Positions 1-64,000 of a DNA stretch of 64,000 nucleotides are shown here, piece by piece. The stretch's first letter is position 1. Each line of letters opens with the position of its first letter. The notes beneath the pieces are model-generated. The model did no database searches and was not told where the DNA came from. It saw only the letters and a program-made list of their open reading frames with translations. The position numbers and the translations under genes are program-made. This DNA comes from an uncultured Porphyromonadaceae bacterium (GTDB lineage Bacteria; Bacteroidota; Bacteroidia; Bacteroidales; Muribaculaceae): the NCBI GenBank assembly GCA_947175645.1, contig CAMWNP010000004.1, positions 62,001-126,000 of the forward strand. The letters run 5' to 3'.

Positions 1-72
1 GATGACGTCACCGACACCTTTGTTGCCGATGCCCCATCCGTCAAGAATCATCAGAAGTGCTTTTTTTGCCAT
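1..72 (-). CDS. gpmI: 2,3-bisphosphoglycerate-independent phosphoglycerate mutase, N-terminal fragment
   Basis: Only the first 24 codons lie in the window; the gene runs off the left edge. The start ATG is at 72. The reading MAKKALLMILDGWGIG is the typical N-terminus of cofactor-independent phosphoglycerate mutase, where the Asp of LDGWG binds one of the two metal ions. The enzyme interconverts 3- and 2-phosphoglycerate in glycolysis. It lies 31 nt downstream of the 374-residue exported protein gene on the same strand, so it may be the last member of that transcript. The identification rests on this short motif alone. Confidence 0.85.
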   Translation of the reverse strand, partial: MAKKALLMILDGWGIGNKGVGDVI

Positions 73-103
73 TTTATTTCTAAGTTTTATATCGTTTGTT
101 ATT

Positions 104-1228
104 TCAGTTCTGTGTGAAGTTAAATGTCCCCGGTTCGGTTGCAGTCAGTATATTCCCTTCAGAATCAATGATTTCACCAACGTATGTCACAGATCCGCTC
201 CATCCTTTGGGTAAGGCGAAACGCGAATACGGCATATTCATGGAGAATGAGAGTATAGCCTCATCATAGAGTATGTTCTCCTCTCTCTCCACATATGCTT
301 CACCTCCTCCGGTCATCTGCAAAGGCTTTCCTGTTACAGTGTCAGTGAAGGATATTCGTGTGGTCAACCTGGTTTCAGGCATATTCTGAGCCGCGATGGT
401 AACATCGAAACCTACGGAATAGTTCTTTGGTGTTGCCGTGAGTGATTTTATTTCTGCAGTGCCCACGGTTCGCTGATCAGCCTTGAGGAGAATCTCTATC
501 TCTTTGCCGGCCACACATTCTCCGTCAATCCACACTTCATAGCGATAGGTTCCGGGGGTGAACACTGACCGCTGTGAATTCCCTGTCCCGGCAAGATAGT
601 CGTCAATGCCATCATAGGGATAAAATGTCATCCGCTGGGTAAAGGTGAAATCATCGCTGTCGTTGAATCGTTTGAGGTTGCCTCGCGGGTCATATAGTTT
701 CACGTAAACGCGCTTCTCTGTTTCTTCCGATGGGCCGTCATACAGTACCTGAGCATAGAGATAACGCATATCCGACGCATAGAACGGTGGGGTGCCAATA
801 ATGTCACCCCGCAACTCATTGGTGAATATCAGATCCTTGATTTTCAGAGTTGCGTTACGTCGCGGTGGCTCCACCACCGGCTCAGGAGTGGCAATCTTAA
901 CCTGTTCTTTCGCTTTTTTTGATGTACGGTTCTTCGGCGGAACGTATGACGACTCATTTCCCGGCACTCTGGCATTTGAGGATGATTTGAGTCGGGCTAT
1001 CCTGTCGTTATGCATGGGTATGCGCCTGCCTATCTCCTCTTTCTCCTGAACGGTAATGTCAGGCAGAGCGAGTGCAGCCGTAAGTTTCTTGACCGCAGCC
1101 TGATGCTGACCTATGGTGCCGTTCTCCAGTATGCGAGAACTGGAGCGAAGGGCCCGTGCGGCATCCGATGCTGAAACAGAAACCACCGATGTCACCAGAA
1201 TCAGTATTGCAAACAGAATCTTCTTCAT
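104..1228 (-). CDS. Exported protein of unknown function (374 aa)
   Basis: The N-terminus is a clear signal peptide (MKKILFAILILVTSVVSVSA), so the product is exported. Residues 22-120 are polar and basic, with a Pro/Lys-rich linker. The C-terminal two thirds look like all-beta modules: one around residues 125-250 contains VYVKLYDPRGNL and TYRYEVWIDGE, and a second follows at 255-370. I do not recognise a named family. The ATG overlaps the end of the upstream zinc-ribbon gene by 4 nt, which suggests translational coupling, and gpmI follows after 31 nt. There are no membrane segments after the signal peptide and no T9SS sorting tail. An envelope role is likely but unproven. Confidence 0.8.
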   Translation of the reverse strand: MKKILFAILILVTSVVSVSASDAARALRSSSRILENGTIGQHQAAVKKLTAALALPDITVQEKEEIGRRIPMHNDRIARLKSSSNARVPGNESSYVPPKNRTSKKAKEQVKIATPEPVVEPPRRNATLKIKDLIFTNELRGDIIGTPPFYASDMRYLYAQVLYDGPSEETEKRVYVKLYDPRGNLKRFNDSDDFTFTQRMTFYPYDGIDDYLAGTGNSQRSVFTPGTYRYEVWIDGECVAGKEIEILLKADQRTVGTAEIKSLTATPKNYSVGFDVTIAAQNMPETRLTTRISFTDTVTGKPLQMTGGGEAYVEREENILYDEAILSFSMNMPYSRFALPKGWSGSVTYVGEIIDSEGNILTATEPGTFNFTQN

Positions 1229-2037
1229 TCGTTTACTGTTGGAAGTTTAAACAACAAGGTTTGCCCCTCGTAAATCTCAACCGGGCATCCGTGGTCCGGG
1301 GTTCCCGATAATTCAAAGTTATAAACCTGATAATCGTCAGAACCGGTCTTCAATGGAAGGGTGATACGTGTTGACTCCCCGCCCTCCCAGACAAGGCGCA
1401 GCCGGAGAGAGGAGTCGTAAGGTCCGTAATATTTATATTTTATTGATGCCTGATTGTTCTGACAACTTACTACTGACACAAGAGTCTCCGCACCTTTGAG
1501 TCCTGATTTCAGCGACATGGCGTGGAGTTGGTTTTTCAGTTCAGTATTACCCGGACAGATGGAGTCGGCACGATGGTAATATCTCAAGGCATCATCCACA
1601 CTCCCGGCTATTTCGTATTGCGTTTCGGCAGCATGCATCCATCCCTCCAGAGCATCATCACGCTTGTTGTAGTATTGTTCTGCCAACTGCTCGTAACGAT
1701 TTACGTCGCCCCCGTAGTCCTCCATGGATTTAAGAACCCCACGTGCGGCTATAAGATATTGATAATCAGCAGATGACCCCTTATCCACAAGTTCTTCGAA
1801 AAGGTCAAGATCATTCACGGCCCGTACTCGTTTATTCACAAACCTGAATGTCAGGAAAAGGAAAAGTGCCACACACAAAAGCACCGCTACCGTGGCAATA
1901 ACCTTCCCAAAGGGATTGTACACAACCACTGTCGAAACTGAGTTCTGCGACTTTTTCCGGGGACGGAGCACAATTCCGCAATGGGGGCATACCCTACCCT
2001 TTCCGCCGGTTTCCTTAGCACAGTTCCTGCATATCAT
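1225..2037 (-). CDS. Zinc-ribbon membrane-anchored protein (270 aa)
   Basis: Residues 3-20 form a zinc ribbon with two CxxC pairs (MICRNC at Cys3/Cys6 and RVCPHC at Cys17/Cys20). A basic stretch and one transmembrane helix at about residues 46-66 follow. The distal part faces the other side of the membrane: a helical, TPR-like region (about 80-180, with paired A/Y positions) and a beta-rich end. The gene overlaps its upstream neighbour (Sua5 family) and its downstream neighbour (exported protein) by 4 nt each, so the three are probably co-translated. This architecture is common in Bacteroidales but has no assigned function that I know of. Confidence 0.8.
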   Translation of the reverse strand: MICRNCAKETGGKGRVCPHCGIVLRPRKKSQNSVSTVVVYNPFGKVIATVAVLLCVALFLFLTFRFVNKRVRAVNDLDLFEELVDKGSSADYQYLIAARGVLKSMEDYGGDVNRYEQLAEQYYNKRDDALEGWMHAAETQYEIAGSVDDALRYYHRADSICPGNTELKNQLHAMSLKSGLKGAETLVSVVSCQNNQASIKYKYYGPYDSSLRLRLVWEGGESTRITLPLKTGSDDYQVYNFELSGTPDHGCPVEIYEGQTLLFKLPTVNE

Positions 2038-2642
2038 GATTCCAGCACTCCTTTCCCCTGACGGACGATAACGGGGTTGCCGGAGTCCGTAATGTCAACT
2101 ACAGTGGTTGGTGCATCCGGGGCATCCCCTCCGTCAATCATATATCTTATGTCGCTGTTCTCATAGTGGAGGGCAATTTCCTCAGGTGTGAGCAAACGGT
2201 CACCGTCAGGGACAATGGTGGTTGAGAGCAGAGGATTGCCGAGCGCCTCTGCCAGACGGCAGGCTATGGGGTTATCAGGCACACGCACGCCAACCTGCTT
2301 CCTCCCCTTGAATGCCTTTGGTAGCGTGGTGGATGCCGGAAGAATGAATGTGAACGGTCCGGGGAGAATGTCACGCATAATCTTGTATGCCGTGTTGTCT
2401 ATCCGGGCATAACGCGCTGCCTGCGACAAGGAATCGCACACCACGGAAAGAGTGTTCTTCTGAGGATTTATCCCTTTTAGCGCACATATCCGCTCTACGG
2501 CACGATTACTGAGAGCATCACATCCTATGGCATAGTAACTGTCAGTGGGATAGATTATAAGCCCCCCGTCACGCAATTCCTCAACCAAGGAGTCCACGAA
2601 CTTCTCGTTGATACTGGTGGGATACATTTTCAGAATTCTCAT
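2034..2642 (-). CDS. Sua5/YciO/YrdC family protein (L-threonylcarbamoyladenylate synthase type)
   Basis: The YrdC domain spans the whole 202-residue protein. It contains LIIYPTDSYYAIGCD, the KGINPQKNTLSVVCD segment and VGVRVPDNP, which fit nucleotide and bicarbonate/threonine binding in this family. TsaC/Sua5 enzymes make threonylcarbamoyl-AMP for the t6A37 modification of tRNA; the YciO branch is less well characterised. An upstream ATG would extend the protein by 43 residues into der, but the MRILKMYP start at 2642 gives a normal-length domain. There is no C-terminal Sua5 domain. It follows der at 80 nt and overlaps the zinc-ribbon gene by 4 nt. Confidence 0.85.
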   Translation of the reverse strand: MRILKMYPTSINEKFVDSLVEELRDGGLIIYPTDSYYAIGCDALSNRAVERICALKGINPQKNTLSVVCDSLSQAARYARIDNTAYKIMRDILPGPFTFILPASTTLPKAFKGRKQVGVRVPDNPIACRLAEALGNPLLSTTIVPDGDRLLTPEEIALHYENSDIRYMIDGGDAPDAPTTVVDITDSGNPVIVRQGKGVLES

Positions 2643-2722
2643 TGTGAGTGCGATTGGTCGTTGAAATTTACAAGTTATGCCCGTGGACCATAACCGACAG
2701 TCCACAGGCATAACAATGGGGA

Positions 2723-4039
2723 TTATTTTTCGCGCATGAACACGTTTATAGGTGTTCCGGAAAAGTCCCAATGGGCACGTATTTTGTTTTCAAGATATCT
2801 GCGGTATGGTTCTTTCACCCATTGCGGAAGGTTGCAGAAAAATATGAATGTGGGAACAGGAGATCCTTTTAGCATGGTTATATACTTGATCTTCACATAT
2901 TTCCCTTTGTTTGCGGGAGGTGGATATGCCGCAATCTCTTCCTGCATCACTGTGTTCAACTGATGGGTGGGCACGATGCGCTTGCGGTTCTCGTAGACCT
3001 GGACTGCCGTTTCAAGCACCTTGAATATACGTTGTTTTGTCAATGCCGAACCGAAGATAATGGGAAAATCCGTGAAGGGAGCGAATTTGTCACGTATCGC
3101 TTTCTCCATGGTCTTGATCGCTTCCTGTGATTTATCTTCTACAAGATCCCACTTGTTGACACACACCACCAGTCCCTTTTTGTTCTTGGCTATCAGGGAG
3201 AATATGTTCGCATCCTGAGCCTCGATTCCGCGGGTGGCGTCAATCATCAGAATACACACATCAGAAGCCTCTATGGCCCGTATTGACCGGATAACGGAAT
3301 AGTACTCGATATCCTCGTTGACTTTAGCCTTTTTTCGGATTCCGGCCGTATCAACAAGATAGAAGTCAAAACCGTACTTGTTGTAACGGGTATAGATGCT
3401 GTCGCGTGTCGTACCGGCTATATCGGTTACAATGTGACGGTCTTCTCCGATGAAGGCATTTATGATTGATGATTTTCCGGCATTGGGGCGTCCCACAATG
3501 GCAAACTTGGGTATTTCGTCGAGTTGCTCGCCATCATCCTCCTTTTCAGGAAGTTTTTTCACAACCTCATCCAGAAGGTCACCGGTTCCGTAGCCGCTTA
3601 CGGCTGAAACCGGGAAAGGTTCACCAAGACCGAGGCTGTAGAATTCCGGCACATTATAGAGCCAGTCGTTGGAGTCAACTTTATTGGCCACAAGAATCAC
3701 CGGTTTGCGTGACTTGCGGAGAATTTCGGCCACATGGTCATCAAGATCGGTGACACCGTTCATGGCGTCAACCACAAAAAGTATCTCGTCGGCCTGCTCT
3801 ATGGCCAGGTTTACCTGTTTGTTGATTTCGCTTTCGAAGATATCCTCGGAGTTCACGACCCAGCCGCCGGTGTCGACGATGGAGAATTCCTTTCCGTTCC
3901 AGTCGACCTTGCCATATTGACGGTCACGTGTAGTACCGGCAGTGTCATCCACTATCGCCGTACGTGTGCGGGTCAGTCGGTTGAAGAGGGTTGATTTACC
4001 CACGTTCGGACGTCCCACTATTGCTACTAATTGTCCCAT
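2723..4039 (-). CDS. der: Ribosome-assembly GTPase Der (EngA)
   Basis: This is a tandem GTPase of 438 residues, the usual length. The first P-loop GRPNVGKS is at 9-16 with NKVD at 119-122. The second P-loop GRPNAGKS is at 183-190 with NKWD near 293. The C-terminal KH-like domain (about 350-438) ends in [19 protein letters not shown]-type sequence typical of Der. It matures the 50S subunit. The gene sits between era and the Sua5 family gene on one strand. A TAACTTTG box lies just upstream (4090-4097), so it can have its own promoter. Confidence 0.97.
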
Positions 4040-4089
4040 AGTTGATTAGTTGTTGGTGATCAGTGTAACCTGGTGCGGCACACTCACCA

Positions 4090-4097
4090 CAAAGTTA
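4090..4097 (-). promoter_or_regulatory. Bacteroidetes -7 promoter box for der
   Basis: On the minus strand this reads TAACTTTG, a perfect match to the Bacteroidetes -7 consensus TAnnTTTG. It lies 50 nt upstream of the der start in the era-der gap. I see no clear -33 element. Confidence 0.5.
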
Positions 4098-4121
4098 GGA
4101 AAATTTTCGTGTCCGTCCAAA

Positions 4122-5012
4122 TTATTCGATATATCCGAAGGATTTGAGTTTGTTCTCGCGGTTACGCCAGTTGCTTTCCACCTTGACGAACATCTCCAGA
4201 TAAACACGTTTGTCAAAGAATTTCTCGATATCCTTACGGGCTTCGGTGCCAACTTTCTTCAACATCGAGCCACCTTTGCCTATGATGATACCTTTCTGTG
4301 AATCACGCTCCACATAAATCACCGCCATGATGTGGATGGCATTTTCCGATTCCTCGAACTTCTCCACGATAACCTCCACTGAGTATGGAATTTCCTTGTC
4401 GTAGTTCAAAAGGATTTTCTCGCGGATGATTTCGGTCACAAAGAAACGGGCAGGTTTGTCAGTGAGTGCGTCTTTGCCGAAATAAGGGGGTGAAGGAGGA
4501 AGCAGTTCCACAATTCTGTTCTGCAGATTGATGACATTGAAATCCTCAAGCGCGGATATCGGGAACACCTCGGCATTGGGGAGCAACTGTTTCCATTTCT
4601 CAACAATTCCGTTAAGGTCGTCCTGTCCTTTAAGAAGGTCAATCTTATTTATCACCAGCAATACGGGAATTGTTTCCTGAGAAACTTTTTTCAGGAACTC
4701 CTCATTTTTTGTCGGGTCCTCAACCACGTCAGTCACATATAGTAGCACATCGGCATCCTTCAGCGCACCTTCGGAGAACCCGAGCATACTTTCCTGAAGT
4801 TTGTATTTGGGGGCGAGCACACCGGGAGTATCGGAGAAAACAATCTGATATTCAGGGGTGTTGACTATACCCATTATGCGGTGACGTGTTGTCTGTGCTT
4901 TAGAGGTTATGATACTTACGCGCTCACCAACGAGGCGGTTCATCAATGTTGATTTGCCAACGTTAGGATTACCCACGATGTTGACAAAACCGGCTTTATG
5001 TTCTTGTGCCAT
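4122..5012 (-). CDS. era: GTPase Era
   Basis: The protein has 296 residues, the normal Era length. The P-loop GNPNVGKS is at 14-21, the switch and DTPG motif follow, then NKIDLL. The C-terminal KH domain carries GKGG at 245-248, which binds the 3' end of 16S rRNA. Era checks 30S assembly. It lies between fabH and der on the minus strand; the order DUF177-rpmF-fabH-era-der is a familiar Bacteroidetes arrangement. The frameshifted VOC gene interrupts the fabH-era gap here. Confidence 0.97.
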   Translation of the reverse strand: MAQEHKAGFVNIVGNPNVGKSTLMNRLVGERVSIITSKAQTTRHRIMGIVNTPEYQIVFSDTPGVLAPKYKLQESMLGFSEGALKDADVLLYVTDVVEDPTKNEEFLKKVSQETIPVLLVINKIDLLKGQDDLNGIVEKWKQLLPNAEVFPISALEDFNVINLQNRIVELLPPSPPYFGKDALTDKPARFFVTEIIREKILLNYDKEIPYSVEVIVEKFEESENAIHIMAVIYVERDSQKGIIIGKGGSMLKKVGTEARKDIEKFFDKRVYLEMFVKVESNWRNRENKLKSFGYIE

Positions 5013-5127
5013 TGTTCTTTAGTTTAGGTTATCCACATCACGACGCTGCGCCGGGCGTTTCCCGAACTGCCGGATGTATCATTATAACAAAGATTTTGAC
5101 GGTTGGGTTCAGTGTGGCGGACTGCTC

Positions 5128-5510
5128 TTATTCCGTAATCTCAATTATGATGTTCTCAAAACCCCGTATGCAACTCTCGTAATATCCGTCGCCGGTGATG
5201 CGTGGTCCGCTTAGAATTTCATAACCATCTTTGGCGAGTATGGCGGTAAGTCTGTCAACCTCTTGTACGGAACCAACACTTAAGGCCATGTGGATATATC
5301 CTTGACGATATGGATTAAACTCAAGGGGCTCAATCTCTTCTCTATTCATAATTTCCACTTTTCCTCCATCCGGAAAAGTCAGAAAATAGGTTTTCAACCC
5401 GGTTTTAGGATTGTGATATAACTGGTTTGGAACAGTCGCAAAGTATTTTCTGAAAAACCTTCAGCACCCTCCAGATCTTTTACATATATTGCGATATGAT
5501 GTAGTTTCAT
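5128..5510 (-). pseudogene. VOC (glyoxalase-like) family protein with a one-base frameshift
   Basis: Translation from the ATG at 5510 gives MKLHHIAIYVKDLEGAEGF, a typical VOC N-terminus, and then runs to a stop. Shifting frame at the run of five A residues (5453-5457, T residues in the coding strand) restores a continuous reading: FFRKYFATVPNQLYHNPKTG joins LKTYFLTFPDGG and the rest of the domain (IHMALSVGSVQEVDRL) to the stop at 5128. A sixth base in that homopolymer would give an intact protein of about 127 residues. VOC proteins bind a metal and include glyoxalases, dioxygenases and resistance proteins; the substrate cannot be told. It is either a recent pseudogene or a homopolymer sequencing error. 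Confidence 0.85.
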
Positions 5511-5556
5511 TGAGCAAATTTACATATTTCCTCCGGGATACGAAAAATCTTAAAAG

Positions 5557-5588
5557 GCCGTGTCAAAATCATTCATTCTGACACAGCC
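5557..5588 (-). terminator. Rho-independent-type terminator after fabH
   Basis: Inverted repeat GGCCGTGTCA / TGACACAGCC with a 12-nt loop. On the minus strand it is followed by TTTT and a further T-rich stretch. It lies 35 nt after the fabH stop and belongs to the family of TGTGTCA hairpins found elsewhere in the window. Confidence 0.65.
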
Positions 5589-5622
5589 TCTTAGTGAAAA
5601 TTTCGTTGGGGGAGTTCCGGGT

Positions 5623-6603
5623 TCAGCCCCAGATGAGGTAGAGCGCACCCCAGGTGAATCCTGCGCCGAAAGCGGTGAGGATTATGCGGTCACCCTTCTT
5701 AAGTTGGCCTTTGAATTCGTCAAGACACAAGGGGATTGAAGCAGCGGAGGTATTACCGTAGTGCTGGATGTTGACGAGCACTTTCTCCATCGGCATTTTA
5801 GCATGAGATGCCACAGCCTCGATGATGCGGAGGTTAGCCTGATGAGGAACAAGATAGTCAATGGTGTCAACGGTGAGTCCGTTACGCTCCATGACGCTCT
5901 TGGTTGAAGTGTACATGTCGGTGACAGCATTCTTGTAGACTGAGCGTCCCTCCTGATAAAGGAAGTGTTCGCCGGCGTCGAGAGTCTGCTGGGTGGTGGG
6001 ATGTACCGAGCCACCGCCACGCATCACCAGATAATCAAGTCCCTTGCCGTCAACGTGGAATTCGGCATCCATAACGCCAACGGGTTCCTCGGTTGGTTCA
6101 ACAAGAACGGCAGCCGCACCGTCGCCGAAAAGCGGACATGTGGCACGGTCGTTATAATTAACCATTGATGACATTTTCTCAGCGCAGACCACAACAACTT
6201 TCTTGCGCAGACCGGCCTTGACGTATGCTGCGGCATCCTCCAGGGCAACAATGAAACCGGCACAAGCGGCCTGGATGTCATAGGCGTAGGATTTCTTCAG
6301 CCCGCAGCCTTCAGCGATTATAGAGGCTGTGGAGGGGAAACGGTAGTCAGGATTGGAAGTGGCGCAGATAAGGAGTTCAATTTCCTCAGGAGCCACGCCT
6401 GTTTCCTTAAGGAGTTTCTCCACTGCCTTGATTCCTAAATAGGATGATCCGGCACCTTCTTTGCGGAGGATGCGGCGTTCCTTGATTCCGACGCGAGTGG
6501 TTATCCACTCGTCATTAGTATCTACCATTTTGGAGAGCATCTCGTTGTCGAGGATATCCTCGGGGACGTATGATGCGATTCCTGAAATTCTTGCGTTTAA
6601 CAT
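5623..6603 (-). CDS. fabH: Beta-ketoacyl-ACP synthase III
   Basis: Starting fatty-acid synthesis, this enzyme condenses acetyl-CoA with malonyl-ACP. The Cys-His-Asn triad is visible: Cys114 in QAACAGF, His254 in VPHQAN and Asn284 in GNTSAAS. I chose the start at 6603 (MLNARISGIASYVPE), which gives 326 residues, the usual length. A start at 6756 would add 51 residues with no FabH similarity. The gene is third in the DUF177-rpmF-fabH block, with a 242-nt gap from rpmF, and is closed by a hairpin at 5557-5588. Confidence 0.95.
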   Translation of the reverse strand: MLNARISGIASYVPEDILDNEMLSKMVDTNDEWITTRVGIKERRILRKEGAGSSYLGIKAVEKLLKETGVAPEEIELLICATSNPDYRFPSTASIIAEGCGLKKSYAYDIQAACAGFIVALEDAAAYVKAGLRKKVVVVCAEKMSSMVNYNDRATCPLFGDGAAAVLVEPTEEPVGVMDAEFHVDGKGLDYLVMRGGGSVHPTTQQTLDAGEHFLYQEGRSVYKNAVTDMYTSTKSVMERNGLTVDTIDYLVPHQANLRIIEAVASHAKMPMEKVLVNIQHYGNTSAASIPLCLDEFKGQLKKGDRIILTAFGAGFTWGALYLIWG

Positions 6604-6845
6604 ATCTGGGAAAATACTTTTAATAAACAAAAGATGGCTTGACCACTGAACAAACGCGGTTGAACCGGAGTGAAACATCAGCCTCTGACGGCCATAAGTT
6701 CCTGAGATGAAACCCGGGGAATGAAGGCTTCCGGAATGGCAACCGCTATGTAACAATACAACTCCAACATCTGCGTTTCAAGGGTTGCTTGCAACCTTGG
6801 GACGCAGGTGTGGAGAATATTGTAAGTTCAGTTAAGATGCCTTGA

Positions 6846-7031
6846 TTAAACAGTGGCTGCTTTTTCGATTACAACATGTCCGCGATAGAAGCCACATTCA
6901 GGGCAAACGCAGTGATAAACATGCCAAGAGCCACAGTTGGGGCAAACTGCCAGAGTGGGCATCGCTGCTTTGTCGTGAGTTCTACGTTTAGCAGTACGGG
7001 TCTTAGATTGTTTTCGTTTAGGATGTGCCAT
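6846..7031 (-). CDS. rpmF: 50S ribosomal protein L32
   Basis: A 61-residue basic protein starting MAHPKRKQSKTRTAKRR. It has two CxxC pairs (CPNC and CPEC) forming the L32 zinc ribbon, so it is the zinc-binding form. The gene lies 15 nt downstream of the DUF177 gene, as in many bacteria where the two are co-transcribed. Confidence 0.96.
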   Translation of the reverse strand: MAHPKRKQSKTRTAKRRTHDKAAMPTLAVCPNCGSWHVYHCVCPECGFYRGHVVIEKAATV

Positions 7032-7046
7032 TTCGATTATTGGTTT

Positions 7047-7628
7047 TTAGTTGTTATCAGAAAGTTTTTTTAGTTCATCCCACCGGGGATCTGTCGGGGT
7101 TTCTGCGCCTGCTGAATCCATTGAATCCATTTCGTCGATGAGTTGGTCTTCCAGAGAAGTGTCGTCATCGCCGTTGCCGCTGCGGTGTTTTTTGAGCAGG
7201 GCACTCATTGCTCTGTTGCACTTACCCATAGGGTGGACATGCTTGATAGGTATAGCCAGCATGACAGTGTCATAAAGCATGTATGCGACATTGAGATAGT
7301 TGTCCGATTCCGGAATCTCAAGGAGTTCATCGCTTGCATCATTGTAACTGTCGCCGTATTTGACCACCACATGATAAGCAGTTTCAATGGGAATCACCAG
7401 ATCATCCAGGCAGCGGTCACACAACACTGTGACTTCACCTTCGACGGCAAAGGTAAGGTCATAGAAATCGCCCGTGTTGTTCACGGCGAGATCCACTGTG
7501 AGATTCGCATCACGGATGTCATTGTTCTCCATATTCACGAAGAACTGCTTGCCCAGTTTGTAAACGAACTCGTTTATTCCTTTGGGCATGCTTTTGAGCA
7601 TAAGTTTGTATTCAGTAAACTTTCCCAC
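7047..7628 (-). CDS. DUF177 (YceD-type) protein
   Basis: The 193-residue protein has the DUF177 signature CDRCLDDL and a later GKCNRAM segment. In other bacteria YceD-type proteins affect 23S rRNA accumulation, and the gene is almost always beside rpmF, as here. The C-terminal end is acidic with a Pro-Arg-Trp (TDPRWDELKKL) tail that is common in this family. A strong promoter (7656-7685) lies just upstream, so this is the first gene of the rpmF-fabH run. Confidence 0.88.
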   Translation of the reverse strand: MGKFTEYKLMLKSMPKGINEFVYKLGKQFFVNMENNDIRDANLTVDLAVNNTGDFYDLTFAVEGEVTVLCDRCLDDLVIPIETAYHVVVKYGDSYNDASDELLEIPESDNYLNVAYMLYDTVMLAIPIKHVHPMGKCNRAMSALLKKHRSGNGDDDTSLEDQLIDEMDSMDSAGAETPTDPRWDELKKLSDNN

Positions 7629-7655
7629 GGCTTAATGTCGGTTGAAAAAACTTTG

Positions 7656-7685
7656 CAAAGTTACGTTATTTTTTTTAATTATCAA
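7656..7685 (-). promoter_or_regulatory. Bacteroidetes promoter of the DUF177-rpmF-fabH run
   Basis: On the minus strand a TTG (-33 type) is followed by a 19-nt spacer and TAACTTTG (-7). Both element sequence and spacing match the Bacteroidetes sigma consensus. Transcription would start about 20 nt before the DUF177 ATG. Confidence 0.7.
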
Positions 7686-7744
7686 CGTTTTGCATGAAAT
7701 ATTTTTACACCTATTTTTATTTTGGATGCAGATGACAGATGGCG

Positions 7745-7775
7745 AAGGCGCACCGTGATTGTTCCGGCGCGCCTT
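7745..7775 (-). terminator. Hairpin at the end of the six-gene exported-protein operon
   Basis: An 11-bp inverted repeat, AAGGCGCACCG / CGGCGCGCCTT with one weak pair and a 9-nt loop, lies 26 nt after the last stop of the operon. There is no T-run, so it may stabilise the 3' end instead of terminating alone. Confidence 0.45.
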
Positions 7776-7800
7776 ACCTTGTGATTTCTTATAACTGAAG

Positions 7801-10227
7801 TCAGTCAATGACAACCCGGCTGATGCATGTTGTTGCGTCAGCGAGAGTCACGCGGATAATATAGACCGCGGGGGTCAGTCCGCTTCCGTCAATGATGTTA
7901 CTTTTTGAGGCGAGTATCACGCGTCCGTCCGCACCGATGACCTCAATGGCTTTGACACCTGATACGGAGTCAGCGGTTATGATGCGGTTTTCAACGTTAA
8001 CCACCACACCGGCAGCATCATCGGCTACCGAGGCCACACCTGAGTCTCCGGCTTTAATCAGCGACAGATTGTCTGCCACGAATGAGCCGTTCTGACTCAC
8101 GGGGTTATCGTCCTGAAGCAAACGCATACCGGCTATGTGATACGGTGTTTCATCAAGCAGTTCATGGAGTTCCACTTCAAGATAGCGCCACCCGCGGAAG
8201 TCGAGTTTACCCAGTGAGAATGATTTTTCATCCGTTCCTCCGGCAAGTACCACAAAAAGTTCATGGTTGCTGAAGTCACCGTTGACATACATTCCGAGAA
8301 TATCCCCGTCGTAGAATTGAGCATCGGATGATCCCGCATAATCCCAGAAGGCGTCTCCGCCGCGGTTTGCCTTGAATTTGTAGGTGAATATGCCGGCAGC
8401 AGTCCCGAAAAGTTTCTTGGCGGTACTGCGTGTGTAAGTGGGTTTGGCGGTCATTCCCTCGGATTTGTCAAGGTTGCCTGCATAGAGTGCGGCAGTCTCG
8501 AAATCTTCTGCCACATCACTGTTTTCTTTCACACCGCTTTCATCAATGGCCTTGAATGAGAAGTTAACATCCTGAACCATCGGGAGGTTTTCGTTATCAC
8601 GGATTTCGCCGGAGAGTTTAACATAATATGTTTCTCCTACCTGAAGATCACCCCTGACGGCAAGAACTGCGTTACCATAGTTGTTGGCCAGTTTATTGAA
8701 ACTGCTGTTACGGGTGTCAAACGCCACATTTGCGCCCTTGCTGTCAGTGATTGAAATCAGATCGTAGAAGTTTGAACCGTTGATTTTGCGGTCGAAACGG
8801 AATTCCACGTTGGGCGATGAGAAATGTATCACTCCACCTTCAGAGGGATATGTCTCGGTCAGTTCCAGACGGTTACGTCCTTGCGTACTGAACTTGAACA
8901 CGTAGGGTTGGGCCAAATTACCGTTCTGATTTTTCGAACTTGCCGTACGGGCTCCGGTTGAGATCGTAACGGTATATTCGGTGCTGGTAGCGAGCGAGAG
9001 TTCAGGAATGAACTGAGCGGAATGGTAAGAGTTGGAGAACTTGATATAGCCGTCAACTTCCGGTGATATAGTGAATGAATTCCGGAATGATTCCTCGTCG
9101 ATGTCAGTATTGAAGGTAAAATCTATTGTTGATGCACAACTTACAGGTTCGGTTACACCGTTGAGATTACATTCGGTCACCTCAAGATGTTCGGGACGGA
9201 TCATGTCAAGCGGACAGTCAAGATATGAAACCTGATTGGCGGTGACTGTGACGGGATATTCCTCGGCAGTGTAACTGTCATGGCTCACCTTGACCGTGTA
9301 TTCGCCGGGAGCGACATTGCGGAACACGAAGATGCCGTTGAAGATATTGTCGGTGGTACGTGTCTGTATCACTTTACCGCTCTTATCGCAGAGTTTGATG
9401 TCAGCACCGTTCAGCGGAAGAAGTTTGTCACGTCCGTAGGCGGTAAATGACCGCGGTATCTGCAGTTCACGGAGGTTGTGGTTGTCATAGACCAGACCGG
9501 CTACATTACCTGCGGAGAAACGGTCCTCAGTGTTGTAATATTCCATAATGGCACGAACGAAATGCCATGCTTCGAGCCACAGATAGTCATCGTTCATCAG
9601 ACGGTATGCCTCAGGGCGATGCTCATGCATTCCCCCTTCTGAAAGGAGACCCACGGTGTAAAGCGTACGGAGAACCCCGAGGCCGCCCTGCCACATATTC
9701 TGATAGAATGTGAGGTCACCGCACACATATTCAGTTTTTCTGGTCCAGTAGGGCAACTGGTTTGAGTAGAGTTCCTTCCAGAGAATCTTGCTCAGGGTGA
9801 TATTTTCAGGATAACGGGGAGTGCCGATCTCGTTCTCGCGGTAGAGCATCAGAGGGTAGTTTACAGATTCGCCGGCATTGGAATGGATAGAGAAGAAGAG
9901 ATCCACTCCGAGTTGATTTGCTTCAGCGGCAATACCGGATAGCGAACGGTCGTCGGCCTCAGTATTCTTGATTCGTGACAGATAAGGTTTGGCACCTAAG
10001 GAGTCAAGGATATGATACATGTGGAGACCCTTGTAGAGGTTACTCTTTGATTCCCAGAAACTAAGGGTGTCGTTATTAGCGAAAGGATAGATATTGATAG
10101 GACGGTCGTTTGAAGTGTAACCGCCGTGACCGGGATTTATATAAATCTTCAGGTCACTCATCTTTTTGGCTTCTGTAGCGAAAGAAACACTGAGAACAGC
10201 CATAAGGATAATGATTAGTTTTTTCAT
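7801..10227 (-). CDS. Exported N-acetylmuramoyl-L-alanine amidase with Ig-like domains and T9SS sorting tail (808 aa)
   Basis: A signal peptide (1-20) is followed by an Amidase_3 catalytic domain. Its metal ligands are visible as His34 (NPGHGG), Glu59 (FWES) and His115 (FSIHSN), with the catalytic Glu197 in LLSEGG. Amidases of this family cut the bond between N-acetylmuramic acid and L-Ala in peptidoglycan. A carboxypeptidase-regulatory-like domain follows (about 260-335), then SbsA/Big_5-type Ig-like modules (about 345-570), a beta-sandwich, and a T9SS type-A tail (about 735-808). It is last in a six-gene operon and is a diverged duplicate of the gene at 11093. The target, self wall or another bacterium, is unknown. 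Confidence 0.88.
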   Translation of the reverse strand: MKKLIIILMAVLSVSFATEAKKMSDLKIYINPGHGGYTSNDRPINIYPFANNDTLSFWESKSNLYKGLHMYHILDSLGAKPYLSRIKNTEADDRSLSGIAAEANQLGVDLFFSIHSNAGESVNYPLMLYRENEIGTPRYPENITLSKILWKELYSNQLPYWTRKTEYVCGDLTFYQNMWQGGLGVLRTLYTVGLLSEGGMHEHRPEAYRLMNDDYLWLEAWHFVRAIMEYYNTEDRFSAGNVAGLVYDNHNLRELQIPRSFTAYGRDKLLPLNGADIKLCDKSGKVIQTRTTDNIFNGIFVFRNVAPGEYTVKVSHDSYTAEEYPVTVTANQVSYLDCPLDMIRPEHLEVTECNLNGVTEPVSCASTIDFTFNTDIDEESFRNSFTISPEVDGYIKFSNSYHSAQFIPELSLATSTEYTVTISTGARTASSKNQNGNLAQPYVFKFSTQGRNRLELTETYPSEGGVIHFSSPNVEFRFDRKINGSNFYDLISITDSKGANVAFDTRNSSFNKLANNYGNAVLAVRGDLQVGETYYVKLSGEIRDNENLPMVQDVNFSFKAIDESGVKENSDVAEDFETAALYAGNLDKSEGMTAKPTYTRSTAKKLFGTAAGIFTYKFKANRGGDAFWDYAGSSDAQFYDGDILGMYVNGDFSNHELFVVLAGGTDEKSFSLGKLDFRGWRYLEVELHELLDETPYHIAGMRLLQDDNPVSQNGSFVADNLSLIKAGDSGVASVADDAAGVVVNVENRIITADSVSGVKAIEVIGADGRVILASKSNIIDGSGLTPAVYIIRVTLADATTCISRVVID

Positions 10228-10239
10228 CTGAAAATGGTT

Positions 10240-11091
10240 TTAGCGGTTAATTTTCACATTCATAAGGAACAGTTTGCCGTCAAGTGTAGAGTAGACCATA
10301 TCTCCTGTGGCAGCGCAAACGGAGAGTTCTCCCACTTTCACCGCTTCGGGTGTGAGAGGTGAGGTTTCCCCTGAGTTGATTTCTATGAGGATAAGGTTTG
10401 ACGACATGATGTTGTACCCGTCATCAACGGTGGAGACTGTAACCACGGCATCATTGCTGATCCATCCGGGGAAGTCGCCTTTGTCAGCGATTTTCTTCAC
10501 TCCGGAACCGTCGAGGTTGCATACGAACACTCCCTGAAAAGGCTCACTGAAAAGGATACGGGTGCCATCGGGGCTGAGAGTGGGCCATAGATAAGAATGT
10601 CCGTCCTCCACCGGACTGAGTTCGGTTGTCACTCCGTCGCGCACCACGTTGATGTGATATACTGCCGAACTGACAAAGGTTTCGCCGTCCAAGGCGCGCA
10701 GTTCAACATTTTTGCGTGAGGGTCCGGACAACTGTTTAACCTTTCCGGTACGAAGTGTGACAACACGTACGTCGCGGTTCAGAAGGCCGTCAACCAGAGT
10801 CGCTGTTTGGTAGTACACCTTATCCCCTTTTTGTGAGAATACGGGAGCGAAGCCCGCAGCAGCCGATTCATCTAATGTGAATGTCTTGCCGGTGGCGACG
10901 TCATAGGAATAAAGGCCTGTGTGGTCAGTCGTTGAAAAGAGAAGCATGGAACCGTCAGGGCTTAGTACAGGATGGTAGGCCTGACGGTCGATATGCAGTT
11001 CCTGCGCTGAAGATATTTCAACGTCAGAGGCTGTCGCCGCCATAGAAATGGCGGCAGCAGCCAGTGTAAGTAATAGTCTTGTTGGTTTCAT
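10240..11091 (-). CDS. Exported PD40 (TolB-like) beta-propeller protein (283 aa)
   Basis: A signal peptide (about 1-21) is followed by repeated PD40 strands such as HPVLSPDGSMLLFSTTD and LWPTLSPDGTRILFS. These indicate a TolB-like propeller of five or six blades that would bind a partner, not catalyse. There is no sorting tail and no enzyme motif. It lies 1 nt after the amidase at 11093 and 12 nt before the amidase at 7801, so each amidase has a propeller gene beside it. The related gene at 13522 is clearly a paralogue. A chaperone, adaptor or inhibitor of the amidase would fit, but this is inference. Confidence 0.82.
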   Translation of the reverse strand: MKPTRLLLTLAAAAISMAATASDVEISSAQELHIDRQAYHPVLSPDGSMLLFSTTDHTGLYSYDVATGKTFTLDESAAAGFAPVFSQKGDKVYYQTATLVDGLLNRDVRVVTLRTGKVKQLSGPSRKNVELRALDGETFVSSAVYHINVVRDGVTTELSPVEDGHSYLWPTLSPDGTRILFSEPFQGVFVCNLDGSGVKKIADKGDFPGWISNDAVVTVSTVDDGYNIMSSNLILIEINSGETSPLTPEAVKVGELSVCAATGDMVYSTLDGKLFLMNVKINR

Positions 11092-11092
11092 G

Positions 11093-13513
11093 TTAGTGTT
11101 TGATGATTACTTTCTTTATTGAGACACCGCCGGAGGTGGCAAGTTTCACTTTGGCGAGATAAGTTCCGTCGGCTACACCGCTGACGTTAAGCACATTTCC
11201 GCTGCATCGGGCAACTGTTGCGCCTGACATTGATATGAGTTCGATAGAACCGATTGTCGCATCGCCGTTTGCAATGAGATATTCCGATGCCGGATTAGGA
11301 TGGATAGAGATGGTCGCTATCTCTATAGACTCTACGCTGTCATCGTCTGTGGCAACCATCATGTTGTCCAGTCGTATGGTTCCGTTCTTGCTCATGGCAC
11401 TTGGCACCTCAACAATCTTGATACCGGTCAGACGATAGTCCGCGCCACCTTCCAGAGTAGACATGTCAACCTTCACCTCTTTCCAACCGAGGAAATCAAG
11501 TTTGCATATCATGGCGTAGGATACAGTGGTTTCAGAAGTGAACTGGGCATAGAGTTCATTTCCGGATAGGTCACCGTAAACGTATGTCATGACACTGCTT
11601 GCATCGGTAACAACCTTGTCTGCTGCTTCACGGCTGAAAAGAACTTCACCTTTGTCGTCGCTGTTCTTGCCGAATCTGTATTCAATAGCCGCCGAAGTGG
11701 TTCCGAAAAGAAGTTCCTTTTTATCGGCTGAGATTGAGGCGCTCTGCACGTTAATATTTTCATCTTCCAGGAGGGTGTATGCAGCCACGTTATCGAAATC
11801 TTCTATCGCAGAGTGACCTGACTTCTCTTCTCCGGCGTCTATAGCGGTGAATTCCACCTCAGTGGTATTCTGAAGCGTTATACCATCCTTGTCAGATATC
11901 TCCTTGGAGATGGTCACATAATATTTATCACCTATGTTCAGCGCCTTTGTGAAGGGGATACGAACATAACCGAAGTCATCACCCGCCTTACTGTACTTCA
12001 TGTTGCGAGTGTTGAGCGAAACTGAGTTACCGGAGGAATCCTTCACGAGAAGTTGCTTGAGGATAGGCGATACGAAGGGGTGCTTGTCAAGTCGGATTTC
12101 AATAGCCGCACCTTTATAATGCACCTGATCGCCATTCTTGGGATAGTGACCTATAAGTTGCATGAAATCGCGGTCAGATGTGTGGAACTTGAATGTCACC
12201 GGTTTGCCCATTTCCATTCCGCTGTTATGCTGGGCCGTACCGTCAAGCGTTACAGTGTATTCAGTATCGGTGGCATAAGGTTGTGTTGGAACGAACGACA
12301 TTGTGAAATTGGCATCGGACCACACGAACTTACCCTCGACAGCGGGAACGATTGAAAAAGCGTTCTCAGTGGTTGCCTCATCCATGTCCCAGTTGAAGTT
12401 CAAAATAATAGGTGCATTGCAAAGAACATATTCGTCACCCTCATTCCATACCGGTGAATAGGATAACACTTCAGGAGGAGTATTACGTATCTTCTTGAGT
12501 TGGAAATTCTTATAAGTGGCTTTATCGGCTTCCACCACAACCTGACATTCCTCAGGAGTATGCTGCTCCTCGGAAACACGGAGTGTGTATGTGCCCGGAA
12601 CAAGATCAACGAAAGCATACACACCGTTGTAGAGATTATCTGTGGTGTACTCAGCAAGAAGATTTGACCCTGACTCGTCATAGAGTTCTATTCTGGCATT
12701 GTCGATTGCCACATATCGGTCATCCTTGAACATGACGTAGGAGGCGTCACGCAACAGGCGGGAGTCATTGATACGACCAACGATGACACCCTTGGTATCA
12801 CCTTCCAGACCGAACATCTGGTCCACAGCCTTGCGGAAATGCCATGCCTCGAGCCATTTGAACTCACGGTTCATCAAACGGTATGTCTCGGGAATATAAT
12901 CATGGAAAGAGCCTTCGGAAAGCATACCGTCGATTGTGAGGGTACGGAGAACACCCAGACCCACCTTGTCACCCCAGGAGTGATAGAACGACCAGTCACC
13001 GCGTACGGACAGGTTGTTGGTCCACACTGTGGCTTCGTTTTCATAGAGATGGGGACCGAGAATATTCGCCATCTTGAGGTTTCCGGGGCGAACCGGCTCA
13101 TTGTCATAACCACGGTAAAGCATCAGCGGGAAGTTCACGCGTGATGACGTACCTGTGGCATTGGAGTGGATGGAGAAGAAGAAGTCCGCTTTGGTCTTGT
13201 TAGCGAGTGCATCGATGGTGGAAAGTCCGAGGTCATCCGCTTCAGTGTTGGTTACACGTGACATGTAGACTGTCATACCCTTTGCCTCGAGCATGTCACG
13301 GAGCATGAGGCCTTTGTCAAGGTTGGAGTTAGATTCCCAGAAACCTTCGGGATCACCTTGCTTGTAGGGATAAATTACAACATTACGGTCGTTCGATTCG
13401 TGACCGCCGTGACCGGGATTGATATAGATTGTCAGATCCTGAGGATTGACGGCATGAGATGCGAGCGCACATGCCACGGCGCTTATTGCTAAAGATGATA
13501 ATTTTTTTCTCAT
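11093..13513 (-). CDS. Exported N-acetylmuramoyl-L-alanine amidase, paralogue of the 7801 gene (806 aa)
   Basis: The domain order matches its neighbour: signal peptide, Amidase_3 domain, regulatory-like Ig domain, SbsA-type modules, beta-sandwich and T9SS type-A tail (about 735-806, IHPNPASEYL onward). The catalytic residues are intact: His35 in NPGHGG, Glu60 in FWES, His116 in FSIHSN and Glu200 in MLSEGS. Both copies are therefore probably active peptidoglycan amidases. The proteins differ along the whole length, so the duplication is old. The spacing is 8 nt after the propeller gene at 13522 and 1 nt before the one at 10240. Confidence 0.88.
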   Translation of the reverse strand: MRKKLSSLAISAVACALASHAVNPQDLTIYINPGHGGHESNDRNVVIYPYKQGDPEGFWESNSNLDKGLMLRDMLEAKGMTVYMSRVTNTEADDLGLSTIDALANKTKADFFFSIHSNATGTSSRVNFPLMLYRGYDNEPVRPGNLKMANILGPHLYENEATVWTNNLSVRGDWSFYHSWGDKVGLGVLRTLTIDGMLSEGSFHDYIPETYRLMNREFKWLEAWHFRKAVDQMFGLEGDTKGVIVGRINDSRLLRDASYVMFKDDRYVAIDNARIELYDESGSNLLAEYTTDNLYNGVYAFVDLVPGTYTLRVSEEQHTPEECQVVVEADKATYKNFQLKKIRNTPPEVLSYSPVWNEGDEYVLCNAPIILNFNWDMDEATTENAFSIVPAVEGKFVWSDANFTMSFVPTQPYATDTEYTVTLDGTAQHNSGMEMGKPVTFKFHTSDRDFMQLIGHYPKNGDQVHYKGAAIEIRLDKHPFVSPILKQLLVKDSSGNSVSLNTRNMKYSKAGDDFGYVRIPFTKALNIGDKYYVTISKEISDKDGITLQNTTEVEFTAIDAGEEKSGHSAIEDFDNVAAYTLLEDENINVQSASISADKKELLFGTTSAAIEYRFGKNSDDKGEVLFSREAADKVVTDASSVMTYVYGDLSGNELYAQFTSETTVSYAMICKLDFLGWKEVKVDMSTLEGGADYRLTGIKIVEVPSAMSKNGTIRLDNMMVATDDDSVESIEIATISIHPNPASEYLIANGDATIGSIELISMSGATVARCSGNVLNVSGVADGTYLAKVKLATSGGVSIKKVIIKH

Positions 13514-13521
13514 ACCGCTGA

Positions 13522-14322
13522 TTATTTTAGAAGTTCCAGATTCATAAGTAACAGGCGACCGTCAATGGTGTTGCACACGACTTTGTCACCCGCGGCTGTT
13601 GCCGTGGGATTCATTGTCATAGATTCGGGACGAGTAAGTTCCGTGAAGTTCTCCCCCTGAAGATCCATTGCCACAATCTGTGACGAACTGAACTGATGGC
13701 CGTCATCTGTGGCGCGCATGGCGGCTATAGCGTTGTTTCCCAGCCATACAGGACACTCGAAATTTCCCGGCTGACCGAGCACTTTACCGTCAAGATCAGT
13801 AATCACCACCCCTTTTCCGGCAGCGAAAAACATAACCTTCGTACCATCAGGAGAGAGTGATTCCCACAGATATCCGGCATGGCTTTCCACCGGGCTATAG
13901 GCTTTTTCCACACCTTTTCGTGTGATGTAAAGCACTGAACCTTCAGTGCGCACGCTCACACCGTTGCCACTTTTCACCTTTCTGCCAAGAGCACGTGAAC
14001 GGGTTGTGTAGGCATTGCGTCCGGTCTCACCCTCTTTCTTCACTTCATAACGTATTCCGTCAGGAGTAAATTCGGGAGCGAAGCCTGCACGCTGTTCGTC
14101 AGAGAGGCGCGTTGTCACTCCGTCATTGAAGTCATGGAGTTTCAGTCCTTTGTAATTTACCGACGTGAACAGAAGCATGGAACCGTCAGGACTTATGACG
14201 GGATGGTACATTTCTGATTCCACACCCCTCAGAATCGGCTCCGTAGATTTGACCCTTGCCACTTGTGCGGAGGTTGCCATACCTATGGCCAACATAGCAC
14301 CGATTATGATTGATTTCTTCAT
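13522..14322 (-). CDS. Exported PD40 beta-propeller protein, paralogue of the 10240 gene (266 aa)
   Basis: The N-terminus is a signal peptide (MKKSIIIGAMLAIGMATSAQ). PD40-type strands repeat through the protein (HPVISPDGSMLLFTSV, WESLSPDGTKVMFF, LLLMNLELLK). It aligns over its full length with the 10240 product, including the shared GFAPEFTPDG/GFAPVFSQKG segment. It lies 4 nt downstream of the phosphodiester glycosidase gene and 8 nt upstream of the amidase gene. No enzymatic motif is seen, so a binding role is most likely. Confidence 0.82.
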   Translation of the reverse strand: MKKSIIIGAMLAIGMATSAQVARVKSTEPILRGVESEMYHPVISPDGSMLLFTSVNYKGLKLHDFNDGVTTRLSDEQRAGFAPEFTPDGIRYEVKKEGETGRNAYTTRSRALGRKVKSGNGVSVRTEGSVLYITRKGVEKAYSPVESHAGYLWESLSPDGTKVMFFAAGKGVVITDLDGKVLGQPGNFECPVWLGNNAIAAMRATDDGHQFSSSQIVAMDLQGENFTELTRPESMTMNPTATAAGDKVVCNTIDGRLLLMNLELLK

Positions 14323-14326
14323 ATTT

Positions 14327-16870
14327 TTATCTGATTATTAGTTTCTTAACTGCCGAACCGACTGCTGTGCGCACATTCAGAATATACATTCCGCCGCTAA
14401 GTCCGGGGATATCTGTTTTCACTTGAGTTCCTGATGCTGCCAGGGATACAACTTTCACTCCGGTAACGGAATAAAGTTCCACACCCTTTATCTCACAATC
14501 GGCCGATATCTCAATCACGCCGCCGTCAGCAATCACCCTGGCGGTCACACCTGAATCACCGGTCCGGTCCGCCATAACTCTGTCAACACCTGCCTGATTG
14601 TTTTCATATCGTGCGAAAAGGTCGTTCAGACGTATGTTCTGTTCACCCTTATAAGAATTGTCAACAGGAACGTTGAACTGGATGTAGTGCAGACTGTAGG
14701 GATAGTTCAGGACATCCTCCGGGTCACCGGCGGCCGACAATGGAATTTTCACCGTATAGGTCTGTCCGGCCATGAACGCTTCATCCTCAGGATTGATATC
14801 GACGCGGTTGGTGCGGGTGTGAAGGGCCGTACGCAGGTCAACATTGATGCTTGACACATTCACCGATGGAGTGAATGAGAACAAAACTTCATCAGGAAGT
14901 GAATAGAAAGTGACTGATTTTGTAAGTTTCATGTAGGGAGAACGCGCACCCGAACCGTATGTGAACTTGACCAAGCCATCCTCTGATACCGTAACCTTGC
15001 TGATACCTGATGAACCGGTGGCCGCCCATGTATTCCAGTCTGTGTGATGCATCTCAGGTTCAGGAGCAATCTCCACCTTGACGGTTGAATTATCGGAATA
15101 CTCGCTTATCTTGCAAGAGATACAGGTGGTTCCCTCTGCAACCCCGCTCAGCACACCGTCATCGATTCGTGCCACCTCACTATCCTCAACACTCCATTCC
15201 ATAAGTGTGGAATCATAGTTGTAGAGGGTACCGTTAAGTTCGGCAGTCACGCCGATGGGATATTTTCGCGTGCCGTCAATAAGTATATTCTTTGAAGATA
15301 TTGTCATCTCGGCATTCTCTACAACCATTTTTTTTGACACGCTGACATTGCCCACGCTGGCAGTGAGATTGCCTGATGCAGGTTTTCCCGATGCCTGGAA
15401 ACGCATGCCGTCGCAAGAGCCCAGCGAAGGATCGCAACTGAGTGTGAACCCTTTGTAGTCACGGTCGATAATGGCTCCGTATTTATTGAATGCAACCACA
15501 CGGGGCTGATAACTTGCAGCCACGGGACACTCAAGGTTATAGTCAAAGAACTCCAGGCGTGCCACCTCGTTATCGACAGGAGCGATACTGTAGTAGAGCA
15601 TGCCGTTTGCAACCGCACGCGGAGTACCTTCGGTGGTACGGTTTGCAATAGCACCCTCAACATATATCTCGGCAGAACCGCCCGCATCCATATTAACCAG
15701 ATTTACACATCCGAAATGCTTCATTATGTAACACATCACGTCAGTGGGACAACCTGATGACGAACCATAATTATCTCCTGCCTTGTCAATGACGATAGAA
15801 TACATTGTTTTGCCGGTGGCATCAGACCCATAAGCACAGCGGCTGTAAACCTGGCTGTTGTATGCTTCGGTGGTGTTACCGCTGAGAAGTTCACCATCCT
15901 TCATCACCGTACAGTTACCGCCCACGAGGTTCTCCAGTTTCATGGGCTGTCCGTCAACGGCGTCTTTCCAGCCGTATTCAACAGTCACTTTGTCACCCTC
16001 GGCAAGTTTGTTGAGAGCGGTGGCGAAACTACCGCGACCCAGAAGCACCGCATCGGCATTACCGCGCAATCCACGGCCCGCATCAGGTTTGACTTCTGTA
16101 ACCACAAATGAGATAGGTTCGGCCGAACGCCATGTCTGGCCCTCCTCAAGTTTCAGATAAACCTCAGTTGACACACCTTCCTGAATCACGAAATGCTTGT
16201 CAATCTGATCCACCGGGAGGAACTGACGGTTGTCAGGATAGTAAGAGTTATACAAAGCCAGTTCTTCGTTGCGGCATACTTTGTTGTATTGTGTGATTTC
16301 GAGATTTCCGGTTTTGTCTGATGAAAGGATACTGTAGAACGGATACGAGCCCACGCGGAAATTCTTGTCGGCATCCACGGCAACAATACCGGTGTGGGTC
16401 CAGCCGTGATCCCACTGGTCATATTTCATGTTGGTTTCGGTGATGATCTTGCCGTTACGCATGTTTCCGTTATATGTACTTCCTATGAGATAATCGGAGA
16501 AAGGAGCCTGATTTGAAACACACCAGAAGTTTGCATTGTTACCTGCCACGGCTTCATGTCCGGGTGAACTCTGGCGTTCCGCAGCAGCCACAAGCCGTTC
16601 CGTACCGTAGAGTTTATCATTAGCCTGGGTGGTCTCTATCCGGTTGTAAGGATTGGTCATGTCAATCTTCACGATGTGGACATTCAGAGGATATTCCGCC
16701 AGGCGGAAACGGGTATAATGTATCCCCGGTCCGAGATCGCGGTCGGAGATGTAGGTGATCTCGTAATCCTTCCCTTTGATGTCAATTGACTCGGCTCCTG
16801 CAGTCACCGCTACACCGGAGGTTCCCGCAAGAAACACTCCGAGCATGATTCGTTTCAGAATAATTTTCAT
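14327..16870 (-). CDS. Exported phosphodiester glycosidase (NAGPA-type) with Big_2 domain and T9SS tail (847 aa)
   Basis: A signal peptide is followed by a phosphodiester glycosidase domain (DUF2233/NAGPA, to about residue 430) with the hallmark VNMDAGGSAEIYVEG and the later PRAVANGML segment. The founding enzyme removes GlcNAc from a GlcNAc-1-phosphodiester (the lysosomal uncovering enzyme); bacterial relatives are thought to act on sugar-phosphodiester links in glycans. A Big_2-type Ig domain lies at about 530-605, then a beta-sandwich, then a T9SS type-A tail (about 775-847). Its start overlaps the stop of the upstream paralogue by 4 nt. Confidence 0.85.
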   Translation of the reverse strand: MKIILKRIMLGVFLAGTSGVAVTAGAESIDIKGKDYEITYISDRDLGPGIHYTRFRLAEYPLNVHIVKIDMTNPYNRIETTQANDKLYGTERLVAAAERQSSPGHEAVAGNNANFWCVSNQAPFSDYLIGSTYNGNMRNGKIITETNMKYDQWDHGWTHTGIVAVDADKNFRVGSYPFYSILSSDKTGNLEITQYNKVCRNEELALYNSYYPDNRQFLPVDQIDKHFVIQEGVSTEVYLKLEEGQTWRSAEPISFVVTEVKPDAGRGLRGNADAVLLGRGSFATALNKLAEGDKVTVEYGWKDAVDGQPMKLENLVGGNCTVMKDGELLSGNTTEAYNSQVYSRCAYGSDATGKTMYSIVIDKAGDNYGSSSGCPTDVMCYIMKHFGCVNLVNMDAGGSAEIYVEGAIANRTTEGTPRAVANGMLYYSIAPVDNEVARLEFFDYNLECPVAASYQPRVVAFNKYGAIIDRDYKGFTLSCDPSLGSCDGMRFQASGKPASGNLTASVGNVSVSKKMVVENAEMTISSKNILIDGTRKYPIGVTAELNGTLYNYDSTLMEWSVEDSEVARIDDGVLSGVAEGTTCISCKISEYSDNSTVKVEIAPEPEMHHTDWNTWAATGSSGISKVTVSEDGLVKFTYGSGARSPYMKLTKSVTFYSLPDEVLFSFTPSVNVSSINVDLRTALHTRTNRVDINPEDEAFMAGQTYTVKIPLSAAGDPEDVLNYPYSLHYIQFNVPVDNSYKGEQNIRLNDLFARYENNQAGVDRVMADRTGDSGVTARVIADGGVIEISADCEIKGVELYSVTGVKVVSLAASGTQVKTDIPGLSGGMYILNVRTAVGSAVKKLIIR

Positions 16871-19413
16871 TTTATGATGATTTTTTTTGATTTTACACTG
16901 TTTTTACTTTCCACTGTCAGCAGATAAACTCCATTGGCACTGTCAGGAACCACCATCTGCGCACTCTTTCCGGAAGCATACGCATGAGCGACCGTACGTC
17001 CGCCAAGATCATGCAGGGTAACGGCTTTCAGAGATTCTCCTGATGTGACAGTGAGAAGATCTCCCGCTCCCGGAACAGCCGGTTCTATGGTTATATCCCC
17101 GAATCCGTTGTCACTGACGCTTTCAACACCCTGCATGTTGTTGTCATACTCGGCGCGAAGGCCGTCCAGTCTGATGGTCTGGCTTCCTTTGTAGGATGTG
17201 TTTGCGGCGATATTGAACTGTATATAATATAATATATAGGGGAAACTGCCTATATCCTCTTTCCCGGGCATCGGGATCTCCACCGTGTGGGTTTTGCCGG
17301 CGGCAAACAGATCTCCTTCAGCGGGGGTTATGTCCACTCGGTTCGTACGGCTGTGCTGCGGAGTCCTCAGGTCGACGTTTATTCCTGACACATCAACCGA
17401 AGGGGTGAACGTCAGCAACAGACGGTCAGGCAAGGAATAGAACTTAATGGTCTTCGCTATCTTCACGAAGGGTGTGCGTGGAGAACCATAGGTGAACTGA
17501 ATGGTACCGTCACCACCCATACTCACAGCCGTCACACCGGTGGTGCCACTCGCTTTCCATCCGTCAGAGCCACCCTCTGAAACGGCTTCAGGGGCTATTT
17601 CAACAGTGACATCACACTCATCAGAGAACTCACCCACCGTGCAGCGGACCTTGGCCGTACCCTCGGCCACTCCACGGAGCACGCCGTTCTCCACGGTTGC
17701 CACCTCCTGATTATCGCTCTCCCACGCAAGTGTGGTATGATCGTATGTGTAGGTGTGTTGCCCCACGGTAGCATTAACCTCCATGGGATACTCGCGGGTG
17801 TTGTCAATGAGAATATTCTTGAGGCGCAAGGCAATCTGCGCTCCCATCACTTTCATCTGCTTCCTGACGGTAACCGTGCCGGAGGTGGCCGTAAGTTCTC
17901 CCTCCGCCGGACTTCCGGCGGCGGTGAACATGGTCCCGTCACAATTTCCCACTGACGGGTCGCAACTCAGCGTGAAGTCGCGGTAGTCATCATTGATGAT
18001 ATCTCCGTAGCGGTTATAAGCAATGATCCGTGGAGCGTATGTTCCGTAAACAGGGGCTTCCAGTTCATAATCATAGAATTCCAGACGGGTCACCTCATTG
18101 TCAGCGGGTGCGGTTGAATAAACCAGCATTCCGTTGGCCACCGCGCGCGGAGTAGACTCCGTGGTCTTGTTGATGATACGGTCACCGACGAGCATCTGAG
18201 CCGATCCTCCTGCATCCATGCTCACCAGATTCGAACATCCGAAATGCTTCACTATGTGGCACAGGCCCTCCGTGTTGATTCCCTTTGATGCGCCATAGAC
18301 AGGATCGGTGGCCATGTCGATTACACAGATGAACAGTTTGCGGCCGTCAGCGCTTGAGCCGTAGGAGCACCGGCTGTAGGTCATGGGGTTATAGTTTCCC
18401 ATATTGTCAGGATTATAGTTCTGTGACGTCAGTTCTCCATCCTTCATGACAAGAGCGTTGCCCCCCACAAGGTTATCTATGACAGGCACTGTGCCTTTAC
18501 CACCCTTTTCACTTGACCATCCCAGTTTTATCTTTATTGACTCTCCCTTCTGCAGACCGGCGAGTTTTGTACCCTTGTCACCGCGTGCCACCAGTACGGC
18601 GTCATAGTCGCCTCGTTTACCCGGACCCGAGCCGGTTACAATCTCCTCTACAGTAAAGGTCATGTTCTTACCTGTAGCCCAGGTCTGATTTTTTGCGAAC
18701 TTCAGATATACTTCAGTCGACACACCGCTGACAATGTTGAAAGTTCTGCCGTCTGATGAAAGATCAGCAGGCATGAAACTCATATTTTTATCGTAGTAGC
18801 CTGTGTAAAGACAAACCTCATTGTCACGGCAGATCTTGTTTACCTGATATATGTCGATGTTACCAATGTTGTCCGTCTTTATCTTGCCGAACCATGGCCA
18901 AGCCTCGCAGTGAAGGTTTCGGTCACTGTCGACAAAGAATATCCCTGTTTCGGTATATCCACCGTTCCATTGATCGGAGTTCATGTTTGTTTCATCCACA
19001 ATCTGCCCGTTACGTACGCATCCAACCACATGCACCCCGTTGAGCAACGGCCCGTAAGGAGCGAAACTTGAAGTCACGAAAAAATTGGCATTGGCGCCGC
19101 CCAGCACCTTGTGACCCTCTCGGGTCTGTCGGGCTGCGGCATTCACCAGATACTCTGTGCCGAACTGTGTTTCATTTGCAATCGTCGTCTCGATGGTGTT
19201 GTACGGATTATCCATATCCATGGTGATGATATTGACGTTAAGCGGATATTCCGGCAATCTGACACGCGTGTAGTGCACCCCCGGTCCGAGATCACGCTCA
19301 ATCAGCCTGGTCAGTTCGTAGGTTTTTCCACTCACTTCAATGGATTCCGCCTGTGCTGCCACGGGAAGCAACAGTGCTGCCGCAAAGGCAGATCGGAGTA
19401 TTTTTTTTATCAT
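16867..19413 (-). CDS. Exported phosphodiester glycosidase (NAGPA-type), first gene of the operon (848 aa)
   Basis: The N-terminus MIKKILRSAFAAALLLPVAA is a signal peptide. The NAGPA domain contains VSMDAGGSAQMLVGD and TPRAVANGMLVYS, so the conserved acid and glycine-rich motif are kept. A Big_2-like domain (about 535-610), a beta-sandwich and a T9SS type-A tail ending KNSVKSKKIIIK follow. It is a full-length paralogue of the next gene (14327), diverged throughout, with the stop overlapping the next start by 4 nt. As promoter-proximal gene it probably sets expression for all six genes. The likely location is the cell surface or outside the cell. Confidence 0.85.
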   Translation of the reverse strand: MIKKILRSAFAAALLLPVAAQAESIEVSGKTYELTRLIERDLGPGVHYTRVRLPEYPLNVNIITMDMDNPYNTIETTIANETQFGTEYLVNAAARQTREGHKVLGGANANFFVTSSFAPYGPLLNGVHVVGCVRNGQIVDETNMNSDQWNGGYTETGIFFVDSDRNLHCEAWPWFGKIKTDNIGNIDIYQVNKICRDNEVCLYTGYYDKNMSFMPADLSSDGRTFNIVSGVSTEVYLKFAKNQTWATGKNMTFTVEEIVTGSGPGKRGDYDAVLVARGDKGTKLAGLQKGESIKIKLGWSSEKGGKGTVPVIDNLVGGNALVMKDGELTSQNYNPDNMGNYNPMTYSRCSYGSSADGRKLFICVIDMATDPVYGASKGINTEGLCHIVKHFGCSNLVSMDAGGSAQMLVGDRIINKTTESTPRAVANGMLVYSTAPADNEVTRLEFYDYELEAPVYGTYAPRIIAYNRYGDIINDDYRDFTLSCDPSVGNCDGTMFTAAGSPAEGELTATSGTVTVRKQMKVMGAQIALRLKNILIDNTREYPMEVNATVGQHTYTYDHTTLAWESDNQEVATVENGVLRGVAEGTAKVRCTVGEFSDECDVTVEIAPEAVSEGGSDGWKASGTTGVTAVSMGGDGTIQFTYGSPRTPFVKIAKTIKFYSLPDRLLLTFTPSVDVSGINVDLRTPQHSRTNRVDITPAEGDLFAAGKTHTVEIPMPGKEDIGSFPYILYYIQFNIAANTSYKGSQTIRLDGLRAEYDNNMQGVESVSDNGFGDITIEPAVPGAGDLLTVTSGESLKAVTLHDLGGRTVAHAYASGKSAQMVVPDSANGVYLLTVESKNSVKSKKIIIK

Positions 19414-19557
19414 GATAACTAAGGTTGGCTGCAGTCGTTTACGTCAGTATATGACTTTGGCAGCCTTGACTGGTTTATATTCCGTTTATTCATTAACTTG
19501 CCCCGGGTCAGTATTCAATTGAGGACAAGGTCAGGGTTAGTTCTTTTTATTTATGTG

Positions 19558-19565
19558 CAAATATA
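19558..19565 (-). promoter_or_regulatory. Candidate -7 promoter box for the six-gene exported operon
   Basis: The minus strand reads TATATTTG, matching TAnnTTTG. It lies 145 nt upstream of the first gene. No convincing -33 box was found at the usual distance. Confidence 0.4.
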
Positions 19566-19669
19566 ACCTTAAATTTTTATTTCAGATAATTAAAAATAGT
19601 TAACTTTTGTTATAAGCCCTGTTTTTTACAGTAAATCGCTCAATTACACAAATTTTTCCATAATTATAG

Positions 19670-19698
19670 TTGACGTTCTGAAAAAATTACTAACTTTG
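19670..19698 (+). promoter_or_regulatory. Promoter of serC-serA
   Basis: TTG at 19670-19672, an 18-nt spacer, then TAACTTTG at 19691-19698. This fits the Bacteroidetes -33/-7 pattern. It predicts a leader of about 50 nt before the serC ATG at 19757. Confidence 0.65.
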
Positions 19699-19756
19699 CA
19701 ACGCTATCCTCTCTCCAAATCAACCTTATTGAACAACAGTAAAACCAACAACAGTC

Positions 19757-20830
19757 ATGAAGAAGCACAATTTTTATGCCGGTCCTTCAATTCTGAGCCA
19801 GTACACTATCAAGAATACCGCTGACGCAGTTTTAAACTTCGCTGACATGGGGCTCTCCATTCTTGAAATTTCTCATCGTTCAAAACAGTTTCAGGCAGTT
19901 ATGGACGAAGCGGTGGCTTTGTTCAAGGATCTACTTGAAATCCCTGAAGGTTACTCCGTACTTTTCCTCGGAGGTGGCGCGTCACTCCAGTTCTGTCAGG
20001 TGCCCATGAACCTTCTTGCCAAGAAAGCAGGATACCTTGACACAGGCGTGTGGGCTTCAAAGGCAATAAAGGAAGCGAAACTATTCGGTGAGGTCGACGT
20101 AGTGGCTTCTTCAAAAGATCGTAACTACAACTATATTCCTAAAGACTACACAGTTCCGCAGGATCTGGATTACTTCCATTATACCTCCAACAACACAATC
20201 TACGGAACTGAAATCCGTAAGGACCCCGACGCCGGAAACGTTCGCCTGGTTGCCGACATGTCGTCCGACATCTTCTCTCGCCCGGTTGACGTGGCTAAAT
20301 ATGACCTGATTTATGGTGGCGCTCAGAAAAACCTCGCCCCCGCAGGGGTTACTTTCGTTATCGTGCGTGACGAGGCTCTGGGACATGCTGACCGTGCAAT
20401 CCCCACCATGCTCGACTACCGTACACACGTCAAGAAAGGCTCCATGTTCAACACTCCCCCCGTGCTACCCATCTTCGCCGCTCTGCAAACCCTGAAGTAC
20501 TACAAGCAGTTAGGCGGAGTTCGTGAAATTGAGAAATCATGCATCGCCAAGGCATCAAAACTCTATGAAGCGATAGATTCAAGCCGTATGTTCGTCGCCA
20601 CCGTGCCTGACCACGCTGACCGCTCGCTGACAAACGTATGCTTCGTGATGAAACCTGAATATGCCGATCTGGAAAAATCATTCATTGACTTCGCTACCGA
20701 GAAAGGAATGGTTGGAATCAAGGGACACCGCGACGTCGGCGGCTTCCGTGCATCGCTCTACAACGCTCTTCCCATGGAAAGCGTCGATGCCCTGATTGAA
20801 TGTATGAAGGAATTCCAGAACAACAAATAA
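19757..20830 (+). CDS. serC: Phosphoserine aminotransferase
   Basis: SerC transfers an amino group from glutamate to 3-phosphohydroxypyruvate, and also serves the pyridoxal phosphate pathway. The 357-residue length is normal. The PLP lysine is Lys191 in [11 protein letters not shown], and the N-terminal FYAGPSILS and HRSKQF motifs are characteristic. It is followed 11 nt later by serA, so the two steps of serine synthesis are encoded in one transcript driven by the 19670-19698 promoter. Confidence 0.97.
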
Positions 20831-20841
20831 AATTCCTGACA

Positions 20842-21762
20842 ATGAAAGTTCTCGTTGCAACAGAAAAACCATTCGCGGCAGTTGCCGTGGATGGAATACG
20901 CAAGGAAATAGAAGCAGCCGGATACACTCTGGAACTTCTTGAAAAATACACCGACAAACAGCAGTTGCTCAACGCCGTTGCAGATGCCGACGCTCTGATC
21001 ATTCGCTCTGACAAGGTCGATGCCGAAGTGCTCGACGCAGCAAAGCAACTCAAAGTTGTGGTTCGGGCCGGAGCAGGCTACGACAACGTGGATCTCGCCG
21101 CGGCTACCGCCCACGATGTTTGCGTGGAAAATACCCCCGGACAGAACTCAAACGCCGTGGCTGAACTCGTGTTCGGCATGACTGTGATGGCCGTACGCAA
21201 CATGTTCGACGGCACCTCAGGCACAGAACTGAAGGGAAACTCCATAGGCATACATGCCTTCGGACAGGTTGGACGTAACGTGGCTCGCATTGCTAAGGGT
21301 TTCGGAATGAATGTGAACGCTCTTGACCCCTATTGTCCTGACCAGGTTATGGTGGAAGCAGGAGTCACTCCGGTCCATGACATCAAGGAACTTTACAAAA
21401 ACAACAAATTCGTATCGCTCCACATCCCCGCCACGGATGAAACACGCAAAAGCGTTGGCTATGACCTGATTACGCTCATGCCTAAAAACGCCGTACTTAT
21501 CAACACTGCCCGTAAGGAGGTGATTGATGAAGAGGGTCTTGCCAAGGCTCTTCGTGAACGTCCCGACATCAAGTATGTGGCAGATGTAAAACCAGATAAC
21601 GCAGATGCCCTTAAAGAAGAATTCGGAGCACGTGTATTCTTCACTCCTAAGAAAATGGGCGCCCAGACGGCAGAGGCTAACATCAACGCCGGTATAGCCG
21701 CAGCACGCCAGGTGGTTGCCTTTCTACGTGATGGCATCGACCGTTTCCGAGTGAACAAATAA
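20842..21762 (+). CDS. serA: D-3-phosphoglycerate dehydrogenase (lysine-type, short form)
   Basis: It oxidises 3-phosphoglycerate to 3-phosphohydroxypyruvate with NAD. The Rossmann segment GIHAFGQVGR and the NTARKEVIDEE motif are present. I chose the start at 20842 (MKVLVATEKPF), because the longer frame overlaps serC and adds unrelated residues; this gives 306 residues. There is no ACT or ASB regulatory domain. The usual catalytic His in TPHIGA is Lys here (FTPKKMGAQTAEA). This matches the type IIIK enzymes known from Bacteroides and Entamoeba, so it is probably active but not serine-inhibited through an ACT domain. Confidence 0.95.
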   Translation: MKVLVATEKPFAAVAVDGIRKEIEAAGYTLELLEKYTDKQQLLNAVADADALIIRSDKVDAEVLDAAKQLKVVVRAGAGYDNVDLAAATAHDVCVENTPGQNSNAVAELVFGMTVMAVRNMFDGTSGTELKGNSIGIHAFGQVGRNVARIAKGFGMNVNALDPYCPDQVMVEAGVTPVHDIKELYKNNKFVSLHIPATDETRKSVGYDLITLMPKNAVLINTARKEVIDEEGLAKALRERPDIKYVADVKPDNADALKEEFGARVFFTPKKMGAQTAEANINAGIAAARQVVAFLRDGIDRFRVNK

Positions 21763-21785
21763 AATATCCCTTATATAAACTGCAA

Positions 21786-21815
21786 GAGGGTGTGCTAAAA
21801 TTTTGGCACACCCTC
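21786..21815 (+). terminator. Terminator hairpin after serA
   Basis: GAGGGTGTGC / GGCACACCCTC (inverted repeat with a short A/T loop) lies 24 nt after the serA stop. The tail is weak (GTTAAGTTT). It belongs to the TGTGTCA-type hairpin family seen at several gene ends in this window. Confidence 0.6.
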
Positions 21816-21823
21816 GTTAAGTT

Positions 21824-21895
21824 TATATGAATTATTAAATTTATATGAATTATATGAATTATATGAATTATATGAATTATATAAATTATATAAAT
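21824..21895 (+). repeat. Tandem array of eight 9-bp units (TATATGAAT)
   Basis: Eight consecutive 9-bp units fill 72 nt exactly: five TATATGAAT, one divergent TATTAAATT, and two final TATATAAAT. It begins 9 nt after the serA terminator hairpin. The similar array at 37412-37474 also has 9-bp units and also follows a terminator. It is not a CRISPR, as there are no spacers. Confidence 0.85.
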
Positions 21896-22117
21896 AAGTC
21901 AGATGCAAACCGCTTCCGGAAGCAACGACACAGATGGCTTATTATGACACACCTTCGCTTAATATATAGACCGCTACATTTGTTAAATTCCTGACAATTA
22001 ACACACCTTAAATTGGCTCATAACCGCCTACACCACACATCTTTATCCTTCAAACATATCTCTTTTCTCATTTTCCTTTATCTTACAATTTCCGGTCGTA
22101 TCACCCTTTTCAGGCAG

Positions 22118-22125
22118 TAACTTTG
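22118..22125 (+). promoter_or_regulatory. -7 promoter box of the lysis cassette
   Basis: TAACTTTG, a perfect -7 match, lies 22 nt upstream of the holin-like gene start. No TTTG was found at -33 with normal spacing. The cassette therefore may be transcribed by the host's main sigma factor. Confidence 0.5.
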
Positions 22126-22147
22126 CAGAAAAATAATCAGATACGAT

Positions 22148-22345
22148 ATGAAAAAACACAAACAAACCCTGCAACTCATTCTCGCCTCTTTAATCACACT
22201 TGCCGGACTCATTCTCATAGGAGCCGGATTCTTCGCACCGCCGGTGGGTACGATCGATGCCTCTGTCCTCACCGCCTTCGGTGAGATCCTCACATTTGCC
22301 GGCGCACTCTTCGGCATGGACTACCACTACCGATTCCGTAAATAA
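22148..22345 (+). CDS. Holin-like small membrane protein (65 aa)
   Basis: A 65-residue protein with a basic N-terminus (MKKHKQ) and two hydrophobic segments at about 8-28 and 38-56, ending in a short charged tail (DYHYRFRK). The size, the two helices, and the position directly before a muralytic amidase fit a phage-type holin, which permeabilises the inner membrane. Similar small proteins with a FAGALFG-DYHY end are familiar to me from Bacteroidales phage-like regions, but this is from memory. The amidase gene starts 15 nt later. Confidence 0.65.
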   Translation: MKKHKQTLQLILASLITLAGLILIGAGFFAPPVGTIDASVLTAFGEILTFAGALFGMDYHYRFRK

Positions 22346-22360
22346 AAACATCTTAATCTC

Positions 22361-22765
22361 ATGCGAAAAATCAACAAAATCATCATCCACTGCTCAGCGA
22401 CTCCCGCCGGCAGGAACGTTACTGTTGACGACATCGACCGGTGGCACCGGCAGCGGGGCTTCAACAGCATCGGCTATCACTATGTGATCTATCTTGACGG
22501 TACAATACATGCCGGACGTCCTGAACATATTCAGGGAGCGCACTGCAAGGGACAGAACGCCCACAGCATAGGCGTATGCTATATAGGCGGCTGCGACTGC
22601 CACATGAAACCGGCCGACACCCGGACCCCACAGCAACGCGAATCTCTTATAAAACTTGTCGACTTGCTGCTAAACCGTTATCCTGACGCCTCAGTCCACG
22701 GCCATAATGAATTCACCGCCAAGGCTTGTCCCTCATTCAATGTAGAAAAAGAATTCCGCCGATGA
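22361..22765 (+). CDS. T7-lysozyme-like N-acetylmuramoyl-L-alanine amidase (134 aa)
   Basis: An Amidase_2 domain fills the whole protein, the size of phage T7 lysozyme. The expected zinc ligands are present: His10 (IIIHCSAT), His115 (HGHNEF) and Cys123 (KACPSF), with the GYHYVI tyrosine-histidine pair at 39-40. It would cut the MurNAc-L-Ala bond. There is no signal peptide, so export would depend on the upstream holin-like protein. Its stop overlaps the start of the lipoprotein gene (ATGA), as expected for a lysis cassette. Confidence 0.88.
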   Translation: MRKINKIIIHCSATPAGRNVTVDDIDRWHRQRGFNSIGYHYVIYLDGTIHAGRPEHIQGAHCKGQNAHSIGVCYIGGCDCHMKPADTRTPQQRESLIKLVDLLLNRYPDASVHGHNEFTAKACPSFNVEKEFRR

Positions 22766-23187
22766 AAATAATCCTGCCACTCCTGCTCATCATAATCCTC
22801 ACCTCATGCGGTGCAAGCAGAAAGCAAACTATTGAAGCCGGACATGTCATCTCCACGGATACACTCCGCACTTTCCACTCTGAAGAGTCTGCAAACGCCT
22901 TAACGTTCTCTCAATCGGAAACAATGATCGCCGCGGACTCCGCGGTGTGTGTCAACGACTCCATTCCTTTGACACGACTCTACGGCGTCAGGATGAAACA
23001 CAAAGTTAATCACGTAACTGTTGAATCTGCGTCAGCGACCTCCGACTCCGTGGACCACATCAGCCGGCTGACATCCGAATCCTTTGTAACCTCACAATCT
23101 GAACGCCCCGCTTCCTCCCCACCCATCATCGCTTACATCCTCATAATTCTTATTATCATCATTCTCATCCGGTTGAGAAAACACTGA
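22762..23187 (+). CDS. Rz-like lipoprotein with C-terminal membrane helix (141 aa)
   Basis: The start at 22762 (MKIILPLLLIIILTSCGASR) gives a lipoprotein signal with lipobox LTSC; a frame start at 22726 would overlap the amidase and bury the signal. After a Ser/Thr-rich middle, a strong transmembrane segment (IIAYILIILIIIILI) and RLRKH close the protein. A protein with a lipid anchor at one end and a membrane helix at the other, coded directly after a holin-like protein and endolysin, resembles phage Rz/Rz1 spanins that join the two membranes. No coiled coil is obvious. Terminator 23200-23235 follows. Confidence 0.6.
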   Translation: MKIILPLLLIIILTSCGASRKQTIEAGHVISTDTLRTFHSEESANALTFSQSETMIAADSAVCVNDSIPLTRLYGVRMKHKVNHVTVESASATSDSVDHISRLTSESFVTSQSERPASSPPIIAYILIILIIIILIRLRKH

Positions 23188-23199
23188 TATTGCAGTAAG

Positions 23200-23235
23200 G
23201 AGGGTGTGTCAAAACAAAAATTTTGGCACACCCTC
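23200..23235 (+). terminator. Terminator hairpin after the lysis cassette
   Basis: GAGGGTGTGTC / GGCACACCCTC with an A-rich loop, 12 nt after the lipoprotein stop. It is nearly identical in stem to the serA terminator. Confidence 0.6.
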
Positions 23236-23358
23236 TTAAGGTTTGTCAGAATAGGTTAGATGCAAGGCGCTGAGGATGAGGCTGATGGGAGCATACCTAA
23301 GTATGTGACCGAAGCCGCTTCCGAAAGCAACGACGCAGATGGCTTATTATGACACACC
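23200..23358 (+). repeat. Intergenic repeat element, copy B
   Basis: Same architecture and orientation as copy A: a GAGGGTGTGTC hairpin, then AGATGCAA, CCGCTTCCG, AGCAACGACGCAG and a final TTATTATGACACACC. The interior 23265-23312 (about 48 nt) is absent from copy A. The ends form an inverted repeat, GGTGTGTCA / TGACACACC. Copies A and B bracket the three lysis genes in direct orientation. Confidence 0.65.
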
Positions 23359-23367
23359 GTTCTAAAA

Positions 23368-23394
23368 GAGGCGTACCTTCAGCAGGCACGCCTC
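23368..23394. terminator. Hairpin between convergent genes
   Basis: GAGGCGT / ACGCCTC inverted repeat with a 13-nt loop, directly after repeat copy B. The flanks are A-rich on the left and T-poor on the right, so it could act for minus-strand transcripts of the sigma operon, which end at 23572. Confidence 0.4.
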
Positions 23395-23571
23395 CTTCAT
23401 CGTTGATCATTACTATTTTAAGAAAACAAATAATCAACTGTTGAATAACTCATCGCGGTTTAGGAATTCTTATCTTCTTTTTATGTAATTATTATCTTTA
23501 TATTCTGAAAATTTTGAATTCGGCAGAATAGTGTTCCGGCAACAGAAAACCGTGATCTCAATTTTTCATTG

Positions 23572-24150
23572 CTATTTGTTTTCAGTGCTCTTATCCTGGG
23601 AACCTGCGCCTTGTGCTGCTCTTTTTTTGGCAATCTTCTTTCGGTTCGCCTGAACCTTCTTACGGCGTTTGTCAACCTGCTCATGTTTTTGTTCACGATA
23701 TTTCTCACGCTTCTTCATCTCCTCGCGTTTCCGTTCCATGATTTTCTTCTCATAGCGAAACATCTTTTCAATCTTGCGGGGAGACATAACCTTCTTGAAC
23801 TTTTTATAATATTTCTCGCGGACATCAATCATTTTTCGGCTTGATTCAAACCCCTTGCGGATATTCTCATCAATATCACTGTCTGACAGTGAACCTTTCT
23901 TGCCATTGATCACTTCCGGTTCCTTACACTTGTTCTGCTCCCGTACCGAAACCATTTCGGAGCGGTAGTCTGTATAAATCTTCACGAAATTAATGGCTGT
24001 GTCACCTTTCAATTTCAGTTTTTCAACAAGCCAGTCAGCCTCCTTGACTATCTGGGGACCGGTGGAAGGCGACATACACTCGGCCTTGGAAACATTAATC
24101 GTAAACAGTGCAATCACCAGAGCGGTCATCACTGAAAGCAAAGTTCTCAT
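23572..24150 (-). CDS. Basic exported protein, Spy/CpxP-like (192 aa)
   Basis: A signal peptide (about 1-23, ending NVSKA) precedes a helical protein very rich in Lys, Arg and Glu. The C-terminal part (about 110-185) is strongly charged and likely one long helix or coiled coil (KKIMERKREEMKKREKYREQ). The motif MSPRKIEKMFRYEKK resembles the LTxxQ region of Spy/CpxP-type periplasmic chaperones seen downstream of sigma factors in Bacteroidales. It is third in the run sigma (24616), anti-sigma candidate (24211) and this gene, so it may be a stress-response output of that sigma factor. Confidence 0.75.
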   Translation of the reverse strand: MRTLLSVMTALVIALFTINVSKAECMSPSTGPQIVKEADWLVEKLKLKGDTAINFVKIYTDYRSEMVSVREQNKCKEPEVINGKKGSLSDSDIDENIRKGFESSRKMIDVREKYYKKFKKVMSPRKIEKMFRYEKKIMERKREEMKKREKYREQKHEQVDKRRKKVQANRKKIAKKRAAQGAGSQDKSTENK

Positions 24151-24210
24151 ATCTTTTCTATTTTGATTTTATAAAAATTTGTGATAGGTGGTTTAATAGG
24201 ATGTCAGACA

Positions 24211-24537
24211 TCAATCAACATCTGACGCCATAAATTCTGAATAAGTATCAAGATCATCCAACGCTATGGATGCATTCAGTTCACTGTCGCTCAACGAGGC
24301 TATGTAAGAGTCCAGATCCGGAGTGTTTCTGTAAGTTCCGAACAGGAAAACTGCAACTGACGCTATCACCGCTATCGATGCCGCAGCAGCAACAAGCAGC
24401 GTGACAACCTTTCTCCCCTTCCGGGGCATGGACGCTACAAGAATACGCCTCTCCTGATGCTCGAAATAGCCTTGAGGAACAGTATAAGGATTTGACCGAT
24501 CCCGTATATTGTCAATATTAAATTCCTGTCTGTTCAT
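24211..24537 (-). CDS. Small membrane protein, candidate anti-sigma factor (108 aa)
   Basis: A cytoplasmic segment (1-43) containing NPYTVPQGYFEHQE is followed by a single transmembrane helix at about 44-66 and an acidic exterior tail (DSYIASLSDSELNASIALDD). The YTVPxGYFE motif is common in small Bacteroidales proteins encoded next to ECF sigma factors. There is no zinc-binding HxxxCxxC motif of classical ZAS anti-sigma factors. The gene lies 78 nt after the sigma gene on the same strand. Anti-sigma function is inferred from position and topology only. Confidence 0.7.
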   Translation of the reverse strand: MNRQEFNIDNIRDRSNPYTVPQGYFEHQERRILVASMPRKGRKVVTLLVAAAASIAVIASVAVFLFGTYRNTPDLDSYIASLSDSELNASIALDDLDTYSEFMASDVD

Positions 24538-24615
24538 ATTTCATTGATTTATATTAATCCTTTTCACTGATTTAACTCGTTTCAGTCTGATTTCCTAATT
24601 TGCAATCCGTTTAAA

Positions 24616-25137
24616 TCAGTCGTTATTGAGTATATAGTCCGTGACCTTCTGACGGGCTATGTGATATGTTGTCTTTAACGTGTTGACTGAAGTGTCGCAT
24701 ATCTCTGAAATCTCCTCGTAAGGCATCTCGTCGTAATATCGCAACTCGAACACCGTACGCTGCTTCTCCGATAACGTCAGCAATGCCTTCTGAAAGGTCA
24801 CTGCCATGGCATTGTCATAGTCAACATACTCACCATCTGTGAGTTGATGCGACAGTTCATCGGTCAGTTCTCCTTCGTTACGGTAACGCGACGCCATGAA
24901 TCTCGCTATCTCATTGACCGCTATTCTGTAAAGCCAGGGTCTAACTGCATTCTCTTCACGCAAATTGTCAAGCGAACGGTATGCCCTTATGAAAACCTCC
25001 TGCACCACATCATCAGCATCGTAGTGCGATACCACCTGCCTACGGACAAACCAGTAGATAGGCTCCCGGTAGCGATTCACAATCTCCGTGAATCTGTCCG
25101 CTATATGTGACTCAGATTTTTTCCGGCTAAAAAGCAT
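24616..25137 (-). CDS. ECF RNA polymerase sigma factor (173 aa)
   Basis: Region 2 is visible at about 15-85 (YDADDVVQEVFIRAYRSL, then RPWLYRIAVNEI), and region 4 at about 118-168 (LSEKQRTVFELRYYDEMPYEEI, SVNTLKTTYHIARQK). This is a typical two-domain ECF sigma factor. It heads a three-gene run with a small membrane protein and a Spy-like exported protein, so an envelope-stress regulon is plausible. Its stop-to-next-start gap is 78 nt. No specific promoter is seen upstream in the hairpin-rich spacer. Confidence 0.9.
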   Translation of the reverse strand: MLFSRKKSESHIADRFTEIVNRYREPIYWFVRRQVVSHYDADDVVQEVFIRAYRSLDNLREENAVRPWLYRIAVNEIARFMASRYRNEGELTDELSHQLTDGEYVDYDNAMAVTFQKALLTLSEKQRTVFELRYYDEMPYEEISEICDTSVNTLKTTYHIARQKVTDYILNND

Positions 25138-25627
25138 TTAAAGTGATTCCTTTTTACGTCTATTTCAATCAACTACACTCCTAAGACCCCGCTCATCAGC
25201 CAAAGTTTATTCAACACCGCAAAAAATTTTCAGATCACGTTTCACAAAATTTATTAATACATAGGTAGTAGCCGTTGCAGTTTAAAGCACCACCGGTTAA
25301 ATCCGGATAGCACCCCGCCATGTCCACCCAGTCTGACTTGTATATCAACCCAGTCCGACCTGATCGAACCATGGCTGGGGCGTCCTGTCAAGGACGCTGA
25401 TTTTTCGTAACCCCGTACGCCGGCAGGCGTGCGGGGTAAAGCATCAACTTATAGTGTTGGCGTCCGACTGAGGACGCCGATTAAATCCGGATAGACCCTC
25501 ATCCGCCCCTTCACGCCGACACGACCATGCATGTCCCAGGACCGTTTTACCCATTCACCCACGGAAACAAAAAAGGCACCACAACACCACTGTGGTACCC
25601 CTAAAAAATTTATATACTAATCTTTAA
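25138..25627. other. Hairpin-rich intergenic region between two sigma genes
   Basis: This 490-nt stretch has no credible gene. It contains three strong hairpins (25380-25478), two exact 14-nt copies of TTAAATCCGGATAG (25297-25310 and 25481-25494), and CAGTCTGAC/CAGTCCGAC motifs that recur near 63955. A 15-nt sequence, GACGCCGATTAAATC (25473-25487), is repeated at 63910-63924. Confidence 0.65.
25380..25478. repeat. Three consecutive stem-loops, possible structured RNA or repeat
   Basis: Stem 1: GCGTCC/GGACGC (25380-25397). Stem 2: 11 bp, CCCCGTACGCC/GGCGTGCGGGG, with a GGCA loop (25411-25436). Stem 3: GGCGTCC/GGACGCC (25459-25478). Stems 1 and 3 share the same sequence. Orientation cannot be decided because the inverted repeats read alike on both strands. 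Confidence 0.5.
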
Positions 25628-26218
25628 TCAGAGCGTAAGCGCTATATTCTTCTCCTTGGCCAGTTTACGCAAGTGAAGCAGCGCATAACGCATACGGCCA
25701 AGCGCCGTGTTGATGCTCACATTCGTAGTCTCGGCTATCTCCTTGAAACTCATGTTACGGTAGAACCGCATTTCAATAACCTCCCGCTGTGACTCCGGAA
25801 GTTCACGAACCAGATCGCGCACATCTTCAAGAATCTGCGACTCAACCAGAAAATCCTCTATGTTATTATCCGCTAAATCCTTGCGGTTCAGCACGTCAAT
25901 CTCCTCATTATCTATCGAAACCAAAGCCTGAGCCTTGTTCTGACGGAAATAATCAATTATGATGTTACGTGCTATGCGCGTCATCCACGCGGCAAACTTT
26001 CCGGCCTCGGAATAACGTCCCTGCTGGATAGTGGAAATAATCTTTACAAATGTTTCCTGGAATATGTCATCGGCAAGTTCCGGCGACTTCACAATGTGAA
26101 GGATATAAGAAAACAACTTATCCTTATGGCGGTGAAGCAGCGTATCGAAAGCCAGGTTGTTACCTTTAGCATAAGCGGCAATGAGATGCTCATCTGAAAG
26201 CCGTGTCAATTTTTGCAT
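25628..26218 (-). CDS. ECF-type RNA polymerase sigma factor (196 aa)
   Basis: Region 2 at about 10-85 (NLAFDTLLHRHKDKLFSYI, ELADDIFQETFVKI, FAAWMTRIARNIIIDYFR) and region 4 at about 130-185 (LPESQREVIEMRFYRNMSFKEI, NVSINTALGRMRYALLHL) are clear. The sequence resembles the sigma factor that is conserved in Bacteroidales core genomes as a single gene without an anti-sigma partner. It has its own well-formed promoter (26303-26334). No gene follows it closely, so it is probably monocistronic. Confidence 0.9.
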   Translation of the reverse strand: MQKLTRLSDEHLIAAYAKGNNLAFDTLLHRHKDKLFSYILHIVKSPELADDIFQETFVKIISTIQQGRYSEAGKFAAWMTRIARNIIIDYFRQNKAQALVSIDNEEIDVLNRKDLADNNIEDFLVESQILEDVRDLVRELPESQREVIEMRFYRNMSFKEIAETTNVSINTALGRMRYALLHLRKLAKEKNIALTL

Positions 26219-26302
26219 TACTTATTGGTTTTGATTTGAGTAATGTTCCGCTATAGGCAATTATCTTTTTAAGTTTATTATCAGGTTACAATTTCTTTAT
26301 TG

Positions 26303-26334
26303 CAAAAGTACAATTTTTTTTCCTATCCGCCAAA
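26303..26334 (-). promoter_or_regulatory. Promoter of the sigma gene at 25628
   Basis: On the minus strand: TTTG (26331-26334), a 20-nt spacer, and TACTTTTG (26303-26310). Sequence and spacing both match the Bacteroidetes consensus. The predicted leader is about 80 nt. Confidence 0.65.
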
Positions 26335-26516
26335 CACACGGAGCCAAATTTTTCCGTTTTAAGATTTATTATAACAATTTCTTTTGAAACAAATCAAATT
26401 TATTTTTCTTCAACACAATATCCATCCGCTCGCAACGTTATAGAATTGAAGCCGTAAGAAACAAACATACAATTCATTCATCCACCACTATTTCAACCCC
26501 TTACAATTATCTGCCT

Positions 26517-26687
26517 ATGAAGGAAAACATTACTCAGCAAGAAAACAATGAAAAACAAGTGAAAGAATCTCATAAAACAGTTTCTCCAAAACAGTCGACC
26601 CTCGATTTCATAATGCAGTTCGCCCGCTCATGCCGCCCCGTGGCCGCAAAAATGCCCGCAGGCCTGAATGTTATTTCCGCAAACTGA
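26517..26687 (+). CDS. Small conserved-looking protein (56 aa)
   Basis: An open frame begins MKENITQQENNEKQ, is polar for about 25 residues, and then has the compact segment QSTLDFIMQFARSCRPVAAK before a short tail ending VISAN. Codon use looks like its neighbours. I recall similar small Bacteroidales proteins with a TLDFI-QFAR core, so I think it is a real gene, but cannot check. There is no signal peptide or membrane segment. It lies 121 nt upstream of rpsF, which has its own promoter, so the two are probably separate. Confidence 0.6.
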   Translation: MKENITQQENNEKQVKESHKTVSPKQSTLDFIMQFARSCRPVAAKMPAGLNVISAN

Positions 26688-26739
26688 TACGGACTACACC
26701 CTCACCACTCCATCTTTTCCTGAAGTAAACAGCGAAAAA

Positions 26740-26771
26740 TTTGGCTGAGCGAAAAAATTTCACTACCTTTG
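26740..26771 (+). promoter_or_regulatory. Promoter of rpsF-rpsR-rplI
   Basis: TTTG (26740-26743), a 20-nt spacer, and TACCTTTG (26764-26771). This is a textbook Bacteroidetes promoter and gives a leader of about 30 nt before rpsF. Confidence 0.75.
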
Positions 26772-26808
26772 CATCCGCAATTTAAATCAATTATTAATTT
26801 TTATAAAC

Positions 26809-27174
26809 ATGAAGTACGAAACCGTTTTCATTTTAACTCCCGTTTTGTCTGATGTTCAGATGAAGGAAGCGGTAGACAAATTCACCAAAGTGCTCGCCGA
26901 CAACGGCGCTACTGTGGTGAATGAAGAACTCTGGGGTCTGCGTAAACTCGCCTATCCCATCGAGAAGAAAAGCACCGGATTCTATGTTCTCGTTGAATTC
27001 GAAGGCGCTCCAACTGTAGTCAAGAAACTCGAAACCGCTTATCGCCGTGACGAACGCGTGATCCGTTTCCTCACCTTCCGTCTTGACAAATATGCAGCAG
27101 AATACGCCGCTAAACGTCGTAGCCTCAAAGCCGACAAAAAAGAAGAAGTAGTTGTAGAAGTAAAGGAGGACTAA
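26809..27174 (+). CDS. rpsF: 30S ribosomal protein S6
   Basis: The 121-residue protein starts [15 protein letters not shown] and contains [17 protein letters not shown] and [19 protein letters not shown], all S6 hallmarks. The C-terminal extension is Lys/Glu rich. S6 binds S18 on the 30S platform, and the next gene encodes S18, 3 nt downstream. Confidence 0.97.
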
Positions 27175-27177
27175 ATC

Positions 27178-27444
27178 ATGGCACAGCAATCTGAAATCCG
27201 CTATCTCACTCCCATGTCTGTGGATGTGAAAAAGAAAAAATACTGCCGTTTCAAACGCAGCGGTATCAAATATGTTGATTACAAGGACCCCGAATTCCTC
27301 AAGAAATTCCTCAACGAGCAGGGCAAAATCCTTCCCCGCCGAATCACCGGAACTTCTCTGAAATTCCAGCGCCGTGTGGCTCAGGCCGTTAAACGTGCCC
27401 GTCACCTCGCTCTTCTCCCCTACGTAACCGACTTGATGAAATAA
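27178..27444 (+). CDS. rpsR: 30S ribosomal protein S18
   Basis: An 88-residue basic protein with [19 protein letters not shown] and [20 protein letters not shown], the S18 core that contacts S6. It is translated from an ATG 3 nt after rpsF and followed 22 nt later by rplI, the usual S6-S18-L9 operon. Confidence 0.97.
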
Positions 27445-27466
27445 CCCCTTAAAGCACTGAATTTTT

Positions 27467-27910
27467 ATGAAAATCATTCTCAAAGAAGACGTTCATAACC
27501 TTGGATACAAGGATGACGTGGTGGAAGTAAAGGACGGTTACGGTCGTAACTACCTTATCCCCACCGGCAAAGCCGTAATCGCTTCCGAGTCAGCGCTTAA
27601 GGTACTGGCTGAAAACCAGCGTCAGCGCGCTCACAAACTCGCTAAAATCAAAGAAGACGCTCAGAACCTCGCCGCTTCTCTCGAAGGCGTGGCTCTCACA
27701 ATCGGCGCCAAAACCAGCGCTACCGGCACCATCTTCGGTTCTGTTAACGCTATCCAGATCGCTGAAGCACTCGAAAAACTCGGCTTCAACATCGACCGCA
27801 AAGTTATCGAAATCAAACAGTCTGTTAAAGAAGTCGGCAACTACAACGCAATCCTCAAACTCCACAAGGATGTAACCGTTGAACTTCCCTTCGAAGTTGT
27901 TGCTGAATAA
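27467..27910 (+). CDS. rplI: 50S ribosomal protein L9
   Basis: The 147-residue protein has the N-terminal L9 motif EDVHNLGYKDDVVEVKDGYG followed by RNYLIPTGKA, a connecting helix (to about residue 75) and the C-terminal domain with TGTIFGSVNA. L9 binds 23S rRNA near L1 stalk. It is last in the operon; a strong hairpin (27958-27995) follows. Confidence 0.97.
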   Translation: MKIILKEDVHNLGYKDDVVEVKDGYGRNYLIPTGKAVIASESALKVLAENQRQRAHKLAKIKEDAQNLAASLEGVALTIGAKTSATGTIFGSVNAIQIAEALEKLGFNIDRKVIEIKQSVKEVGNYNAILKLHKDVTVELPFEVVAE

Positions 27911-27957
27911 GCCAACGCCAACAGACTTTTCCGTCCAAACACGGAGATAAACCTAAA

Positions 27958-27995
27958 GAGGGTATGTCAAAATTTCTCGTTTTTGACATACCCTC
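27958..27995 (+). terminator. Terminator after rplI
   Basis: GAGGGTATGTCAAAA / TTTTTGACATACCCTC, a long near-perfect stem, ends in TCTCTATTT. It is another member of the GAGGGT-TGTCA hairpin family. Confidence 0.75.
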
Positions 27996-28060
27996 TCTAT
28001 TTGCGAGACTTACTGGCGAATCCGCCAAGATGAAGCCTGTTTCTTGTTTTATCCTCAATA

Positions 28061-28306
28061 CTATGGTTTTTTATTGAACAGCGAAAGTATCCACAGGAAC
28101 ACAATCGCTCCGATTGTCGCTGTCACCAGACTACCGATGATTCCGGTAAAATCAAAACCTACCATTCCAAGCAGCCAGCCGCCAAGGACACTACCTATTA
28201 TTCCTACTACCATATTTACCAGGCAACCGTAACCACTGCCCTGCATAAGTCGTCCGGCAATTGCACCGGCACAAATACCTATCAAAATAAACCAGATAAA
28301 CTCCAT
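28061..28306 (-). CDS. GlsB/YeaQ/YmgE family membrane protein (81 aa)
   Basis: A small, strongly hydrophobic protein with three segments (about 2-22, 27-47, 55-76) and glycine-rich turns (GMVGFDFTGIIGS). Sequence features match the transglycosylase-associated YeaQ/YmgE family, which are small envelope proteins often induced by stress; their molecular role is unclear. It stands alone between rplI (convergent) and ilvC, with 119 nt to the end of ilvC. Confidence 0.88.
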   Translation of the reverse strand: MEFIWFILIGICAGAIAGRLMQGSGYGCLVNMVVGIIGSVLGGWLLGMVGFDFTGIIGSLVTATIGAIVFLWILSLFNKKP

Positions 28307-28376
28307 ATCACATAATTTTAATTGTTCTACCTATATAACAACAGCCCGGCGCTTTTGGTTTAACTTTGTTAACACT

Positions 28377-28405
28377 AAAAAGGGCCACCCTCAGGCATCC
28401 CTTTT
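28377..28405 (-). terminator. Terminator after ilvC
   Basis: The minus strand reads AAAAGGG ... CCCTTTTT with a 14-nt loop, 20 nt after the ilvC stop. The T-run after the GC stem fits intrinsic termination. Confidence 0.55.
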
Positions 28406-28425
28406 ATAGTTACGTAAAAAAAACT

Positions 28426-29469
28426 TTAATCGTTTTCAGGGCGAAGTTGACGCACTGTGGCGGCAGCCTGCCACATCTCGCTCTCACGCAGTTGACGCAG
28501 TTCCTCGTTAAGTTTCTCGCGGTAGTCAGGCTGCGAATTGGAGTCAATTGATTTCTGCGCTTCCTCTCCGCTCTTCACACTTGCATAGAGTTCCTGAACG
28601 ACAGGCTTGATGGCATCGTGGAACGGACCCATCCAGTCAAGCGCGCCACGCTGTGCGGTGGTTGAGCAGTTGGCGTACATCCAGTCCATACCTTTTGCTG
28701 CAAACAGAGGCATAAGCGACTGAGTAAGTTCCTCCACTGTTTCATTGAACGCCTCGGAAGGTGTATGTCCGTTTTCACGCAGAACCTCATACTGAGCCAG
28801 GAACAGACCCTGGATTGCACCCATCAGGGAGCCGCGTTCTCCGGTGAGGTCTGAGATTGCCTCACGGTGGAAAGTGGTCTCGAACAGATAACCTGAACCT
28901 ATACCTATGCCCAGAGCAAGCGTACGCTCAAGTGCCTTGCCTGTAAAATCCTGATATACGGCGAACGAAGAGTTCACCCCGCGACCTTCCAGGAACATTG
29001 AGCGGAGCGAGGCTCCTGATCCTTTGGGAGCCACCATGACCACATCCACGTCAGCCGGAGGAACAACACCGGTGCGGTCGCTCCAGGTGATGGCGAAACC
29101 GTGTGAGAAATATAAAGTCTTGCCCTCTGTCAGATGTTTCTTTATTGTGGGCCAAACACTCATCACGGCCGCATCAGAAAGCAGACACATGATCACGGTG
29201 CCCCGCTTGCATGCTTCCTCAATGCTGAAAAGTGTCTCGCCGGGAACCCATCCGTCCTTTACAGCCTTGTCAAAGGTCTTTCCTTCACGTTGACCAACAA
29301 TAACATTGAATCCGTTGTCACGCAGATTCTGGCTCTGACCGGGACCCTGCACACCGTAGCCGATAACGGCTATAGTATCGTTCTTAAGTATCTCACGTGC
29401 TTTTTCCAGGGGAAACTCCTGGCGTGTAACGACGGTTTCTTCAACGCCGCCAAAATTCAGTATTGCCAT
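28426..29469 (-). CDS. ilvC: Ketol-acid reductoisomerase
   Basis: It isomerises and reduces acetolactate or acetohydroxybutyrate for valine, leucine and isoleucine. The NADPH-binding N-domain has VIGYGVQGPGQSQNLRDNG (about 35-54). The knotted C-domain carries the metal-binding acids in the SDLTGERG and FNETVEELTQSL regions. At 347 residues it is the short, class I form. It is monocistronic, driven from 29498-29528, and divergent from thrA. The usual ilvBN partners are not near. Confidence 0.96.
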   Translation of the reverse strand: MAILNFGGVEETVVTRQEFPLEKAREILKNDTIAVIGYGVQGPGQSQNLRDNGFNVIVGQREGKTFDKAVKDGWVPGETLFSIEEACKRGTVIMCLLSDAAVMSVWPTIKKHLTEGKTLYFSHGFAITWSDRTGVVPPADVDVVMVAPKGSGASLRSMFLEGRGVNSSFAVYQDFTGKALERTLALGIGIGSGYLFETTFHREAISDLTGERGSLMGAIQGLFLAQYEVLRENGHTPSEAFNETVEELTQSLMPLFAAKGMDWMYANCSTTAQRGALDWMGPFHDAIKPVVQELYASVKSGEEAQKSIDSNSQPDYREKLNEELRQLRESEMWQAAATVRQLRPEND

Positions 29470-29497
29470 ATTCTTATGTTTATTTCTGTTTATACTG

Positions 29498-29528
29498 CAA
29501 ATTTAAACAATTATGCCTGATTACGCAA
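29498..29528 (-). promoter_or_regulatory. Promoter of ilvC
   Basis: On the minus strand: TTTG (29525-29528), a 19-nt spacer, and TAAATTTG (29498-29505). The predicted leader is about 25 nt. It sits inside the 136-nt divergent region shared with thrA. Confidence 0.65.
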
Positions 29529-29588
29529 AAGATTATAACATTTTTAATTTCCACAGTTCAAACCAAGGCTTTATTTATCAATTTTTCG

Positions 29589-29596
29589 TAACTTTG
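29589..29596 (+). promoter_or_regulatory. -7 promoter box of thrA
   Basis: TAACTTTG ends 9 nt before the ATG at 29606. Transcription would begin within a few nucleotides of the start codon, so thrA mRNA is probably leaderless or almost so. No strong -33 element is seen. Confidence 0.55.
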
Positions 29597-29605
29597 TCAA
29601 GTATT

Positions 29606-32038
29606 ATGAAAGTATTGAAATTCGGAGGTACTTCGGTGGGAACAGCCGAAAGTCTCCAGCAGGTTAAAAACATCGTCTGTTCACAGTCGCAGCCCGTGGT
29701 TGTGGTAGTTTCCGCCCTCGGAGGAGTCACTGACCGTCTGATCACCACGGCCCGGATGGCCGCTGACGGAAACTCAGGATATGAGGATCTATACAACGAC
29801 ATTGCCGGACGACATCTCAAAATGATCTCTGACCTTTTCTCTAACGGTGAGGCTGATGAGGTCCGACTGACGGTCACACCCATGCTGGATGAACTCGGGA
29901 ACATATTCCGTGGAATTTTCCTTATCCGTGACCTCTCTGACCGCACTCTTGACATAGTTGTCAGTTACGGCGAGAGAATCTCGTCGATAATTACGGCAGC
30001 ACTTACCGGCGCACGACATGCCGACTCATGCTCTTTCATCCGGACTCGCCGCAAGGGAGGTGTGAACATTCTTGACCAGGCAGCGACATCAGCGCTCGTG
30101 GCTCAAAACTTCGCAGGAGAACTGCCTCCGGTAACCGTGGTGGGCGGATTCATCTCACGTGGGGAAAACGGTGAGATAACCAATCTGGGACGCGGTGGCT
30201 CGGACTACACCGCCGCTCTGCTCGCCGCTGAACTCGGAGCGGAGGAACTGCAGATATGGACCGATGTGGACGGATTCATGACTGCCGACCCCCGTGTCAT
30301 CGACAAGGCCTACGTAATCGACACCCTCTCATTTGTCGAAGCAATGGAACTCTGCAACTTCGGGGCAAAGGTCGTCTACCCTCCCACAATCTATCCGGTA
30401 TTCCACAGCAACATACCCCTGTTGATAAAAAACACATTCAACCCCGGGGCTCCCGGCACACGGGTAACAAGAAATTCTATAGCATCGGACAAACCCATCA
30501 AGGGCATATCTTCCATAAACGACACCTGCCTCATAACGGTCACCGGACTCGGAATGGTGGGTATCGTAGGTATAAACGCACGCATATTCAACACACTGGC
30601 TGAAGCGGGTGTAAGCGTGTTCCTCGTTTCTCAGACCGCCAGTGAAAACAACACCTCATTCGCCGTCAAGAATGCAGATGCCGAAACTGCCGTCAGGGTG
30701 CTTCGAGAAGAATTTTCAAAAGAACTGGTGGAGGGACAGATATCTTCCATCACCCCGCGACACAACATGGCTACCGTTGCTGTGGTGGGAGAAAACATGC
30801 GAAACACCCCCGGAATTGCGGGTAAACTCTATAACACCTTAGGAAAGAACGGCATAAACGTGGTGGCATCAGCCCAGGGTGCCTCGGAAATCAACATCTC
30901 GTTCGTGGTAAACCTTGAGGATCTCGACAAGACTCTCCACGTGATCCACGACTCCCTGTTCCTCTCAGAAACACAGGTTCTGAACCTATTCATTGCCGGC
31001 ATCGGACAGGTGGGACGCCACCTGCTGCGCCAGATAAAACGACAGCAGGCCAAACTGCTCGACTCAAAACGTCTTGAAATACGAGTGGTGGGCATTGCAA
31101 ACTCTCGCAAAGCACTCTTCAATCCTGACGGTATTGACATCGACAATTTCCGTGACATACTTGAATCAGAAGGCATACCCGTGACCCCGGATATTCTACG
31201 TGACAGAATCATCAGCATGGACATGTATAATTCCGTGTTTGTTGACTGCACGGCTTCAAAAGATATAGCCGCTCTCTATCCCGAATTACTTCAACACAAC
31301 ATAAATGTGGTGGCAGCCAACAAGATAGCAGCGTCAGGCGACTATGAAACATACCGCTCGATGAAGGATGAAGCACAGCGCCGCGACATCAAGTTCCTAT
31401 TTGAGACCAACGTTGGAGCAGGTCTGCCCATCATCAGCACCATAAACAATTTCATCAACTCCGGCGACTCCATAATACGCATCGAAGCAGTAGTTTCCGG
31501 AACCATGAACTTCATTCTTGACCGCGTGGAAAAAGGAATACCTTTTTCTGAAGCAGTGCAAAGCGCCATGAAGGAAGGTTATTGCGAACCGGATCCACGA
31601 ATTGACCTGAGCGGAAGCGATGTAGTCCGCAAAATTACGATACTCGCCCGTGAGGCAGGATACCGCCCGGAACAATCCGACGTCAACGTCACTCCTCTCC
31701 TTCCGGAATCGCTATTCAAAGGCACAACACAGGAGTTCATCGACCAACTTCCCGCCCATGACCCCACATTCGCCCGAGTCGCCGCTCAAGCCGCTGAAAA
31801 AGGAGAACGGCTACGCTACATGGCCACACTGTCGCCTGACGGTTCCACGGCTGTCGGACTTTGCTCCATACCTCCCGGTCATCCCTTCTTCGAACTGGAA
31901 AGTTGCAACAACATCATAGCAATCACCACCGACCGCTATCTTGAATATCCCATTATAATAAAAGGTTACGGCGCAGGAGCAGAAGTTACTGCCGCCGGAG
32001 TGTTCGCCGATATAATAAACATAGCAAATATCCGTTAA
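29606..32038 (+). CDS. thrA: Bifunctional aspartokinase / homoserine dehydrogenase
   Basis: The fused enzyme does the first and third steps of threonine synthesis. The aspartokinase domain starts MKVLKFGGTSVG; two ACT domains (about 310-455) could bind threonine; homoserine dehydrogenase begins near residue 460 (IAGIGQVGRHLL) and carries NKIAASGDYE and EGYCEPDPR. I chose 29606 because the longer frame start at 29513 adds 31 unrelated residues and covers the promoter box. The length is 810 residues, as expected. A threonine-synthase-like gene follows after 80 nt, but no homoserine kinase gene is present here. Confidence 0.96.
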   Translation: MKVLKFGGTSVGTAESLQQVKNIVCSQSQPVVVVVSALGGVTDRLITTARMAADGNSGYEDLYNDIAGRHLKMISDLFSNGEADEVRLTVTPMLDELGNIFRGIFLIRDLSDRTLDIVVSYGERISSIITAALTGARHADSCSFIRTRRKGGVNILDQAATSALVAQNFAGELPPVTVVGGFISRGENGEITNLGRGGSDYTAALLAAELGAEELQIWTDVDGFMTADPRVIDKAYVIDTLSFVEAMELCNFGAKVVYPPTIYPVFHSNIPLLIKNTFNPGAPGTRVTRNSIASDKPIKGISSINDTCLITVTGLGMVGIVGINARIFNTLAEAGVSVFLVSQTASENNTSFAVKNADAETAVRVLREEFSKELVEGQISSITPRHNMATVAVVGENMRNTPGIAGKLYNTLGKNGINVVASAQGASEINISFVVNLEDLDKTLHVIHDSLFLSETQVLNLFIAGIGQVGRHLLRQIKRQQAKLLDSKRLEIRVVGIANSRKALFNPDGIDIDNFRDILESEGIPVTPDILRDRIISMDMYNSVFVDCTASKDIAALYPELLQHNINVVAANKIAASGDYETYRSMKDEAQRRDIKFLFETNVGAGLPIISTINNFINSGDSIIRIEAVVSGTMNFILDRVEKGIPFSEAVQSAMKEGYCEPDPRIDLSGSDVVRKITILAREAGYRPEQSDVNVTPLLPESLFKGTTQEFIDQLPAHDPTFARVAAQAAEKGERLRYMATLSPDGSTAVGLCSIPPGHPFFELESCNNIIAITTDRYLEYPIIIKGYGAGAEVTAAGVFADIINIANIR

Positions 32039-32118
32039 CATAATATGACCTCGTGGCCTCATGGCCGCGAAGCCCGGTCAGAATATGTCCGATATATATA
32101 ACCTAAACCAATGATGCC

Positions 32119-33183
32119 ATGAGATATAAACCCGTCAGAGGAAACAGTGCGAGCGTAGGGCTGATGGAAGCGGTTCTCAACTGCTTCACCCGCGATGGCG
32201 CGTTATATCTTCCCGAGCACTTCCCCGTCATTCCGCGTGCCTTCTTCAACAACATAGCCGACATGAGTCTTCAGGAGATAGGCTACGTGGTTACAAACAT
32301 GCTTTTCGGTGAGGATCTGCCATCGGAAACCATCAAGAACGTAACTGACAAAGCACTCTCATTCCCGGTTCCGTTGTCCAGAATCAGCGAAAACGAATTC
32401 ACCCTCGACCTCACTCAGGGACCTACCCGCAATTACAACGATATTGGAGCACGTGTCCTGGCGGAAATGTTCAAGCAACATCCAAACCGCAACCACTGCA
32501 ACATGATTGTCACCGCTTCAACCGGCACTCTCTCAGCAATAGCGGAAGCATTTCATGATATCCCCAACGTAACCACTTTCGCCATCTACCCCTCGGGAGA
32601 ACTCAGCCCCAACCGGCGCGAGCACCTCCTGAACTACGGAAAATCCGTCGTTCCCGTGGAAGTAAGCGGTACTCTTAGGGAATGTCGCTCCATTGTACGC
32701 GATCTTTTCACAGACCATGAACTGCGCGACACTCTCAGGCTCATCTCCGGAAACTCGGCGAACATAGCCATCCTCCTTCCGCGTGTGATTTTCTTCTTCT
32801 ATGCCTATGCCCGGCTCAGGCAACTCAATCTTCCCCTGGAAAAAGTGGTGATCGCCATCCCCACTCGTAACTTCGGAAACCTCACCTCTGCCCTGATAGC
32901 CAACCGCATGGGACTCCCTGTGAGCCGCTTCATTGCAGTAAATCCCGATGGCGCCGACCCGGAATTCATAAGCGACATACGCCTGGCTTCACTCCACGGA
33001 ACCGCATCTGCCGCACAAATCTATTCACCGGCAAACAACCCCCTTTCCGCTGACGAAATATGCCTGCGGCTTGAGGCCGAACGTCCGCTCGACCATAACC
33101 CCAGACAGACAGCCCACCGGTCCGTGACACACATCTCTCCTTCTGTCATAGCACTCAAACGAATCATTCAATCCAAATCCTGA
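32119..33183 (+). CDS. Threonine-synthase-like protein lacking the PLP lysine (probable pseudoenzyme, 354 aa)
   Basis: The N-terminal domain (SLQEIGYVVTNMLF) and central fold match threonine synthase, and the RLISGNSANIAILLPR and NFGNLTSALIANRMGLP segments are recognisable. The PLP-binding Lys of the canonical GPTLAFKD motif is Asn107 here (GPTRNYND, codon at 32437-32439). The phosphate-binding PSGNFGN is PTRNFGN, and SGDTGSA is ASTGTLSA. It is about 75 residues shorter than usual at the C-terminus. It cannot form the normal PLP Schiff base, so it is likely a regulatory or structural relic, or has a new function. The reading frame is intact, which argues for selection. Confidence 0.85.
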   Translation: MRYKPVRGNSASVGLMEAVLNCFTRDGALYLPEHFPVIPRAFFNNIADMSLQEIGYVVTNMLFGEDLPSETIKNVTDKALSFPVPLSRISENEFTLDLTQGPTRNYNDIGARVLAEMFKQHPNRNHCNMIVTASTGTLSAIAEAFHDIPNVTTFAIYPSGELSPNRREHLLNYGKSVVPVEVSGTLRECRSIVRDLFTDHELRDTLRLISGNSANIAILLPRVIFFFYAYARLRQLNLPLEKVVIAIPTRNFGNLTSALIANRMGLPVSRFIAVNPDGADPEFISDIRLASLHGTASAAQIYSPANNPLSADEICLRLEAERPLDHNPRQTAHRSVTHISPSVIALKRIIQSKS

Positions 33184-33187
33184 CAAT

Positions 33188-33514
33188 ATGAAAAAACGTG
33201 ACATCAAAAAGGAAATCCGCCAGACATGCGGAACTGTAGCATGTGAGGCGATCCTCGCCGCAAGCCTTATTAACGGCGTTGACAAAGAAGCAATGCGCAA
33301 ACCAATCATCAACGCCGCCGTGCTTCAGGAAAACTCTCTCAGGAAAGTTTCCGTGGCTTTCGACAAAACTCCCGCCGACTTCCCCTCACGAAAGGATTAC
33401 AACAAAGCACGCCGCGCCTACTACAAGAAAGTATTCGCCGCAATCCGCTCTGAATTCGGTGGAGCACTGCAGGAAATAGTTAACGAAATGAACGGCGCCA
33501 TGCCTAAGAAATGA
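33188..33514 (+). CDS. Hypothetical protein (108 aa)
   Basis: A basic, mostly helical soluble protein with no signal peptide. Recognisable pieces are CEAILAASLINGVDKEAM near 20-37 and a Lys/Arg-rich RRAYYKKVFAAIRSEF near 75-90. I do not recognise the family. It is placed 4 nt after the threonine-synthase-like gene and overlaps the acyltransferase gene by 4 nt, so it is co-translated with both. Its function cannot be guessed from the sequence. Confidence 0.75.
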   Translation: MKKRDIKKEIRQTCGTVACEAILAASLINGVDKEAMRKPIINAAVLQENSLRKVSVAFDKTPADFPSRKDYNKARRAYYKKVFAAIRSEFGGALQEIVNEMNGAMPKK

Positions 33515-34053
33515 ATATCTACGGAAAAATCCTCAAACTGTTCGGATGGTCAGTGACGGTTTCCGTCCCTGACTATCCGAAAGCCATCATCTGCGTGGCC
33601 CCGCACACCTCTAACTGGGATTTCATTCTCGGAAAACTCGCTTACGCCGCCGTTGGACGTCACGGAGGTTTCCTCATGAAGGAATCATGGTTCTTCTGGC
33701 CACTCGGCCCAATTTTCCGCGCCATAGGTGGTGTTCCCGTCCCGCGCCGTAAAAAAAACTACTCGCTGGTACAACTCCTGATTGAGCGTTTCCGCAAAGA
33801 ACCACGCCTGGTTCTGGCTATTACCCCTGAGGGTACACGAAAACCTACAGCACGCTGGCACACCGGATTCCTTGAAATTTCCCGGCGCGCCGATGTCCCC
33901 CTGATTCTCGCGGCCATAGACTTCGGCACTAAACAGGTACTGATTGAAAAGCAGTTCCGACCCACCGGCGACAACGAGGCCGACATCCGCGAGATAAAAA
34001 AATACTACAGCCGGTTCACCGGCAAAAAACCTGACAACTTCATTACCGACTGA
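33511..34053 (+). CDS. 1-acylglycerol-3-phosphate acyltransferase family protein (180 aa)
   Basis: The acyltransferase motif HxxxxD is clear as HTSNWD at about 31-36, and the second motif TPEGTRK at about 110-116 fits phosphate binding. It is a short PlsC-like domain with no long N-terminal membrane region; a hydrophobic stretch (WFFWPLGPIFRAIG) may contact the membrane. It probably acylates a lysophospholipid or a related lipid, but the substrate is not determined. The gene overlaps both neighbours (4 nt and 1 nt). Confidence 0.85.
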   Translation: MNIYGKILKLFGWSVTVSVPDYPKAIICVAPHTSNWDFILGKLAYAAVGRHGGFLMKESWFFWPLGPIFRAIGGVPVPRRKKNYSLVQLLIERFRKEPRLVLAITPEGTRKPTARWHTGFLEISRRADVPLILAAIDFGTKQVLIEKQFRPTGDNEADIREIKKYYSRFTGKKPDNFITD

Positions 34054-34847
34054 TGAACTCCGACCGTACACTTAACGTGGCCCTCCTGTCCATTGACATC
34101 GCTCAGAACGACCCCCATGCCAACCTTGAAGCCACAGAAACCCTCCTGAGGAAACTTAACCCCGGAACTGACCTTGTGGTTCTTCCGGAACTGTTCTCTA
34201 CCGGCTACTGCAACAGCCGTGACACCATCAGCGAACTGGCCGAAACCGTCTCCGGTAAAACCATCACCCGGATAAAAAAATGGGCCGCATCTTTCAACTG
34301 TGCTTTCGCCGGCAGTTTCCTCTGCCGCGTGGGCGACTCATTCTTCAACAGGGCATTCTTCATTGAACCGGGAGGCGATGAAACATACTACGACAAACGG
34401 CACCTCTTCTCCCTCAGCCACGAAAACACCCTCTACACGCCGGGAATATCCCCATTCCGCACCGTCAGGTTCCGCGGTTGGAACATCAGCATGATTGTAT
34501 GCTACGATCTGCGCTTCCCAGTCTGGGCCCGCAACACAGGAAACCTCTATGACCTGCTTATTGTTCCCGCCAACTGGGGAAACACACGCCAATACGCATG
34601 GCAGCACCTCCTGATTGCCCGCGCCATAGAAAATCAGGCCTACGTCATAGGAATCAACCGCTCCGGAACAGATGACTACGGAACGTATGACAACACATCG
34701 CTCGTCATAGGACCTAAAGGAAACATCCTTGAACTTCCGGAAACCAACAATATCATCCAGGCTACACTTTCGCTTCAGAAAGTACTTGACATACGCGCCT
34801 ACCTCCCGGCATTGAACGATGCCGACCACTTCTCCATCGATGTCTGA
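34053..34847 (+). CDS. Nitrilase-superfamily amidohydrolase (264 aa)
   Basis: The Glu-Lys-Cys triad is visible: Glu46 in VVLPELF, Lys115 in YYDKRHLF and Cys150 in IVCYDLRFPVW. The protein has the length and motifs of the omega-amidase (YafV/Nit2) group, which hydrolyses alpha-ketoglutaramate or similar amides in amino-acid salvage. It starts one nucleotide into the stop of the acyltransferase gene, so translation is coupled. It is the last gene of the thrA run. The substrate assignment is by motif resemblance only. Confidence 0.86.
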   Translation: MNSDRTLNVALLSIDIAQNDPHANLEATETLLRKLNPGTDLVVLPELFSTGYCNSRDTISELAETVSGKTITRIKKWAASFNCAFAGSFLCRVGDSFFNRAFFIEPGGDETYYDKRHLFSLSHENTLYTPGISPFRTVRFRGWNISMIVCYDLRFPVWARNTGNLYDLLIVPANWGNTRQYAWQHLLIARAIENQAYVIGINRSGTDDYGTYDNTSLVIGPKGNILELPETNNIIQATLSLQKVLDIRAYLPALNDADHFSIDV

Positions 34848-34961
34848 CCCCGGTCCAGCTCCCGGCTATTAGACCCGGCTCCCCAATATTTGTTAATTCT
34901 GGCATTTCACAATTTAAACTTTTTAAACACCGCAAAATGAGGAATTTTGCGAAAAAAATTG

Positions 34962-34969
34962 TAACTTTG
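34962..34969 (+). promoter_or_regulatory. -7 promoter box of the glycogen-synthase-like gene
   Basis: TAACTTTG lies 60 nt before the ATG at 35029. No -33 TTTG is placed at the standard distance. Confidence 0.5.
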
Positions 34970-35028
34970 CAGAATAATTGTCACATTGAGCCTATGACTT
35001 CGGCTCCTTGCTTCATGAAAAGTCACTG

Positions 35029-35838
35029 ATGAGTAAACAGAAAATCCTTTATATTTCTCAGGAAATAACCCCCTATCTCCCCAAAGACAACCTGTCATAT
35101 CTGGGTCAGCATCTCCCGCAAGCCATTCAGGAATACGGCTACGAGGTGCGTACCTTCATGCCAAAATACGGGCTCATTAACGAACGCCGCAACCAACTCC
35201 ATGAAGTAATCCGCCTCTCAGGAATGAACATAGTCATCGACGACACTGACCATCCGCTCATCATCAAAGTGGCAACACTCCAGCCCTCTCGCATGCAGGT
35301 CTACTTCATTGACAACGATGACTATTTTGACCAGCACGGAATCGACGGCCTTGAAATTAACATTCACCCCTCCGACAACGACGAACGATCAATTTTCTTC
35401 ATAAGGGGTGTCATGGAAACCGTAAAAAAACTACGCTGGGAGCCCGCAATAATCAACTGTCTCGGTTGGATTACCGCTCTTGCTCCGCTTTATATCAAAA
35501 CCAGGTTTATCGATGACCCCGCATTCCGGTCATCCAAAGTGATATACGCCCTCTACAACGAGCCCATTCCGGAAGATTTCGATCCCCGATTCGTTGAAAA
35601 ACTCCTCAGTGACGGATTCACCGAAGAACAGATAAAGTCACTCATCACCCCGGAAGGTCGCGTCGACAACCTGGCAATCAACAAAATCGCTATCGATTAC
35701 GCCGATGCAGTTGTCGTTTCCTCCGAAAATGTCGATCCCCGCATCATTGACTACGCCGTCGAATCAGGCAAACCATTACTCCCATTCAACAACGGAGACA
35801 ACTTTGAACACTACGCAACATTCTACGCATCACTATAA
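35029..35838 (+). CDS. GT5-like N-terminal half-protein (glycogen/starch synthase family, 269 aa)
   Basis: It resembles the N-terminal Rossmann half of glycogen synthase (KILYISQEITPYLPK, TFMPKYGLINERRNQLHEV, and INCLGWITALAPLYIK). It stops where the C-terminal catalytic half would begin, and the ADP-glucose motif KxGGL is not present (PKDNLSYLGQ at that place). Bacteroidales carry such half-proteins conserved beside a DUF4270 gene, so the length is probably natural, not a truncation. I start at 35029; a TTG start at 35008 would add 7 residues. A sugar-binding or regulatory role is possible. Confidence 0.75.
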   Translation: MSKQKILYISQEITPYLPKDNLSYLGQHLPQAIQEYGYEVRTFMPKYGLINERRNQLHEVIRLSGMNIVIDDTDHPLIIKVATLQPSRMQVYFIDNDDYFDQHGIDGLEINIHPSDNDERSIFFIRGVMETVKKLRWEPAIINCLGWITALAPLYIKTRFIDDPAFRSSKVIYALYNEPIPEDFDPRFVEKLLSDGFTEEQIKSLITPEGRVDNLAINKIAIDYADAVVVSSENVDPRIIDYAVESGKPLLPFNNGDNFEHYATFYASL

Positions 35839-35854
35839 CCGGTCGAACACAACG

Positions 35855-37261
35855 ATGAAACAATCAAGAAACATAGCATACACAATCCTGTCGGCAATCA
35901 TCCTGATGTTCACCGCTACCGGTTGTGACGACACCACCGGAACAATTGGCGAATCACTTATCCAGGACAAAATGGAAATAGTGATGGACTCCACATTCAC
36001 CATCACCGGACGATCTGTAGAAAACCACAAAATACAGTCACGAACCGTCACCCAACTGCTCGGAAACATCGACGCCGACGGCTACGGCTCACTCTCCTCA
36101 AACTACGTGACCCAGTTCATGTCAGCATCAAACATCGACACCGTAAACGTTTCATCCGCTGACATCGACTCACTTCAACTTGTCCTGAACATCCCCAACG
36201 GCGATTTCATAGGCGACTCAATTGTCCCCATGGGTCTCAAAGTCTACCCTCTCGTCAAACAACTCCCTTCTCCCATTTACTCTGACTTTGACCCCACCGG
36301 ATACTATGATCCAAACACCCTGCTCTCAAACAAAATCTACACCTATTCAAACGTAGGTGAAAACGACACCGTGCAGGGTTATACAAGCCACTATGTCTAC
36401 GCAACACTTCCAAAATCCCTTGCAGTAGACCTTTTCAAGGCCTATAAGGCAAATCCCGGCAACTTTGCCATACCATCGCTATTCGTCAAGAACGTATTTC
36501 CCGGAATCTACGTTGAAACATCCTACGGTTCAGGCCGCGTAATCAGGATAGCACAATCATCACTGCGCCTCCATTACCGCAAGCACACCACCACATCGGA
36601 CGGTCGTGACTCAACCTATGCAGCCATAGGATTCTACTTCGCCACAAAGCCTGAGGTAGTATCCAACAACATCATCCGCTACAACATGGCACCCCAACTC
36701 AACGACCTGCTGGCTGCCAACAAAAACCTGATAGTCGCTCCCGCCGGACGCGACATCGAGATTGAATTCCCCACTCTGAGGATGATGGACTTCTACCGCC
36801 GTAACTCGGGAAAACTGTCAGTACTTAACACACTCTCATTCGCCATACCCGTAGAAAACATCACCAACGACTACGGCATCGCGCCGCCTCCAACAGTAAT
36901 GATGATTCTGTCAAAAGACAAAGACAAATTCTTCATTGACAACGAACTGAATGACGAGGTTACATCTTTCATAGCCCAGTATGATGAAACAAACCGATGC
37001 TATGTATTCTCCGAAATGCGAAACTACATCAAGGAGATGCTTGAGAAAGAAAACGTAACCGCCGAGGACTACACCTTCACCATCACTCCGGTGTCACTGG
37101 TGACCACAACCGAGGCATCAACGTCATATTACTACTACTCAACTGCCGACAGGGTCAATGCAATAGTCCCGTTCATCGACACTCCGGCAATGGCAATCCT
37201 TGACCTTGACAAATCAAAAATAATCTTCACTTTCAGCAAACAAGTAGCATCAACAAAATAA
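35855..37261 (+). CDS. DUF4270 lipoprotein (468 aa)
   Basis: The start at 35855 gives a lipoprotein signal (ILMFTATGCDD) with Cys at about residue 24; the longer frame (35705) overlaps the upstream gene and is unlikely. The body is beta-rich with DUF4270-like segments (SSADIDSLQLVLNIP, IRIAQSSLRLHYR). It should be an outer-membrane or surface lipoprotein. It starts 16 nt after the glycogen-synthase-like gene, a pairing common in Bacteroidales. Its function is unknown. Confidence 0.82.
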   Translation: MKQSRNIAYTILSAIILMFTATGCDDTTGTIGESLIQDKMEIVMDSTFTITGRSVENHKIQSRTVTQLLGNIDADGYGSLSSNYVTQFMSASNIDTVNVSSADIDSLQLVLNIPNGDFIGDSIVPMGLKVYPLVKQLPSPIYSDFDPTGYYDPNTLLSNKIYTYSNVGENDTVQGYTSHYVYATLPKSLAVDLFKAYKANPGNFAIPSLFVKNVFPGIYVETSYGSGRVIRIAQSSLRLHYRKHTTTSDGRDSTYAAIGFYFATKPEVVSNNIIRYNMAPQLNDLLAANKNLIVAPAGRDIEIEFPTLRMMDFYRRNSGKLSVLNTLSFAIPVENITNDYGIAPPPTVMMILSKDKDKFFIDNELNDEVTSFIAQYDETNRCYVFSEMRNYIKEMLEKENVTAEDYTFTITPVSLVTTTEASTSYYYYSTADRVNAIVPFIDTPAMAILDLDKSKIIFTFSKQVASTK

Positions 37262-37281
37262 TCCCGTCAACGGGATCACCA

Positions 37282-37354
37282 GCCGCAATAGCTTAGTCGG
37301 TAGAGCATCTCATTCGTAACGAGAAGGTCGTGGGTTCGAGTCCCACTCGCGGCT
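37282..37354 (+). tRNA. tRNA-Thr (anticodon CGU)
   Basis: 73 nt fold as a cloverleaf: acceptor GCCGCAA/TCGCGGC, T-arm GTGGG-TTCGAGT-CCCAC, and anticodon loop TTCGTAA with anticodon CGT (37296-equivalent region, CGT at 37315-37317), which reads ACG. The acceptor stem and the anticodon stem each have one A-C mismatch. The CCA end is not encoded. A terminator follows at 37365-37395. Confidence 0.92.
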
Positions 37355-37364
37355 CAAAATTAAC

Positions 37365-37395
37365 CCCCTAACACATTGATGTTAAGGGGTTTTTA
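37365..37395 (+). terminator. Terminator after tRNA-Thr
   Basis: CCCCTAACA / TGTTAAGGGG with a 6-nt loop, followed by TTTTT. It lies 10 nt after the tRNA. Confidence 0.8.
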
Positions 37396-37411
37396 CTTTT
37401 CCAGGCATAAG

Positions 37412-37474
37412 ACTTATATGACTTATAAGACTTATAAGATTTATAAGATTTATAAGATTTATAAGACTTACAAG
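37412..37474. repeat. Tandem array of seven 9-bp units (ACTTATAAG)
   Basis: 63 nt divide exactly into seven 9-bp units: ACTTATATG, two ACTTATAAG, three ATTTATAAG and ACTTACAAG. The array starts 17 nt after the tRNA terminator and ends 19 nt before the end of cdd. It resembles the array at 21824-21895 in period and A/T content but not in sequence. Confidence 0.85.
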
Positions 37475-37493
37475 CCAACCAAGCCCATAAAAC

Positions 37494-37973
37494 TCAAAAT
37501 TCAGTAAATGCAAAAGGTAGAAGTGACTTAACGGAGGGAATGATATAGATATCGGTTTCACCAACCAGAAGCACCTCCACGTTATGTCCTGCAAGGGTTT
37601 CATATTCCACAAGAGCCTGACGGCATGCGCCACACGGAGAGGCAGGAATCGTGAGCCAGCGGTCATCAGTGCCTCGTGCCGCTATCGCTATAGCAGTGAA
37701 CTTGGCCTCGGGATAGCGGGCATGAGCATAATAGCATGCCGAACGTTCAGCACATGTTCCTGAGGGATAAGCGGCATTTTCCTGATTGGAACCAACAATG
37801 ATTTCGCCGTTATCAAGGGCGATGGCTGCTCCAACCTTGAACTTACTGTAAGGTGCATAGGCACGGAAGGTTGCCTCCTTTGCCTCGTCGACAAGTTTTT
37901 TTTGCAGCGGTGTCAATTCATTGTATTCCGCTATCTCATAAGAGGTTTTGATATTTAACTCTTTCATGGTCAA
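37494..37973 (-). CDS. cdd: Cytidine deaminase
   Basis: It deaminates cytidine and deoxycytidine in pyrimidine salvage. The zinc site is complete: Cys74-Ala-Glu76 (GTCAERSA), and Cys114 and Cys117 (SPCGACRQ). The 159 residues are a normal short, tetramer-type form. The start codon overlaps the mutS stop by 4 nt (minus strand), so mutS and cdd are translated from one message. The 9-bp array lies immediately downstream. Confidence 0.95.
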
Positions 37974-40588
37974 TCTTTTCCGGTTATTATCTGTTTAATT
38001 CCGTGCAGACGGTTAAGCGCCTCCATCGGTGTAAGGTTGTTTATGTCAAGGTTAAGAATCTGGTCACGTATCTGCGCCAGAACAGGGTCGTCCAGTTGGA
38101 AGAACGAGAGTTGCACTCCCCCTTCGGCAAGAGGTTGCTGAATTGCTGCTACTGATTCAGCCGGATTGCCGGCATTAGTCTTTTCCATCTGCCTGAGCAC
38201 CTGATTGGCCCTGTTTACAATGGAGCGGGGCATTCCCGCAAGTTTAGCCACATGGATACCGAAACTATGTTCGCTTCCTCCACGTGCCAACTTCCTCATG
38301 AACACCACTTTACCATCGATCTCTTTCACAGAGACATTGAAGTTTACCACACGCGGATTAGTCTTCTCCATCTCGTTAAGTTCGTGATAATGAGTTGCAA
38401 AGAGTGTCTTGGGATGCATGTTGCCATAATTGTGGATATGCTCCACTATGGACCATGCTATGGAGATTCCGTCGTAGGTCGACGTGCCGCGTCCAAGTTC
38501 GTCAAAAAGAATCAGGCTGCGTTGGCTCATATTATTGAGGATGGAGGCCGCCTCGGTCATTTCCACCATGAACGTTGACTCACCCTGCGACAGATTATCG
38601 CTGGCACCAACGCGTGTGAATATCTTGTCAACCACACCTATGCGCGCTGCATCCGCAGCAACAAAACACCCTATCTGAGCCATCAGCACATTAAGCGCCA
38701 CAGAGCGTAGAAGCGCTGATTTACCCGACATGTTCGGACCGGTGATCATCATCACCTGCGTCTTTTCGTTGTCCAGATCAACAGTGTTGGCAATGTATGG
38801 CACACCGGCCGGCAACTGTTTCTCAATCACCGGATGACGCCCCTCAACTATGTTTACCGTCAGCGAGTCATCCACCACCGGCCGGCAGTAGCGGTTCTCC
38901 ATGGCCACACGTGTGAACGATGAGAGAACATCCAGCCTGGCAACCAGTTGTGCATCAAGTTGAATGGTGGAAGTAAAATTGCTTATATAGGCAATAAGTT
39001 CACTGTAAAGCCTTGATTCAATGGAGGCTATCTTCTCCTCAGCGCCAAGGATCTTCTCCTCGTATTCCTTAAGTTCGGGGGTAATGTATCGTTCGGCGTT
39101 GACAAGCGTCTGCTTGCGTATCCATGTTTCAGGAACCTTATCCTTATGGGTGTTTGTAACCTCTATGTAGTATCCGAAAACATTGTTATAGCCTATCTTC
39201 AGCGAGGGAATCGAGGTAGCCTCGATCTCGCGCTGCTGAATCGCCCGCAGATAATCCTTACCTTTGTAGGCTATCTCGCGCAGTTCATCAAGTTCAGGGT
39301 CTACGCCGGGACGGATGATATTGCCGTTCTTTACCGTTGCCGGAGGGTCATCGCTGATTTCACGGGTAATTTTCTCACGTACCTCCACACAGGGGTTCAA
39401 CTGCTCGCCGATGGCCCGCAGCACGGGCAGGTCGGCATTAAGGCACAGTTCCTTCACCGGCACGATGGCACGCAGTGCATTACGCAACTGCACAACCTCA
39501 CGCGGAGTGATACGGGCGAACGACACCTTGGAGGTAAGTCGTTCTATATCACCTATCTGTTCCAGATTATCACGTATTTCATCGCGTTGCTCAGGGTTAC
39601 GGAAGAAATATTCCACAACATCCAGACGCTGGTTGATGGCTGACACATCCTTCAACGGGAAACTAATCCACCGGCGCAGCAGACGTGCGCCAACCGGAGT
39701 CACCGTGCGGTCAATAACGCTAAGCAGGCTTTTTCCCTCATGATTGAAACTCTCCAGCAGTTCCAGATTACGAACCGTGAAGCGGTCCATCCTTACATAT
39801 TTGTTCTGTTCTATCCGGTTCAGACTGGAGATATGCGAAGTGTTGGAATGGCGAGTAATGTCAAGATAATGGAGTATTGCGCCTGATGCTATGATAGCGG
39901 ACGGCATATTTCCTATACCGAACCCTTTCAGGGTAGAGGTCTCAAACTGCTTCAGCAACCTTTCCCTTGCCGAATCATCCGTAAAAATCCAGTCATCCAG
40001 TTCGTAAGTCAGGTAGCGGGCGGTAAGAATCTGATCAAGCCTCTGCCTGCTCCCCCTGACGGTAAGCAGTTCCTTGGGCGCGAAACTCGCCAGCAGTTTG
40101 TCTACATATTCCGCAGGTCCCTCCGTTGTAAGGAACTCACCGGTGGAAATGTCGAGGAAAGCCACCCCGACATTACTTTTTCCAAGATGAATGGCAGCAA
40201 GGAAATTGTTTTCGCGGTGGTCCAGGACATTATCATTCAGCGTCACACCGGGAGTAACCAGTTCGGTAATCCCCCTCTTGACAAGTTTCTTGGTCAGTTT
40301 GGGGTCCTCCAGTTGCTCACAGATGGCAACCCGTCGTCCGGCACGCACAAGTTTGGGCAGATACGTGTCAAGCGCATGATGTGGAAATCCGGCCAGTTCC
40401 ACTGATGAGGCCGCTCCGTTGGCACGCCGTGTCAGGGTTATTCCCAGTATTTCCGATGCCGAAATGGCATCATCGGAAAATGTCTCGTAGAAGTCGCCCA
40501 CCCTAAACAGAAGAATGGCATCCGGATGCTTTTGTTTCATCTCCAGATACTGCTTCATCAGCGGGGTTTCCACTATTTTTTTCGCCAT
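37970..40588 (-). CDS. mutS: DNA mismatch repair protein MutS
   Basis: All MutS domains are present in 872 residues. The N-terminal mismatch-binding region contains RVGDFYETF with the Phe that stacks on mismatches, the clamp and lever domains follow, and the ATPase has the Walker A GPNMSGKS at about 614-621, then [12 protein letters not shown] and FATHYHEL. It finds base mismatches and recruits MutL. It lies upstream of cdd; ilvA lies 31 nt upstream on the same strand. Confidence 0.97.
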
Positions 40589-40619
40589 CTGATATCCCGG
40601 TTAATTAAATGGAATGATT

Positions 40620-41813
40620 TTATTTGACAACAATGAATCCACGGTCACCGAGCGCTTTGGAAATCTCGGCTATATGATCGTGGTTTCGTGTTTCAAGTTC
40701 TATTCTTATTGTGCATCCGTTGATCTGCGTGTGACTGCCTACGCGCTCATGGGTCACGGAAATGACGTTTCCGCCATGCTCCGCAATGATGTTGCAGACT
40801 CCTGAGAGTTGTCCGGGCTTGTCAGCCAGATCGATGGTGAGGGTTGACAAACGTCCGCCGGCTGTAAGTCCACGGGTGATCACACGGTTAAGCATATTTA
40901 CATCAATGTTTCCTCCGGACACCATGCACACAACTTTCTTACCCTCAACAGGAATCTTACCCGCCATGACGGCAGCCAGAGGAACGGCACCGGCACCTTC
41001 CGACACAAGTTTCTGTTTCTCAACCAGATAAAGTATGGCAGTGGCAATCTCATCATCTGTAACCGTCACCACATCATCCACATATCTGGTGCATATGTCG
41101 AATGTGTTCACCCCGGGTTCCTTCACCGCTATACCGTCAGCGATAGTCGACACGGAGTCAAGATGCTTGATTCTGTGTTCTTTAAGCGACTCCTCCATTG
41201 AGGGCGCACCTGCCGCCTGAACCCCATATATCTTTATGTCAGGGCGGAGAGTCTTGACTGCGAAGGCTATACCTGAAATCAGTCCGCCGCCACCGATGGG
41301 AACAACTATTGCGTCAACGTCAGGCATCTCCTCGATAATCTCCAGCCCGATAGTGCCCTGACCGGCAATGACCTTGGGGTCGTCAAAAGGATGGACAAAG
41401 GTGTAGCCATGCTTGTCACGCAACTCTATGGCCTTGGCGTAGGCATCGTCATAAACCCCCGGAACAAGGCAAACCTCGGCACCATAACGTTTGGTCGCCT
41501 CGATTTTTGAGATAGGGGCACCGGCAGGAAGGCATATCAGCGCCTTTATTCCGTTATGGGTCGCTCCCAACGCCACCCCCTGAGCATGATTACCCGCTGA
41601 ACAGGCTATCACACCCCGCTCCTTCTCTTCAGGAGTCAGTTGGGAGATTTTATAATATGCGCCACGAAGTTTGAACGACCCGGTGTGCTGCAGACATTCC
41701 GGTTTGAGGAAAATCTCGGCGTCATCACGAACTTTGCACGGCACCAGATGAGGGTGACGCGCCACATCTTTCAGCACTTTGGCTGCATTATAGACTTCAT
41801 CGATTGTCAACAT
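40620..41813 (-). CDS. ilvA: Threonine ammonia-lyase (biosynthetic-type with ACT domain)
   Basis: It converts threonine to 2-oxobutanoate and ammonia, the entry to isoleucine. The PLP lysine is Lys48 in GSFKLRGAYY, and the glycine-rich GGGGL loop follows in mid-protein. A C-terminal ACT-like domain (about 325-397) carries SVTHERVG and should bind isoleucine or valine. The 397-residue length is typical of the short type. The gene lies 5 nt downstream of the NfnA-like gene (41819). Confidence 0.93.
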   Translation of the reverse strand: MLTIDEVYNAAKVLKDVARHPHLVPCKVRDDAEIFLKPECLQHTGSFKLRGAYYKISQLTPEEKERGVIACSAGNHAQGVALGATHNGIKALICLPAGAPISKIEATKRYGAEVCLVPGVYDDAYAKAIELRDKHGYTFVHPFDDPKVIAGQGTIGLEIIEEMPDVDAIVVPIGGGGLISGIAFAVKTLRPDIKIYGVQAAGAPSMEESLKEHRIKHLDSVSTIADGIAVKEPGVNTFDICTRYVDDVVTVTDDEIATAILYLVEKQKLVSEGAGAVPLAAVMAGKIPVEGKKVVCMVSGGNIDVNMLNRVITRGLTAGGRLSTLTIDLADKPGQLSGVCNIIAEHGGNVISVTHERVGSHTQINGCTIRIELETRNHDHIAEISKALGDRGFIVVK

Positions 41814-41818
41814 GGCTG

Positions 41819-43279
41819 TTATGATTGTTTTGATTGTTTCTGAATCTGCTCGTGCATGGATGCCGCGGCATGCCGTCCGTCGCCCATGGCGAGGATAACC
41901 GTGGCGCCCCCACGCACAATATCTCCACCTGCGAAAAGGATATGCAGCGATGAACGGAGATTGTCATCAACCGCTATGGTGCCACGGCCCGTCACGTCAA
42001 GTCCGGCGAAGTTAGCAGGTATAAGCGGATTAGGTGATACCCCTACGCTTACTATAACCAGATCCACTTCAACTTCATCTATCGCTCCGGGTATGGCAAC
42101 GGGTGAACGGCGTCCGGAAGCATCAGGCTCGCCCAGTTCCATCCGCTGGACACGCATGGCACGGACAGCACCCTTCTCATCAGCGATATATTCCACGGGA
42201 TTGCACAGGGTCAGGAACTCCACACCCTCCTGACGGGCATGGTGAACCTCCTCAACACGCGCGGGCATCTCCGCTTCGGAACGTCGGTAGACAATCATCG
42301 CTTTCTCCGCACCCATACGTCGGGCTGTGCGAACGGAGTCCATTGCAGTGTTTCCACCACCTATCACCGCCACGCGTCTGCCAACCGGAACCGGCGTATC
42401 GCCATCATGTCCGGCGCCCATAAGATTTATACGGGTCAGATATTCGTTTGACGAGAGAACACCAATGAGGTTCTCGCCGGGGATTCCCATGAAACGGGGA
42501 AGTCCGGCACCGGAGGCTACGAAAATCCCTTCATAGCCTTCATTGACAAGATCATCGTAACTGAGGGTTTTCCCTATCACGCAATCTTTTATGAACTTCA
42601 CTCCGAGTGCGGCGAGTGCATCTATCTCACGCTCCACTATGCTGTTTGGAAGCCTGAATTCGGGAATACCATATTTCAGCACTCCGCCAATCTGGTGAAG
42701 AGCCTCATAAACGGTCACGTCATAACCGCGTTTGACCATATCACCGGCAAACGAGAGTCCGGCCGGACCGGATCCCACCACCGCAACCTTGTGTCCGTTA
42801 GGTTCCGGCTGCACAACAGGAGCATCGCTCACACCGTTATCCGCCGCGAACCGCTCCAGATAACCTATGGCCACGGGGTCCTTCTTCATCTTGTTGTAGA
42901 TGCAACGTGATTCGCACTGCTTCTCCTGAGGGCACACACGTCCGCAAACCGCCGGCAAAGCGCTGGTTTCTTTCAGCACCGCCAGTGCTTCCACAACATT
43001 CTGCCGCTCGATGTTCTTGATGAACCCGGGGATATTGATTCCCACCGGACAGCCTGTGACACACTGCGGGTCAGGACAGTCAAGACAACGGATAGCCTCG
43101 GTGAAAGCCTGAGCGGGAGTCAGTCCGCAGTTGACTTCCTCGCTGCAGGTCACCCTATAGTCAGGTGCAAGTTCGGTCATCTTCACACGTGGTGTCGCAG
43201 AACGTTCACGGGCACTTTTTTCCTTGCGGAGGGCTTCACGCCACTGTGCGTCGCGGGGAGATATACTATCTTCAAACAT
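41819..43279 (-). CDS. NfnA/SudA-like FAD-NAD(P) oxidoreductase, glutamate synthase small-subunit family
   Basis: The N-terminal Fe-S domain has CLDCPDPQCVTGCPVGINI, with cysteines for two [4Fe-4S] clusters (further CGRVCPQEKQCESRC). Two Rossmann motifs follow: GSGPAGLSFAGDM and GGGNTAMDS. At 486 residues it matches the glutamate synthase beta-chain fold, but here its partner is the next gene, an NfnB/SudB-like protein. The pair resembles NADH-dependent reduced ferredoxin:NADP oxidoreductase (NfnAB) and may balance NADH, NADPH and ferredoxin. The glutamate synthase large subunit is not adjacent. Confidence 0.85.
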   Translation of the reverse strand: MFEDSISPRDAQWREALRKEKSARERSATPRVKMTELAPDYRVTCSEEVNCGLTPAQAFTEAIRCLDCPDPQCVTGCPVGINIPGFIKNIERQNVVEALAVLKETSALPAVCGRVCPQEKQCESRCIYNKMKKDPVAIGYLERFAADNGVSDAPVVQPEPNGHKVAVVGSGPAGLSFAGDMVKRGYDVTVYEALHQIGGVLKYGIPEFRLPNSIVEREIDALAALGVKFIKDCVIGKTLSYDDLVNEGYEGIFVASGAGLPRFMGIPGENLIGVLSSNEYLTRINLMGAGHDGDTPVPVGRRVAVIGGGNTAMDSVRTARRMGAEKAMIVYRRSEAEMPARVEEVHHARQEGVEFLTLCNPVEYIADEKGAVRAMRVQRMELGEPDASGRRSPVAIPGAIDEVEVDLVIVSVGVSPNPLIPANFAGLDVTGRGTIAVDDNLRSSLHILFAGGDIVRGGATVILAMGDGRHAAASMHEQIQKQSKQS

Positions 43280-43281
43280 AA

Positions 43282-44076
43282 TCAGATTTTTGTGGGGTTA
43301 TAAGCGCGCAGACGCATCATCATTTCATTGAAATCAACCTTGTGGGCATCGAACTCCGGACCGTCAACACAAACAAACCGCGTCTTTCCGTCAACCGTAA
43401 TACGGCATGCACCGCACATTCCTGTGCCGTCAACCATAATGGTATTCAGCGAGCATATTGTGGGCACCGAATAGCGGCGTGTCAGTTCAGCCACGAACTT
43501 CATCATAATGGCCGGACCTATGGTGACCACCATATTCACATCAGTGCGGTTGATAACTTCTTCTATACCATTGGTAACCAACCCTTTGGTGCCGTATGAA
43601 CCGTCGTCGGTCATGATGATGACCTCATCACTGTACTCCCTGACCTGCTTCTCCAGAATTATCAAATCCTTTGTGCGTGCGGCAAGCACTGAAATAACCC
43701 GGTTTCCGGCCTCTTTCATGGCTCGGACAATAGGCAGCAGAGGGGCTACCCCCACTCCACCTCCGGCACATACCACGGTTCCGTATTTCTCGATTTTTGT
43801 AGCACGTCCCAGCGGACCAACCACATCCGTAAGAAACTCTCCGGGTTCAAGTGCACATATCTTTCGGGTTGACTCACCCACGGCCTGTATAATCAAGGTG
43901 ATCGTACCGGCGACGGTGTCAGCCTCCGCTATAGTCAGCGGTATACGCTCGCCTCTCTCGCCGCAGATAACAATCACAAAATGTCCCGGCTTACGTGAAC
44001 GGGCTATCAGCGGTGCCTCCACCACAAGTTTTACCACATTTTCCGAAAACCGTTCCTTAGCAACTATTTTGTTCAT
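43282..44076 (-). CDS. NfnB/SudB-like FAD-NAD-binding [2Fe-2S] protein
   Basis: The start at 44076 (MNKIVAKERFSENV) gives 264 residues; the longer frame adds 19 residues without domain content. It has the ferredoxin-reductase fold: FAD domain (ADTVAGTITLI, EPGEFLTDVVGPLG), an NAD domain (VCAGGGVGVAPLLP), and a C-terminal [2Fe-2S] site (SLNTIMVDGTGMCGACR, then FVCVDGP). It pairs with the 41819 product 2 nt downstream, as in NfnAB complexes. A TATCTTTG box lies upstream at 44099-44106. Confidence 0.85.
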   Translation of the reverse strand: MNKIVAKERFSENVVKLVVEAPLIARSRKPGHFVIVICGERGERIPLTIAEADTVAGTITLIIQAVGESTRKICALEPGEFLTDVVGPLGRATKIEKYGTVVCAGGGVGVAPLLPIVRAMKEAGNRVISVLAARTKDLIILEKQVREYSDEVIIMTDDGSYGTKGLVTNGIEEVINRTDVNMVVTIGPAIMMKFVAELTRRYSVPTICSLNTIMVDGTGMCGACRITVDGKTRFVCVDGPEFDAHKVDFNEMMMRLRAYNPTKI

Positions 44077-44098
44077 TATGATCAGTTTATTTATCTTA

Positions 44099-44106
44099 CA
44101 AAGATA
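44099..44106 (-). promoter_or_regulatory. Candidate -7 promoter box of the Nfn-like pair
   Basis: The minus strand reads TATCTTTG. A TTG lies 24 nt further upstream, a longer spacer than usual. The box sits 23 nt before the ATG at 44076. Confidence 0.4.
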
Positions 44107-44206
44107 AGGTTTCCCTACTGGATATGAAAACAATTTGAATAAAAAATTTATCTGTCGCGTTCACTCCACATTCAAGCCACGACGCCCTCAAATCCATGCG
44201 CACGAG

Positions 44207-44785
44207 TCAAATACCGCCAAGCAGATGAAGAACCTGCGGGAGCAGGGGGGTGATGTTATCGTTCACAATAGTGTGCACCGCGTGATGAGGGTTCTCCACC
44301 ACTATGCGCTGCGATTCAATCCTTGCACGGGCGTGATCAGCAGTGCAACCGTTACGGGCAACCACCCGCTCAATCCTTACAGGTTCCGGAGCCGTGACAT
44401 CCCACACCTGACTGACCATACGGTCAAGACCGCTCTCATACAATATTGCCGTTTCTATGAACATCACCGGAGCGTCAGACCCGGCAGCCTCACGCGCTAT
44501 ATCCTCACGGACATACTGATGCACTATAGAGTTGAGTATAAGCAGTTTATCAGGATTATTGAATACGATCTCCGCAAGCACGGGGCGGAGTATCTTATCT
44601 CCGTCAACCGCCTCTGCCGCAATTTCTTCAGCAATCCTGCGCTTGATTTCTCCGGAGTTATCCATCAGGGCCTTAGCCCTGGAATCGCAGTCATAAACGT
44701 CATGCCCCATGGCAGTGAGCATACGGCTGACAACTGACTTTCCGGCCCCTATACCTCCCGTTATGGCAATTATCCGTGCCCCCAT
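44207..44785 (-). CDS. coaE: Dephospho-CoA kinase
   Basis: The P-loop GGIGAGKS is at 10-17, then the YDCDSRAKALMD and ETAILYESGLDRMVSQVW motifs follow. It phosphorylates dephospho-CoA in the last step of CoA synthesis. The 192 residues are normal. It is last in the nusB-yajC-ybbR-coaE run, and its start is one nucleotide from the stop of the YbbR gene, so translation is coupled. Confidence 0.93.
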   Translation of the reverse strand: MGARIIAITGGIGAGKSVVSRMLTAMGHDVYDCDSRAKALMDNSGEIKRRIAEEIAAEAVDGDKILRPVLAEIVFNNPDKLLILNSIVHQYVREDIAREAAGSDAPVMFIETAILYESGLDRMVSQVWDVTAPEPVRIERVVARNGCTADHARARIESQRIVVENPHHAVHTIVNDNITPLLPQVLHLLGGI

Positions 44786-45759
44786 CAGTGTTGTTCAATA
44801 AGATATTCCGCGCTGTCAGTCAGGAGCATGGGATTACGGTAGGTTTTCGGCAGCGCAGGGAGAATCAGCGGCATTCTGCCCGTTACGCGTGATCGCCGCG
44901 AGAAGTCGGCAATGACACGGAACGTGGGCTGATCACCCGAGTTATACACATTCATAGGAATCAGGTAACTGACCTTTGCCTCGGCAGGAAACACCACTAC
45001 CCGCTTGCCCGACGGACCATTCTCAACCTCAATGGGAACTGACCGGTTGGCTAAGATCAGCGGTTCAACCGGAATCTTCACCTTGACTGTTGCGGGAATC
45101 GCTCTCATACCTTCAGGTGGAATAAGTCTGACCTCAATCTCAGTGGTATCACGCAGATTGTTTGCCGAAACGGGTTCGGTTGTAATCGACGAGATATCAC
45201 GGATGGGACGTGCCGAATAAAGTCTGACGGTGTCAGGAGTGAATGTGATGCCACCTGATATGATGAACTGCGGGGCGGTTGAGACATCTTCCGTGTTAAG
45301 GCGAACCTTCACCGTTTTCGGGGGACGCCGGGTAAACGGAACAGATATGGAGTCGGGATTCAGGGCCATTACCTGTGCCTGACCGAACACTCCGCGAATG
45401 GCGTTGTTAGCCTTCTGACGGGTGATGACAATGCGGTTGTTGTCAGCCGAAATATCGGCAAAATCGAATGTCAGTGTGGGATTACTTCCCAGGGCATAGC
45501 GTACCAGCGCACTCCCCTTATCCTTGATAGTAAGGTTCAGCGATGTGGGCTCCGAGGTTAGCAGAGTCACATCGGCCGGCACATTTTCCAGTTTCACCGG
45601 CACAACAAAGTCGCGCTGCACATCATCGTTGAGAGCCATAAGAAGCCAGAACAGGGCGGATATAACCAGGAAAACCATGAAAGTACCCACGTTTCTGCCG
45701 CGGACCTCCTCCATGACCAGTATTACCCACCGGCGCAGTTTCTCCAAATTCGTTCCCAT
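44785..45759 (-). CDS. YbbR-domain protein (324 aa)
   Basis: An N-terminal membrane helix at about 24-43 (GTFMVFLVISALFWLLM) anchors the protein, and YbbR-like beta repeats follow (VPVKLENVPADV, VRLIPPEG). YbbR (CdaR) proteins in Firmicutes bind and regulate c-di-AMP cyclase; in Bacteroidetes their role is not established. I start at 45759 (MGTNLEKLRRW), since 45783 is a GTG start that adds only eight residues. It lies 60 nt after yajC and overlaps coaE by 1 nt. Confidence 0.85.
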   Translation of the reverse strand: MGTNLEKLRRWVILVMEEVRGRNVGTFMVFLVISALFWLLMALNDDVQRDFVVPVKLENVPADVTLLTSEPTSLNLTIKDKGSALVRYALGSNPTLTFDFADISADNNRIVITRQKANNAIRGVFGQAQVMALNPDSISVPFTRRPPKTVKVRLNTEDVSTAPQFIISGGITFTPDTVRLYSARPIRDISSITTEPVSANNLRDTTEIEVRLIPPEGMRAIPATVKVKIPVEPLILANRSVPIEVENGPSGKRVVVFPAEAKVSYLIPMNVYNSGDQPTFRVIADFSRRSRVTGRMPLILPALPKTYRNPMLLTDSAEYLIEQH

Positions 45760-45819
45760 AACAATGTGGTGGACATGGGTCACATGTCCACCATATTTAA
45801 AAGGTGATTTTCTGAGAAA

Positions 45820-46197
45820 TTATTTCTTTTCAGCAGGTTTTTCCTCCTCAGCGTTCACCGCGGTCTTGAGGACACGGATTTTCACACTGTCGCTGATGGC
45901 AACGATAACATAATCGTCCTTAACCTCAGCGATTTTGCCGAATATACCTCCTGCGGTGATTACCTTGTCACCGGGTTTCAGAGCGTCACGCATCTGCTGC
46001 AGTTTTTTCTGCTGCTTCTGCTGGGGGCGAATCATCATGAAATAGAAAATGGCGATCATGGCAACAATCAGAAGGATGCCTTCCATGCCACCGCCGAGGA
46101 AGCCACCGCCACCAGTTGCACCGGCTGCATCAGCAGATGCCTCAACTGCGGGAGCGGGAGTCTGCGCAAGGAGCAGGATGTTGAGAAGATTTGTCAT
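45820..46197 (-). CDS. yajC: Preprotein translocase accessory protein YajC
   Basis: A 125-residue protein with a hydrophobic helix at about 37-56 (GILLIVAMIAIFYFMMIRPQ) and the YajC motif QQKQQKKLQQMRDALKPGDK followed by ITAGGIFG. YajC associates with SecDF-YidC in the inner membrane. The Ala/Glu rich C-terminal tail is typical of Bacteroidales. It sits between nusB (43 nt) and ybbR (60 nt) in a conserved order. Confidence 0.93.
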   Translation of the reverse strand: MTNLLNILLLAQTPAPAVEASADAAGATGGGGFLGGGMEGILLIVAMIAIFYFMMIRPQQKQQKKLQQMRDALKPGDKVITAGGIFGKIAEVKDDYVIVAISDSVKIRVLKTAVNAEEEKPAEKK

Positions 46198-46240
46198 AGT
46201 TCTTATGTTTAGGTTTGTGATTATTTAAGTTTAACTCTAT

Positions 46241-47668
46241 CTATTTCAGCATTTTACCCTCTTCGCGGAGTTCCTTGATGACACTCGCTATGATACCGTT
46301 GATAAACTGGCTGCTCTTGGGCGTGGAGTAGCGGTTTGCAATGTCGAGATACTCGTTGAGTGTGACGGGAATAGGTATCTGCGGGAAAGTGAGCAGTTCG
46401 GAGATTATCGTGCAGACAAGCACAATATCCATGAATGCCAGACGGTCAGGGTCCCACTGGGTTGTGTTGATGTACTTGTCAAGATAAGACCGGTAAAGTT
46501 CGCGGTTCTTTACTATATCAGTGAACAACTGCACTCCGAATTCAGCATCCTCGCTATCCTTGTACATGGGGAGGAAACCGGGGGAATCGTTACCGGCCAC
46601 AGCCCATTGGCGAATTGTTTTGCTGACGAAAGTCGCCATAATGTCAAGGTCATCGTTCCAGAACACCGAGCGTATCTCAAGCGCATCAGCCATGGCATCG
46701 GAAGGAACGATTATGCTCTTCAGTATGTGGCGCCAGAGTTCGCAATCTTCAGCAAAGTCCGGCTCTACCGGATTATTCATGTACTCCTTGTAGAACTCGG
46801 AAGCGGTTATGCGGTCGAGCAATTCACGGATAAGGAATATATCACCGTTCCAGTTAACCGGATCCTTTTCCATGAACTTCGAGAACTGCTCGTTGTTTTC
46901 CAGAGCCGCTATGAACTTGTTGTTTACAAAACGCATGTTGGGGTTCAGATCCTCCGCGGTGGGGAGATATTTTTCCTTTGCGGCCTGAAGGCGTCGTTCC
47001 TGCTCGTGGGTCAGTTCCACCATCAGGGCAAACACGTCAAAGTAAAGTTCGTAGGATTTGGCAAGGGATGCTTCAAGCGACTTGCGGGCACTGATCAGCG
47101 AACCTTTGGCATCATTGTAGTTATTGAGGGTATCCACAACCATACCGATGGCACGGTCATAACCTGTCTGGGTGAAGTCCTCCATCTTGCGGGCATCGGC
47201 AATCATTTCGGGATCTTTAGCGAAAATGGTGCGCACGATTGTCACCCACAGGCGAATGTCGTCCGTAATCTCCGGCGACTTGATTCTGGAATACTCCTTC
47301 AGGGCTTCGGAGTCTGCTATTTTCTTGTAAAGTGATGGAATTGCGTTGTCAAAAAGAGCGATTGTGGAATTTCCGCGATTGATGATGTCACGGATATTGT
47401 CGTCAGCAGCGAGCGACCTGGCCATTGCCGAGCCATTGATCTTGCGGTTCAGAGTGAGACCGCTCAGCGGATCACGTCCTGACGACTGCACCTGGAAACC
47501 TGACAACTGAAGTATCATGAGCATGAAATCAAGATACAGGTCATAGGCAACCTTATTGTCGCGCGTCATCTTTTCAGGGGGCGGCAACAGACGGAACTCG
47601 CTTCGGGTCAGCAAGTAGGCATACAGCATCTGAACTGCTTTCAGTCTTATTAATGTACGATTTAACAT
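46241..47668 (-). CDS. nusB: Transcription antitermination factor NusB, long Bacteroidetes-type
   Basis: The N-terminus (MLNRTLIRLKAVQMLYAYL) matches the NusB-type helix of Bacteroidetes, and the NusB RNA-binding domain is at the C-terminus (about 355-470, ending STPKSSQFINGIIASVIKELREEG). At 475 residues it is longer than the NusB proteins I know from this phylum, with about 300 residues of helical sequence between the two recognisable parts. It heads the nusB-yajC-ybbR-coaE run and has a TAACTTTG box 31 nt upstream. Its job is antitermination in rRNA transcription with NusE. Confidence 0.85.
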   Translation of the reverse strand: MLNRTLIRLKAVQMLYAYLLTRSEFRLLPPPEKMTRDNKVAYDLYLDFMLMILQLSGFQVQSSGRDPLSGLTLNRKINGSAMARSLAADDNIRDIINRGNSTIALFDNAIPSLYKKIADSEALKEYSRIKSPEITDDIRLWVTIVRTIFAKDPEMIADARKMEDFTQTGYDRAIGMVVDTLNNYNDAKGSLISARKSLEASLAKSYELYFDVFALMVELTHEQERRLQAAKEKYLPTAEDLNPNMRFVNNKFIAALENNEQFSKFMEKDPVNWNGDIFLIRELLDRITASEFYKEYMNNPVEPDFAEDCELWRHILKSIIVPSDAMADALEIRSVFWNDDLDIMATFVSKTIRQWAVAGNDSPGFLPMYKDSEDAEFGVQLFTDIVKNRELYRSYLDKYINTTQWDPDRLAFMDIVLVCTIISELLTFPQIPIPVTLNEYLDIANRYSTPKSSQFINGIIASVIKELREEGKMLK

Positions 47669-47698
47669 CTTATGTTGTTTCTTCTATTTTTGACGCTG

Positions 47699-47706
47699 CA
47701 AAGTTA
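47699..47706 (-). promoter_or_regulatory. -7 promoter box of nusB
   Basis: The minus strand reads TAACTTTG, 31 nt before the nusB start. The region upstream is an A-run with no clear -33 box. Confidence 0.5.
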
Positions 47707-47914
47707 TTAAAAAAAAATAGAATTTTAAAATTTTTGTACACTCAATGCTGTTCACGAGGCTGTGTCAAAATTCACAACTCAACCCGCAGGATGCAGGTTA
47801 TTGTGCTTCATTACTTTGCTCTATAAGAGAACATCTTCACGCGGAATGCCGAAAAAAATGCGGTCGCAGTGAGTTACGGCGGGATATGAAATCATCCGCC
47901 ATTCACCGTATGTA

Positions 47915-48949
47915 TCAGGCCAGATGGTTGAAACCTTGTGCCTTGAGGGGAATTTCGTTTCCGTCGCGTGTGATCATGGCGCACCCCAGATCCTCTTTGG
48001 TGATATGCCCGATAACCTTTATTCCGGGGATTTTTTCCACTTTCTCATGTTCATGCAAAGGCACGGTGAAGAGGAGTTCGTAATCCTCACCTCCGTTCAG
48101 TGCTGCGGTCACAAGGTTCATGCCAAGTTCCTCGGCCATGACGGCTGTCTGATAGTCTATGGGGATACGGTCTTCGTAGATTCTGCAACCGGTGTGACTG
48201 CTTTTGCAGATGTGGAGCAGTTCCGACGACAGTCCGTCCGAAACATCCATCATGGACGTAGGTTTGATACCGGCATTTCGGAGAGCCTCAATTACGTCAC
48301 GGCGAGCCTCCGGCTTGAGTTGACGCTCAACCAGATACTCCTTGCCACTGAAGTCAGGCTGGAAATCCTTTTGCCCGGCCGAAGCAACCTTTTCACGTTC
48401 AAGGAGTTGCAGACCCATATAGGCTGCTCCAAGATCACCGCTCACACAAATCAGATCGGTGTCACGGGCACCGCTGCGTTGAACAACCCGGTCAGCCGGC
48501 GCGTCACCTATGGCCGTTATGCTGATCACCAGACCCTGACGTGATGCCGTGGTGTCGCCACCTACAAGATCCACTCCGTAGACCTCGCATGCCAGACGGA
48601 TGCCGTCATAGAGAGCATCGATATGCTCCACCGCAAAACGTTTGCTGATACCGAGCGACACGGTGATCTGCCGCGGGGTGCCATTCATTGCATAGACATC
48701 CGAGAGGTTGACAACAACAGCCTTGTAGCCAAGATGCTTAAGTGGCACGTAGGTAAGGTCAAAGTGTACACCCTCCAGCAACAGATCGGTACTTACAAGC
48801 AGGTCTGTGTCATTATAACGCATAACCGCGCAGTCATCGCCCACACCAATGATGGTTGACTCATTGACATTCTTCAGTCCGGCGGTCTGACGGTCAATCA
48901 GCCCGAATTCTCCTAATTGTGATATTTCGGTGAGTTTTGGTTCTTCCAT
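47915..48949 (-). CDS. thiL: Thiamine-monophosphate kinase
   Basis: It phosphorylates thiamine monophosphate to the diphosphate. The AIR-synthase fold is seen: FGLIDRQTAG, GDDCAVMRYNDTDLLVSTD (metal and phosphate site), GGDTTAS and MDVSDGLSSELLHIC. The 344 residues are typical. It is downstream of punA, 303 nt away, in the sppA-lpxK-punA-thiL order, though the large gap suggests a separate promoter. The region after its stop (47760-47914) has a weak hairpin (AACC...GGGTT) that may end the transcript. Confidence 0.93.
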   Translation of the reverse strand: MEEPKLTEISQLGEFGLIDRQTAGLKNVNESTIIGVGDDCAVMRYNDTDLLVSTDLLLEGVHFDLTYVPLKHLGYKAVVVNLSDVYAMNGTPRQITVSLGISKRFAVEHIDALYDGIRLACEVYGVDLVGGDTTASRQGLVISITAIGDAPADRVVQRSGARDTDLICVSGDLGAAYMGLQLLEREKVASAGQKDFQPDFSGKEYLVERQLKPEARRDVIEALRNAGIKPTSMMDVSDGLSSELLHICKSSHTGCRIYEDRIPIDYQTAVMAEELGMNLVTAALNGGEDYELLFTVPLHEHEKVEKIPGIKVIGHITKEDLGCAMITRDGNEIPLKAQGFNHLA

Positions 48950-49252
48950 AGAATTCTATATTAAACGTGTAAGTGGAAGTTGAAAAAATATTTAATATTA
49001 TCAAGCAGACGTCGTTACTTCTTATTTCATATCTCTTTTCGGTGCTTCACCCGCTTTTCATCAGTCGTGCGGTTCACTACACTACTTCTTCAAAAAAGTA
49101 TCTCCCGAAAACGGAATTGAACTAAGTATAAACTGATTTTTCAACATCTACCTAATATTTAACAATCCTCAAATCGGGCTTGTTCAGACGGAACAGAATG
49201 AAACGGTGTGCCACGCTTTGCCTGGTGACACACCGCTTCAATATGTTTATGG
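48950..49252. other. Intergenic region between punA and thiL
   Basis: The 303 nt contain only the punA terminator hairpin (49204-49235). The rest, 48960-49150, is without an ORF or a promoter box that I can recognise. Confidence 0.6.
49204..49235 (-). terminator. Terminator hairpin after punA
   Basis: CGGTGTGCCAC / GTGACACACCG inverted repeat with a 10-nt loop, 17 nt after the punA stop. The minus strand continues TTTCATTC. It shares the TGTG/CACA core of the other hairpins. Confidence 0.6.
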
Positions 49253-50068
49253 TCAGACGCGGGCAACCATCTCCTTGATGATAGCCACGGTGGTGGGCTG
49301 AGCCTTGATGGCGGCCTGCTGCACCTCCTCGTGTGAGGGAACATCAGTGATATCTTTGCCTCCCAGATCGGTGATGACAGAGATTCCGAACACATCCATT
49401 CCACCATGTTTCGCCACTATAACTTCCGGAACGGTTGACATGCCTACGGCATCACCGCCTATGATGCGGAAGTACTCGTACTCTGCGGGAGTCTCGAAGG
49501 TAGGACCGGTGGTACCCACATACACTCCGTGTACAAGATGCAGACCTTTCTCTTCTGAAATCTTGTCAGCCAGTGCAATGAATTTCTTGCTGTAAGGTTC
49601 GGTCATTGCAGGGAAACGGTCGCCAAGTTCCTTGTAGTTGTGACCGCGAAGGGGATTTTCAGGGAACAGATTGATGTGGTCAGTGATGATCATGACGTCA
49701 CCCACGTGGAACTCTTTGTTCATTCCGCCTGCGGCGTTGGATACGAACAGCGTTTTCACACCTAAGGCACGCATAACACGCACGGGGAAGGTAACCTGTT
49801 TCATGTCATAACCCTCATAGTAGTGGAAACGGCCCTGCATTGCCATCACACGTTTGCCACCCATTGTTCCGAAGATGAGATTTCCGGAATGTCCCTCAAC
49901 TGTGGAGATGGGGAAATTGGGTATTTCAGCATAAGGGATATACTGTTTTTCATCGATATAATCAACCACGGGACCAAGTCCGGTTCCGAGGATAATTGCC
50001 AACTCGGGCATTTTGCCGTTAACCCTGCTTCTGAGGAAGTCGGCGGTCTGGTTTATCTGCTGGAGCAT
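49253..50068 (-). CDS. punA: Purine nucleoside phosphorylase (trimeric, PNP-I-like)
   Basis: It cleaves purine nucleosides with phosphate. Motifs of the trimeric family are present: ILGTGLGPVVDY, GHSGNLIFG, QGRFHYYEGY, SNAAGGMN and VGMSTVPEVIVAKH. The 271-residue length fits this type and not the hexameric DeoD. It lies 35 nt after lpxK and shares the strand with sppA and thiL. This placement is common in Bacteroidales. Confidence 0.94.
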   Translation of the reverse strand: MLQQINQTADFLRSRVNGKMPELAIILGTGLGPVVDYIDEKQYIPYAEIPNFPISTVEGHSGNLIFGTMGGKRVMAMQGRFHYYEGYDMKQVTFPVRVMRALGVKTLFVSNAAGGMNKEFHVGDVMIITDHINLFPENPLRGHNYKELGDRFPAMTEPYSKKFIALADKISEEKGLHLVHGVYVGTTGPTFETPAEYEYFRIIGGDAVGMSTVPEVIVAKHGGMDVFGISVITDLGGKDITDVPSHEEVQQAAIKAQPTTVAIIKEMVARV

Positions 50069-50103
50069 ACTGTAAGGTTATTGTTGTTAGAGATTAGAAT
50101 AGT

Positions 50104-51204
50104 TCAATTCACCGGTTTTGATTTGCGTCGCGGCACATTCTTGAGGATTAGTTCGTCGAAAGTGCCTCCGTCACGAGGCTCAACCTTCACGGCTATGGGA
50201 AGATAATAGATATATTTTCTTAGCCGGGGAGGGAAGTAGGGATTGTTAATTAGCCTGACGGCATCTTTCTCAGTGGTGATTATCAGGCGGTTGCACCCCT
50301 TCATGGCATCGAATTTATTCTCGATGAGTTTGAGATCTTTCTTTGTGAACTCATGATGATCAGGGAACAGTTTCACCTTTACTTTCGCCTTGAACCGGCG
50401 CAGATACATCACGAACGGACGGGGATTGGCAATACCGGATATCGAGAGGATGGAGTCATCCGGACTGAGGTATTCCAGTGTGGGATTATAGTTCGTGTCC
50501 TCCGGGAAAAGGGGTATAGGCTGCCGGTAAACGAAGCGTGAGAAGTAGAGTTGCTGATAGGGATAGAGTTTCAGGTTTGTCTTGAAGATTCTCTGTTCCA
50601 GGGGCTTGATGTGGTCAGGACATTTGGTGACAATGACCACGTCGGCATTGTCAATAGCACTGACCGGCTCCCGCAAACGTCCGTAGGGGAGGAGGTGATC
50701 CAGGAAGAAAGGACGGTTGAACTCGGTCAGGACCACTGACAGCGACGGCTTCACATAACGGTGCTGATATGCGTCGTCAAGCACTATCACGTCAATGTCA
50801 GGATCGAGCCGCAGCATTTCTTCAATCCCCTTGACACGGTTTTCACACACGGCGAACATCGTTCCCTCGCCATACTTCCGGAACATCTGATAAGGCTCGT
50901 CGCCAACATCACGGGGAGTGGAGTTTTTTGTCACCTGAATGAACCCCTTTGTTTTTCTGCCGTAGCCTCTGCTGAGTACTCCAACGTGACGTGTCAGTTT
51001 CAGCAGACTGATTATATACTCCGTGTGGGGAGTCTTTCCGGTACCCCCCACAGAAATATTTCCCACCACAATCACAGGCACACTGAACGTACGCCGTTTC
51101 AGCAAACCCCATCTGAACATGAGGTTCCGCGTTCTTACCCCTATGCCGTAAAGTATTGACAGGGGAAAGAGAATGGTCCGTGCGATTAGTTTGTTTCTGG
51201 CCAA
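50104..51204 (-). CDS. lpxK: Tetraacyldisaccharide 4'-kinase
   Basis: It adds the 4'-phosphate to lipid A precursor. The P-loop VGGTGKTPH is at 52-60, within the family-specific N-terminal region, and the LLPYGRLREP and VLDDAYQHR motifs are present. The N-terminus is hydrophobic for membrane association. The 366-residue length is typical. It starts 30 nt after sppA and is 35 nt before punA, so the three are likely one transcript. It implies that the organism makes lipid A. Confidence 0.94.
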   Translation of the reverse strand: MARNKLIARTILFPLSILYGIGVRTRNLMFRWGLLKRRTFSVPVIVVGNISVGGTGKTPHTEYIISLLKLTRHVGVLSRGYGRKTKGFIQVTKNSTPRDVGDEPYQMFRKYGEGTMFAVCENRVKGIEEMLRLDPDIDVIVLDDAYQHRYVKPSLSVVLTEFNRPFFLDHLLPYGRLREPVSAIDNADVVIVTKCPDHIKPLEQRIFKTNLKLYPYQQLYFSRFVYRQPIPLFPEDTNYNPTLEYLSPDDSILSISGIANPRPFVMYLRRFKAKVKVKLFPDHHEFTKKDLKLIENKFDAMKGCNRLIITTEKDAVRLINNPYFPPRLRKYIYYLPIAVKVEPRDGGTFDELILKNVPRRKSKPVN

Positions 51205-51234
51205 CTGGATTGCGGTGGAGAATAAAAATGTCCG

Positions 51235-53001
51235 TTATTTTACTGTCATGTATTCCATGCGGGCCTGAACCGTGGGCTGTTCGGTCAGGGCCTTGACATT
51301 CTCATACATGCGGTATTCATCGCTCATTGATGAGGGAATCATCGCTTTGATCATTCCTTCACGCTGCATCTCTTCTATCTGTTCCCAGAAAGAAAGTTTA
51401 AGTTTGGGATAGGCTATAACCTCGTATTTTTCAAATCCGAGAGCATCAGCCATAGCCTGCACGGCATCATTAAGGTTGCCCATGCGGTCAACCAGACCGA
51501 GTTTAAGGGCCTCGCTTCCGTCCCACACACGACCTTCGGCGATAGCCTTGATCTGATCAACCGACATTTTTCGTCCTTCGGCACAGCGTCCGACGAATGT
51601 CTCGTAGCCACGGTTTACGTTCTGCTGGAGTTTGGCCAACTGCTCGTTGTTGAGAGGTGTCATGAACGAAAGAGTGGCGTTGGGATTGGTCTCGACAATG
51701 GATGTTGTCACACCTAAATGATTTGTCATCAAGCCCTCCACGCAAGGAATCATACCGTAAATACCGATGGATCCGGTGATGGTTGTGGGCTGGGCGAAGA
51801 TTGTGTCGGCACCGCATGAGATGTAATAACCTCCTGATGCGGCATAGTCGCTCATTGACACGTAGAACGGACGTTCAGTTGCCTTATAGCGCTGGAGTGC
51901 CTCCCAGATCTGCTCGGATGCGAACGCGCTGCCACCGGGTGAGTTTACGCGGAGCACGAGTCCGGCATTATCCTCGTCATCGATAAGTTTCTCGATTTCA
52001 TCCACCATGCGGCTACCCACAATGCCTTGAGTACCGTTGTCAGTGATTTCACCCACGGCATAGAGCACCGCAATCTTGTTTTTGCTGCTCTTCTGATGCT
52101 CCAGAGTTGTTGACGCGCAATACTGCTTGGGAGTGACCAGACTAAGAGACTCGTCTTCATCCTTGCCGGTGAGTTTTTTGAGTTTCTTTATCACGTCAGT
52201 GCGATATTCAAGTGAAGTCGCTATGTTGTTGTCAACGTAGAACGAGGGATCGGCACACATGATCAGCGAGTCAGCCCACTGGTTGACGGTGGCTGCGGTG
52301 GTGCCGCGTGCCTCAGCGATGGTGGAGGTCATGTTACCCCATATATTGTTGAGGAAAAGAGAGGTCTGCTCACGGTTTGCCTCACTGATTTCAGAGAGCA
52401 TGAAAGGCTCTACCGCACTTTTGTAAGTACCCACCTTCACAATCTGCATCTTTACGCCCAGTTTGTCCATGGCGTCCTTGAAGAACAGCAACTGGCTGCT
52501 CAATCCGTGGATATCGACCGAACCGACAGGGTTTACGTAAATCTCGTCAGCCAGTGAAGCGAAATAGTAGTCGCCCTGTGAATATGAGTCGGCATAGGCT
52601 ATCACTTTCTTGCCTGACTTCTTGAATTCACGGATGGCGTCTACAAGATCCGTACGCATGGCTATTCCTCCGACCGATCCTTCCAGGTCAAGGAACATAC
52701 ATTCAATCTTGTCATCATTTGCGGAGGTGCGGATAGCATCATTGAGTTCGCTCAGGGCTACTGTCGGTGTACCCATCCCGTAAACCTCATCCCAGATATT
52801 GACCGCAACCGGACGTTCTACAATCTCGCCAGAGAGTTTCACGTGGAGGATGGAATGTTTCTTCACATCAACCTGTGCTTCGGCATCGCCCATTGCTGCG
52901 ACAACACCTATAAACATTAAGAACAGAACAAACATAAGCCCGACTGAAATCCAGATGGCGGTAAGCGAGCCCATGATGACAATGAAAAATTTCTTTAACA
53001 T
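51235..53001 (-). CDS. sppA: Signal peptide peptidase SppA, 67 kDa type
   Basis: An N-terminal membrane helix (about 8-36) is followed by two ClpP-like domains, as in 67-kDa SppA. The Lys-containing part is in YADSYSQGDYYFASLADE, and the serine is in SMSDYAASGGYYIS. The NSPGGSAFASEQIW motif is typical. It degrades leftover signal peptides in the membrane. The 588-residue length is typical. It heads the sppA-lpxK-punA run. Confidence 0.94.
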   Translation of the reverse strand: MLKKFFIVIMGSLTAIWISVGLMFVLFLMFIGVVAAMGDAEAQVDVKKHSILHVKLSGEIVERPVAVNIWDEVYGMGTPTVALSELNDAIRTSANDDKIECMFLDLEGSVGGIAMRTDLVDAIREFKKSGKKVIAYADSYSQGDYYFASLADEIYVNPVGSVDIHGLSSQLLFFKDAMDKLGVKMQIVKVGTYKSAVEPFMLSEISEANREQTSLFLNNIWGNMTSTIAEARGTTAATVNQWADSLIMCADPSFYVDNNIATSLEYRTDVIKKLKKLTGKDEDESLSLVTPKQYCASTTLEHQKSSKNKIAVLYAVGEITDNGTQGIVGSRMVDEIEKLIDDEDNAGLVLRVNSPGGSAFASEQIWEALQRYKATERPFYVSMSDYAASGGYYISCGADTIFAQPTTITGSIGIYGMIPCVEGLMTNHLGVTTSIVETNPNATLSFMTPLNNEQLAKLQQNVNRGYETFVGRCAEGRKMSVDQIKAIAEGRVWDGSEALKLGLVDRMGNLNDAVQAMADALGFEKYEVIAYPKLKLSFWEQIEEMQREGMIKAMIPSSMSDEYRMYENVKALTEQPTVQARMEYMTVK

Positions 53002-53182
53002 AGCAGAATATGTTTTTATTTATTATTGAAGTTATTTCTTAAGGTCTTTCTATTAGTTTTGACGCAAAGTGAGCAAAAAAATTACACCGGACCTTAAAAA
53101 ATTCTTCAATTTACAAAATTACATTAATATGCCCCATCTTCCAAAAATTTTACCCACAAATTTTCACCTTCACATCAGCGAT

Positions 53183-53757
53183 TCACGAATAATTTGTACG
53201 CTCTATCCACTCAGATGCGCTAAGTACAAAAGAAGGAAGTCCGGCACTCATTCTAAAGTGGTCAAATTCGACCACTTTAAAATTGGGGTTATGTATCACT
53301 TCTCATGTGCCAAGAAATTCAAGTATGCAATATCCCTGTGAGCGTAGGTGCCACCATAGCGTCCTGCCTTTGACCGTATTCCGATTGCATTGGTCCGTTC
53401 AATCCATGTTTTCACTGATAAAACAAAATTATTGCTACCGGCTGCGTTTTTAATTGTACCGAATTCGGTATAATTAAAATCTGGGTTATATAACATTTCC
53501 TTGTGGGCATAGGTTCCATCGTAACGACCTGATTTTGAAATTATTCCGACGGCATTAGTCGCTTCAATCCATTTTTTCGGTGAAAGAGTGAACGCGTTCA
53601 ATTCCGCTTGCATTCTAAACCCCTCGAATTCGGTGGGTTTAAAATCAGGATTATACAGTTGCTCCCAAATTCCCAGATACTCAATAGTATTGCGGTTGCG
53701 TAGCCAGTTTGCAATCACAGCATTAGGCTCGTCACTCTTGTGCCGAGCCATATCCAA
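53183..53757 (-). pseudogene. Decayed KilA-N protein with three tandem half-modules, one frameshifted
   Basis: The frame from 53757 (TTG; ATG at 53751) to 53296 gives 153 residues, starting in the middle of a KilA-N domain (DMARHKSDEPNAV). Residues 34-88 (NPDF...WIEATNAVGI...GRYDGTYAHKEM) and 89-142 (NPDF...WIERTNAIGI...GRYGGTYAHRDI) are two copies of the same half-domain. Downstream, 53299-53183 encodes a third copy in another frame (NPNFKVVEFDHFRMSAG, FVLSASEWIERTN) after a single-base deletion at the module junction. KilA-N proteins are DNA-binding, phage and ankyrin-associated. The N-terminal domain is cut short, so this is a remnant. Confidence 0.85.
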
Positions 53758-53824
53758 CGCCCTCCGTCATCCCGTCGCTTTCCTATGCCACGGATCCGGT
53801 CATAATACACTTCGCCGTAACATT

Positions 53825-53861
53825 AAAAGAGGCTGTGTTCACGTTTAAACACACCCTCTTT
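53825..53861 (-). terminator. Terminator after the subtilase gene
   Basis: AAAGAGGCTGTGTT / AACACACCCTCTTT, 25 nt after the subtilase stop, with T-rich tail on the minus strand. It shares the GAGGGTGTGT core of the other terminators in the window. Confidence 0.6.
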
Positions 53862-53885
53862 CAACATTATTGTTAATCTATCGAT

Positions 53886-56081
53886 TTACTTCACTGTAAC
53901 CTTTTTAGTGAAGTGGGCGGTTTCACCAACGATTTCAAGGATGTACACTCCTTTGTTGAGGTCTGATGCATCCAGATCCATCTCTGATGATGATGACACC
54001 GCTGATTTCACCATAGCGCCACTGAGAGAGTATAGACGGGCGGTATAGCCGCTTTCACCTCCGACGGTGATGTTGAACATCTTGCCGGTTTCGTTGGTGA
54101 TGATAAGGCGAAGATCCTCATCTTCATAGACAGTGCCTACTCCGTCAATACCTAAAAGTTGCTTGGCACCGTTTATGGCACTTAATTTTCCGGCACCCCA
54201 CTGCACGGGATTGCCTGCCAGAACGCAGTTGTCACGGACAGAGGTTTTGTTGAACAACTGTATCACCTCGCTACGGGTCAGTGTAGGTTTAATCTGCAGC
54301 CAGAGGGCAACCGTACCGGCGGCGAAAGGTGTGGCCATTGAAGTACCCTGCTCGCAGAGCCAGTAGTTGTTGCGTCCGTTGGCATCGGCTGTGGCACATA
54401 CATACTGCGCTTCTGCCTTAGCCTCGGCTGAACCGCTATCCATGAAGGGTGTGCTGTAAGATGAGATGATACCCATACCGGGAGCACACACGTGAGGAAG
54501 ACTCTGACCGTCGAAAGTGGTTCCGAATGAGGAGAAGTCCGATACATAGCCCAGGTCTTTCTCGCTGTAATCATTGTAAGCGATAGTCGTCGGACTATTG
54601 TTTCCGAACACGCCCCATGACAGGCGGGTGTTATAAGAACCTATGGCTATTGCTTTTGAGGCGGTTGCCATTTCATTGATATTCTCCAGGTTTGTTCCGT
54701 TGTCATATCCTGCCAGCCCGAAGTTGGTCATCTGTCCGGCGTTGACTGTGGCAAGGAGTGTCTGACCGGCGTTACCATCCACAATAAACAGCGGAATAAG
54801 GTTTCCGGTGGTTGAAAGGCTTACGGTGAAAGTGACGTATGAACGGTTGTTGGCGCTGCGCACACCGCTTTCTATCACCACGTATGAACTGGAGTTGAAA
54901 GCATTGTCAAAGTAGATGTTATGCTCATAGGAGGGAGAGGTGTAACCGCTGCCGGCAATAGTGACGGACTGTGTCTTGGATGAGTTCACCTCACGGATTA
55001 TGTTTACCTGACCGCTGGTTTTGTCATATACCGCGAACTTACCGGTGATCACTCCATTATTGTTAGCCCAGAATTCAACCATGTTGCCGGCCACTTGCGT
55101 GGCGAAGGTCTTGATGGATTTGTCTGCGGAAGTAAGTGTTTTTTTCAGTGACATGTTCACGTCGCCTGAGTTACCTGCCGCAATGAATATCAGCGCACCG
55201 CTCTCAGCCACCTTGTCAAGTGCCAGACAGAAGTCACCCGTTCCGTCGTGTGACCCGCTAACCGAACCGAGCGAGAGGTTGATAACCGCGGGCTTACCCT
55301 GTTCCTTGGCGTAATCCGCTATTTTCTGACATGCCAGCAGGATGTTTGCGTTTGACAACTGACTACCGGAAAGATACAGGTCGGCCTCACGTGCCACGCC
55401 GTAGTAAGGTACATTTCCTGTGACAATGGCAGGCTGCGGACGTCCGAACACCGACTTCGTGCCCACTATCTTGCCCGTGCCGTTATACGCGCCGCCCATG
55501 ATGCCCGCACAGTGCGTACCGTGGGTCTTCTTGGAATTGTCAGTGGTGGCGGCGGACATATTTTCCTCAGTGTACAACTTGTTGGTGTCAGGAATATAGA
55601 AGCGTTTTACGCGGGAATTCCCCTGGGCATCGCAGAAGTTGATATGATTGGGATCCAGACCGGTGTCGAAGATACCTGCAACAACACCCTTGCCATTGAA
55701 GGCGGCGCTGAGTCCGGTACCTGCCTGCACCTGATCAACTCCGGTGTCCTTACGGGCTATGTCAAGACAGGGTGTGGCCATTTCTCCGAAGGAAATACGT
55801 TCTACTGATTCTTTTCCCGACAGAAGTTCCACCTCATCGAGCGAGAGTTCCACTATGGCCATATCCTCTCCGAAGGTAGCCAGAACAGGATAACCTTCCA
55901 AATCCTCAACCGTATATCCCGCTGCCATTTTGACAAGAGCGTTAATCATCTCAGCACCACGGGTGGGATTGAGTTCATGCTCCATCATGAGCATACGTCC
56001 GGCAGGACTGATCTTCGCACCGTCAGCAAACATTGTCAGCGATGCGGCAAAACAAAGTGCACCTATGAAAATTTTCTTCAT
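53886..56081 (-). CDS. Exported subtilisin-like serine protease (S8) with T9SS tail (731 aa)
   Basis: After a signal peptide (about 1-20) and a propeptide-like segment, the S8 domain carries Asp139 (IFDTGLD), His187 (KKTHGTHCAG), the oxyanion Asn304 (AAGNSG) and Ser581 (GTSMATPFAAG). The catalytic triad is complete, so it should be an active secreted protease. An insert of about 150 residues separates Asn304 from the Ser region. The C-terminal 75 residues (about 657-731, ending FTKKVTVK) form a T9SS type-A sorting domain. It has its own promoter (56156-56187). Confidence 0.92.
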   Translation of the reverse strand: MKKIFIGALCFAASLTMFADGAKISPAGRMLMMEHELNPTRGAEMINALVKMAAGYTVEDLEGYPVLATFGEDMAIVELSLDEVELLSGKESVERISFGEMATPCLDIARKDTGVDQVQAGTGLSAAFNGKGVVAGIFDTGLDPNHINFCDAQGNSRVKRFYIPDTNKLYTEENMSAATTDNSKKTHGTHCAGIMGGAYNGTGKIVGTKSVFGRPQPAIVTGNVPYYGVAREADLYLSGSQLSNANILLACQKIADYAKEQGKPAVINLSLGSVSGSHDGTGDFCLALDKVAESGALIFIAAGNSGDVNMSLKKTLTSADKSIKTFATQVAGNMVEFWANNNGVITGKFAVYDKTSGQVNIIREVNSSKTQSVTIAGSGYTSPSYEHNIYFDNAFNSSSYVVIESGVRSANNRSYVTFTVSLSTTGNLIPLFIVDGNAGQTLLATVNAGQMTNFGLAGYDNGTNLENINEMATASKAIAIGSYNTRLSWGVFGNNSPTTIAYNDYSEKDLGYVSDFSSFGTTFDGQSLPHVCAPGMGIISSYSTPFMDSGSAEAKAEAQYVCATADANGRNNYWLCEQGTSMATPFAAGTVALWLQIKPTLTRSEVIQLFNKTSVRDNCVLAGNPVQWGAGKLSAINGAKQLLGIDGVGTVYEDEDLRLIITNETGKMFNITVGGESGYTARLYSLSGAMVKSAVSSSSEMDLDASDLNKGVYILEIVGETAHFTKKVTVK

Positions 56082-56155
56082 GATTTATACCTGATTTGTA
56101 TTACTTTTTCCTTTTTCTTTTTGATAGCAAACGATTGTTACTGCATTATAACTTG

Positions 56156-56187
56156 CAAAGATAATGATTTTGACGTTTCTCAGCAAA
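56156..56187 (-). promoter_or_regulatory. Promoter of the subtilase gene
   Basis: On the minus strand: TTTG (56184-56187), a 20-nt spacer, and TATCTTTG (56156-56163). A leader of about 70 nt is predicted. Confidence 0.65.
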
Positions 56188-56290
56188 AAATACTACACTT
56201 TTCTCACATTTTCCCCTTTTTGAATATACCTTTGAATCTTAGACCCATAATGTGAATAAACCTAAAACTATCCTAATCATTATCAAACTG

Positions 56291-56322
56291 TTTGATTAAT
56301 AGACTATAAACGCTTAATTTTG
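56291..56322 (+). promoter_or_regulatory. Promoter of the TonB-domain gene
   Basis: TTTG (56291-56294), a 20-nt spacer, and TAATTTTG (56315-56322). The -7 box ends 5 nt before the ATG at 56328. This predicts transcription starting at, or within a few nucleotides of, the start codon. Confidence 0.65.
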
Positions 56323-56327
56323 CACAC

Positions 56328-56771
56328 ATGAACTACAAACCTGTCATTCTATCTCTCACACTATTGACCGCCTGCGCCGTATGGGCAAAATCTCCTAACG
56401 GCATGAGGCTGAAAGCACACACTGAAAAACCTAACTCCGCCCGAACCATTACGGATGTCTACGAAATGAACGCCGTGGACGTACCCCCTGAGTTCCCCGG
56501 CGGAAACAACGCCATGGTTTACTACATCAACCGCGAGCGGACCTACCCTGAGGGCGCACGAAACGACGGTGCATACGGACGTGTGTTGTGCGGATTTGTC
56601 GTAAACACTGACGGAGCCATCTCCCACATTACGGTTATGCGTAAAGTCCACCCCGATCTTGACCGTGAGGCGGTAAGGATTATTGAAAACATGCCGCGAT
56701 GGAGTGCCGGCATACGGCATGGCGAGAATGTTCCGGTATTCTATCTCCTCCCCATCACTTTCCGCCAGTAA
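56328..56771 (+). CDS. TonB C-terminal domain protein (147 aa)
   Basis: A signal peptide (about 1-20, ending CAVWAK) is followed by the TonB C-terminal fold, with the segment DVPPEFPGGNNAMVYYINRE and the later DTDGAISHITVMRKVHPD-type strand-loop-strand and IIENMPRW. The domain is like those of TonB-family energy transducers, but there is no transmembrane anchor with Pro-rich linker, so it is a periplasmic stand-alone protein. It overlaps the end of the convergent NhaC gene by 31 nt. Confidence 0.85.
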   Translation: MNYKPVILSLTLLTACAVWAKSPNGMRLKAHTEKPNSARTITDVYEMNAVDVPPEFPGGNNAMVYYINRERTYPEGARNDGAYGRVLCGFVVNTDGAISHITVMRKVHPDLDREAVRIIENMPRWSAGIRHGENVPVFYLLPITFRQ

Positions 56772-58210
56772 CCTCGGCGACCAAGAAAATACACCGTATA
56801 GGCCAGTCCTATGGAACAGAGCGGACTGAGCAGGTTGAACAGACAGAACGGGAAATAGGTCAGTGTGGCCACTCCCAGCACCGTGCTCTGCGTGACTCCG
56901 CATGAATTCCAGGGTATGAGCACCGAAGTCACGGATATACCGTCCTCCAGCGACCGGCTCAGCACCTTGGGTTCGATTCCGGCACGGCGATACACCCCCT
57001 TGTAGAGATTCCCGCATATAATTATTGACAGGAACTGATCTGCGGTACAGGAGTTCATAAGAACCCCGCTCGACACCGTTGCCGTAACTATCCCGCCACG
57101 GTCCGACAGCCGCTTCTGGAAGCAACGTGTCAGCGTTGTGATTATCCCTGAGCCCAGAAGCATACCCCCGAAAAACATTCCGCACAGAACCAGAAGGATG
57201 GTGGTACCCATACCCATCACTCCTCCTGTAGTAGCGAGTGAATCCACCATCTCGTCACCCGTGTGGAACTCCGTACTCGTGAAAATCATGCTCAGCGACA
57301 CTTTCAGCCAATGCCACAGACCTTCACCTTCCATCCCGAGCGTGCCGAACAGTTGCGGCTGAAGCAGGAAAGTACCCGCCATTCCCGCCAATGAACTTAG
57401 CACCAGAGTTGTGGCAGTCCCCATCCGGAATATGAGCAGCACTATGGTAATCAAAGGTATGACCAGCGTCCACGGGGTGATGTTGAACACTTCGTGAAGC
57501 CTGTTGATAACATCAACCTCCTCCGAAACCGCCGGTCCGGCATGATTCAGACTCACAATGGCAAACACAATCAGGGTGATGACAATAGCAGGCACGGTGG
57601 TGAACGCCAGGTTGCGGATATGACTGAACAGCCCGACACCGCAGGTCGACGATGCCAGAACCGTTGTATCGCTCAACGGTGAAACCTTGTCACCGAAATA
57701 TGCACCGGAAATAATAGCCCCGGCAACCCATCCCGCACCGTAGCCCATCACCGTTCCCACTCCCATCAGAGCAACACCCACCGTGGCTATGGTGGTCCAT
57801 GAACTCCCTGACAAAACCGACACAACTGCACATATCATGCAGGCCTCCATCAGGAAAAGCCCCGGTTGCAGAAACTCCAGCCCATAACAGATCATTGTTG
57901 GAACAACTCCGCTGAGCATCCATGTGGCGGCAACCGCACCGATGCACATCAGGATCGGCACACACGGCAGAATCTGACGGGAACTCTTCACAAGCCCTAT
58001 CCACAGATGTCGCCAGGTGCGCCGTGTAGTCACAAGAGAAAGCACAACCGTGACTATTCCGGCCGCAAAGAGTATCAGCGGACTATAATCCCCAACCCTG
58101 TCGGACCCCATGAAAACGATTATTCCAATAAGGGTGACAACAAGAAACAACAATGGTATGATGGAAACGGAAATGCCGGGATTAACCCGGTTGCTGTCAA
58201 AAATTTTCAA
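56741..58210 (-). CDS. NhaC-type Na+/H+ antiporter (489 aa)
   Basis: About 11-12 membrane segments are visible (for example SIIPLLFLVVTLIGIIVFMG, IISGAYFGDKVSPLSDTTVL and FFGGMLLGSGIITTL). The GDKVSPLSDTTVLASS motif is a hallmark of NhaC-family antiporters, which exchange Na+ for H+ and may also move malate/lactate in some members. The N-terminus is short and cytoplasmic. It is monocistronic and convergent with the TonB-domain gene, sharing 31 nt at their ends. Confidence 0.9.
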   Translation of the reverse strand: MKIFDSNRVNPGISVSIIPLLFLVVTLIGIIVFMGSDRVGDYSPLILFAAGIVTVVLSLVTTRRTWRHLWIGLVKSSRQILPCVPILMCIGAVAATWMLSGVVPTMICYGLEFLQPGLFLMEACMICAVVSVLSGSSWTTIATVGVALMGVGTVMGYGAGWVAGAIISGAYFGDKVSPLSDTTVLASSTCGVGLFSHIRNLAFTTVPAIVITLIVFAIVSLNHAGPAVSEEVDVINRLHEVFNITPWTLVIPLITIVLLIFRMGTATTLVLSSLAGMAGTFLLQPQLFGTLGMEGEGLWHWLKVSLSMIFTSTEFHTGDEMVDSLATTGGVMGMGTTILLVLCGMFFGGMLLGSGIITTLTRCFQKRLSDRGGIVTATVSSGVLMNSCTADQFLSIIICGNLYKGVYRRAGIEPKVLSRSLEDGISVTSVLIPWNSCGVTQSTVLGVATLTYFPFCLFNLLSPLCSIGLAYTVYFLGRRGYWRKVMGRR

Positions 58211-58429
58211 TGCAACAAAATTGTACCGGTGACTGGATCAGAAAACTCCTGCAAATTTACATCTTTTCAATCAATTTGAATTCAAAATTTAAATTTATTT
58301 CAGCCGGCCGATGATATTTTCCCTTCACGTCCACTTCAATAAGACCCGGTTTCCCAATATTTAAAAACGGGTCTAACTATGAACCCTACCCAATCCGGAT
58401 GTGTTATATTGATAATACACGTTTTGACT

Positions 58430-59764
58430 ATGGCAAATCCCGGATTAACCCTTATCGACCGCTTCAACAACTGGCGGCAACGCCATCTGACCGACACCGC
58501 ATACTTCTTCCTGCTCACTTTCATCATCGGACTCTTTGCAGGAACTGCCGCTCATCTGCTCAAACTGATGATTGGCTCCGTAACCACGCTCATCCACCAC
58601 GGATTCCACGACAAAGGAGTTAACTGGTGGTTCCTCATAACTCCTGTGGTAGGTATTCTCCTCACCGGTCTGTTCCAGCGCTATGTAGTGCGGGTGAATC
58701 TGGAGCACGGCGTGGAACGGCTCAAGAAAAATCTCGCCGTACAAAAATACCGGATGACCAAACGCTCCCTGGTTTCAAGGATGATCGCCAGCAGCCTTAC
58801 ACTCGGATTCGGTGGATCGGCCGGGTCGGAAGGCCCTATAGCAATGACCGGGGCATCGATAGGAAGCAACGTTGGACAGGCACTGAAACTCCCTGACAAC
58901 ATGCTGCGGGTTCTTGTGGGTTGCGGTGCAGCCGCCGGAATAGCCGGAATATTCAAATCATCCGTTGGCGGAGCCATGTTCGCCTTCGAGGCTCTGGCCA
59001 TGGAACTCAGCATGATTGCCGTGATAGGGGTGTTCGTCGCATGCATCACGGCATCTCTGACCGCATTCATCCTCTCAGGCTGCACAACTGACCTCGCCTT
59101 CAGCAATCATCCCGCGCTGCCGGCCGAGATATATCCCTACATCATAATACTGGGGATTTTCACCGGCTTCTACTCAATCTACTACACAGCCATCATGCGC
59201 GGCATGCGTAACCTGTTCGACTCCATCAGTTCCCCATGGAAGCGAAATTTGATTTCCGGAATCATTCTCAGCGTTCTGGTCTTCTCATTTCCTGCGCTCT
59301 ATGGCGAAGGCTACGGAATAATGGGCAAGATTGTCAACGGCGAATTTCAGGGTGTGCTTAACGGCTCTATCCTTTCTGACATCGATCTGGGCGCATGGTC
59401 GCTGATTCTTGTGGCTGCGGCGATAATCCTGGTTAAAGCCTTTGCATGCAGTTCTTCAAACTGTGGCGGTGGTGTGGCCGGAGACTATGCCCCCACCCTC
59501 TTTGCCGGCGTGATAACAGGCTTCTTCTTCGCACTGTTCCTCAACAAAGTTGCCGGTCTGGACCTGCCCGTCGGCTTGTTCGGACTGTTTGGAATGGCAG
59601 GCGTGATGTCCGGGTCCATAGGCACACCTCTTCTGGCCATATTCATCACCACGGAAATGGCGTCGGCCTATGACTATTTCCTTCCCATCTGCATCGTCGG
59701 GTTCCTGTCTATCATCATCGTGAAACTATTTTCCCGGCAGCCTTTTCTCCACCGCAACATATGA
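58430..59764 (+). CDS. ClC-family chloride channel or antiporter (444 aa)
   Basis: A membrane protein with the ClC signature GSEGP at about 132-136, in which Glu134 is the gating glutamate, followed by GCGAAAGIAGIFKSSVGG and the CGGGVAGDYAP segment equivalent to GxFxP. I start at 58430 (MANPGLTL); the alternative at 58379 adds 17 residues. There is no CBS domain. The retained glutamate suggests a Cl-/H+ antiporter rather than a pure channel, though this needs test. It is 23 nt from the convergent carbonic anhydrase. Confidence 0.88.
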   Translation: MANPGLTLIDRFNNWRQRHLTDTAYFFLLTFIIGLFAGTAAHLLKLMIGSVTTLIHHGFHDKGVNWWFLITPVVGILLTGLFQRYVVRVNLEHGVERLKKNLAVQKYRMTKRSLVSRMIASSLTLGFGGSAGSEGPIAMTGASIGSNVGQALKLPDNMLRVLVGCGAAAGIAGIFKSSVGGAMFAFEALAMELSMIAVIGVFVACITASLTAFILSGCTTDLAFSNHPALPAEIYPYIIILGIFTGFYSIYYTAIMRGMRNLFDSISSPWKRNLISGIILSVLVFSFPALYGEGYGIMGKIVNGEFQGVLNGSILSDIDLGAWSLILVAAAIILVKAFACSSSNCGGGVAGDYAPTLFAGVITGFFFALFLNKVAGLDLPVGLFGLFGMAGVMSGSIGTPLLAIFITTEMASAYDYFLPICIVGFLSIIIVKLFSRQPFLHRNI

Positions 59765-59787
59765 GTAAAGGTGAACCCTTGATACAA

Positions 59788-60330
59788 TTATATCACGCTC
59801 AGGGCACCCGTGTAAGAGTCCATTATGAACCCTCTGACACTGATTCCTGCCGGTGGCATCAGCGGATGACGCGCTATCAGGTCGACCGTCTCGCGCACAG
59901 CATCAGCCGTATCCTCAAAACCGTGAAGCCACTCCCGGAGGTTGATTCCGCAATGCTCCATCAGGGTGATATGCTCCTCGCTCACACCTCGCTCCTTCAT
60001 CAGATGGAGCATCTCCCCGGCATCCATACCCTGCACTCCGCATCCGGTGTGACCGATTACCATTATCTCGTTCACACCTAATTCATATACGGCAACCAAT
60101 AGAGAGCGCATCGTTGAGTCAAACGGGTTGGTGATAGTTCCACCCGCATTCTTGATGATTTTCACATCTCCGTTGCGCAAGCCAAGAGCCGCCGGCAAAA
60201 GTTCCACGAGGCGCGTATCCATGCAGGTAACTATGGCTATCTTTTTGTCGGGATACTTGTTGGTGGCATATTTCTGATAACCTTCGGATGCCACGAACTG
60301 TTTGTTGTAATCTAAAATTTCCTGTATCAT
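59788..60330 (-). CDS. Beta-class carbonic anhydrase (180 aa)
   Basis: Zinc ligands Cys36 (VTCMDTR), His94 and Cys97 (GHTGCG), and the Asp38-Arg40 dyad, are all present. It hydrates CO2 to bicarbonate in the cytoplasm. The length fits the small bacterial beta type. It lies 9 nt after the CPA2 antiporter gene on the same strand, so pH or bicarbonate balance may link the two. It is convergent with the ClC gene. Confidence 0.93.
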   Translation of the reverse strand: MIQEILDYNKQFVASEGYQKYATNKYPDKKIAIVTCMDTRLVELLPAALGLRNGDVKIIKNAGGTITNPFDSTMRSLLVAVYELGVNEIMVIGHTGCGVQGMDAGEMLHLMKERGVSEEHITLMEHCGINLREWLHGFEDTADAVRETVDLIARHPLMPPAGISVRGFIMDSYTGALSVI

Positions 60331-60339
60331 AGTCTTGAT

Positions 60340-62499
60340 TTATCGTCTGTGGCGCATGAACCTTTTCTTCGTGGCCTTAAGCCTTGTTATCCAACGGCTT
60401 ATCTTGACTCTGAGAGGCGACGGAGCCGATGTGAGATCGAATGCATGCGGATCGGAGAACGACTGGATGTGGGTCACCTCACCGAATTGCTCCGGATAGA
60501 TGACCATGAGATTGTTACGTGAGAAATACCGGTGAAGGAATCCGGGGAGTTCAGCCGTTTCGGTGCTGTAGGAAATGGAGTTTATGCGCGCGTTGATCAC
60601 CACGAAAAGGTCATCGTCAAGAATCTTGTTACTCAGCAGAATGAAGTCGTCATGCTGCTCTATGATCTGAAATTCCGCACGGATGGCAAATTCTCCCTGA
60701 CGGATGATGGTATAGATGGGCGGCCGCTGTTCCTTGCGGCAAACGAAGATTATCCTGCACCCCAGTTGGCGGGTCAGCGATGCCAGCAAAAGAACCCATC
60801 GTCGGAACCCTGTCTCGAACTGCGCCTTGTCAGGCAGATAAACCACTATGCGGGTAATGGTGTTGACCGGAATATAGCACCGCGATATCAGAACCATTTT
60901 ATTGGTCAGATTAAGGAGTTGCTCCACTTTCGCACCGAAAAAACTGTCGATCACGGTAGCCTTGCGGTGCATCCCCAGAATCACAGTGTCTATGTCACGC
61001 TCCGCCATCACATTCACCACTCCGGTAACCGTGTTGAGGTCATATCGTTCTATGGTGGTGATATCAGTGTCCATCGCAGCAGCCGATGTGCGGGCTATGT
61101 CCAGACTCTGCTTGCCTATGGTTTTGCTTTTCGCCGAATTGTCGTTCCTCACGTGAAGCGCATGGAGCGTGGAGTTTGGAATACCCTCGTTCATGAGCAG
61201 AGCCAGTTCAACCAGCGATTGCGACGTGACTGGATTGGCTATCGGTATAAGTATATTGTTCCTTGAGGCGTGAGTGGCTGCCGACTCTTCCTCGCCGGCG
61301 TTCTCCATCATCCTGATCTTCTCCTTGGCGGCAGCACCGGTGGTAACTATCGGGGCTATGGCACATGTAACCAGAATCACCAGAATGGTGGCGTTGAGCA
61401 CTGACTCTGAAAGCATGTGGCTCCCGTCAGGATTAAGCATCCTGTAACCTATGGTGACCACGGCAAGAGCCACGGCGGTGTGGGCCGTCGACAATCCGAA
61501 CAGTATCTGGCGCGCGTTCGTGTCCATCTTGTAGATCTTCTGCGTCAGCCACGCCGCAAGCCACTTGCTCACCAGCGCCACAGCAAGCAGATACAACGTG
61601 ACGGCAAGCGTATCACCCTGCCCCACAACCCCAAGATTGATCATCATACCCACTCCTATAAGGAAATACGGGATGAACAGGGCATTTCCCACAAACTCTA
61701 TGCGTCCCATCAAAGAGGAACTCGCCGGAACATAACGGTTCAACACCAGTCCCGCGAAGAATGCGCCCAAAACCGCCTCCAGACCTATGGCGCCCGCTAT
61801 CCAGGCCGAACAGAAAACCATTGCCAGGATATACACGAACTGGGTGACATTATCTGAATAATGCTTGAAGAAATAGCGCGTCAGACGTGGATAGACATAC
61901 AGCACTCCGGCGCAATATACCACCAGTTTCAGCAACAGCCATAGCATGGCCAGGATGCTGAACTCTCCCATCTCATGCATGTTCACAGCCGCAGCCAACA
62001 CAAGCAGCGAGCCTATTACGGCAATGATTGTACCTACAACCGCTATCAGAACCGACGGCGATTTGGTTATACCGAAACGGGCCGCCACAGGATAGGCTAT
62101 CAAAGTGTGTGAAGCCAGCACCGAGCCGAGAAGAATTGACGTGATCCACGGCAGATGGAGCAAATACGCGCCCAGCATCACACCCATAACCATTGGTATG
62201 ATAAACGTGAGGAACCCGAACAGAAGCCCCCGTTTGAGGTTCATCCTGAGCCTGTACATGTCTATCTCAAGTCCCGCAAGAAACATTAGGTAGAGCAGCC
62301 CCACCTGGCCGAAGATCTGGAAACTGCTGTCACGGTCAAGGATATCGAAGCCGTAAGGCCCTACAATGACGCCAGCCGCTATCATTCCTATGATATGCGG
62401 AATCTTTAACTTCGTCAGGATAACCGGCGCAAGCAAAATAATCACCAGCACGATAAAAAATATCGTGACCGGATTAGTTACTATGGCGGCTGTTATCAT
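60340..62499 (-). CDS. CPA2-family cation/proton antiporter with C-terminal USP-like domains (719 aa)
   Basis: The N-terminal half has about 12 membrane helices with the typical LKIPHIIGMIAAGVIVGPYG start and LMFLAGLEIDMYRLR, ending around residue 390. The cytosolic C-terminal half looks like a pair of universal-stress-protein folds (SATHASRNNILIPIANPVTSQ and DIDTVILGMHRKATVID). Related KefB/NapA-type antiporters exchange Na+ or K+ for H+. The USP-like half may sense nucleotides. It is 9 nt from the carbonic anhydrase start. Confidence 0.9.
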   Translation of the reverse strand: MITAAIVTNPVTIFFIVLVIILLAPVILTKLKIPHIIGMIAAGVIVGPYGFDILDRDSSFQIFGQVGLLYLMFLAGLEIDMYRLRMNLKRGLLFGFLTFIIPMVMGVMLGAYLLHLPWITSILLGSVLASHTLIAYPVAARFGITKSPSVLIAVVGTIIAVIGSLLVLAAAVNMHEMGEFSILAMLWLLLKLVVYCAGVLYVYPRLTRYFFKHYSDNVTQFVYILAMVFCSAWIAGAIGLEAVLGAFFAGLVLNRYVPASSSLMGRIEFVGNALFIPYFLIGVGMMINLGVVGQGDTLAVTLYLLAVALVSKWLAAWLTQKIYKMDTNARQILFGLSTAHTAVALAVVTIGYRMLNPDGSHMLSESVLNATILVILVTCAIAPIVTTGAAAKEKIRMMENAGEEESAATHASRNNILIPIANPVTSQSLVELALLMNEGIPNSTLHALHVRNDNSAKSKTIGKQSLDIARTSAAAMDTDITTIERYDLNTVTGVVNVMAERDIDTVILGMHRKATVIDSFFGAKVEQLLNLTNKMVLISRCYIPVNTITRIVVYLPDKAQFETGFRRWVLLLASLTRQLGCRIIFVCRKEQRPPIYTIIRQGEFAIRAEFQIIEQHDDFILLSNKILDDDLFVVINARINSISYSTETAELPGFLHRYFSRNNLMVIYPEQFGEVTHIQSFSDPHAFDLTSAPSPLRVKISRWITRLKATKKRFMRHRR

Positions 62500-62545
62500 G
62501 GCGGAGTGAGGATATTTAAGGTAGTGGAGAATTTTTTGGATAGGA

Positions 62546-63550
62546 TTAACGCGATGCCAGTATGTACTGCGCTATCTGCACCGCATTAAGTGCCGCTCCT
62601 TTCTTTATCTGGTCCGATACTGTCCAGAACGACAGTCCGTTAGGATTCGTCAGGTCTTTGCGGACACGTCCCACATAAACAGGATTCTCTCCTGCCAGGA
62701 ACAGCGGCATCGGATACTCTTTTTGACCGGGGTTATCCATCAGAACAACTCCCTGAGCCTCGCTGAACGCCTCGCGCGCCTCTTCAACACTGACCGGACG
62801 TTCCGTCTCTACCCAGATCGCCTCGGAATGTGCCCGCATAACCGGAACCCTGACACAGGTGGCGGATACATTCAGTCCGGGGGCGTGCATGATCTTTTTT
62901 GTTTCGTGATACATCTTCATCTCCTCCTTGGTGTAGCCGTTATCGGTGAACACATCAATGTGAGGAATGACATTATACGCCAGTTGGAATGCAAACTTCT
63001 CAACCGTGGGGGCTTCACCGTTAACCAGTTGGGCTGACTGCTTCTCCAGTTCAGCCATAGCGGACGCTCCGGCTCCGCTCGCCGCCTGATAGGTGGCCAC
63101 ATGCACAGAACGGATTCCCGCAAGATCATAGATGGGTTTCAATGCCACAACCATCTGAATTGTAGTGCAGTTAGGGTTAGCGATGATGTTGCGTGGCGCA
63201 CTCAGCGCATCCGCGCCGTTAACCTCCGGAACAACCAATGGCACATCGTCATCCATGCGGAATGCACTTGAATTGTCAATCATGATTGCACCGTGACGGG
63301 TGATGGTTTCGGCATATTGGCGCGATGTGGATGCTCCCGCTGACACAAATGCGAAATCAACCCCCTTGAAATCATCATTGTCACGGAGTTCCTTGACCGT
63401 TATCTCCTTGCCACGGAACATGTAAGTTGAACCCGCGCTGCGGGATGATCCAAAAAGAAGAAGTTCTGTCACTGGAAAATACTGCTCGTCAAGCACTCGG
63501 AGCAATTCCTGACCCACGGCGCCACTGGCACCTACTATCGCTATTTTCAT
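62546..63550 (-). CDS. asd: Aspartate-semialdehyde dehydrogenase
   Basis: It reduces beta-aspartyl phosphate, feeding lysine, methionine and threonine synthesis, and so acts together with ThrA. The NADP motif GASGAVGQE is at 8-16, and the active-site Cys lies in NPNCTT, with the [10 protein letters not shown] and [11 protein letters not shown] motifs later. The start at 63550 gives 334 residues; the longer frame (63643, GTG) has no matching sequence and overlaps the promoter. A candidate promoter is at 63643-63650. Confidence 0.95.
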
Positions 63551-63642
63551 CTTATTCTTGCAGACAGTTGTAAAACGTACGTAATCCATTGACTTTGAAC
63601 AATATCCGCAGTTTATAACCTGACATTTTTCAAAGTCATACA

Positions 63643-63650
63643 CAAAATTA
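63643..63650 (-). promoter_or_regulatory. Candidate -7 promoter box of asd
   Basis: The minus strand reads TAATTTTG, and a TGACTTTG box lies 12 nt further downstream at 63631-63638. The predicted leader is 70 to 90 nt. No clear -33 element was found. Confidence 0.4.
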
Positions 63651-63802
63651 CAATTTTTTTTTGAAAAAATGCTGACCCGATTAAACCTTTTGGAAAATTG
63701 ATAGTCAAATAACCAGATAATAAAACAAAACTAACATAATTACCCGGAAGCCGAGAAGGTCAAATCCGGAACCGAGTTTCAATGCTATTATATTCAATAG
63801 TC

Positions 63803-63831
63803 CGCAGCCACCGCCATTAACGGTGGCTGCG
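63803..63831. terminator. Hairpin at right edge
   Basis: An 11-bp perfect stem, CGCAGCCACCG / CGGTGGCTGCG, with a 7-nt loop. There is no T-run on either side. Its strand and function are unclear. Confidence 0.35.
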
Positions 63832-64000
63832 CCCGTATTATATAAATCCACATTAGAGGTGTAGATCACTCCGTAGGTCTACGGCCGACTCTGACCAAGG
63901 GCATGGCAAGACGCCGATTAAATCACGCATGCACCTCCATCACCCACACTCCGACCAGTCTGACCAGTCTGATCCGTCCGACCCATATTTTTTGCACTTT

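What the first reader, a model, noticed from the sequence alone, without database searches (positions are those of the whole stretch)
7801..19413. Six-gene exported operon in which every component is duplicated: phosphodiester glycosidase, propeller, peptidoglycan amidase
The order on the minus strand is NAGPA, NAGPA, PD40, amidase, PD40, amidase, with gaps of only -4 to 12 nt. Both amidases keep all metal ligands and the catalytic Glu. Both NAGPA proteins keep the DAGGSA motif. The four enzymes end in T9SS type-A tails, so they should be surface-attached or released. The pairing suggests a coordinated system that removes sugar-phosphodiester groups and cuts peptidoglycan stems, for example on other bacteria or on self wall during remodelling. 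I know of no named system with this set. That it attacks teichoic-acid-decorated walls is pure inference.
Basis: partly seen in the sequence, partly recalled or inferred. Interest (0 to 1): 0.75.

Follow-up and report, generated by a model that had tools for sequence, protein, structure and literature searches.

The report
Exported front end of wall-recycling pathway
A gut-type bacterium carries a six-gene set of secreted enzymes that probably strips cell-wall material so that it can be taken apart and reused, and many relatives carry such genes directly in front of a known kind of wall-recycling cluster.

Summary
In detail: six collinear minus-strand genes (NAGPA, NAGPA, PD40, amidase, PD40, amidase; gaps -4 to 12 nt), catalytic residues intact, T9SS tails on the four enzymes. 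The set is conserved. In the 79 best-matching named loci (of 542 found) every testable amidase has PD40 directly upstream or fused to it: 105 adjacent, 19 single-chain fusions, 1 found by tblastn, 1 at a contig edge. PD40 and amidase trees share the same paralogue classes. In 38 of 47 loci with 8 kb or more downstream, same-strand recycling genes follow: MurNAc-type kinase, Golvesin protein, GT2, DUF4922, SpoIID, AmpG, NamZ, the order of the Tannerella forsythia muropeptide operon (partly matched by name). The window's genome holds that cluster plus MurK and MurQ homologues on another contig. Best reading: exported front end of peptidoglycan salvage. The amidase with PD40 denudes glycan; NAGPA removes a phosphodiester-linked sugar, plausibly the alpha-GlcNAc-1-P anchoring wall polymers to MurNAc (inference). 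Duplication was not one event: NAGPA doubled at least four times separately. No activity was tested.

The parts
16867..19413 (-). NagA: NAGPA-domain (phosphodiester glycosidase) protein, 848 aa, T9SS type-A tail; first gene
   Evidence: PF09992 41.8 bits; TIGR04183 34.8
14327..16870 (-). NagB: NAGPA-domain protein, 847 aa, T9SS type-A tail; overlaps NagA by 4 nt
   Evidence: PF09992 52.7 bits; TIGR04183 32.0; 3ohg E 9.6e-5
13522..14322 (-). PD40a: free-standing TolB-like propeller, 266 aa, signal-peptide-like start, no T9SS tail; partner of AmiA
11093..13513 (-). AmiA: Amidase_3 + CarboxypepD_reg-like + Big_5 x2 + T9SS tail, 806 aa
10240..11091 (-). PD40b: free-standing TolB-like propeller, 283 aa, no T9SS tail; partner of AmiB
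7801..10227 (-). AmiB: second Amidase_3-type protein, 808 aa, four metal/catalytic residues kept, weak T9SS tail; Amidase_3 score just under the Pfam cut-off
   Evidence: 25.7 bits, cut-off 27; TIGR04183 24.5, cut-off 23
19414..19756 (-). 343-nt region upstream of NagA, shared with the divergent gene at 19757; holds a TAnnTTTG-like element at 19558-19565, a motif no more frequent in the window than chance
   Evidence: 20 matches, 15.95 expected

Best explanation
The six genes are the exported front end of a Bacteroidales peptidoglycan-salvage pathway. AmiA and AmiB, carried through the outer membrane by the type IX system, cut stem peptides off peptidoglycan at or outside the cell surface, giving denuded glycan. 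Each amidase works with its own TolB-like propeller (PD40), which stays in the periplasm or travels with it and acts as a dedicated partner (folding, docking or substrate capture). NagA and NagB hydrolyse sugar-1-phosphodiesters on the same wall material, most simply the glycopolymer attached at MurNAc C6, so that the glycan becomes accessible. Enzymes encoded elsewhere in this genome, but contiguous in many relatives, finish the job: SpoIID cuts denuded glycan, NamZ trims MurNAc, AmpG imports disaccharide, MurK and MurQ convert MurNAc to GlcNAc-6-P. Shown by sequence: gene set, intact residues, T9SS tails, constant PD40-amidase pairing and fusion, linkage to the recycling cluster in relatives, presence of that cluster in the host genome. 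Inferred: every catalytic activity, the NAGPA substrate, the role of PD40, the extracellular site of action.
For: Gene content and residues. Adjacency: of 126 amidase ORFs in the 79 named loci, 105 have PD40 directly upstream on the same strand, 19 are PD40-amidase fusions, 1 (L141) has PD40 found by tblastn, 1 is at a contig edge; the 16 PD40-bearing regions fetched from 12 genomes all show the pair (two of these regions overlap and one is identical in sequence to L098). Fusion: PD40 at about 1-295, amidase at about 316-640; Pfam on 10 of the 19 gives Amidase_3 in 10 and PD40 in 4, NCBIfam a TolB match in 5 of the 10. Same paralogue classes in both trees: the identical 15 AmiB-type rows (100/100 amidase, 99/94 PD40), and 7 small-class pairs from 6 loci; Mantel r 0.80, 0 of 2000 permutations. 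Linkage: a same-strand recycling gene lies downstream of the last amidase in 52 of 79 loci and in 38 of the 47 that extend 8 kb or more; loci with each gene: KIN 46, Golvesin 44, GT2 35, DUF4922 29, SpoIID 23, AmpG 9, NamZ 3 of 79. The kinase of L098 matches K1058 with MurNAc (8ow7, E 6.6e-115). T. forsythia order: K1058, xanthan lyase, GT, GT, LytB, AmpG, YbbC, MurT, MurK, MurQ (PMC5388701 figure legend and passages, PMC10465942 passages). Own genome, contig C10: Golvesin-GT2-DUF4922-SpoIID-AmpG-NamZ, MurK-type kinase (8ow9, E 1.1e-98), MurQ (4lzj, E 7.3e-73); GldM/PorM on C13.
Against: In the window's own genus the operon is not next to the cluster: no window ORF got a recycling label and L064-L066 show none, so the link is by relatives and by co-residence in the genome. 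Of 79 loci 27 show no recycling gene; 8 of these have under 1.1 kb after the amidase, but 9 have 9.8 kb or more and still none. NAGPA occurs in only 25 of 79 loci, so it is not needed for the core. The PD40-amidase fusions lack T9SS tails (10 of 10 scanned), which points to a periplasmic job in that lineage. K1058 turns MurNAc over slowly and its authors doubt that MurNAc is its natural substrate (PMC10465942). Equivalence of Golvesin with 'xanthan lyase', DUF4922 with the second GT, and NamZ with YbbC is by name, size and position, not by sequence comparison. The 79 loci are the best of 542 by similarity to AmiA, so they favour close relatives. No activity, expression or localisation data.
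Confidence: 0.72

Rival explanations
1. The set is an antagonism or predation weapon: surface amidases and phosphodiester glycosidases lyse Gram-positive neighbours, and feeding is secondary. PD40 would protect the producer during export.
For: Four T9SS tails; amidase plus phosphodiester hydrolase suits thick walls; NAGPA combined with TelC and sometimes NlpC/p60 domains in Bacillota is read as inter-bacterial conflict (PMC12419801 passage).
Against: Recurrent neighbours in relatives are import and sugar-salvage genes; among the 30 largest neighbour families I saw no toxin or immunity family, judged by eye from one example each; PD40 is fused in cis to the amidase in 19 loci, odd for an inhibitor.
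Confidence: 0.12
2. Self-wall turnover: the amidases act mainly on the producer's own peptidoglycan and products are recycled. T9SS tails only place them in the envelope.
For: Fused PD40-amidases without T9SS tails look periplasmic; PD40 resembles TolB (62 of 66 members match the model); SpoIID acts on denuded glycan at a division septum (PMC6635528 passages).
Against: 18 of 18 amidases in A1 carry the T9SS tail; PD40a relatives were found in only 60 of 199 same-family genomes, so it is not a core division function.
Confidence: 0.12
3. NAGPA and the amidases target different polymers: NAGPA removes phosphodiester-linked sugars from capsules or exopolysaccharide, and only the PD40-amidase part is about peptidoglycan. 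This is compatible with the best explanation for the amidases.
For: NAGPA is missing from 54 of 79 PD40-amidase loci (some end too early to tell: 25 of 74 with a gene upstream have it); the own genome has two further NAGPA genes with no amidase in the 16 kb and 9 kb fetched.
Against: NAGPA next to, or one gene from, PD40-amidase is kept in other families of the order (L154, L156, L158-L160, L162) and was doubled in place at least four times.
Confidence: 0.3

Closest known systems
Tannerella forsythia muropeptide/MurNAc salvage operon (K1058, xanthan lyase, two GTs, LytB, AmpG, YbbC, MurT, MurK, MurQ)
   Same: In many relatives the window genes lie directly 5' of a kinase-Golvesin-GT2-DUF4922-SpoIID-AmpG-NamZ row in the matching order (PMC5388701 and PMC10465942 passages). 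Kinases matched by sequence, AmpG and SpoIID/LytB by family model, the rest by name, size and position. The window's genome has the cluster with MurK and MurQ homologues.
   Different: NAGPA, PD40 and the T9SS amidase are not part of the operon in the passages read; in the window genus they lie elsewhere. T. forsythia's own region upstream of K1058 was not examined.
[quoted passage not shown] DUF2233 structure 3ohg
   Same: PF09992 over cut-off, DxGGS motif, weak sequence match to 3ohg.
   Different: About 850 aa with T9SS tail and long extra regions; DAGGSA instead of DGGGS in most; substrate unknown.
Amidase_3 N-acetylmuramoyl-L-alanine amidases (AmiC, CwlV, 4rn7)
   Same: Metal ligands and catalytic Glu kept; profile matches to these solved enzymes.
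   Different: Big_5, CarboxypepD_reg-like domain and T9SS tail; constant TolB-like partner gene or domain.
TolB of the Tol-Pal system
   Same: Propeller repeats (TIGR02800 matched by 62 of 66 PD40 members; TolB chains).
   Different: Only the propeller part of the model, far below the TolB cut-off; encoded with an amidase. Pal linkage was not examined.
GHL10 enzymes (Cwp19; E. coli DigH)
   Same: A GHL10 protein stands within two genes of NAGPA in L098, L158, L159 and L160; that of L160 best matches Cwp19 (5oq2, E 7.1e-68). DigH is a denuded-glycan hydrolase (PMC12288456 passages).
   Different: Not in the window operon. Its T9SS tail is over the Pfam cut-off only in L160, under it in L098 and L158, not seen in L159. 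That DigH is a GHL10 protein is recalled, not in the passages read.

Membership tests
N-acetylmuramoyl-L-alanine amidase (Amidase_3) | Profile match | tested here: met
   AmiA 49.4 bits over cut-off 27; AmiB 25.7, just under
N-acetylmuramoyl-L-alanine amidase (Amidase_3) | His/Glu/His metal ligands plus catalytic Glu | tested here: met
   H35, E60, H116, E200 in both and in 138 of 138 complete ORFs aligned; assignment by alignment to 4rn7
N-acetylmuramoyl-L-alanine amidase (Amidase_3) | Cleaves the MurNAc-L-Ala bond | not testable with these tools
   needs purified protein
NAGPA phosphodiester glycosidase | PF09992 match and D-x-G-G-S motif | tested here: met
   match to 3ohg
NAGPA phosphodiester glycosidase | Hydrolysis of a sugar-1-phosphodiester | not testable with these tools
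   no assay
T9SS type-A cargo | C-terminal sorting domain, and a T9SS in the genome | tested here: met
   TIGR04183 over cut-off in 4 of 4 enzymes, AmiB barely and not listed for AmiB in the genome search; GldM/PorM 550 bits, other T9SS parts not searched; PD40 proteins have no tail
TolB (Tol-Pal) | Full TolB model (N-terminal domain plus propeller) | tested here: not met
   33.4 and 25.9 bits against a TIGR02800 cut-off of 343; matches start at model position 190-192 of 418
T. forsythia-type murein salvage operon | Contiguity with the kinase-to-NamZ row | tested here: not met
   not in the window genus; met in relatives: same-strand recycling gene downstream in 52 of 79 loci, 38 of 47 with 8 kb or more
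T. forsythia-type murein salvage operon | Cluster present in the genome | tested here: met
   G000:C10; AmpG matches TIGR00901 at 1.6e-39 but under that model's cut-off; MurT not identified
Polysaccharide utilization locus | SusC/SusD pair beside the enzymes | tested here: inconclusive
   the recurrent ~1000-aa neighbour is Golvesin_C, not SusC; not every neighbour was scanned

The most novel reading that the evidence does not exclude
NagA/NagB are peptidoglycan 'uncovering enzymes': they hydrolyse the alpha-GlcNAc-1-P-6-MurNAc bond that anchors wall teichoic acid and related glycopolymers, the same kind of bond (alpha-GlcNAc-1-phosphate on a sugar C6) that human NAGPA cuts on mannose. They thereby detach wall polymers so that a PD40-guided amidase, SpoIID and NamZ can dismantle Gram-positive walls for salvage. 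PD40-amidase is a new two-part wall hydrolase in which a TolB-like propeller is the built-in partner.
Probability: 0.22. Interest if true: 0.85.

Novelty: new variant of a known kind. Interest (0 to 1): 0.6.

Why it matters
Gut Bacteroidales live among thick-walled Gram-positives, and the T. forsythia passages that I read do not name the enzymes that release usable fragments from whole walls. This links a conserved exported module to that pathway and names testable enzymes, including candidates for cutting wall glycopolymers off peptidoglycan; the two search listings aimed at that step (the latter showing 10 of 25 papers) showed me no such enzyme. The PD40-amidase fusion makes a partner role for a TolB-like propeller directly testable.

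Tried and rejected
Structure prediction of PD40 and NAGPA: machine busy, then switched off; no fold comparison was made. Promoter and terminator scans gave nothing above shuffles (8 promoter-like sites against 16.7 expected, 9 terminator-like against 11.9); TAYNTTTG 20 matches against 15.95 expected. The SusC/SusD reading of the ~1000 and ~486-aa downstream neighbours was dropped after Pfam: Golvesin_C and GT2. PD40 as an inhibitor or immunity protein: lowered because it is fused in cis to the amidase, not excluded. 'All components duplicated as one event' rejected by trees. K1058/MurK typing by a regular expression failed (49 of 52 unmatched) and was dropped; E-values were used instead. The co-occurrence test used cut-offs chosen after seeing the tables (amidase 1e-30, NAGPA 1e-87; PD40 all matches): of 199 genomes amidase 62, PD40 60, both 60; NAGPA 52, with PD40 50; read it as rough, and note that any amidase or PD40 paralogue counts. 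The AMI profile was trained on ORFs of 600-950 aa and may include some fusion proteins; Pfam on 10 fusions is independent of it. One of the 19 fusion ORFs (L096) runs off its contig start. Of 20 order genomes with a PD40 hit, regions of 12 were fetched; the 8 with weak hits (E 6.5e-9 to 9.7e-4) were not. Papers: passages or abstracts only were seen for all papers cited; PMC11488536, PMC11382707 and PMC8807736 were looked into and added nothing decisive.
Full report
What is there. Six ORFs on the minus strand, 7801-19413, in the order NAGPA, NAGPA, PD40, amidase, PD40, amidase, with spacings of -4, 4, 8, 1 and 12 nt. Pfam and NCBIfam confirm the families. The soft point is AmiB: its Amidase_3 score (25.7) is just under the cut-off (27) and its T9SS tail (24.5, cut-off 23) was not among the 12 tails that a six-frame search of the genome listed, although it keeps all four metal/catalytic residues. 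The two PD40 proteins have no tail. The genome has the T9SS core protein GldM/PorM; other T9SS parts were not searched. The flanks look like serC and serA on one side and DUF177, fabH and era on the other; this is my reading of the translations, not a scan.

It is conserved. A search of 199 same-family genomes found AmiA relatives in 99 at E <= 1e-3 and PD40a relatives in 60; each of the 60 also has an amidase match at E <= 1e-30, and 2 of the 62 genomes with such an amidase lack PD40 (cut-off chosen afterwards). These 79 loci hold 126 amidase ORFs: 105 have PD40 directly upstream on the same strand, 19 are fused to PD40, one lies at a contig edge, and in the last (L141) an antisense ORF had hidden a PD40 gene that tblastn found. 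In the wider order PD40a relatives were found in 20 of 393 genomes. The 16 PD40-bearing regions that I fetched from 12 of those 20 genomes all show the pair, the own genome's third pair among them; two of the 16 overlap and one is identical to L098.

PD40 and amidase are one module. In 19 loci a second copy is a single chain, PD40 at residues about 1-295 and amidase at about 316-640 (one runs off its contig start). Pfam on 10 of the 19 sees Amidase_3 in 10 and PD40 in 4, near its cut-off; NCBIfam sees TolB in 5 of the 10; for the others PD40 rests on my own profile (262-291 bits over the 19). None of the 10 has a T9SS tail. The amidase tree (70 rows) has an AmiB clade of 15 rows with 100/100 support; the PD40 tree (66 pairs) has a clade of exactly the same 15 with 99/94. 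A small-amidase class (7 unfused pairs from 6 loci) also recurs intact. Partner distances correlate, r 0.80, 0 of 2000 permutations, which shared ancestry also raises. So each amidase keeps its own PD40. How AmiB joins the rest deep in the tree is weakly supported (91/33).

Duplication has more than one history. The split between AmiA and AmiB, with their PD40 partners, is one old event; other copies (a large 1286-aa class, the small and fused class) come from separate events. NAGPA doubled separately in the window genus (both copies within a 7-row clade, 97/99, with the single copy of L066), in the L067-L075 lineage, in L076 and in L142. Gene conversion could mimic this, but the window pair is only 49% identical.

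What it is next to. In relatives the amidase is followed on the same strand by recycling genes in 52 of 79 loci, and in 38 of the 47 loci with 8 kb or more after the last amidase. By gene: kinase in 46 loci, ~1000-aa Golvesin_C protein 44, GT2 35, DUF4922 29, SpoIID 23, AmpG-like 9, NamZ-like 3, the last ones limited by locus length. L082 and L083 hold the whole row on one strand, NAGPA (a 3' fragment at the contig start), PD40, amidase, kinase, Golvesin, GT2, DUF4922, SpoIID, AmpG, NamZ (cut by the end of the locus). Against this, 9 loci with 9.8 kb or more downstream show none. NAGPA occurs in 25 of 79 loci; 14 of the 25 also show recycling genes. The L098 kinase matches T. forsythia K1058, solved with MurNAc, at E 6.6e-115 (8ow7). 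In T. forsythia K1058 lies directly upstream of the co-transcribed cluster xanthan lyase, GT, GT, LytB, AmpG, YbbC, itself upstream of MurT, MurK, MurQ (passages and a figure legend of PMC5388701; passages of PMC10465942). I matched the kinases by sequence and AmpG and SpoIID/LytB by family model; Golvesin = xanthan lyase, DUF4922 = second GT and NamZ = YbbC rest on name, size and position. T. [quoted passage not shown] The window's genome has Golvesin_C, GT2, DUF4922, SpoIID, AmpG (TIGR00901 E 1.6e-39, under that model's cut-off) and NamZ (PF07075, PF20732), then a MurK-type kinase (8ow9, E 1.1e-98) and MurQ (4lzj, E 7.3e-73), on contig C10, unlinked to the window operon on C4.

Mechanism. 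Amidases make denuded glycan, and SpoIID proteins act on denuded glycan (PMC6635528 passages). In other relatives a GHL10 protein lies within two genes of NAGPA (L098, L158, L159, L160); that of L160 best matches Cwp19. NAGPA fits if it removes what blocks the glycan. Wall teichoic acid is attached by alpha-D-GlcNAc-1-P to the C6-OH of MurNAc (PMC7831098 passages), and the human enzyme removes GlcNAc from GlcNAc-1-P on mannose C6 (PMC12024695 abstract and passages). The match of bonds is my inference. Against it: in the teichoic linkage unit the GlcNAc carries ManNAc, so an exo-acting pocket would not fit; and most loci have no NAGPA. For PD40, a TolB-like propeller without other parts, a partner role is most likely; the cis fusion speaks against a pure inhibitor.

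Where it acts. T9SS tails on 18 of 18 aligned amidases and 32 of 42 aligned NAGPA proteins, two of the 42 from outside any operon, argue for the outside of the cell; the tail-less fusions argue for a periplasmic version in one lineage. Feeding on foreign wall material is favoured over self-turnover because the set is patchy (PD40a in 60 of 199 genomes).

Verdict. A real, conserved module, not named in the listings I saw, that reads as the front end of a known salvage pathway: new variant of a known kind. The activities, the NAGPA substrate and the PD40 role remain inference.

Noticed in passing
G000:C5:29347-34115 (L149:5347-10115): A third PD40-amidase pair in the same genome, with a 1286-aa protein of a separate amidase class (100/100 clade). 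It keeps the four catalytic residues but gives no Amidase_3 hit at E 0.001.
   Followed up: partly
L082 and L083: Ten-gene single-strand row from NAGPA (fragment) to NamZ (cut by the locus end); L083 is Candidatus Limisoma faecipullorum.
   Followed up: yes
L099, L100, L105 and 16 other loci: Natural PD40-amidase fusion proteins of about 645 aa, with lysine-rich ends and no T9SS tail in the 10 scanned.
   Followed up: partly
G000:C5:51944-52435 and G000:C15:60980-61459: Two further NAGPA genes with stronger PF09992 scores than the window's, with no PD40 or amidase in the 16 kb and 9 kb fetched (L152, L153).
   Followed up: partly
L098:2324-3784 and L160:2831-4288: A ~486-aa protein without any Pfam match stands just upstream of NAGPA in Barnesiella and in a distant family; the two are homologous (29% identity, E 3e-44).
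   Followed up: partly
window 53886-56081 minus: A subtilase (Peptidase_S8) with a T9SS tail, another T9SS cargo in the window.
   Followed up: no
window 22361-22765 plus: A small Amidase_2 protein (134 aa) followed by a short ORF with a hydrophobic end, reminiscent by eye of a phage-like lysis pair.
   Followed up: no
G000:C10:8783-23937 (L150, L151): Own-genome recycling cluster through MurQ; the only PF01869 match in the genome (under the cut-off) is the MurK-type kinase, so the K1058 type seems absent at that sensitivity. The 392-aa DUF5009-like protein before MurK stands where MurT is in T. forsythia.
   Followed up: partly
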